Below the pieces are notes generated by a model that was not told where the DNA came from, ran no database searches, and was given only the letters and a program-made list of their open reading frames with translations. Positions 1 to 34,790 of a stretch of 34,790 bases of DNA are shown here, in pieces (position 1 is the first letter of the stretch; the number at the start of each line of letters is the position of its first letter). Where the stretch lies: the NCBI GenBank assembly GCA_014804775.1, contig JAAUZB010000021.1, positions 35,014 through 69,803 on the forward strand, read 5' to 3'. The DNA is from Roseburia sp. (GTDB taxonomy: Bacteria > Bacillota > Clostridia > Lachnospirales > Lachnospiraceae). The position numbers and the translations under genes were made by a program.

Positions 1-148
1 TTTTCTTTTTAGAAAAGACTGGTAAAATATATGCTCTAATTTAGGAATAAAGAGGATTAAAAATGAAATGATATTTCATTATTGAAAATATTGTGATAAA
101 ATAGTAACAGATGAAAAATAGACAGAAGAAAATGACGGAGGTAAGGTT

Positions 149-1429
149 ATGGACAAAAATGAACCGGTGCAGCCAAATAAAAAAAGAAAGAAAAACCCAA
201 ACCGATCGACAGCAATTCTTTCAATGGTTATGTTTGCTGCTCTTCTGATTGTGGACTTATATGTTATGATAAACCGTCCCGGAAATCATCTTGCACTTGT
301 GGTTATTACACTGTTAGCTTTGATATGCATATATTTTTTTATCGATGCAATTTTGATAGAAATTCACAAGACAGGCAGATCTACGGAAAATCAATATGAA
401 AATATTTTAAAATCAGAAAAAGCATCTTACCTTCTGCTAAAAAGAGCTTTTGAACAGATGGATCGGCTGGAACAATCAAAATCAAAAGAAAAAGAAGTAG
501 AGACGGGTTCTTTGGAAGAAGTTATCAATGCGCAGAAAGCATTGGCAAAAGTTACAATTAACAGAAGCAGAGAAAATGCAGATGCCATTATGAATTCCAA
601 TGATAAGGTTCTCGAAAAAATCTATGACTTGGAAGAAAAAATAGGAAGCAGTCAGGTTGATCAGATTGACAGTCAAAACAATATATTAGAGGAATCTGTA
701 AGGGAGCTGATAGAGAAACAGCAACATCTCATTGCTGAAATAAATGCAATAAAGCAAATGGAGACATCATTAAAGGATGAATTAGTACAGTCTATCAATA
801 ATATCCAGATACAGATACCGGAACCGGTGATAAGAGAAGTTTATAAAGAAGAAACAAGCGCAGTGTCAGACGAACTTCCAGATTTGAGTGGAATGGACTT
901 GGGAGAAAGTGAATCCCTGCTAGATGAGATGCCAGACTTAAGCGGAATGGATTTGGGAGAGAGTGAATCCCTGCTAGATGAGATGCCGGATTTAAGTGGA
1001 ATGGATTTGGGAGAGAGTGAATCCCTGCTAGATGAGATGCCAGACTTAAGTGGAATGGACTTGGGAGAGAGCGAATCCCTGCTAGATGAGATGCCAGACT
1101 TAAGTGAAATGGACTTGGGAGAAAGTGAATCCTTGTTAGATGAAATGCCGGATCTAAGTGGAATAGACTTAGGAGAAAGTGAATCCCTGTTAGATGAAAT
1201 GCCTAGCTTGGGAGAAATGGATTTGAATCTAATGATGGATGAACCGGAGCCAGAACCAGAACCAATGCCGGAACCAGAACCAATGCCGGAACCAGAACCG
1301 ATGCCAGAACCAGAACCAATGCCGATGCCAGAACCGGTGCAAAAGAAAGAAGCGTTTACGCCAGATCCGGCTAATTCAAATAAACTGATGACACCGGAAG
1401 AAATTGCAGCTTTGATTGCAAATCTATAG
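149..1429 (+). CDS. Membrane-anchored coiled-coil protein with 18-aa acidic repeats, PEPEPM tract and C-terminal MTPEEIAALIANL motif
   Basis: ORF track; N-terminal hydrophobic segments, charged coiled-coil-like middle, tandem LLDEMPDLSGMDLGESES repeats. Confidence 0.85.
   Translation: MDKNEPVQPNKKRKKNPNRSTAILSMVMFAALLIVDLYVMINRPGNHLALVVITLLALICIYFFIDAILIEIHKTGRSTENQYENILKSEKASYLLLKRAFEQMDRLEQSKSKEKEVETGSLEEVINAQKALAKVTINRSRENADAIMNSNDKVLEKIYDLEEKIGSSQVDQIDSQNNILEESVRELIEKQQHLIAEINAIKQMETSLKDELVQSINNIQIQIPEPVIREVYKEETSAVSDELPDLSGMDLGESESLLDEMPDLSGMDLGESESLLDEMPDLSGMDLGESESLLDEMPDLSGMDLGESESLLDEMPDLSEMDLGESESLLDEMPDLSGIDLGESESLLDEMPSLGEMDLNLMMDEPEPEPEPMPEPEPMPEPEPMPEPEPMPMPEPVQKKEAFTPDPANSNKLMTPEEIAALIANL
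869..1246 (+). repeat. In-frame tandem 54-bp repeat (18 aa, DEMPDLSGMDLGESESLL), 6 copies plus a degenerate 7th
   Basis: Direct reading of DNA and protein. Confidence 0.95.
1241..1338 (+). repeat. In-frame 18-bp repeat (PEPEPM)
   Basis: Repeated ccggaaccagaaccaatg units. Confidence 0.9.
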
Positions 1430-1461
1430 ATGCTGTTGTTTGGATTTATACAAATAAAAAA

Positions 1462-1496
1462 AAGTCACTTCAAATTATTTGAAGTGACTTTTTTTT
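1462..1496. terminator. Bidirectional intrinsic terminator between convergent genes
   Basis: AAGTCACTTCAAATTATTTGAAGTGACTT flanked by A and T runs. Confidence 0.9.
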
Positions 1497-2730
1497 ACAT
1501 TTCCGAAACGATTTTTACTATTTCACGAATGATAGAAACAGAGGTCTTCATGCCTTCTACGCTTACATGTTCATAAGGACCGTGAAAACCGTAGCCGCCG
1601 GTTCCAAGATTGGGGCATGGTAATCCCATGAAGCTGAGCCTTGCACCGTCTGTACCGCCGCGGACAGGACGTGATAAAGGCTCTAATCCAACATTACGAA
1701 TTGCAGATTTTGCGATGTCTACGACATAGGGATGCTGATCTATGATTTCAATCATATTGGAATATGAATTTGTAATAGTTGATGTTACCGTACCGGCACC
1801 GTATTTTTGATTCATTTCTATTGTAAGGGTGCGAATTTTATTTAAACGTGTTTCAAAAGAAAGCTTATCATGGTCCCGTACAATATAGGAAAGCGATGCA
1901 GATGAAACATTACCCTGCATATCAGTCAGGTGAAAAAATCCTTCTCTTCCTTCTGTATGAGCAGGGGTCTCTTCCGGGGGAAGCAATGACTGTATTTCAC
2001 AGGCAACCAAAGCAGCGTTTACCATAATATTTTTTGCTTCTCCAGGATGAACATTGATACCTTTGACAGAAAAATGGACGCTGGCAGCGTTAAAGTTTTC
2101 ATAGGCAACTTCTCCCTCATAATCGCCGTCCACGGTATATGCAAAATCCGCTGCGAATTGGTGCAAGTCAAAAAGATCTGCACCGCAGCCGATTTCTTCA
2201 TCTGGTGTAAATCCAATCCAGATATCGCCATGTGCCTGCTTTGATGTTATAATTTCCTCTACCGCAGTCATAATCTCTGCAATACCTGCTTTATCATCTG
2301 CACCGAGAAGGGTTGTTCCGTCCGTAGTGATCACGGTACGTCCCGTCAGATTTTTTAACGAGGGAAATTCAGATACTTTTATATATTCACCGCTTCCCTT
2401 TAAAAGAATATCCTTTCCGTCGTAGTTTGGAATAACTTGAGGTTTAATATTTTTTCCAGAGTAATCAGGGGAGGTGTCCATATGAGAGATAAAACCGACT
2501 GCCTTTTTTTCCTCATATCCGGGTGTGGCAGGAAGCAGCGCATAAACATAGCAGTGTTCTGTCAGAGTGACATTTTGTAATCCCAGATTTCTCAGTTCTT
2601 TTTCCAGTTCTTTTGCCAGTTCAAATTGGCGGTCAGTAGAAGGAATTTTCACAGTTTCATTTACTGTGTTATTTTCATCTGAAGTTGTCCAATATGAGAC
2701 ATATTGTAAAAATCGTTCTTCTACACGCAT
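1495..2730 (-). CDS. pepT: Peptidase T (tripeptide aminopeptidase, M20 family)
   Basis: SHMDTSPDYSG, DGTTLLGADDKAGIAEIM, FTPDEEIGCGAD motifs; RBS aaaggagg. Confidence 0.95.
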   Translation of the reverse strand: MRVEERFLQYVSYWTTSDENNTVNETVKIPSTDRQFELAKELEKELRNLGLQNVTLTEHCYVYALLPATPGYEEKKAVGFISHMDTSPDYSGKNIKPQVIPNYDGKDILLKGSGEYIKVSEFPSLKNLTGRTVITTDGTTLLGADDKAGIAEIMTAVEEIITSKQAHGDIWIGFTPDEEIGCGADLFDLHQFAADFAYTVDGDYEGEVAYENFNAASVHFSVKGINVHPGEAKNIMVNAALVACEIQSLLPPEETPAHTEGREGFFHLTDMQGNVSSASLSYIVRDHDKLSFETRLNKIRTLTIEMNQKYGAGTVTSTITNSYSNMIEIIDQHPYVVDIAKSAIRNVGLEPLSRPVRGGTDGARLSFMGLPCPNLGTGGYGFHGPYEHVSVEGMKTSVSIIREIVKIVSEM

Positions 2731-2868
2731 TGTGAGCCTCCTTTAAAAATTTGTTTACTCCCTTTGACTATGCTAAGAGTTTTTCACATTTAACATAGCA
2801 TATTCAACAGAAAATGGGAAGATTTTATAGTGCCTAAAGAAAAAAATAAAAAAAATTTAAAAAAAATG

Positions 2869-2897
2869 TTGCAATTATAAAAAAAGTATTATATAAT
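2869..2897 (+). promoter_or_regulatory. Sigma-A-type promoter for tRNA-Lys
   Basis: TTGCAA - 17 nt - TATAAT. Confidence 0.7.
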
Positions 2898-2921
2898 AAT
2901 TTTCGTCTTCAAAAGGAATAT

Positions 2922-2994
2922 GCGCCACTAGCTCAGCTGGCAGAGCACCTGACTCTTAATCAGGGTGTCCAGGGTTCGAACCCCTGGTGGCGCA
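2922..2994 (+). tRNA. tRNA-Lys(CTT)
   Basis: 73-nt cloverleaf: GCGCCAC/GTGGCGC acceptor stem, loop CTCTTAA, GGTTCGAACC T arm; CCA not encoded. Confidence 0.95.
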
Positions 2995-3035
2995 GTCGAA
3001 AAACATAGACATGTTTTGATATAAATACGCTATAA

Positions 3036-3081
3036 AGTACTAATGATGAAGCATTGCGACTCGTTGTTAGTGCTTTTTTTT
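3036..3081 (+). terminator. Probable terminator downstream of tRNA-Lys
   Basis: AGTACTAA...TTAGTGCT followed by a T run. Confidence 0.6.
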
Positions 3082-3127
3082 GTGAATGTATTACAAAAAG
3101 CTACATCATAAAAAATGAGTTATATTA

Positions 3128-3156
3128 TTGAAATACAAATGAATCTGTGCTATATT
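3128..3156 (+). promoter_or_regulatory. Promoter for putative antisense RNA
   Basis: TTGAAA - 17 nt - TATATT. Confidence 0.6.
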
Positions 3157-3162
3157 GAAATT

Positions 3163-3252
3163 GAAAAAGGGAAACCGGAAGCGGCTCACCACATTACTAA
3201 GCTATAATAAAATGCCGTTGCATGTGCGAGATGCAGCGGCTACTTTCTTTTA
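3163..3252 (+). ncRNA. Putative type I antitoxin RNA, antisense to the toxin mRNA 3' region
   Basis: Promoter at 3128-3156; hairpin GCCGTTGCAT-GTGCGAG-ATGCAGCGGC (3214-3240) then TACTTTCTTTT; opposite the small toxin ORF. Confidence 0.55.
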
Positions 3253-3332
3253 TCCTTAAAAATCTGAAAGATCAGACTGATAAGAGCAACAATAAACGTA
3301 CAGAATAAGAAAAAATCCTGATATGTAATCAT
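3240..3332 (-). CDS. Putative holin-like small hydrophobic toxin (type I TA), MITYQDFFLFCTFIVALISLIFQIFKDKRK
   Basis: Manual translation, not in ORF track; RBS aaaggggggtgac 4 nt before ATG; single TM plus Lys/Arg-rich C-terminus. Confidence 0.75.
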   Translation of the reverse strand: MITYQDFFLFCTFIVALISLIFQIFKDKRK

Positions 3333-3415
3333 TGCGTCACCCCCCTTTCTTTCGTCTGGAGGGTAAACCCTCCGAAAAGGAGGTAAGCCGCCTCGCTTTG
3401 ATTTCCCTAAGCATC

Positions 3416-3444
3416 ATCATATCAACTACAATTTGAAAAATCAA
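3416..3444 (-). promoter_or_regulatory. Promoter of toxin mRNA
   Basis: Minus strand TTGATT - 17 nt - TATGAT. Confidence 0.6.
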
Positions 3445-3454
3445 TATAATAGAT

Positions 3455-3473
3455 AAAAAACGTCAAAATGACG
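3455..3473 (-). terminator. Short terminator of glgB
   Basis: Minus strand CCGTCATTTTGACG followed by TTTTTT. Confidence 0.6.
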
Positions 3474-3489
3474 GTATGTAGAATTGTAA

Positions 3490-5271
3490 TCATACAAGCA
3501 AATATTTCGCAGAAAAAGCTCCCATTCTAATTAAAAATGTTCCGGATGTGTCATGATAAATTTTATTTGTTCCGTATGAAACATTTCCACCGTATTTTTC
3601 ATGATCACTAGCCGCCAATAATCCTAGTGCTTCTGTATTTTTCATTTTCAAACGGTATAAAACCGATTTTCTGGAAAAATTGAAGATTGCGATCATTTTC
3701 TGGGTGCCGTCTGTCCGCAAAAAGCAATAAATACATTTCTTTTGATTACAGTTTAGCCATTGAAAACCGTTTTTCTCATAATCAAGAGCCCAAAGACCAG
3801 GATGCTCAAGATAGAGATGATTCAGGTCTTTCATAAATTTTTGGAATGAATCGTGATTTGGATATTCCAGAATATCCCAGTCCTGTTCTCTTTTTTCATC
3901 CCATTCCCGAATCTGTCCAAATTCATTACCCATAAAATTAAGCTTTTTTCCCGGATGCGCATACATATACATGTACAGAGCTCTTGCCTGAGGAAATTTG
4001 TTCTCATATTTGCCGTTCATCTTTTGCAATATTGTCATTTTTCCGTGAACAACTTCGTCGTGGGAAAAGGGCAGTAAAAATTTTTCGTCGTAATAATACA
4101 TCATAGAAAAAGATAATTTATCAGGATTCTTTTTTCGATGAAGTGTGTTTCCCGACATATAAGATAATGTGTCGTTCATCCATCCCATATCCCACTTATA
4201 ATCAAATCCCAGACCGCCATTTTCGACAGACTCCGTTACATTTGGAAACGCAGTGGAGTCTTCTGCAATCAGCATACATTGGGGATAAAGTGATTTTAAA
4301 CCGGAATTCATAGATTTCAAAAAATCCACGGCGTTATGATTGACTCCTTTTTTGATGTTTCCCTGCCAGTAGATTAGATTACTGACCGCATCCATCCGCA
4401 GTCCGTCAAAATGAAATTCCTTCAGCCAATAGCTGGCATTTGACTGCAAAAAACTGCGCACTTCGCCTCTGGAATGGTTGAAATTCTTACTTCCCCATTC
4501 ACTGACGCCCAGATCCGCATTGGGATATTCAAAGAGAGGCGTACTGTCATAATTTGAGAGAGCATAGTCGTCTATCGCAAAATGAACCGGAACAAAATCA
4601 AGAATGACGCCGATTTGATTTTGATGACATTTATCAATAAACTGTTTTAACTCATTCATTGTACCGTACCGGGAGGTCGGACTGTAAAAGCCTGTGTTTT
4701 GATATCCCCAGGAATTGTCACAGGGATGTTCACAGATCGGCAGCAGCTCTATGTAGTTATATCCTAATTCTTTTACATAAGGAATGATACGGTCGGCAAG
4801 CTCCGAATAGTTGAACCAGCCATTTTCTTTTGTTGGATCTGTCTTCCAGGAGCCGGCATGTATCTCATAAATATTGAGAGGCTTATCTTTGCGGTCGTCT
4901 CTTGACGCCATCCATTCGTCATCGCAAAACCGGTAATCTGTCAGATCACGGATCACAGAACTGGAATGAGGGCGCAACTCCATGCCAAAACCGTACGGAT
5001 CGCAATGATCTACAAAGTAACCGTCTTGTCCGTAAATACGGTATTTGTATTTCATGCCCGGCTTTGCAGCGGAAATCTCACACTCCCAGAAATTGCCGTC
5101 GTGGACTTTATTCATAAAAGTTTCCGACCACTGATTAAAATCACCTGTGACGGCAATTTTTTGTGCGGCCGGTGCAAAAGTGCGAAAAACCGCTCCGCTG
5201 GCCGTGATGTGGCATCCAAGATACTGATACGCATCAAAAGAGTTTCCACTATAAAATTCATGCATATCCAT
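3490..5271 (-). CDS. glgB: 1,4-alpha-glucan branching enzyme (GH13)
   Basis: YNYIELLPICEHPCDNSWGYQNTGFYSPTSRYGT, FDGLRMDAVSN, LPFSHDEVVHGK, NFMGNEFGQ. Confidence 0.93.
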   Translation of the reverse strand: MDMHEFYSGNSFDAYQYLGCHITASGAVFRTFAPAAQKIAVTGDFNQWSETFMNKVHDGNFWECEISAAKPGMKYKYRIYGQDGYFVDHCDPYGFGMELRPHSSSVIRDLTDYRFCDDEWMASRDDRKDKPLNIYEIHAGSWKTDPTKENGWFNYSELADRIIPYVKELGYNYIELLPICEHPCDNSWGYQNTGFYSPTSRYGTMNELKQFIDKCHQNQIGVILDFVPVHFAIDDYALSNYDSTPLFEYPNADLGVSEWGSKNFNHSRGEVRSFLQSNASYWLKEFHFDGLRMDAVSNLIYWQGNIKKGVNHNAVDFLKSMNSGLKSLYPQCMLIAEDSTAFPNVTESVENGGLGFDYKWDMGWMNDTLSYMSGNTLHRKKNPDKLSFSMMYYYDEKFLLPFSHDEVVHGKMTILQKMNGKYENKFPQARALYMYMYAHPGKKLNFMGNEFGQIREWDEKREQDWDILEYPNHDSFQKFMKDLNHLYLEHPGLWALDYEKNGFQWLNCNQKKCIYCFLRTDGTQKMIAIFNFSRKSVLYRLKMKNTEALGLLAASDHEKYGGNVSYGTNKIYHDTSGTFLIRMGAFSAKYLLV

Positions 5272-5332
5272 AAATGATCCTCCTTTGTTGTTGTAAGAAA
5301 AGCAGACCGTTCAGAACTCTGCTGTATACATT

Positions 5333-5971
5333 TTATCGCGAAGCGATCAATTTGCAGATAGGATTTCCTATCGAGGAAAATTTTTCTTCATACTCTGTCA
5401 TGATATTGTCTTTATTCAACAGAGGATCTTGATGAAGATCTCTGGTAAATGCGTCCAGATGCCAGCCGGCCTGTGGAATTTCTTCTAAAGAAAAAGAAAA
5501 CAGATCCTGATTATCTGTTTTGAACTCTATCTGTCCGTCTTCAGACAAAATCACATCGTATCTGCCAAAAAACTGCCGTGAAGTGAGACGTCTTTTGGCA
5601 TGCCGGTCCTTTGGCCACGGGTCAGAAAAATTCAGATAAATACGGGAAACTTCATGTTCGGAAAAAACTTCGGTAATCTCGGCTGCATCCATACAAATAA
5701 ATTTCAGATTAGTGAGAGGTGACATCTCCATTTTCTGCAGGGCGCGCAGCAGTACACTCGAATAACGTTCAATTCCGATATAGTTGATCTCCGGGTGCGC
5801 AGCAGCAAGCTCCATTATAAAACGTCCCTTCCCCATACCGATTTCAATGTGAATGGGCTGGATCAGAGGAAAAATCTCCTGCCAGACCCCTCTATGTGAT
5901 TTTGGGTCTTTGATACAATAGTCACTGTTTAGAATTGCTTCCTCTGCACCGGGTATATTTCTAAGTCTCAT
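5333..5971 (-). CDS. trmB: tRNA (guanine-N7-)-methyltransferase
   Basis: HIEIGMGKGRFI, YLNFSDPWPKDRHAKRRL, FKTDNQDLF. Confidence 0.95.
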   Translation of the reverse strand: MRLRNIPGAEEAILNSDYCIKDPKSHRGVWQEIFPLIQPIHIEIGMGKGRFIMELAAAHPEINYIGIERYSSVLLRALQKMEMSPLTNLKFICMDAAEITEVFSEHEVSRIYLNFSDPWPKDRHAKRRLTSRQFFGRYDVILSEDGQIEFKTDNQDLFSFSLEEIPQAGWHLDAFTRDLHQDPLLNKDNIMTEYEEKFSSIGNPICKLIASR

Positions 5972-6064
5972 CGATATAGATGTCCTTTCTTATGTTTCCT
6001 TATGATTTTATTCTACATCGAATAAAGGTGAAATGAAACGGGCAATTTTAAATTTCTGAAAAAA

Positions 6065-6102
6065 TGTTTTTCCTCGGAAAAAATTTTTTCCGTGGAAAAA
6101 CA
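6065..6102. repeat. 38-bp palindrome with zero spacer and one mismatched pair
   Basis: TGTTTTTCCTCGGAAAAAA|TTTTTTCCGTGGAAAAACA. Confidence 0.95.
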
Positions 6103-6103
6103 G

Positions 6104-6132
6104 TTGCATGTATTTTTTTCAAAGATTATACT
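6104..6132 (+). promoter_or_regulatory. Promoter of D-Ala-D-Ala carboxypeptidase gene
   Basis: TTGCAT - 17 nt - TATACT directly after the palindrome. Confidence 0.6.
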
Positions 6133-6194
6133 GATAATAGTATGTAGAAAAGACAATATTTTCAAATAATGTAATAAAATGGAGTTAATTCACA

Positions 6195-7592
6195 ATGTGG
6201 AAGAAAATAGATTGGAAAAGAACAGTAACACTGTTGCTTTGTATACTGTTGCTGACTCCTGTTTCGACGGAAGCATCGGAATATTGGCCGGAGCCTCCGG
6301 AAACATCGTCGGCAGGAGTTGTTTTGATGGAAGCATCAACAGGGGCAGTACTCTATGCGAAAAACGACACGGAAAAATATTTTCCTGCCAGCATTACAAA
6401 GATTATGACGGTACTGGTGACACTGGAAAATTCAAGTCTCGATGAGATCGTGACTTTTTCAGATCGTGCTATCGATGAGACAACCGGGTCAGGAATTGCC
6501 AGAGATTACGGTGAACAAATGACAATGGAGCAGTGCCTCTATGCGATCATGTTGGAATCGGCAAACGAATGTGCATTCGCTGTGGCGGAACATGTCGGGG
6601 GGACGATGGAACAATTTGCGGAAATGATGAATGCCAAGGCAAAAGAGTTAGGCTGCGTCAACACACATTTTGCAAATCCGCACGGTCTTCATGATGAGAA
6701 CCATTACACCTGTGCACATGATATGGCGTTGATCGCAAGAGCAGCTTATGAAAATGAAACTTTCCGCATTCTTACGGGTACAAAGATTTATACGATCCCG
6801 CCGACCAATAAGCATCCGGATGAGGATACTGTCCTGAGAAACCATCATGATATGTTAGTGACATATCGCTCTGCCAACAGGAAATATCTATATGAATATT
6901 GCGTTGGCGGGAAAACAGGATATACGGAAGCGGCCAACAGCACGTTGGTCACTTATGCAGAGAAGGACGGTATGACGTTGATCTGTGTTGTGATGTATGC
7001 ACAGTCGCCAGCTCAATACGAAGACACAACAAGCCTGTTTCATTACGGATTCGATTATTTTCAGTTAATGAATGTTGCGGAGAATGATATAAAGTACAGT
7101 GACAGCAGTGATCTCACAACCGGCATGCTGAATCAAAATCAACCGTTTGTAGATATTGATAAGACAGCAGCAGTCGTAATCCCAAAGACAGCAGAATTTG
7201 TAGATGTTACATCAGAGATCACTTATGAGAATATCAGTGAGGATGTGGTGGGGACGATCGCATATACCTACGCGGGACGTGATGTCGGCAGTGCGGATAT
7301 TATAAAGACAGGTGTGGTAATTGAAGCATTTCCGTTTGAAAATCAGAGCAGCGATCAGGAGACGGAAACAGAACAGGAAGTAAAAGAAGTATCTACAATT
7401 CAGGTGAAACCGTTGACCGTTATCTTGATCGTGTTTGGGATTCTGTTAATTGTCATCCTTGTTTTGCTCGCAAAGAAGTTATACGACAATTATTACATTA
7501 TTCGTCATAATTTTACTGTATGGAAGAGCAGGAAGAGTGAATTTTCTCCAAAAAGAAAACACAAAAAAAGACATAAAAGACATAAATATTAA
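6195..7592 (+). CDS. D-alanyl-D-alanine carboxypeptidase (S11, DacF-like)
   Basis: FPASITKIMTVLV (SxxK), ESANECA (SxN), GGKTGYT (KTG), signal peptide, C-terminal TM. Confidence 0.93.
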   Translation: MWKKIDWKRTVTLLLCILLLTPVSTEASEYWPEPPETSSAGVVLMEASTGAVLYAKNDTEKYFPASITKIMTVLVTLENSSLDEIVTFSDRAIDETTGSGIARDYGEQMTMEQCLYAIMLESANECAFAVAEHVGGTMEQFAEMMNAKAKELGCVNTHFANPHGLHDENHYTCAHDMALIARAAYENETFRILTGTKIYTIPPTNKHPDEDTVLRNHHDMLVTYRSANRKYLYEYCVGGKTGYTEAANSTLVTYAEKDGMTLICVVMYAQSPAQYEDTTSLFHYGFDYFQLMNVAENDIKYSDSSDLTTGMLNQNQPFVDIDKTAAVVIPKTAEFVDVTSEITYENISEDVVGTIAYTYAGRDVGSADIIKTGVVIEAFPFENQSSDQETETEQEVKEVSTIQVKPLTVILIVFGILLIVILVLLAKKLYDNYYIIRHNFTVWKSRKSEFSPKRKHKKRHKRHKY

Positions 7593-7596
7593 ATAC

Positions 7597-7648
7597 TTAT
7601 AAATAAAACGACAATATTTTACAAAAAATATTGTCGTTTTATTTATAA
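7597..7648. terminator. Bidirectional terminator, perfect 24-bp stem with ACAA loop
   Basis: TTATAAATAAAACGACAATATTTT-ACAA-AAAATATTGTCGTTTTATTTATAA. Confidence 0.8.
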
Positions 7649-7674
7649 TATGACATACAAAAAATATAGTGAAA

Positions 7675-8184
7675 TTATCTGACAATTAAGCTGTTCAATA
7701 AGATTTCCAGATGAGAAGGGTTTTTTGTGTAAAATATGATCCCGTTTGCCGTCTCCTGTAACGTCAGAAATTTATCCTCAAACAGAGGAGAATTTTCCAA
7801 TACATGAACAAGATAAGATCTCGTTTCACTGCTCACCCGCAGAAACAGAGGTTTGTATTCCTCCATAGAAAATACCTCAGCATCTGCCTTATCAAAAAGG
7901 TATTGCAGTTCTTTTTCATGTTCCAGTTGTTCTGCGGTTTTATTCGGAATAAAATAGCCGAACTCATCTTTGGGCATATTCAGTGATTTTATAGCACGCT
8001 GAACCTGCTTGGTCAGAGCATTGGAAGAAGGGTAGAGTGACTCAAAATAATTCATAAAATCCGCGGCAGTACGGAAGTGTTCGTTTTTCCCGTTTTCCAG
8101 AATTTCAGTCATTAGAATTCGTTTTATGATTCCTTCACAGGTTTCCCGTGAGGGATTTTTTCGTAAGGAAGTAGTTTTATCCAT
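7675..8184 (-). CDS. Uncharacterised protein with ArgR-like layout (N-terminal HTH, small C-terminal domain)
   Basis: ORF with helix-turn-helix-like N-terminus; family guess only. Confidence 0.6.
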   Translation of the reverse strand: MDKTTSLRKNPSRETCEGIIKRILMTEILENGKNEHFRTAADFMNYFESLYPSSNALTKQVQRAIKSLNMPKDEFGYFIPNKTAEQLEHEKELQYLFDKADAEVFSMEEYKPLFLRVSSETRSYLVHVLENSPLFEDKFLTLQETANGIIFYTKNPSHLEILLNSLIVR

Positions 8185-8241
8185 AAAATCTCCTTTTCTA
8201 TTTCTTTATTATAAGATATAAAAATTAGATGTACAAGCAGA

Positions 8242-8270
8242 TTGACAAATAAGGCATAATAAATTATAGT
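8242..8270 (+). promoter_or_regulatory. Promoter of AbiE-like operon
   Basis: TTGACA - 17 nt - TATAGT. Confidence 0.7.
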
Positions 8271-8321
8271 AAAAGAGAAATATGTACCACAAAGAAAACA
8301 AAAGAGCGGAGAAAATGTACC

Positions 8322-8951
8322 ATGTCGGATTCTTATGTGATTAACGAAAAGAGAGAACTGATTTTGCAGCGTGTCAAGGATCATATATACAAAAATGGCG
8401 GTGTCGTAAAGAAGAACCAGCTAAACGAGCTTGGCATTGATTACCGTCGGATTCTTGATTTTGTGGAAAAAGGAGATCTGGTCCGAATTAAAAGCGGATA
8501 CTATACGGTGCGTATCAGCGATTTTTCAGAGGATGAGCTGGTGGCGACGCTGTTTCCGGACGCTGTCCTAAATTTGGAAAATGCACTTTATGCATACGGA
8601 TATCTGGCGCAAAAACCATACGGATGGAAGCTCTCTGTGGACAAGAATACCTCAAAGTCCAGATTTAAGCTGGATTTTCCGCAGGTGATACCTCTGTATG
8701 CCGAGCCGGAAACGCTTAAGCTTGGAGTGACAAAGATTCCGATGGGGAATGCCGAAATGCAGATTTTTGAGAAAGAGCGTCTGATCTGCGAATGTTTGAA
8801 ATATGAGGACAAGATGGAGAGAGAACTCTTTAAGGAAGGATTGCTTGCATTTATCAGAGATCCGAAGAAGGATGTAGCTAAATTAATGAAATACGCCAGA
8901 GATCGAAGAGTAGTCAAAAAAGTGCAGACAATGATAGGAGTGTGGCTTTAA
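8322..8951 (+). CDS. AbiEi-family antitoxin-like transcriptional regulator (type IV TA)
   Basis: N-terminal wHTH (GGVVKKNQLNELGIDYRRILDFVEKGDLVRIKSGYY) and C-terminal IFEKERLICECLKYEDKMERELFKEGLLAFIRDPKKDVAKLMKYARDRRVVKKV. Confidence 0.85.
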   Translation: MSDSYVINEKRELILQRVKDHIYKNGGVVKKNQLNELGIDYRRILDFVEKGDLVRIKSGYYTVRISDFSEDELVATLFPDAVLNLENALYAYGYLAQKPYGWKLSVDKNTSKSRFKLDFPQVIPLYAEPETLKLGVTKIPMGNAEMQIFEKERLICECLKYEDKMERELFKEGLLAFIRDPKKDVAKLMKYARDRRVVKKVQTMIGVWL

Positions 8952-9863
8952 ATGAAACATACGGTTATTAACAAAACCGCATTAAAACAAAAAAGTGATG
9001 TGCTTGGCATTCCCTTTTCAAATCTGCTGGCAGGATTTGTTCTGGAATCACTGATGTATCTGATCGAGACGTCCGAGTTTGCAGATACTCTGTGGTTAAA
9101 AAATGTAAATATTTTCGGTGTGGAACAGTACCGGAAAAAGAATCTGCTCACCTTGGAATTTGCATATTTGACAGATGAGAAGGTGATCAAAAAAGGAGAA
9201 TTGCGTCCCGGACAGAAGCTTTCATTCAACATGGGATGCGTTATGCTGGCATACATACTAAAAAAGGAAAAAGTACCTGAGATCAAATGGATGGCAAGAC
9301 CTTTCATGAAGGAGAATGCTCTGGATATCCAGCTCACAGGTGAATTCGAAGAGATGATAGTGCCGCTTAGGATCCGCGTTGACGAGATTACCGGAGAGGA
9401 AATAATTCCGATGCGCAAGCAGCTTGCGCTTTTTATGGATCCAAAGCAGAATATTACTTATCTGGAATACCCGGTTGACAAAAAGCTTTCTGAGCTGTTG
9501 TTTCTGGTGATCAGAGATATGGAACTGATAGCGGAAATGTCCGTGTATGACCAGATTTATACGATTTTAAGCCAGGAAGCAGTAGATGGGCGTCGTGTAC
9601 GGGAGATGATCCGGGAATATTGTATCAGAGAAAACATTCCTACAGAAAAAGAACGTATGGATACCGTTCTTTCCTATCGACACTATGCCTATATGCGAAA
9701 AAGGTGGGAAAAGTATTTGCGGCATAATAAGAGAAAAGAACCGGACTGGGACGCTGTCATGAAAAAGATAGGCGGATTTCTCCCAAGGGTATGGAAATCC
9801 ATATGCCGGGATGAAATCTTTTTTGGAGACTGGATGCCGGGGTTGGGACGTTTTCTGGATTGA
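8952..9863 (+). CDS. AbiEii-like nucleotidyltransferase-fold protein, catalytic motifs apparently degenerate
   Basis: Follows the AbiEi ORF directly; LGIPFSNLLAGFVLESLMYLIETSEFADTLWLK resembles the region preceding the NTase GG/GS motif. Confidence 0.6.
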   Translation: MKHTVINKTALKQKSDVLGIPFSNLLAGFVLESLMYLIETSEFADTLWLKNVNIFGVEQYRKKNLLTLEFAYLTDEKVIKKGELRPGQKLSFNMGCVMLAYILKKEKVPEIKWMARPFMKENALDIQLTGEFEEMIVPLRIRVDEITGEEIIPMRKQLALFMDPKQNITYLEYPVDKKLSELLFLVIRDMELIAEMSVYDQIYTILSQEAVDGRRVREMIREYCIRENIPTEKERMDTVLSYRHYAYMRKRWEKYLRHNKRKEPDWDAVMKKIGGFLPRVWKSICRDEIFFGDWMPGLGRFLD

Positions 9864-9894
9864 GGCCTGACATAAGAAAGAGAAGAGAAAAAGG

Positions 9895-11316
9895 ATGGAA
9901 TACCTGGACGATCGGTTAACTTTATACGGTAAAACAGACTACTACCCGTTTCACATGCCGGGACATAAAAGAAGAGAGCTTTCTTTCCCAAATCCATACT
10001 GTATTGACATTACAGAGATAGACGGTTTTGATAATCTGCATCATGCAGAAGGAATTTTACGGGAAGCGCAGGAGAGGGCAGCAGAACTCTACGGCTCAGA
10101 GCGGTGTTTTTATCTGATCAACGGAAGTACCTGTGGAATTCTGACCGCAATATGTGCGGCGACAAAAAAACATGACAAAGTGCTGGTGGCAAGAAACAGC
10201 CACAAAGCAGTGTATCATGCAGCGGAACTGCATGAGTTGAATGTCAGATATCTGTATCCGGTCATCACGGAAACTGACCTTCAAGGACAGATCACACCGG
10301 AACAGGTAAAAGAAGCCATTCAAAGTGAACCCGATATCAGGGCAGTTGTGATCACATCTCCGACTTATGAGGGAATCATTTCCAATATTAAAGGAATTAT
10401 CGAAGTGGCACATGCTTATGGGATTCCTGTGATCGTGGATGAGGCACATGGAGCACATTTAGGGTTTGGCGGCGGTTTTCCTGAAAACGCAATACGGCAG
10501 GGGGCGGATGTTGTAGTGATGAGCCTGCACAAAACACTGCCGTCTTTTACGCAGACCGCATTGCTGCACCTGAACACGGGTCGTGTATCGGAGGAAGAGA
10601 TCGCGAGATATCTCGGTATTTTTGAGACCAGCTCCCCATCCTACCTTTTGATGTCAGGAATGGATGCCTGTGTGAGGATGCTTCAGGAGGACGGGGAGGT
10701 ACTTTTTCAGGAATACAGAAAGAGACTGGATTCCTTTTATAAGGATACCGCGGACTTGAAAAAGCTGCATGTGCTGTCTGTATCAGATTTTACAGAGGGA
10801 GAGGTATTCCGCTGGGATGATTCCAAGCTTGTAATTTTTACCGGGGAAGCAGGGATGACGGGAGAAGAGCTTCACCGGATTTTGCTGGATACGTATCATC
10901 TTCAGATGGAAATGGTTTCCGCTTTCTATGTGCTTGGCATGACGAGTATTATGGATACAGAGGAGGGGTTTGTACGGCTGTCTGCAGCGCTTCATGAAAT
11001 TGATGCCGGCATTCGGACGGCAGATAGCAATACTTCTGAAAACTTTACCCGCAGCATGTATGTGAGAAATAATTCAAGGATGCAGATCTATCAGGCAGCG
11101 GAGCACCCCTGCAGAGAGGTTGGCTTTGAGGAAGCCGTAGGACAGGTATCTGCGGGATATGTGTATTTTTATCCTCCGGGAATTCCTGTGATCGTTCCGG
11201 GAGAGATCATCACGCAGGAGCTGATCGGACATATCCGTGAATACAGGGACAAAAATCTTTGTATAGAGGGAATCTTAAATTTGTCGGAGGAACGGATAAA
11301 GATTGTATATTTCTAA
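9895..11316 (+). CDS. Orn/Lys/Arg decarboxylase family protein (PLP-dependent)
   Basis: YPFHMPGHKR, VDEAHGAHLGF, MSLHKTLPSFTQTALLH. Confidence 0.93.
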   Translation: MEYLDDRLTLYGKTDYYPFHMPGHKRRELSFPNPYCIDITEIDGFDNLHHAEGILREAQERAAELYGSERCFYLINGSTCGILTAICAATKKHDKVLVARNSHKAVYHAAELHELNVRYLYPVITETDLQGQITPEQVKEAIQSEPDIRAVVITSPTYEGIISNIKGIIEVAHAYGIPVIVDEAHGAHLGFGGGFPENAIRQGADVVVMSLHKTLPSFTQTALLHLNTGRVSEEEIARYLGIFETSSPSYLLMSGMDACVRMLQEDGEVLFQEYRKRLDSFYKDTADLKKLHVLSVSDFTEGEVFRWDDSKLVIFTGEAGMTGEELHRILLDTYHLQMEMVSAFYVLGMTSIMDTEEGFVRLSAALHEIDAGIRTADSNTSENFTRSMYVRNNSRMQIYQAAEHPCREVGFEEAVGQVSAGYVYFYPPGIPVIVPGEIITQELIGHIREYRDKNLCIEGILNLSEERIKIVYF

Positions 11317-11346
11317 ATACTATATTATACTAGAAGGGTGCAGTAA

Positions 11347-11934
11347 ATGAAGAAGATTTATTGTATGATGGGAAAAAGCTCTACCGGCAAGGATACTTTA
11401 TTTAAGATGCTGATGGAGGATCAGGAGCTTTCCGTAAAAACTCTTGTTCCGTATACCACGCGTCCCATGCGTGAGGGAGAACGGGACGGAGTGGAGTATC
11501 ATTTCTGTGACGAGACGCGTTTGAAGGCTTTGGAGGAGTCCGGCAGGATTATTGAGCTTCGTACTTATGATACGGTACATGGTCTGTGGAAATATTTTAC
11601 GGTGGACGACGATCAGGTAGATCTGGAGAAATACAGCTATCTGCTTATAGGTACGCTGGAGGCTTATCTGAAAATCAGGGATTACTATGGAAAAGACAGG
11701 GTAATACCGATATATATTGAGGTGGAGGACGGGCTTCGTCTGCAGAGGGCCGTGGAGCGGGAGCGGAAAGAAAGCATGCCGCGATATGAAGAATTATGCC
11801 GGCGCTTTCTGGCAGATGCCGTTGATTTTTCTGAGGAGAAGCTTACCGATGCCGGAATCGAAAAAAGATTTATCAATGAAAATTTATCGGAAACAGAACA
11901 CATAATCAGACAATATATGTTAGAATCAGAATAG
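11347..11934 (+). CDS. Guanylate kinase-like protein
   Basis: P-loop GKSSTGKDT and YTTRPMREGERDGVEYHF. Confidence 0.85.
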   Translation: MKKIYCMMGKSSTGKDTLFKMLMEDQELSVKTLVPYTTRPMREGERDGVEYHFCDETRLKALEESGRIIELRTYDTVHGLWKYFTVDDDQVDLEKYSYLLIGTLEAYLKIRDYYGKDRVIPIYIEVEDGLRLQRAVERERKESMPRYEELCRRFLADAVDFSEEKLTDAGIEKRFINENLSETEHIIRQYMLESE

Positions 11935-11949
11935 AAGGAAGGTGATAGC

Positions 11950-12390
11950 GTGGATATTAAAGTCAATCAAGTACAACAGGTAACACAGGTGCCGGACACG
12001 GCGCAGACAGAAACCGGCGACGGTTCTTTCAAATTTACTCTCGCAAGCGCTATCACGGACGCGGATCTTCAGGCTAAGGTAGATATGCTTTTGACAGATA
12101 TTACTGCACAGGGCAACCGGATCGCAGAGCATATGGATATCCGCGATATGAAGAAATACCGTGAGCTTGTGCGGGAATTTATGAATGAAGTGGTATTCCG
12201 TTCCCACAAGTTTTCCAGACAGAATTTTTTGGATCGCAAGGGACGTCATCGCGTTTATGGATTGATCAAGCTGATTGATGCTAATTTGGATGAATTAGCA
12301 CAGGAACTGGTCAAAGACGAGAAGGATCACATATCTATATTAAGTAAGATCGGAGAAATCCGGGGCTTGATATTGGATATCTTGACCTAG
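11950..12390 (+). CDS. YaaR family protein (DUF327), GTG start
   Basis: [42 protein letters not shown]; directly before holB. Confidence 0.88.
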
Positions 12391-12395
12391 AAAGG

Positions 12396-13442
12396 ATGGC
12401 TATGGCTGGATTTAAAAATATTTTAGGACACGAACAGATTATTGAGCATTTACGGAATGCGATCAAGTTGGATAAAGTGTCGCATGCATATATTATAAAC
12501 GGACCGGATAAGTCGGGAAAAATGATGCTGGCCGAGGCATTTGCCCAGACTCTGCAGTGCGAGCAGGTTGCAAAAGCCGTGCGGGGTGACAGCGAAAATC
12601 CAACAGATGGACAGACGGCAGAAATAGAAGCCTGCATGGAATGTCATTCCTGTAAGCAGGCAATCGGAAGAAACCAGCCGGATATCATCTATGTAAAACA
12701 TGAAAAACCGAATACCATATCGGTGGATGATATTCGTACACAGGTTAATAATGATATTGTGATAAAGCCCTATAGCAGCGAGTACAAGATTTACATTATA
12801 GATGAGGCGGAGAAGATGAATGTGCAGGCACAGAATGCACTGCTGAAAACTATCGAGGAGCCGCCCGCCTATGCAATTCTGATCCTGCTCACCACGAATG
12901 CAGATAGTTTTCTTCCGACGATATTATCCAGATGCGTGACTTTAAATATCAAGGTTGTGCCGGATGAGATGATAAAAAAATATCTGATGAGTCATTATCA
13001 GGTACCCGATTATCAGGCGGATGTATGTGTTGCATTTGCACAGGGAAATGTGGGAAAGGCAATTCAGCTCGCATCCTCCGATAATTTCAACGATCTGAAG
13101 GCATCTGCGCTGCAGCTGATCAAGCGTCTTGACGATATTGATCTCTATGAGATGACGGAAGCAGTCAAGCAGATCAGTGAATACAAGCTGGAAATCAATG
13201 ATTATTTTGATCTGATGATGATCTGGTATCGGGACGTATTGCTTTTCAAAGCGACAAAGGATGTAAACGGTCTTATTTTTAAAGACGAAGTTTATGATAT
13301 AAAAAGACGGGCAGAAAAAAGCTCATACGGTGGAATAGAGACGATCTTGGAAGCTTTGCAGAAAGCGAAGGTTCGTCTGAATGCCAATGTTAATTTTGAT
13401 CTTACAATAGAGCTGCTGCTGCTGACTATAAAGGAGAACTAG
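12396..13442 (+). CDS. holB: DNA polymerase III delta' subunit
   Basis: HAYIINGPDKSGK, Zn cluster CMECHSC, YIIDEAEKMNVQAQNALLKTIEEPP. Confidence 0.93.
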   Translation: MAMAGFKNILGHEQIIEHLRNAIKLDKVSHAYIINGPDKSGKMMLAEAFAQTLQCEQVAKAVRGDSENPTDGQTAEIEACMECHSCKQAIGRNQPDIIYVKHEKPNTISVDDIRTQVNNDIVIKPYSSEYKIYIIDEAEKMNVQAQNALLKTIEEPPAYAILILLTTNADSFLPTILSRCVTLNIKVVPDEMIKKYLMSHYQVPDYQADVCVAFAQGNVGKAIQLASSDNFNDLKASALQLIKRLDDIDLYEMTEAVKQISEYKLEINDYFDLMMIWYRDVLLFKATKDVNGLIFKDEVYDIKRRAEKSSYGGIETILEALQKAKVRLNANVNFDLTIELLLLTIKEN

Positions 13443-13443
13443 A

Positions 13444-14355
13444 ATGATAAAAATAGTAGGAGTGCGTTTCCGGACTGCAGGTAAAATATATTATTTTGAG
13501 CCGGGCAATCTTAAGCTGGAGCCGGGAATGCATGTGATTGTAGAGACGGCCCGCGGCGTAGAAATGGGAACCGTTATGATGGGACCGAAGGATGTGCCGG
13601 AGGAAAGTGTGGTGCAGCCGCTAAAGCCGATCATTCGGATTGCAACCGAGGCAGATGAGAAGACGGTCGAGAAAAACCGTGAAAAGGAAAAGGAAGCATT
13701 CAAGATTTGTCTTGACAAGATTGCCAAGCACAAATTGGAGATGAAACTGGTGGAAGCGGAATACACGTTTGACAACAATAAGCTGTTGTTTTATTTTACC
13801 GCTGACGGGAGAATAGATTTCCGTGAACTGGTGAAGGATCTGGCGGCTGTATTCCGTACCCGGATTGAGCTGCGCCAGATCGGTGTCAGAGACGAAACGA
13901 AAATCATGGGAGGGATCGGAATCTGCGGCAGATCACTTTGCTGTAATACGTATCTGTCAGAGTTTGCTCCGGTTTCCATCAAAATGGCAAAAGAGCAGAA
14001 TCTTTCTCTAAATCCTACCAAGATCTCCGGTGTCTGCGGAAGACTGATGTGCTGCCTGAAAAACGAAGAAGAAACGTATGAGTATTTAAACAGCCGCCTT
14101 CCGATGGTGGGCGATCATGTGACGACAGACGATGGGCTGAGAGGCGAGGTGTCTTCTGTAAATGTATTGCGTCAGACCGTGAAGGTTCTGGTGCAGGTTG
14201 ACGATGAAAAAGAGCTGTTGGACTATAAGGTTGAGCAGCTGAAATTTAAGCCGAGACGCAGAAAAGAGAGTCTGAAGTTATCTGCGGAGGAGCTCAAGGA
14301 GCTGGCAGCCCTGGAGGATAAGGGAGGAAAATCCAAGATTGATGACACGAAATGA
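13444..14355 (+). CDS. ricT: PSP1 domain protein RicT (YaaT)
   Basis: VIVETARGVEMGTV, IGVRDETKIMGGIGICGRSLCC, KISGVCGRLMCCLKNE. Confidence 0.93.
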   Translation: MIKIVGVRFRTAGKIYYFEPGNLKLEPGMHVIVETARGVEMGTVMMGPKDVPEESVVQPLKPIIRIATEADEKTVEKNREKEKEAFKICLDKIAKHKLEMKLVEAEYTFDNNKLLFYFTADGRIDFRELVKDLAAVFRTRIELRQIGVRDETKIMGGIGICGRSLCCNTYLSEFAPVSIKMAKEQNLSLNPTKISGVCGRLMCCLKNEEETYEYLNSRLPMVGDHVTTDDGLRGEVSSVNVLRQTVKVLVQVDDEKELLDYKVEQLKFKPRRRKESLKLSAEELKELAALEDKGGKSKIDDTK

Positions 14356-15085
14356 TTTTCTCCACGAGGATGAACGCTTAGACGAACTGCATCGCAACGG
14401 TTATTATATTATCCAGAATCCAAAACGCTTTTGCTTTGGTATGGATGCGGTACTTCTCTCCGGTTTTGCTCAGGCAAAAAGACAGGAACGGGTGCTGGAT
14501 CTTGGAACCGGGACAGGGATCATACCGATTTTGATGGAGGCAAAGACAGAAGCCGAGGATTTTACTGCTCTTGAGATTCAGGAAGAAAGCGCCGATATGG
14601 CGCGCCGCAGTGTATTGTGCAACGGTCTGGAGGATAAAATAAAAATCATAACCGGAGATATCAAGGATGCCTCGGAATTATTCGGGGCATCTTCTTTTGA
14701 TGTGATCACCACAAATCCGCCGTATATGATCGGGGAACACGGTTTGAGCTCTTCAAACTCGGCGAAAGCGATCGCAAGGCATGAAATATTGTGTACGCTG
14801 GATGATGTTTTGCGGGAGTCTGCAAAGCTTCTGCGGCCGGGCGGCAGGTTTTATATGGTGCACAGACCTTTCCGGCTGGCAGAAATATTTTGCAAAATGA
14901 CGGAATGCCGGATTGAACCGAAGCGTATGAAGCTTGTATATCCCTATGTGGACAAGGAACCTAATATGGTGCTGATCGAAGGACTGCGCGGTGGAAAGTC
15001 AAGGCTGACGGTGGAGAAACCGTTGATCGTATTCCGCGAGCCCGGCGTATATACGGATGAAATTAGCGATATTTACGGATATTGA
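14339..15085 (+). CDS. trmN6: tRNA1(Val) (adenine(37)-N6)-methyltransferase-like
   Basis: VLDLGTGTGIIPIL, TTNPPYM; overlaps ricT by 17 nt. Confidence 0.85.
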   Translation: MMTRNDFLHEDERLDELHRNGYYIIQNPKRFCFGMDAVLLSGFAQAKRQERVLDLGTGTGIIPILMEAKTEAEDFTALEIQEESADMARRSVLCNGLEDKIKIITGDIKDASELFGASSFDVITTNPPYMIGEHGLSSSNSAKAIARHEILCTLDDVLRESAKLLRPGGRFYMVHRPFRLAEIFCKMTECRIEPKRMKLVYPYVDKEPNMVLIEGLRGGKSRLTVEKPLIVFREPGVYTDEISDIYGY

Positions 15086-15095
15086 AGGAGGGACT

Positions 15096-15872
15096 ATGTT
15101 TAACGATATTACAGTGGGACCCATTACAGTTCATATGTATGGAATCATGATAGCGATCGGGTATATGATGGCTCTTGCGATGAGCTGCTACCGGGGCAAA
15201 AAGCGTGAGATGGACGATGATGTGATATGGGGTATTTACCTTTGTGCCATAATTGGCGGTGCGATCGGCACGCGTCTTCTATATTATATTGTAGAAATAC
15301 CTCATATTATAGAGGACCCGTCGATTCTGTGGGATTTTAAAAACGGATATGTGGTTTACGGCGGGATCATCGGAGGAATTCTGGCGAGTTATGTTTATTG
15401 CCACAAAGAGAAAGTGGTGTTTTTGGAATATTTCGATCTGGTGATGCCGGCAGTTTCGCTCGCGCAGGGGATTGGGAGAATCGGATGCCTGTTTGCAGGG
15501 TGCTGCTATGGAAGGGAAACGGATGCCTGGTACGGGATCGTTTTCCAGAACTCTGGCTATGCGCCGAACGGGGTCAGACTGATACCGACACAGATCATTT
15601 CCTCTGTGGGAGATTTTTTCATTTGTGCGGTATTGCTTTGGTATGCATCAAAGAAGCCGCAGACGGGAAGAGTGGCTTCCATGTATCTTATTTTATACGG
15701 AGTCGGTCGTTTTGCGGTAGAATTTCTTCGAAATGATTACCGCGGAAGCTTTGGACCGTTTTCCACATCCCAGCTGATCTCCGTCGGAATCGTGGCTATT
15801 GGAGTTGCGATGTATGTGCTGATGCCAAAGGTTTCGGAAAAGAAAACAGTAAAAGCAGAAGAAAAAGAATAG
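15096..15872 (+). CDS. lgt: Prolipoprotein diacylglyceryl transferase
   Basis: HMYGIMIAIGYMMA, VVYGGIIGG, QGIGRIGCLFAGCCYG; RBS gaaggaggg before ATG 15096 (track start 15057 looks too early). Confidence 0.93.
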   Translation: MFNDITVGPITVHMYGIMIAIGYMMALAMSCYRGKKREMDDDVIWGIYLCAIIGGAIGTRLLYYIVEIPHIIEDPSILWDFKNGYVVYGGIIGGILASYVYCHKEKVVFLEYFDLVMPAVSLAQGIGRIGCLFAGCCYGRETDAWYGIVFQNSGYAPNGVRLIPTQIISSVGDFFICAVLLWYASKKPQTGRVASMYLILYGVGRFAVEFLRNDYRGSFGPFSTSQLISVGIVAIGVAMYVLMPKVSEKKTVKAEEKE

Positions 15873-15894
15873 TCACATTGTGGAGGGATACCTC

Positions 15895-16743
15895 ATGGCA
15901 GGAACATTATATCTGTGTGCAACCCCGATCGGAAATCTGGAGGACATCACCTATCGGGTGCTGCGTACCTTAAAGGAAGTAGATCTGATCGCGGCAGAAG
16001 ATACGAGAAATTCCATCAGGCTCTTAAATCATTTTGAGATCAAGACGCCGATGACAAGTTATCATGAGTATAACAAGATCGAGAAGGCGTATCAGTTGGT
16101 GGAGCAGTTGAGAGCAGGTAAAAATATTGCTCTTATTACAGATGCCGGAACACCGGCAATTTCCGATCCCGGAGAGGACTTAGTGCGAATCTGTCACGAA
16201 GAGGGGATCGATGTCACTTCATTACCGGGACCGGCCGCATGTATCACGGCGCTTACCGTGTCAGGTCTGCCTACCAGGCGTTTTGCTTTTGAAGCATTTC
16301 TTCCGAGGGAAAAAAAGGAACGTACTCATGTATTGCGTCAGCTTAAGGACGAAACGAGAACAGTCATCATCTATGAAGCTCCTCATCATCTTGTAAAAAC
16401 GCTGGAAGATCTTTATGAAACGCTCGGAGACCGTAAAATTTCCATTTGCAGAGAGCTCACCAAGCGATATGAAGAGACGACATTGACGACAATTAAAGAA
16501 AGTCTTTTATACTATAAAAGTACAGAACCTCGCGGAGAATATGTCTTAATTGTGGACGGAAAGACATTTGAGGAGATAGAAAAAGAAGATCAGAAGAGAT
16601 GGGAAAGCATGTCAGTCGAGGAGCATATGGCAGTTTATGAAGGTCGGGGGATTGACAGAAAAGAAGCCATGAAGCTTGTCGCAAAGGACAGAGGGATCAG
16701 TAAACGGGACGTATATCAGGCGTTGTTAAAGAAAGAGGAGTAA
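15895..16743 (+). CDS. rsmI: 16S rRNA (cytidine(1402)-2'-O)-methyltransferase
   Basis: LYLCATPIGNLEDIT, AAEDTRNS, TDAGTPAISDPGEDLV; start set from RBS. Confidence 0.95.
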   Translation: MAGTLYLCATPIGNLEDITYRVLRTLKEVDLIAAEDTRNSIRLLNHFEIKTPMTSYHEYNKIEKAYQLVEQLRAGKNIALITDAGTPAISDPGEDLVRICHEEGIDVTSLPGPAACITALTVSGLPTRRFAFEAFLPREKKERTHVLRQLKDETRTVIIYEAPHHLVKTLEDLYETLGDRKISICRELTKRYEETTLTTIKESLLYYKSTEPRGEYVLIVDGKTFEEIEKEDQKRWESMSVEEHMAVYEGRGIDRKEAMKLVAKDRGISKRDVYQALLKKEE

Positions 16744-16744
16744 G

Positions 16745-18049
16745 GTGTACATACAAAGAAAAAACAAAAGAAAAGAGAAACATAATGTCGGTAATTTTGC
16801 AGCAGTCATAGCAGTAGTCGGAATGTGCGGCAGCATGCTGCAAGGCTGTGACAGACAAAAAACAATAGCCTACTTTAATGGTATAGAGGAGGCTTCCATA
16901 AATTCTGCAGGAACAGAGTTGGAGAATGAGGCGATCAATACCGATGAAACGGAATTGGAGTACATTGCAGAAAGAGATGACACAGAGGAATTGGACACGT
17001 CTCTGCAGGAGCAGCCATATACCGGTCCGGAAGTTTCTATTATTATGGTAGGAGATATCCTGCTGCACACTCCAGTGGCAGAAAGCGGTGTACAGGAGGA
17101 CGGGTCCTATAATTTCGACGCGCTTTTTTATAATGTAAAAGATCAAATTTCGGAGGCAGACCTCGCGATCGTGAACCAGGAGGTTATTATCGGTGGGAAG
17201 GAACTCGGTATTTCAGGCTATCCCTGCTTTAATGCACCCTATGAATTGGGTGATGCCTTGGTCGGGGCAGGGTTTGATGTGGTGCTGCATGCCACAAATC
17301 ATGCACTGGATCAGGGAAAAAAGGGAATAAAAAACTGCCTCTCCTTTTGGAAAAAGAGTCATCCTGACATTGCGGTACTTGGTATCAACGAGAGCCAAAA
17401 TGCACAGGATGATATTTTTGTGTATGAACAGGAGGGAATCCGTATCGCGGTTTTGAACTATACCTACGGAACGAACGGCGTTGCAATGCCGTCCGATATG
17501 CCATATGCGGTGAACCTGTTAGACAAGGATAAAGTGACTTCCGATATCGAAAAAGCAAAGGAACAGGCAGATTTTATCATTGTGTGTCCACATTGGGGAA
17601 CGGAATATCAACTTACCCCGTCATCGGAGCAGGAGCGTTGGACGGACTTTTTTGTGGAGAACGGTGTAGATCTTGTGATAGGGACACATCCGCATGTGAT
17701 CGAGCCTGTCGAATGGGTCGAGGATGACACCCTGGTCTATTATTCTCTCGGCAATTTTGTCAACTGGACATCAAGCTCAGGTGATGGGATTGCAAATAGG
17801 ATGGTTGGCGGAATGGCAGAAATTACGGTCGGGATAGACGACGAGGGAAAGGCGTTTATTGTGGATTATGATGTGGAACCTCTGGTATGCCATCTGACGG
17901 AGGGGACAAATGGAGTCACGGTCTACCGGTTGTCGGATTATGCGGAAGAACTGGCATCAGAAAATGCGATCATTGCACAGGATGCAGCGTTTTCTCTCGA
18001 GTACTGCGAGAATTTATGTGAGGAGATATGGGGAGAAATCCACGAATGA
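16745..18049 (+). CDS. CapA family (PGA_cap) metallophosphatase-like protein
   Basis: IIMVGDILLH, HATNHALDQG, CPHWGTEYQ, DLVIGTHPHVIEPVE. Confidence 0.9.
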   Translation: MYIQRKNKRKEKHNVGNFAAVIAVVGMCGSMLQGCDRQKTIAYFNGIEEASINSAGTELENEAINTDETELEYIAERDDTEELDTSLQEQPYTGPEVSIIMVGDILLHTPVAESGVQEDGSYNFDALFYNVKDQISEADLAIVNQEVIIGGKELGISGYPCFNAPYELGDALVGAGFDVVLHATNHALDQGKKGIKNCLSFWKKSHPDIAVLGINESQNAQDDIFVYEQEGIRIAVLNYTYGTNGVAMPSDMPYAVNLLDKDKVTSDIEKAKEQADFIIVCPHWGTEYQLTPSSEQERWTDFFVENGVDLVIGTHPHVIEPVEWVEDDTLVYYSLGNFVNWTSSSGDGIANRMVGGMAEITVGIDDEGKAFIVDYDVEPLVCHLTEGTNGVTVYRLSDYAEELASENAIIAQDAAFSLEYCENLCEEIWGEIHE

Positions 18050-18058
18050 AAATAGGGA

Positions 18059-18097
18059 TTGCATAGTTGAAATTAATATGATATCATAATGATATCA
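18059..18097 (+). promoter_or_regulatory. Promoter overlapped by tandem TGATATCA palindromes
   Basis: TTGCAT - 17 nt - TATCAT; TGATATCA at 18079-18086 and 18090-18097. Confidence 0.6.
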
Positions 18098-18117
18098 AAA
18101 AGAAAGGAGAGTTTATT

Positions 18118-19134
18118 ATGAAAGAAAAAATTCTCAGTAAAAAGAAAAACGGTATGGCGGTATTGCTGCTTTCTCTTCTTATATATGCGGCAGCAATTGC
18201 AGCGACAGTGATCGGCGGTATGATGGCGGATGCCGGAAAGAATCCTGTGCTTTTGGTGATTGGGATTATCGTACTTTTCACCGCATGGCTGCTGTGGCCG
18301 GGTCTTAAGGTGTTAAGACCGCAGGAAGCGCTGGTACTTACCTTATTTGGAAAATATGTCGGCACATTAAAGGAGCCAGGTTTTTACTTTGTCAATCCGT
18401 TCTGTACGGCGGTCAATCCGGCGGCGAAGACAAAACTAAATCAAAGTGGGGATGTGAATCACGGAGGTTTACCGAAAGGCTCTTCAGCGGAGATCAATAT
18501 CAATGTAGAGGAAGCTGCCACAAAGAAAATTTCATTGAAGATCATGACTTTGAGCAACAACCGTCAGAAAATCAACGATTGTCTCGGAAACCCGATTGAA
18601 ATAGGGATCGCCGTTACCTGGCGTATTACAGATACGGCAAAGGCTGTCTTTAATGTGGATAACTACAAAGAGTTCCTTTCCCTGCAGTGTGACAGTGCAC
18701 TGAGAAATATTGTACGCCTCTATCCGTATGATGTCGCACCGAACGTTGATACAACCGGGGACGGCGTTGCGGACGAGGGCAGTCTCCGCGGGTCCAGCGA
18801 TACGGTAGCTACAAGAATCCGCGACGAGATTCAGGCGCGTGTGGATGAAGCAGGAATTGAGGTCGTGGAGGCGCGCATCACATATCTTGCATACGCACCC
18901 GAGATCGCAGCAGTGATGCTTCAGCGTCAGCAGGCATCAGCGATCATTGATGCGAGAAAGATGATCGTTGACGGTGCGGTCGGCATGGTTGAGATGGCAT
19001 TGGAGCGCTTAAATGAGAATCAGGTAGTGACGTTGGATGAGGAACGGAAGGCTGCAATGGTATCAAATCTTCTGGTCGTGCTTTGTGGAAACCATGACGC
19101 ACAGCCGGTTGTGAACTCAGGAAGTCTCTACTAG
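18118..19134 (+). CDS. SPFH/band 7 domain membrane protein
   Basis: Two N-terminal TM segments, VLRPQEALVLTLFGKYVGTLKEPGFYFVNPF, SPFH core and AAVMLQRQQASAIIDAR. Confidence 0.88.
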   Translation: MKEKILSKKKNGMAVLLLSLLIYAAAIAATVIGGMMADAGKNPVLLVIGIIVLFTAWLLWPGLKVLRPQEALVLTLFGKYVGTLKEPGFYFVNPFCTAVNPAAKTKLNQSGDVNHGGLPKGSSAEININVEEAATKKISLKIMTLSNNRQKINDCLGNPIEIGIAVTWRITDTAKAVFNVDNYKEFLSLQCDSALRNIVRLYPYDVAPNVDTTGDGVADEGSLRGSSDTVATRIRDEIQARVDEAGIEVVEARITYLAYAPEIAAVMLQRQQASAIIDARKMIVDGAVGMVEMALERLNENQVVTLDEERKAAMVSNLLVVLCGNHDAQPVVNSGSLY

Positions 19135-19143
19135 GGTCACTGT

Positions 19144-19347
19144 ATGGCAGATAATACAAAGAAGCAGGTGCCGCTTCGACTTTCACCAAAGCTTTATGAC
19201 GCAATCGCAGCCTGGGCAGAGGACGATTTCCGCTCCGTAAACGGGCAGATCGAATATCTTCTGTCAGAATGTGTCAGACAGCGGAAGAAAAACGGAAAAT
19301 ATGTTTCGGACGAAATAGATGTACCGCCGGAACTGGATATTTCATAA
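19144..19347 (+). CDS. Small ribbon-helix-helix (Arc-like) protein
   Basis: [36 protein letters not shown]; 9 nt after SPFH stop. Confidence 0.75.
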
Positions 19348-19352
19348 GAAAA

Positions 19353-19403
19353 AGGGATGCTACACGAACCGATTGGAGTTTCGGAGTAACATCCCTGATT
19401 TTT
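19353..19403 (+). terminator. Probable terminator after SPFH-RHH operon
   Basis: AGGGATG...CATCCCT then GATTTTTGT. Confidence 0.6.
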
Positions 19404-19485
19404 GTATAAAATACTATCTTTTTATCAGCATAAACGTTATACCTATTAGAGAATGCATTCCAATCTAAGGGAAAGGAGGAGAGGC

Positions 19486-19989
19486 ATGGACAGGGATTTT
19501 CTTCTGATACGCAGAATGAAACGCGGTGATGAGGCTGCAATGGAGAACTTTGTGAGATTGTACTATCCGCTGATCTTGAGGTACTGCCAGTATCACATTG
19601 GAGACAGCGGGTATGCCGAAGATTTGACGCAGGATACGTTTGAGAGATTTTTCCGGGCGCTTTCCGGTTATGAGCACCGGGGCAAAGCGGCAAATTTTCT
19701 TTATATCATCGCAGGGAATCTCTGTAAAGATTTTTATCGGAGAAACAAGGAGTTAGCGATCACAGAATGGAATTCACTGTCCGGCAAAAATGAGATAGAG
19801 CGCGTAAATGACAAACTTGATATGGAGGCCGCATTGCACAGGCTGCCGGAGGAACTGAAAGAAGTGATAATCCTGCACTATTTTCAGGGTTTAAAATTAA
19901 GGGAAATCGCAGAAATATTGAATATCAGCCTTCCTCTGGTAAAATATCGGATAAAAAAGGCAAAGGAGCAGCTGATAACCTATTTGTAA
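19486..19989 (+). CDS. RNA polymerase sigma factor, ECF/sigma-70 family
   Basis: YAEDLTQDTFERFFRAL (region 2) and LHRLPEELKEVIILHYFQGLKLREIAEILNISLPLVKYRIKKAKEQL (region 4); RBS aaaggagga. Confidence 0.92.
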   Translation: MDRDFLLIRRMKRGDEAAMENFVRLYYPLILRYCQYHIGDSGYAEDLTQDTFERFFRALSGYEHRGKAANFLYIIAGNLCKDFYRRNKELAITEWNSLSGKNEIERVNDKLDMEAALHRLPEELKEVIILHYFQGLKLREIAEILNISLPLVKYRIKKAKEQLITYL

Positions 19990-20009
19990 AGAAACGGGGG
20001 TGAAACGGT

Positions 20010-20765
20010 ATGGAATTATTGGAAGAAAAATTAAAAAGCTATCCCAGGACTAAACATTACAGTGCACCGCAACAGGAAAAGATAGATCAGACCGTAGCCG
20101 CATCGAAAATGGCATTTTTTGAGAGTGAAAGTCAGCGGACAACAGTTTTTTTTGAATTTTTGTTTGAGCAGGGATTATATATCAAAAAACGCTGGTGGGT
20201 CTTACAGATATTGGTGCTGAGCGTGTTGTGGGGAATGCTGGTCTTTGTAGAGAGCAGCACTCATATGCGGCGGAGTATGGGAGTATGTGCTCCGGTCTTT
20301 GTTGTTTTGGTCATACCGGAGCTTTGGAAAAATAAAAGCTGTGATACCGTGGAAATTGAGGGGGTGGCTTACTATACCCTTCGTCAGATCTATGCGGCAC
20401 GAATGCTTTTATTTGCACTGGTGGATGTACTGCTTCTCGGTATTTTTACCGGTATTGTCTCCCTTATGACATGTGTGACAGTGGAGGAATTGCTGATACA
20501 ATTTTTTATTCCGCTGAGTGTAACCTGCGGTATCTGCTTTCGAACCTTGTGCAGCAGGCATTTTGGGTCCGAGTATTTTGCAGTCTCGCTTTCTATACTG
20601 TGGTGCGGCATTTGGATGTTCATTGTTCTCAGGGAAGAATTCTACCGTGTAGTGTCAGTTCCGGTCTGGTTCGGATTGCTTGTCTGTTCGGTGCTATATG
20701 TGATATATGCAGTTTACAGAGTGTTGAGAGATTGCGGAAAGGAGTGCATGTTAGAATGGAATTAA
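20010..20765 (+). CDS. Multi-TM protein in sigma/ABC operon (possible anti-sigma-like or transport partner)
   Basis: Cytosolic N-terminus then six or so TM segments; between sigma factor and ABC ATPase. Confidence 0.75.
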   Translation: MELLEEKLKSYPRTKHYSAPQQEKIDQTVAASKMAFFESESQRTTVFFEFLFEQGLYIKKRWWVLQILVLSVLWGMLVFVESSTHMRRSMGVCAPVFVVLVIPELWKNKSCDTVEIEGVAYYTLRQIYAARMLLFALVDVLLLGIFTGIVSLMTCVTVEELLIQFFIPLSVTCGICFRTLCSRHFGSEYFAVSLSILWCGIWMFIVLREEFYRVVSVPVWFGLLVCSVLYVIYAVYRVLRDCGKECMLEWN

Positions 20766-21643
20766 GGATAGAAAATGTGACAAAGGATTTTGGCGATACG
20801 AAGGCGGTAAGGAGTGTCTGCTATACCATGTCGAATGGCGTCTACGGGCTTTTGGGAATCAATGGCGCGGGTAAGACGACGTTGATGCGGATGCTCTGCA
20901 CGCTGTTAAAGCCAACGGACGGCAAAATCACTTATGAGGGACAGGATATTTTTGAGATGGGGGGAGAATACCGGAAACTGCTTGGGTATCTGCCGCAGGA
21001 TTTTGGATTTTACCCTGATTTTACCGTGAAGGATTATCTTCTTTATGTCGCTTCTATCAAAGGTTTGCGTCCGGCTACGGCAAAGCGGCGTGTGCAGGAG
21101 CTTATGCATAAGGTAGGACTGAGCGGGTCGCAGAATAAGAAAATGAAGAAATTGTCCGGCGGCATGAAACGCCGGGCAGGTATCGCTCAGGCTATGCTGA
21201 ATGACCCGAAGATACTGGTTTTGGATGAGCCTACCGCGGGTTTAGACCCCAATGAGAGAATCCGTTTTCGGAATCTGATCAGTGAGCTTTCCATGGAGCG
21301 GCTGGTGCTGCTATCCACCCACATCGTATCCGACATAGAATACATTGCAAATGAGATTCTTCTGATGAAAGACGGAGAAATTGCCTATTCCGGTACGCAG
21401 GAGGAGATTATTTCATCTATTCCCGAGCAGGTGTGGAGCTGTGTAGTGACGCGTGAGAAAGTGGAAGCTTACACAAAGCAATATAAAGTTGCAAATATCA
21501 AAACCTTGCCAGAGGGTGTGGAACTTCGAATTCTCTCAAAAGAGCCGCCTGCGGTGGATGCGAGGAGAGAAGAGACGACGCTGGAGGATGTATTTTTGGC
21601 ATATTTTGGAGAAAAGGCAGGTGAGACAGATGGTATATTATGA
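20756..21643 (+). CDS. ABC transporter ATP-binding protein
   Basis: GINGAGKTTLMRML (Walker A), LSGGMKRRAGIAQAM, ILVLDEPTAGLDPNERIRFR; start MELRIENV (track start 20471 too early). Confidence 0.93.
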   Translation: MELRIENVTKDFGDTKAVRSVCYTMSNGVYGLLGINGAGKTTLMRMLCTLLKPTDGKITYEGQDIFEMGGEYRKLLGYLPQDFGFYPDFTVKDYLLYVASIKGLRPATAKRRVQELMHKVGLSGSQNKKMKKLSGGMKRRAGIAQAMLNDPKILVLDEPTAGLDPNERIRFRNLISELSMERLVLLSTHIVSDIEYIANEILLMKDGEIAYSGTQEEIISSIPEQVWSCVVTREKVEAYTKQYKVANIKTLPEGVELRILSKEPPAVDARREETTLEDVFLAYFGEKAGETDGIL

Positions 21644-22856
21644 GCTTAAGAAAATTTTTGTGAAAAAAAGCAGTCAGATTGCGATGCTGATGCTGCTGAT
21701 CCTGTTGGGAGTCGTGTGTTGGATTGTGATACACAATGTGGAGTATGTCAATGAAAGAGGCGAGATAGAGACAGGAGTCGCAGCAGCTCAAAAACTCAGG
21801 GAGGCAGAAAAAGAATGGGCAGGGGTACTGGATGAGGAAAAGATCAGAGATGTGATCAGAGAAAATCTCAGGATTTCTGCTACTCCGGAAGCTCAGTCCG
21901 AGGATGTGGTACAAAGTAACATCGCATACGGCTGGAAACAGGGTTTTAGCGATATTCGAAGGCTATTGGTCTATGCGTTCAATGATTTTAATGTGTATAA
22001 TTATTATGTTCCCGATCATCTGACGCCGGAGGATGCCAAATATTTTTATTCCAACCGGGAGTTGCATTTAAGAGAATGGCTTGAGGGACCTGCAGCCGAC
22101 CAGTATACGGAGGAAGAAAAGGCGTTTTTGATCCAAAGGTATGAGACGCTGCAGACACCGCTGCAATATGATTATATAGAAGGCTGGAAACAGCTGAGCG
22201 CGTCTACCACAATGCTTGTTATGATTATGGTGCTGATCCTTGGATTTTTGACCGCCAGTATTTTTTCCGGTGAGTTCCAGCTGAAAGCAGACGCTGTTTT
22301 TTTCGCATCGCGCTATGGAAGGGAGAAGGCTGTCACGGCGAAAATAAAAGCGGGATTTCTGCTGGTAACGGGTATCTACTGGCTGATGATGCTGCTTCAT
22401 GCGGCAGTCGTTCTCGGTGTTTTGGGAGCAGACGGGGCGGGCTGTATGATACAGACCAACGGTTCAAAATGGATGAGTTTTTATCATATCACGTTCCTGC
22501 AGGAGTATCTGCTGATTGCGGTTGGAGGATATTTGGGGGCATTAAGCATCCTGTTTTTGACAATGCTTGTCTCTGCGTGGAGCAAATCATCGGTTCTGGC
22601 TGTGATCGTTCCGTTTATACTGATTTTTATCCCGGAATTTGTAAGAAACAGCAAAAACATCCTGATAGACAGGATTTTGGGATTTTTCCCGGATATGCTG
22701 TTGCAGATCAATTCGGCGATCAAGACGATCAATTTGTTTCAGATAGGCGGGAAGGTGTTCGGTTCCATTGAAGTTTTGTTTGTGATAAATATGATACTTG
22801 TATTGGCACTGCTTCCCGCCATTTTTATTATTTATCGAAGGGCAGAGGTCAAATAA
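21630..22856 (+). CDS. ABC transporter permease
   Basis: MVYYELKKIFVKKSSQ start, multiple TM segments, overlaps ATPase stop. Confidence 0.85.
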   Translation: MVYYELKKIFVKKSSQIAMLMLLILLGVVCWIVIHNVEYVNERGEIETGVAAAQKLREAEKEWAGVLDEEKIRDVIRENLRISATPEAQSEDVVQSNIAYGWKQGFSDIRRLLVYAFNDFNVYNYYVPDHLTPEDAKYFYSNRELHLREWLEGPAADQYTEEEKAFLIQRYETLQTPLQYDYIEGWKQLSASTTMLVMIMVLILGFLTASIFSGEFQLKADAVFFASRYGREKAVTAKIKAGFLLVTGIYWLMMLLHAAVVLGVLGADGAGCMIQTNGSKWMSFYHITFLQEYLLIAVGGYLGALSILFLTMLVSAWSKSSVLAVIVPFILIFIPEFVRNSKNILIDRILGFFPDMLLQINSAIKTINLFQIGGKVFGSIEVLFVINMILVLALLPAIFIIYRRAEVK

Positions 22857-24646
22857 TACTCTTTCAAATACTTTTTTACAATATCAAAGGGTGCGGGCCC
22901 GATATCCAGGACTGCCTGATGAAATGCAATGTCGCTGTAATCACTGCCATACATTTCACGGGCAGTCTCTTTTAATTCCAGAAATTCTAAATATCCTACA
23001 TAGTATTTTAGATAATGCGAAGGCTCCTCAACGATAAGCTCATAGACCCGACGCAGGGATGCGGTATCGGTGATCCCGTAATTTGACCAGAATTTTACGG
23101 TATCGGAAAAACTCCAACCGTCATAATGGATGCCGATGTCGGTGGACGCATAGAGACTTAAAAGGGCAGACTGATTCAGAGAGAGAGCAGCAGCCTGTTC
23201 CTCTGGCAGACCGGCATACTGGTAGGAGATCATCTCAACGTATGTCGCCCAGCCTTCCACATATCCGGGGAAATTCAGAATGGAACGTACCGCGGGCAGA
23301 CCGGCATTGTAGGACATTACGGTCTGATAGAGATGACCGGGGAAACCCTCATGCGCAAGAGTCGTAAAGTAAGTCATGCCGGCAGGATCTGTGGAAGCGT
23401 TGATGTAAATGGAATTGCTGCTGTAATTGTCGATAGGCGCTGTGATATAGAAAGCAGGCGCCATATAATCTTCCATACATTCGTCTATGTAACTTACAGT
23501 ATATGACGCGTCGGGGGCAGCAGGAAAATGTTCTGACATCCGCTCCTGTAAAAGAGAAAGAACTGCCTGCGGGTCCATCGCGTCGAGTGTGACCGGCTCC
23601 ATAATGGCAGGATTTTCCTGTACCAGAGCGGTAATTTCGGCGAGATCAGAGATGCGCTTGTTTTCAATCATAGACTGGATTTCTTTGATATCCAGATAGC
23701 ATCCGGTATTGTGTGCAACCAGATATTCGTAATATTCCTTCCCGTCTGCCAGATAGCAAAGACCCATATCATTTGTTCCGCTGCCCAAAAGAGCGGTCAT
23801 GGCATCTGCAAGTGACCGGTATGCCGGAAAGAAAGATTCCGTCAATACAGCCTTATTGCGTGCCTTATAATCTGACCGCTCCGCATCTGTCAGATCTGTC
23901 AGCTCATCGACTCTGCGATCGAAAGTCTGCAGCAGATAATGATTTTCCTGATCGGCAATGAGATCCTCGCACTGTGAGATCACGTTATCACAGGCAAAAT
24001 CGGACATAAAGAGACCTTCGGCTGCTTTTTTTTGTTCATAAGCGATGATCTGTTCAAAATAGTCGTCTGTCAGAGCCAGAAGCGCAAGATAATCTTCTAC
24101 ATCTTTCTTACCGTAGAAACGGTACTCCTCATAAAGGACCGGGAGCTGCGCCTGAATACCGGTAGAGGGACGCAGGAGCTCATCGTAGTAGGTGAGATCT
24201 GCAACAGAGAGTTGAAGCTTTAGGTATGCGGAGAGGACATCATAGGTTAAGCGTCTGCCTGTGTCCAGAGAGTCATAGTCAAATTTTTCCAGAGCGGACA
24301 GTGTATTTTCCAGATTTGCATTTGCCTCTGAAATGCTCTGGTCAGAAAGATCTCCCAGCGAGACGGTAGCATCTGTGATGCCGAAGCTCTCCGGATCTGT
24401 CAATGTAAAATGTAAGTTGATCGTGTTGCCCGCAAGCTCCGTGCAAAAGAGGTCGTTTAAAAAGGCGTCGAATCCGTCAGCGGTCTTGTTGTCATACTCA
24501 GCGTCTATTTCTGTGCCGCTTCCCGAAATGCCCATAGAGGGGGAGGCACATCCGGTGAGGAGAGAGCAGGTGAGAAGAAAAGAGAAAGAGAGCTGCAAAC
24601 ATTTTTTTAATTTCGTGTGCTTTGATTTCATTCTGTTTTCCTTCAT
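22832..24646 (-). CDS. DUF885 family lipoprotein (putative metallopeptidase)
   Basis: Lipobox LLTGC; TTLAHEGFPGHLYQ (HExxH-like) and YVEGWATYVE; start at MKENR rather than track start 24757. Confidence 0.85.
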   Translation of the reverse strand: MKENRMKSKHTKLKKCLQLSFSFLLTCSLLTGCASPSMGISGSGTEIDAEYDNKTADGFDAFLNDLFCTELAGNTINLHFTLTDPESFGITDATVSLGDLSDQSISEANANLENTLSALEKFDYDSLDTGRRLTYDVLSAYLKLQLSVADLTYYDELLRPSTGIQAQLPVLYEEYRFYGKKDVEDYLALLALTDDYFEQIIAYEQKKAAEGLFMSDFACDNVISQCEDLIADQENHYLLQTFDRRVDELTDLTDAERSDYKARNKAVLTESFFPAYRSLADAMTALLGSGTNDMGLCYLADGKEYYEYLVAHNTGCYLDIKEIQSMIENKRISDLAEITALVQENPAIMEPVTLDAMDPQAVLSLLQERMSEHFPAAPDASYTVSYIDECMEDYMAPAFYITAPIDNYSSNSIYINASTDPAGMTYFTTLAHEGFPGHLYQTVMSYNAGLPAVRSILNFPGYVEGWATYVEMISYQYAGLPEEQAAALSLNQSALLSLYASTDIGIHYDGWSFSDTVKFWSNYGITDTASLRRVYELIVEEPSHYLKYYVGYLEFLELKETAREMYGSDYSDIAFHQAVLDIGPAPFDIVKKYLKEYYLTSALR

Positions 24647-24738
24647 AATAAAAAGAGTCAGCATATCATATGAAAAGAAAGTCGGAATTATTCGGTCAGT
24701 TTTACATATATATAAAGCAAAACAAGACGGAGCCAGAT

Positions 24739-25353
24739 ATGAATTATCTTTGGGCATTTATGATATTGATCGGAGTGGTTTACGCCGCTATTCACGGAAC
24801 GCTGCCGGAGCTGACCAATGCAGCATTAGACTCTTCAAAGGAGGCGGTCACACTCTGTATCACGATGGTGGGAGTCATGTCTTTCTGGGTGGGATTAATG
24901 AAAATTGCCGAAAAATCCGGTATTATAGTCGGACTGTCGAGGAGGCTGCGGCCTGTGCTGCGTTTCCTGTTTCCAGGAATCCCGACAGAACATAAAGCAA
25001 ATGATTATATCGCGACCAATATCATTGCGAATGTATTTGGTCTGGGCTGGGCGGCAACTCCGGCGGGGCTGAAAGCGATGGAGGCGCTGCAGGAACTGAA
25101 CGAAGAGAAGTGCCGGAAGTCGAAAACAGGAAAGTGTTATGCCTTGGATGTTGCGACAGACGAGATGTGTACCTTCCTTATTATAAACATTTCTTCTTTG
25201 CAGATCATTCCGGTGAACATTATTGCATATCGGGGGCAGTACGGGAGTGTAAACCCAACGGCAATCGTGGGACCGGCATTGCTTGCCACGATGATAAGCA
25301 CAATGGTGGCGGTGGTGTTTTGTAAGGTGGTGAATATGAGGCGGAGAGTGTAA
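24739..25353 (+). CDS. spmA: Spore maturation protein A
   Basis: MNYLWAFMILIGVVYA, SFWVGLMKIAEKSG, IIANVFGLGWAATPAGLKAM; start set to 24739. Confidence 0.88.
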   Translation: MNYLWAFMILIGVVYAAIHGTLPELTNAALDSSKEAVTLCITMVGVMSFWVGLMKIAEKSGIIVGLSRRLRPVLRFLFPGIPTEHKANDYIATNIIANVFGLGWAATPAGLKAMEALQELNEEKCRKSKTGKCYALDVATDEMCTFLIINISSLQIIPVNIIAYRGQYGSVNPTAIVGPALLATMISTMVAVVFCKVVNMRRRV

Positions 25354-25394
25354 AGGTGTACTTATCTTTAAAAAGAAAACAGAAAATTTCTATG

Positions 25395-25420
25395 CGGATG
25401 AAACATTTTCATCCGTTTTT
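25395..25420 (+). terminator. Intrinsic terminator downstream of spmA
   Basis: CGGATGAAA-CAT-TTTCATCCG-TTTTT. Confidence 0.8.
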
Positions 25421-25461
25421 CCGTCTATATAAATAAGACATGAAATATGGAGGGAATGCGA

Positions 25462-26430
25462 ATGAAGAAACGTGCTGTCATATTGCTTTTACTATTGAGT
25501 CTGACACTGTGCGGATGCGGAACCGGTGCAGGCGGACAAGATGGGCACACGCCTCAGACAGAGGCCCCTGAAGATCAGACAGGGAATGGATTGGAAACAG
25601 AGGAGTCCGAAATCCGGGATGGAAGAGCTACGCAGGCGGTACAAGGGGGACCGTACGGCGAACTTTCTATATTAATACCTGCCGGATGGGAGTACGAAAC
25701 GTATTTGACGGATAGCAACGATCGGGGAAGTGGTTTATATGGAATCCATTTTTATCCGGAAAATGTGAACAACGGCTATATTGAGATTGCTTATATAGAT
25801 TCCTTTGGTGTCTGCGGAACAGGGCTTGCGGAAAAAACTGTGACAGTCGCGGGAAATCCGGCAAATATCGGTACATATGACGGTCACGAGTACTGGGATT
25901 TTATTTCTTTCGGGGATCAGTATGAGGGAATAGTAGCATCGACCTATTTCGTGGATGACTGGTGGAGTGGATATGAAGATCAGGTGATGGACATTCTTGA
26001 TACCGTATCATTCGACAAAAATATAAAGGAGGGCGGCGCGTATATTTACAGCCAGGAATCGGAGATCAGCGAGATTGGTCTGTATGTTGCTCTGAAAAAG
26101 ATATCTCCGACGGGCGCAACTCTTGTATTTAACCAATATGACCCGGATGCCCCAACCGGACGTTTACAATATGGAAACGATTTTGCAGTCGAACTGCTAA
26201 AAGACGGAGAATGGGAAAGCGCTCCGATTGTTGTAGATGTAGACTATGGATTTGAGGCGGTTGCTTATATGATGAAAAATGGGGAAAGCTCCGAGCAGGA
26301 GTTAAACTGGGAGTGGCTGTACGGAGAGCTTGCACCGGGCGAATACCGGATCAGGAAGAAAATTTCTGATTTTCGGGAAACTGGAGACTATGATACGTAT
26401 ACTGTTTATACCCATTTTATCCTGAACTAA
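25462..26430 (+). CDS. Lipoprotein with C-terminal Ig-like domain
   Basis: Lipobox LTLCGCG; ISEIGLYVALKKISPTGATLVFNQYD...LAPGEYRIRKKISD. Confidence 0.8.
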   Translation: MKKRAVILLLLLSLTLCGCGTGAGGQDGHTPQTEAPEDQTGNGLETEESEIRDGRATQAVQGGPYGELSILIPAGWEYETYLTDSNDRGSGLYGIHFYPENVNNGYIEIAYIDSFGVCGTGLAEKTVTVAGNPANIGTYDGHEYWDFISFGDQYEGIVASTYFVDDWWSGYEDQVMDILDTVSFDKNIKEGGAYIYSQESEISEIGLYVALKKISPTGATLVFNQYDPDAPTGRLQYGNDFAVELLKDGEWESAPIVVDVDYGFEAVAYMMKNGESSEQELNWEWLYGELAPGEYRIRKKISDFRETGDYDTYTVYTHFILN

Positions 26431-26518
26431 AAGATGTATACACGCAGGCAGCAGAAAGCGAAATAAAATCAGAAGAGGTTTCATATACTGAATTAACAGA
26501 AAAACATGGTTATTATAT

Positions 26519-27043
26519 ATGAAGATAATGATGTTTCTGTCAGATGTGATGATACCACTTCTGATTTTTTGCATTGTAGGATACGGGATTCTGAGCAGAC
26601 ATAATGTTTATGAGGAATTTATCGAGGGCGCAAAGGACGGATTTCATACAGTGATAGGAATCATGCCGACGCTGGTGGGGCTGATGGTAGGTGTAGGTAT
26701 TTTGCGCGCTTCCGGATTTTTGGATGCACTGTCTGGTGTGTTTGGCCTCTTTACAGAAAAAATAGGATTTCCCTCAGACCTGCTTCCAATCACTATTGTA
26801 AAGATGTTTTCCTCCTCTGCGGCAACAGGTCTGCTGCTTGATCTCTATAAGGAGCATGGAACCGATTCCATGATTGGGAGGATGGCGTCCATTATGATGA
26901 GCAGTACCGAGACGATTTTTTATACCATGTCAGTCTATTTTATGACGGTAAAGATTAAGAAAAGCCGCTATACGTTAGCGGGTGCGCTGATCGCAACATT
27001 GGCGGGAACTGTGGCGAGCGTGGTGCTTGCAGGATATATGTAA
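26519..27043 (+). CDS. spmB: Spore maturation protein B
   Basis: FSSSAATGLLLDLYKEHGTDSMIGRMASIMMSSTETIFYTMSVYF. Confidence 0.9.
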   Translation: MKIMMFLSDVMIPLLIFCIVGYGILSRHNVYEEFIEGAKDGFHTVIGIMPTLVGLMVGVGILRASGFLDALSGVFGLFTEKIGFPSDLLPITIVKMFSSSAATGLLLDLYKEHGTDSMIGRMASIMMSSTETIFYTMSVYFMTVKIKKSRYTLAGALIATLAGTVASVVLAGYM

Positions 27044-27084
27044 AGGGTAACTTTCCAAAATCAGGGCAGTTATGTGAAAAACAG

Positions 27085-27113
27085 TTGAGATATTTTTCCG
27101 ACTGGCATATAAT
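27085..27113 (+). promoter_or_regulatory. Promoter of cysK
   Basis: TTGAGA - 17 nt - TATAAT. Confidence 0.65.
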
Positions 27114-27159
27114 AGAAAATCAGAAACGCATGAGAGCACACAACTGGCGGAGGATGAAG

Positions 27160-28089
27160 ATGATCTGTGAAAATATATTGGATGCTGTGGGAAATACACC
27201 CCTGATTCGACTGAACCGTATGGCAGAGGAGGATTCTGCCGAGATTCTGGTAAAATTTGAAGGACTTAATGTCGGTGGTTCTATTAAAACAAGAACTGCA
27301 TATAATATGATTATGGAGGCAGAGAAACAGGGGCTGATCAAAGAGGACACTGTTATTGTCGAGCCTACCAGCGGAAATCAGGGAATAGGTCTTGCATTGG
27401 TAGGGGCAGTGCGCGGCTATAAGACGGTCATCATCATGCCGGATTCTGTCAGTGAGGAACGCCGTAAGCTGGTAGAGCACTACGGGGCGGAAGTTGTTCT
27501 GATCCATGACGATGACAACATTGGGGAGTGTATTGAAGAGTGTCTGCAGACGGCATACAGAATGGCAAGAGAGAATCCGAAGGTATTTGTACCGCAGCAA
27601 TTTGAAAACCCGGCGAATCCTGCGGTTCACAAAAGCAATACCGGTCTGGAAATTTTGGAGCAGGCAGGAGGAACGATTGACGGATTCTGCTCAGGAATCG
27701 GCACGGGCGGCACGATCAGCGGGATCGGTGAGGTATTGCGAAAGAAGAATCCGGGAATAGAGATTTGGGCGGTGGAGCCGGAGCACGCGGCAATTCTGTC
27801 CGGAGGTTCCATCGGAACGCATATCCAGATGGGAATCGGTGACGGCGTGATACCGAAAGTGTTGAATCAGCAGATTTATGATGAGGTTTGCATTGTTACA
27901 GATGAGGAAGCCATCCAGGCATCAAAGGATCTGGCGGTGAAAGAGGGTATTATGTGCGGGATTTCCAGTGGCACAAATGTGGCGGCGGCAATCCGGCTTG
28001 CAAAAAAGCTGGGAAAGGGAAAGACGGTTGTCACTGTATTGCCGGATACGGCGGAGCGGTATTTCTCAACACCGCTGTTTGACAATTAG
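27160..28089 (+). CDS. cysK: Cysteine synthase (O-acetylserine sulfhydrylase)
   Basis: VGNTPLIRLNR, GGSIKTRTAYNMI, EPTSGNQGIGLA, GIGTGGTISGIGEVL; start MICENIL. Confidence 0.93.
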   Translation: MICENILDAVGNTPLIRLNRMAEEDSAEILVKFEGLNVGGSIKTRTAYNMIMEAEKQGLIKEDTVIVEPTSGNQGIGLALVGAVRGYKTVIIMPDSVSEERRKLVEHYGAEVVLIHDDDNIGECIEECLQTAYRMARENPKVFVPQQFENPANPAVHKSNTGLEILEQAGGTIDGFCSGIGTGGTISGIGEVLRKKNPGIEIWAVEPEHAAILSGGSIGTHIQMGIGDGVIPKVLNQQIYDEVCIVTDEEAIQASKDLAVKEGIMCGISSGTNVAAAIRLAKKLGKGKTVVTVLPDTAERYFSTPLFDN

Positions 28090-28126
28090 ATCAGAAAGGT
28101 CTATAATGCATTCTATTAAGATATAT

Positions 28127-28200
<74 letters not shown>

Positions 28201-28249
28201 CTACAGAAAGCAGTTACGGATACATTGTTCACTGCTTACCTATAAAAAC

Positions 28250-28294
28250 GAACCACTTGGTGGAAAGCTATTTACATCAAGGGTTCTTTTTTTT
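28250..28294 (+). terminator. Terminator after tRNA-fMet
   Basis: GAACCACTTG...CAAGGGTTC followed by T run. Confidence 0.7.
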
Positions 28295-28330
28295 ATACTA
28301 ATCCTACACATTATGAAACGAGGTTATGAA

Positions 28331-29587
28331 ATGGCAGAGAATACAGCAACAGATAAGCAGACAGCGAATCCGCTCTGGACTAAAAATTTCACGATCATCA
28401 CAGCTGGAACTGTGGTATCCATGCTTGGAAATGCTATTGCAGGCTTTGCGCTGGGATTGTTGGTGCTTGATTATACAGGCTCCACCTTCCTGTATGCGCT
28501 TTACATGGTAATGTACAATGCACCAAAGGTAATCGCGCCGACACTGGCAGGTCCTTTTTTGGACAAGTTTTCGAGGAGAAAAACAATATACACGCTGGAC
28601 TTTACCAGCGCAGCATTGTACGGTATTTTTGCATGGCTGATCGTGAGCGGATATTTCAACTATGGATTTCTGATTATGGGATGCCTGTTGCTGGGGACGA
28701 TTGACAGTATTTATCAGGTGGCGTATGACAGCTTTTATCCCATGCTGATCTCAGAGGGAAATTATACGAAAGCATATTCGATTCAAAGCACGCTGGAGAG
28801 TCTTACCGTATTTATGGTTCCGGTGTCGGCATTCCTTTATAATATGGTAGGAATAGCACCGCTTTTTTTGATCAATATGGTAAGTTTTTTCATCGCGGCT
28901 GTGATGGAAACACAGATTAAGAAAGAGGAAACATATGTAAAAGCGGAAGAAGAAAGCTTCGGTCTGGCGCAGTATAAAAAAACTTTTGTGGAGGGTGTCA
29001 GTTACTTAAGGCAGGAGCGCGGTCTAATGATCATTACACTGTATTTTATGGTATCTATGTTTGTCAGCGGAGCTTTTTCCACGATTGTGCTGCCGTATTT
29101 CAAAATGAATTTCGACAACGGTGAGTACATCTATATATTTACTATGGGATGGACGATGGTGGGAAGACTGTTGGGCGGAGCGATTCACTATAAAATCCAT
29201 TACCCGACGCAAAAGAAATTTGCGATTGCACTGACCGTATATATTACATTATCGCTGATAGACGGCTTTTTGCTATATCTTCCGCTCGGTATTATGGTGG
29301 TATTCTGCTTTGCGGAGGGCATTCTGGGTGTGACTTCCTATAATATTCGAATTTCAGCGACTCAGAGTTACGTACCCGATGAGCGGAAAGGGCGCTTTAA
29401 CGGAATCTTCCAGATGGCGACGACACTGGGACTTTTAGCCGGGCAGTTTCTCTCCGGACTGTTGACCGTGTTCGTACCGGAGCGGGCGGTGGTCAGCGGG
29501 TTTATGGCATTGAACTTAATTGCTGCGATTGCTCTTATGGGCGGAAACCGCAAGTATGTAAAAGAGATCTACAACCGGCAGGCATAG
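28331..29587 (+). CDS. MFS transporter
   Basis: About 12 hydrophobic segments, FLDKFSRRKTIY loop motif; start MAENTATD. Confidence 0.88.
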   Translation: MAENTATDKQTANPLWTKNFTIITAGTVVSMLGNAIAGFALGLLVLDYTGSTFLYALYMVMYNAPKVIAPTLAGPFLDKFSRRKTIYTLDFTSAALYGIFAWLIVSGYFNYGFLIMGCLLLGTIDSIYQVAYDSFYPMLISEGNYTKAYSIQSTLESLTVFMVPVSAFLYNMVGIAPLFLINMVSFFIAAVMETQIKKEETYVKAEEESFGLAQYKKTFVEGVSYLRQERGLMIITLYFMVSMFVSGAFSTIVLPYFKMNFDNGEYIYIFTMGWTMVGRLLGGAIHYKIHYPTQKKFAIALTVYITLSLIDGFLLYLPLGIMVVFCFAEGILGVTSYNIRISATQSYVPDERKGRFNGIFQMATTLGLLAGQFLSGLLTVFVPERAVVSGFMALNLIAAIALMGGNRKYVKEIYNRQA

Positions 29588-29662
29588 TTATAGAAAGCAT
29601 TCTTCTCACGGAAAATCTGTGATATAATCAAAAAAGGATAATGCAGAAAGAGAGGAAATGTA

Positions 29663-30385
29663 ATGACGAATATAGAAAAGTTTATACAGATGGTAAAAGA
29701 ATCTGATAATATTGTATTTTTCGGTGGAGCAGGGGTGTCCACGGAGAGCGGTATTCCCGATTTCCGCAGTGTGGACGGACTGTATCATCAGAAATACGAC
29801 GATCCGCCGGAGACAATATTGAGCCATTCCTTCTATATAAAAGAGAAAGAGAAATTCTACCGTTTCTACCGGGACAAAATGCTCTGTCTTACCGCGAAGC
29901 CGAATATTACTCATATTAAGCTTGCCGAGCTTGAGACTGCGGGAAAGGTGAAAGCGGTCGTTACACAGAATATTGACGGGTTACATCAGCTGGCGGGAAG
30001 CAAGAATGTGTTAGAGCTTCACGGCAGTGTGCACCGAAATTACTGTGAAAAGTGTGGGAAAGGATTTGATGCGGAATATATATTAAATTCATCCACAGAA
30101 GTGCCGCTTTGCGATAAGTGTGCTGGCAGCATTAAACCGGATGTTGTGTTATATGAGGAAGGATTAGATTCCCAGACGATCAGGGATGCCATATTCTATA
30201 TTTCGCATGCGGACATGCTTATCATAGGCGGAACTTCTCTGGCGGTATATCCTGCGGCAGGACTGATTGATTATTACACGGGGAATAAACTGGTTCTCAT
30301 CAACAAATCCACGACGCCGATGGACGGCAGGGCAGATCTGCTGATCCAGGCAGGGCTTGGGGAAGTATTTGAACAGATTCAGTGA
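29663..30385 (+). CDS. NAD-dependent protein deacylase, Sir2 family
   Basis: FFGGAGVSTESGIPDFRS, TQNIDGLHQLAG, LHGSVHRNYCEKC...CDKC. Confidence 0.95.
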   Translation: MTNIEKFIQMVKESDNIVFFGGAGVSTESGIPDFRSVDGLYHQKYDDPPETILSHSFYIKEKEKFYRFYRDKMLCLTAKPNITHIKLAELETAGKVKAVVTQNIDGLHQLAGSKNVLELHGSVHRNYCEKCGKGFDAEYILNSSTEVPLCDKCAGSIKPDVVLYEEGLDSQTIRDAIFYISHADMLIIGGTSLAVYPAAGLIDYYTGNKLVLINKSTTPMDGRADLLIQAGLGEVFEQIQ

Positions 30386-30423
30386 TTGCCTGTGTGCAAA
30401 ATCGTTCCAGTATGGAGGTAGAC

Positions 30424-30624
30424 ATGGATAAATATGAGGTAGGCGACGTTGTACGTCTGAAAAAAAAACATCCCTGCGGCAGCAGTGAGTGGGAGGTACT
30501 GCGTGTAGGAGCAGATTTCCGGTTGAAATGTATGGGATGTGGTCATCAGATTATGATCGCCAGAAAGCTTGTGGAGAAGAACACAAAAGAAATCAAAAAG
30601 CGAACGGAAGACAGAAGGGAATAG
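30424..30624 (+). CDS. DUF951 family small protein
   Basis: YEVGDVVRLKKKHPCGSSEWEVLRVGADFRLKCMGCGHQIMIAR. Confidence 0.88.
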   Translation: MDKYEVGDVVRLKKKHPCGSSEWEVLRVGADFRLKCMGCGHQIMIARKLVEKNTKEIKKRTEDRRE

Positions 30625-30638
30625 GATGATACAGATGG

Positions 30639-30670
30639 CATCCGGGTCATATGACCCGGATGTTTTTTTT
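30639..30670 (+). terminator. Intrinsic terminator
   Basis: CATCCGGGTCATATGACCCGGATG then TTTTTTTT. Confidence 0.92.
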
Positions 30671-30969
30671 GTGCTCAAATTTCTGGCGGCATGGTGCCTG
30701 CTAAATGAGAATTATATACCTATGAAAAGATTATGTGTAGTTAATATATAGATTTACCAAAAACGGAATCTTTTAAATAAGTCAAAATATGGAAATTAAC
30801 AATCAAAAAATGCGCAAAAAAATACAGGTTCGTCATTGTGTATAAAAAGAAATGAAAAATACTAGGATATTTGCCAATTGTGTGGTGCCCGAATTATGAG
30901 ATATAATAAAGATACTGAACAAGCGGTTGCGCATAGTTGTAGTAATGTGCGTGAACGGATCAAATTTAA

Positions 30970-34790
<3,821 letters not shown>

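What the first reader, a model, noticed from the sequence alone, without database searches (positions are those of the whole stretch)
8322..9863. AbiE-like pair whose toxin half appears to be a catalytically dead nucleotidyltransferase
Seen: a clear AbiEi-like protein is followed immediately by a 303-aa protein. Its LGIPFSNLLAGFVLESLMYLIETSEFADTLWLKNVNIFGVEQYRKKNLLTLEFAYL lines up with the AbiEii/COG2253 pattern (LGI...ERFLYRLS.S.Y.D.FVLKGG.LL......R.T.DIDLL) but has KNVNIF for KGGxLL and LTLEF for RDIDL; the later EKL...R.KD.YDL region reads ELLFLV...AEMSVYDQIY. Established: AbiEii toxicity needs the GS/GG...DxD and downstream Lys/Arg motifs. Inference: a pseudoenzyme with a repurposed role.
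Basis: partly seen in the sequence, partly recalled or inferred. Interest (0 to 1): 0.6.

Follow-up and report, generated by a model that had tools for sequence, protein, structure and literature searches.

The report
Domesticated AbiE pair with dead toxin
In gut bacteria of the Roseburia group, a toxin-antitoxin gene pair normally used against phages has become a fixed part of the chromosome: its 'toxin' lost every residue needed for its chemistry long ago, yet is still preserved by selection, once even after its antitoxin was lost, so it probably has a new, non-enzymatic job.

Summary
An AbiEi antitoxin/regulator (8322-8951) is followed directly by a 303-aa protein, X (8952-9863). X is a true AbiEii relative: profile match over 271 columns (hhalign 99.7%), and a confident AlphaFold model whose only clear PDB hits are DUF1814 nucleotidyltransferases. 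All four motifs required for AbiEii toxicity are gone; DxD is present in 0 of 83 distinct relatives. This is not local decay. X belongs to an old Lachnospiraceae family at a fixed chromosomal place (dacA - [p169] - AbiEi - X - OKR - gmk - yaaR - holB), present in 51 of 62 genus genomes, under purifying selection (dN/dS 0.05-0.21), and absent from the plasmid and phage collections searched. In the AbiEi tree, dead-partner and intact-partner lineages split once (100/97). Dead partners carry a strongly conserved C-terminal tail (FFGDWMPELGRFLD) that intact toxins lack. One two-species lineage lost AbiEi but kept X; another fused AbiEi to X's C-terminal half with the nucleotidyltransferase half gone. 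Best explanation: a domesticated AbiE pair in which X acts without catalysis through its helical bundle and tail, with AbiEi probably autoregulating at TACCAC-N14-AGYGG. The cellular role is unproven. PADLOC labels these as AbiE defence proteins.

The parts
8322..8951 (+). AbiEi-type winged-helix antitoxin/autoregulator, 209 aa
   Evidence: PADLOC AbiEi 2e-60; Pfam AbiEi_4 8e-7; profile hits 6y8q (AbiEi) and 9hlo_A (AbiGI) at 2e-24; recognition-helix region LGIDYRRIL conserved across 29 relatives
8952..9863 (+). X: catalytically dead AbiEii-family protein, 303 aa
   Evidence: hhalign to canonical AbiEii 99.7% over 271 columns; PDB 9hlo_B (AbiGII) E=2e-8; AlphaFold pLDDT 92, pTM 0.86; Foldseek top hits 4o8s/4ok0 DUF1814 NTases
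9099..9107 (+). Position of motif I (KGG); reads K50-N51-V52
   Evidence: Canonical relatives 10/10 GG; G-[G/S/A] at this place in 1 of 83 family members
9138..9158 (+). Position of motif II (R-x3-DxD); reads K63...T67-L68-E69
   Evidence: DxD in 0 of 83 family members, 10 of 10 canonical
9486..9554 (+). Position of motifs III and IV (K..R, +DxxD), residues 179-201; reads LSELLFLVIRDMELIAEMSVYDQ
   Evidence: Canonical EKFDAIL.R.EL..RMKDFYD; Lys, Arg and both Asp not conserved in the family
9816..9860 (+). Family-specific C-terminal tail IFFGDWMPGLGRFLD (residues 289-303)
   Evidence: 76% mean column identity versus 20-43% elsewhere in X; absent from all canonical AbiEii checked
8242..8270 (+). 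Probable sigma-70 promoter TTGACA-N17-TATAGT (11 of 12)
   Evidence: aligned in related upstream regions
8285..8309 (+). Candidate AbiEi operator TACCAC-N14-AGCGG (degenerate inverted repeat), between -10 and the start codon
   Evidence: Strict form in 33 of 72 distinct relatives' upstream regions versus 0.015 expected in shuffles; single exact copy in this genome; lacking at the two AbiEi-less loci
7675..8184 (-). p169: divergently transcribed neighbour, part of the syntenic block; weak resemblance to arginine repressor fold
   Evidence: Synteny; absent together with AbiEi and X in three genomes; Foldseek best hit ArgR E=0.011, prob 0.90

Best explanation
X is a pseudo-nucleotidyltransferase: an AbiEii toxin that lost its catalytic site once, in an ancestor of part of the Lachnospiraceae, gained a highly conserved C-terminal tail, and was kept with its AbiEi partner as a fixed chromosomal pair. 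Shown: family membership by sequence and predicted fold, loss of all four toxicity motifs, a single switch in the AbiEi tree, fixed synteny, purifying selection, survival of X without AbiEi, and a natural AbiEi-X fusion that lacks the NTase half. Inferred: AbiEi still represses its own promoter at TACCAC-N14-AGYGG and so sets the dose of X; X does not modify nucleotides or tRNA but works as a binding protein, with its C-terminal helical bundle and DWMPELGRFL tail contacting a conserved cellular partner. AbiEi is a regulator of X rather than an antidote to it.
For: Motif loss: 0/83 DxD, 1/83 G[GSA], motif III and IV residues not conserved, versus 10/10 intact canonical relatives. In the literature, changing motif I Gly49, motif II Arg or either Asp (even D to E), motif III Lys or Arg, or motif IV Asp each abolished AbiEii toxicity, and the motif I, II and IV mutants tested lost GTP binding (PMC3985639). 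Fold kept. Fixed locus: 51/62 genus genomes, usually one copy; conserved synteny across the relatives found; X distances follow PSP1 (r=0.74) and AbiEi (r=0.84) distances. One switch: 85 dead-partner rows form one side of a branch, 100/97; no protein with both the tail and an intact site. Selection: dN/dS 0.05-0.21. X without AbiEi: loci L041 and L044, no AbiEi elsewhere in those genomes; they are sisters (100/99), only 59% identical, dN 0.31 against near-saturated dS 2.1, tail intact. AbiEi of this clade was never found without X in the sampled genomes. Fusion: G202 encodes one 485-aa ORF, AbiEi + low-complexity linker + C-terminal bundle + tail.
Against: No binding partner or phenotype is known. 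The AbiEi-less lineage is one event in two draft MAGs (94% and 61% complete). The fusion rests on one draft genome (93% complete). X can be lost: three genomes lack p169, AbiEi and X cleanly, so it is dispensable. The AbiEi operator is inferred from sequence only and is not recognisable in about half of the relatives' upstream regions. A non-enzymatic toxic activity of X is not excluded by sequence.
Confidence: 0.62

Rival explanations
1. Still a toxin-antitoxin/abortive-infection system: X is toxic by a non-enzymatic route (for example sequestering tRNA or a protein) and AbiEi restrains it.
For: AbiEi is strongly conserved (mean pairwise identity 56% against 32% for X) and AbiEi of this clade is not seen without X; PADLOC scores both as AbiE.
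Against: A two-species lineage keeps X with no AbiEi anywhere in the genome and a good promoter directly upstream. Fixed single-copy chromosomal place, no true hit in plasmids, phages or IMG/VR, unlike mobile defence genes. All motifs needed for known toxicity are gone.
Confidence: 0.13
2. Cis-control module: AbiEi-X is the head of the OKR-gmk-yaaR-holB-ricT operon and serves to tune these housekeeping genes.
For: X lies 31 bp upstream of OKR here with no terminator found between; synteny is long-lived.
Against: In several relatives a mobA-like gene on the opposite strand, or about 1 kb of other sequence, separates X from OKR; OKR is lost in others (L035, L069, L077, L084) with AbiEi-X kept; some copies have left the operon (L098, L103, L183).
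Confidence: 0.1
3. Anti-addiction device: chromosomal AbiEi neutralises AbiEii toxins on incoming mobile elements; X is a tolerated remnant.
For: Weaker AbiEii-family matches occur as second copies in four genomes of the same genus, and canonical AbiE is common in the family.
Against: X, not AbiEi, is the part kept when one is lost; X is under purifying selection with a conserved new tail. Canonical loci lack this clade's operator motif.
Confidence: 0.07
4. X is still an enzyme that uses other residues in the same fold.
For: The fold is kept with high model confidence; some charged residues are near-invariant (E32, E191, K250, D293, R300).
Against: E32 and E191 have counterparts in canonical AbiEii, so are not new; no acidic pair is conserved on the motif II strand; the most distant relatives share only the C-terminal half and tail, and in G202 the NTase half is replaced by a linker.
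Confidence: 0.06

Closest known systems
AbiE type IV toxin-antitoxin system (AbiEi COG5340 / AbiEii COG2253-DUF1814; S. agalactiae, PMC3985639)
   Same: Two-gene order, AbiEi wHTH regulator with likely autoregulation at an inverted repeat, AbiEii fold
   Different: All four toxicity motifs lost; new conserved tail; fixed chromosomal locus instead of mobile elements; toxin half kept without antitoxin in one lineage
AbiGI/AbiGII (PDB 9hlo, chains A and B in one entry)
   Same: Both proteins are homologous by profile to the two chains (E=1.5e-24 and 2e-8); chain B keeps GG...DxD in the same register
   Different: Window X lacks the catalytic site; the paper for 9hlo was not found in the library, so its mechanism was not read
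JHP933 / H. pylori DUF1814 nucleotidyltransferase (4o8s, 4ok0; PMC4125220)
   Same: Only confident fold matches of the X model (E 5e-5 to 1.7e-4, prob 1.00)
   Different: 7-9% sequence identity; JHP933 reported as an NTase superfamily protein, X has no catalytic motif
MenAT (M. tuberculosis NTase toxins; PMC10435456, PMC11375011, abstracts only)
   Same: NTase toxins of the same broad kind, paired with antitoxins
   Different: MenT modifies tRNA through an NTase site; X has lost the corresponding motifs

Membership tests
AbiEii/DUF1814 (sequence and fold family) | Homology to AbiEii over the full length | tested here: met
   hhalign 99.7% over 271 columns; PADLOC AbiEii models match 76/76 members; note Pfam AbiEii cut-off not reached by the window protein
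AbiEii/DUF1814 (sequence and fold family) | NTase + helical-bundle fold | tested here: met
   AlphaFold pLDDT 92; Foldseek 4o8s, 4ok0 prob 1.00, TM 0.40-0.44 (query) / 0.51-0.55 (target)
AbiE type IV toxin | Motif I hG[G/S] | tested here: not met
   N51-V52; G[GSA] in 1 of 83
AbiE type IV toxin | Motif II R..DhD | tested here: not met
   K63, T67-L68-E69; DxD in 0 of 83
AbiE type IV toxin | Motif III Lys/Arg and motif IV +DxxD | tested here: not met
   Lys at 7/83, motif IV first Asp not among common residues
AbiE type IV toxin | Toxic to the cell and rescued by AbiEi | not testable with these tools
   Needs expression assay; indirect evidence against from loci with X and no AbiEi
AbiEi antitoxin/regulator | N-terminal wHTH plus C-terminal domain, COG5340-like | tested here: met
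   PADLOC 2e-60, Pfam AbiEi_4, PDB 6y8q 2e-24 over residues 18-207
AbiEi antitoxin/regulator | Autoregulation through inverted repeats at its promoter | tested here: inconclusive
   Conserved candidate TACCAC-N14-AGYGG; binding not testable here
Mobile anti-phage defence system | Patchy distribution on mobile elements or defence islands | tested here: not met
   Fixed housekeeping locus, 51/62 genomes, none in plasmids or IMG/VR; the one phage-labelled hit is 97% identical to R. inulinivorans chromosome over 5.7 kb

The most novel reading that the evidence does not exclude
X is a toxin-derived adaptor: the enzyme core has become a spent scaffold, and the protein works through its C-terminal bundle and the DWMPELGRFL tail by docking to a conserved Lachnospiraceae protein or nucleic acid, independently of AbiEi in at least one lineage. 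This would be a housekeeping-type factor evolved from a toxin-antitoxin system.
Probability: 0.45. Interest if true: 0.75.

Novelty: new variant of a known kind. Interest (0 to 1): 0.62.

Why it matters
It is a clear, testable case of a toxin-antitoxin pair turned into a long-lived chromosomal module by loss of catalysis, with a single switch that can be placed on a tree, a new conserved tail, and natural variants (X alone; AbiEi-X fusion) that act as ready-made experiments. It also shows that a PADLOC model (PDLC02311) matches this family best and labels it AbiEii, so AbiE defence systems are probably over-counted in Lachnospiraceae, common members of the gut flora.

Tried and rejected
Hidden catalytic motif elsewhere in X: relaxed pattern search gave only scattered, unconserved matches. 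Recent pseudogene: rejected by dN/dS and intact frames. Phage or plasmid gene: plasmids none, IMG/VR none, one phage record (MT837737) is mislabelled chromosomal DNA. Viral fold relatives: nothing convincing. AbiEi as a wider regulator: one exact operator copy in this genome; extra copies in other genus genomes are few and resemble the reversed-pattern control in number. Operon control of holB: weakened by opposite-strand inserts. Tail outside the family: the class-wide hits checked outside the family are all canonical without tail. Literature: no paper found on inactive AbiEii or on this pair.

Full report
Observation. The window encodes an AbiEi-type protein at 8322-8951 and, with no gap, a 303-aa protein (X) at 8952-9863. 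AbiEi is secure. X is below Pfam's AbiEii cut-off (E=0.16) but matches PADLOC AbiEii PDLC02311 at 5e-94 over its full length. The window is ordinary chromosome: trmB, dacA, p169 (reverse strand), AbiEi, X, an Orn/Lys/Arg decarboxylase family protein (OKR), gmk, yaaR, holB, a PSP1/ricT-like gene and rsmI. Names of these neighbours rest on my reading of their sequences.

X is an AbiEii relative. A profile of 76 X relatives aligns with a profile of 10 canonical AbiEii proteins over 271 columns at 99.7%. It matches PDB 9hlo chain B (AbiGII) at 2e-8, and AbiEi matches chain A of the same entry (AbiGI) and S. agalactiae AbiEi 6y8q at about 2e-24. The AlphaFold model is confident (pLDDT 92, pTM 0.86). 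Its only PDB hits below E=0.001 are the H. pylori DUF1814 nucleotidyltransferases 4o8s and 4ok0.

The active site is gone. In S. agalactiae AbiEii, changing motif I Gly49, motif II Arg or either Asp (including D to E), motif III Lys or Arg, or motif IV Asp each abolished toxicity (PMC3985639). In the X family, DxD is found in 0 of 83 distinct members and G[GSA] in 1; motif III and IV residues are not conserved. All ten canonical relatives keep GG, DxD, the motif III Lys and KDxxD. In the window protein the positions read N51-V52, K63, T67-L68-E69, L182, D189, S197-V198..Q201.

It is a lineage, not a decayed copy. X occurs in 51 of 62 genomes of the genus, nearly always once. A scan of one genome per GTDB species returned 80 loci whose titles name Lachnospiraceae or related Clostridia labels, including isolates such as R. 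inulinivorans DSM 16841, R. faecis M72, R. porci and Lachnobacterium bovis DSM 14045. Most share dacA - p169 - AbiEi - X - OKR - gmk - yaaR - holB - PSP1. Distances of X follow those of PSP1 (r=0.74) and AbiEi (r=0.84) over 1275 pairs. Close pairs give dN/dS 0.05-0.21 for X and 0.004-0.04 for AbiEi. In the AbiEi tree the 85 rows with a dead partner form one side of a branch (100/97) and the canonical rows the other; one change suffices. Class-wide search shows a score gap (267 to 119 bits), and the nine highest-scoring relatives outside the family are all canonical.

A new conserved tail. Residues 289-303 (IFFGDWMPGLGRFLD here) have 76% mean column identity, against 20-43% for the rest of X. 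The tail is in nearly all dead partners and in no canonical one. In distant members the NTase half is no longer recognisable while the tail persists, mostly in the same synteny.

Two natural experiments. (i) Loci L041 and L044 have X with no AbiEi; a genome search finds none elsewhere, and X sits directly behind a promoter. They are sisters (100/99) yet only 59% identical in X, with dN 0.31 against near-saturated dS 2.1. The simplest reading is one loss of AbiEi followed by long selection on X alone. (ii) In G202 AbiEi and X form one 485-aa frame: AbiEi, a low-complexity linker in place of the NTase half, then the helical bundle and tail. Conversely, the whole p169-AbiEi-X block is cleanly missing in G032, G042 and G043, so it is dispensable.

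Regulation. A TTGACA-N17-TATAGT promoter (8242-8270) is followed by TACCAC-N14-AGCGG (8285-8309), between the -10 box and the start codon. The strict pattern occurs in 33 of 72 distinct relatives' upstream regions against 0.015 expected by shuffling; a looser form is in 42, and in none of 10 canonical loci. In some relatives it is a clear inverted repeat, TTACCAC...GTGGTAA. It is absent from the two AbiEi-less loci. The pattern is unique in this genome. This suggests, but does not prove, AbiEi autoregulation.

Mechanism. Shown: homology, fold, loss of catalytic residues, fixed locus, selection, tail, X alone, fusion. Inferred: X is a binding protein working through its C-terminal bundle and tail, with AbiEi setting its level. 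Rivals are a non-enzymatic toxin, operon control, anti-addiction and an enzyme with rebuilt site; each is weighed in its field.

Comparison. By sequence and fold X belongs to AbiEii/DUF1814; by the features that define the AbiE toxin (motifs I-IV) it does not, and toxicity was not testable. It is best called a domesticated, catalytically dead variant of AbiE. No paper on such a family was found in the library searched, which lacks most subscription journals. All 76 family members match the PADLOC AbiEii model PDLC02311, so automatic defence counts probably include them.

Noticed in passing
L126 / L190 (genome G202): Natural in-frame AbiEi-X fusion of 485 aa in which the NTase half is replaced by a low-complexity linker; same synteny as the window.
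   Followed up: partly
window 7675-8184: Divergent 169-aa conserved neighbour (p169), absent together with AbiEi-X in three genomes; weak fold match to arginine repressors (E=0.011).
   Followed up: partly
L033 6931-7572, also L034, L037, L046, L071 between X and OKR: A gene that looks like mobA (molybdenum cofactor guanylyltransferase, by eye) sits on the opposite strand between X and OKR, so AbiEi-X is not always co-transcribed with the downstream operon.
   Followed up: partly
L152 (GenBank MT837737.1): Record named Bacteriophage sp. is 97% identical to R. inulinivorans chromosome over 5.7 kb and carries trmB-dacA-AbiEi-X-OKR: mislabelled bacterial DNA.
   Followed up: yes
L183 (genome G128): Earliest-branching dead partner; keeps the gap-free spacing of canonical AbiEii but reads TGLL and VPIEF at the motif places, has the DWMP tail, and lies outside the conserved synteny.
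   Followed up: partly
window 149-1429: Predicted protein with tandem repeats of about 18 aa (DEMPDLSGMDLGESESLL) and a proline-glutamate-rich end.
   Followed up: no
L174 (genome G123): Canonical-clade AbiEi copy with an internal TAA and no partner ORF found: a probably broken AbiE locus.
   Followed up: no
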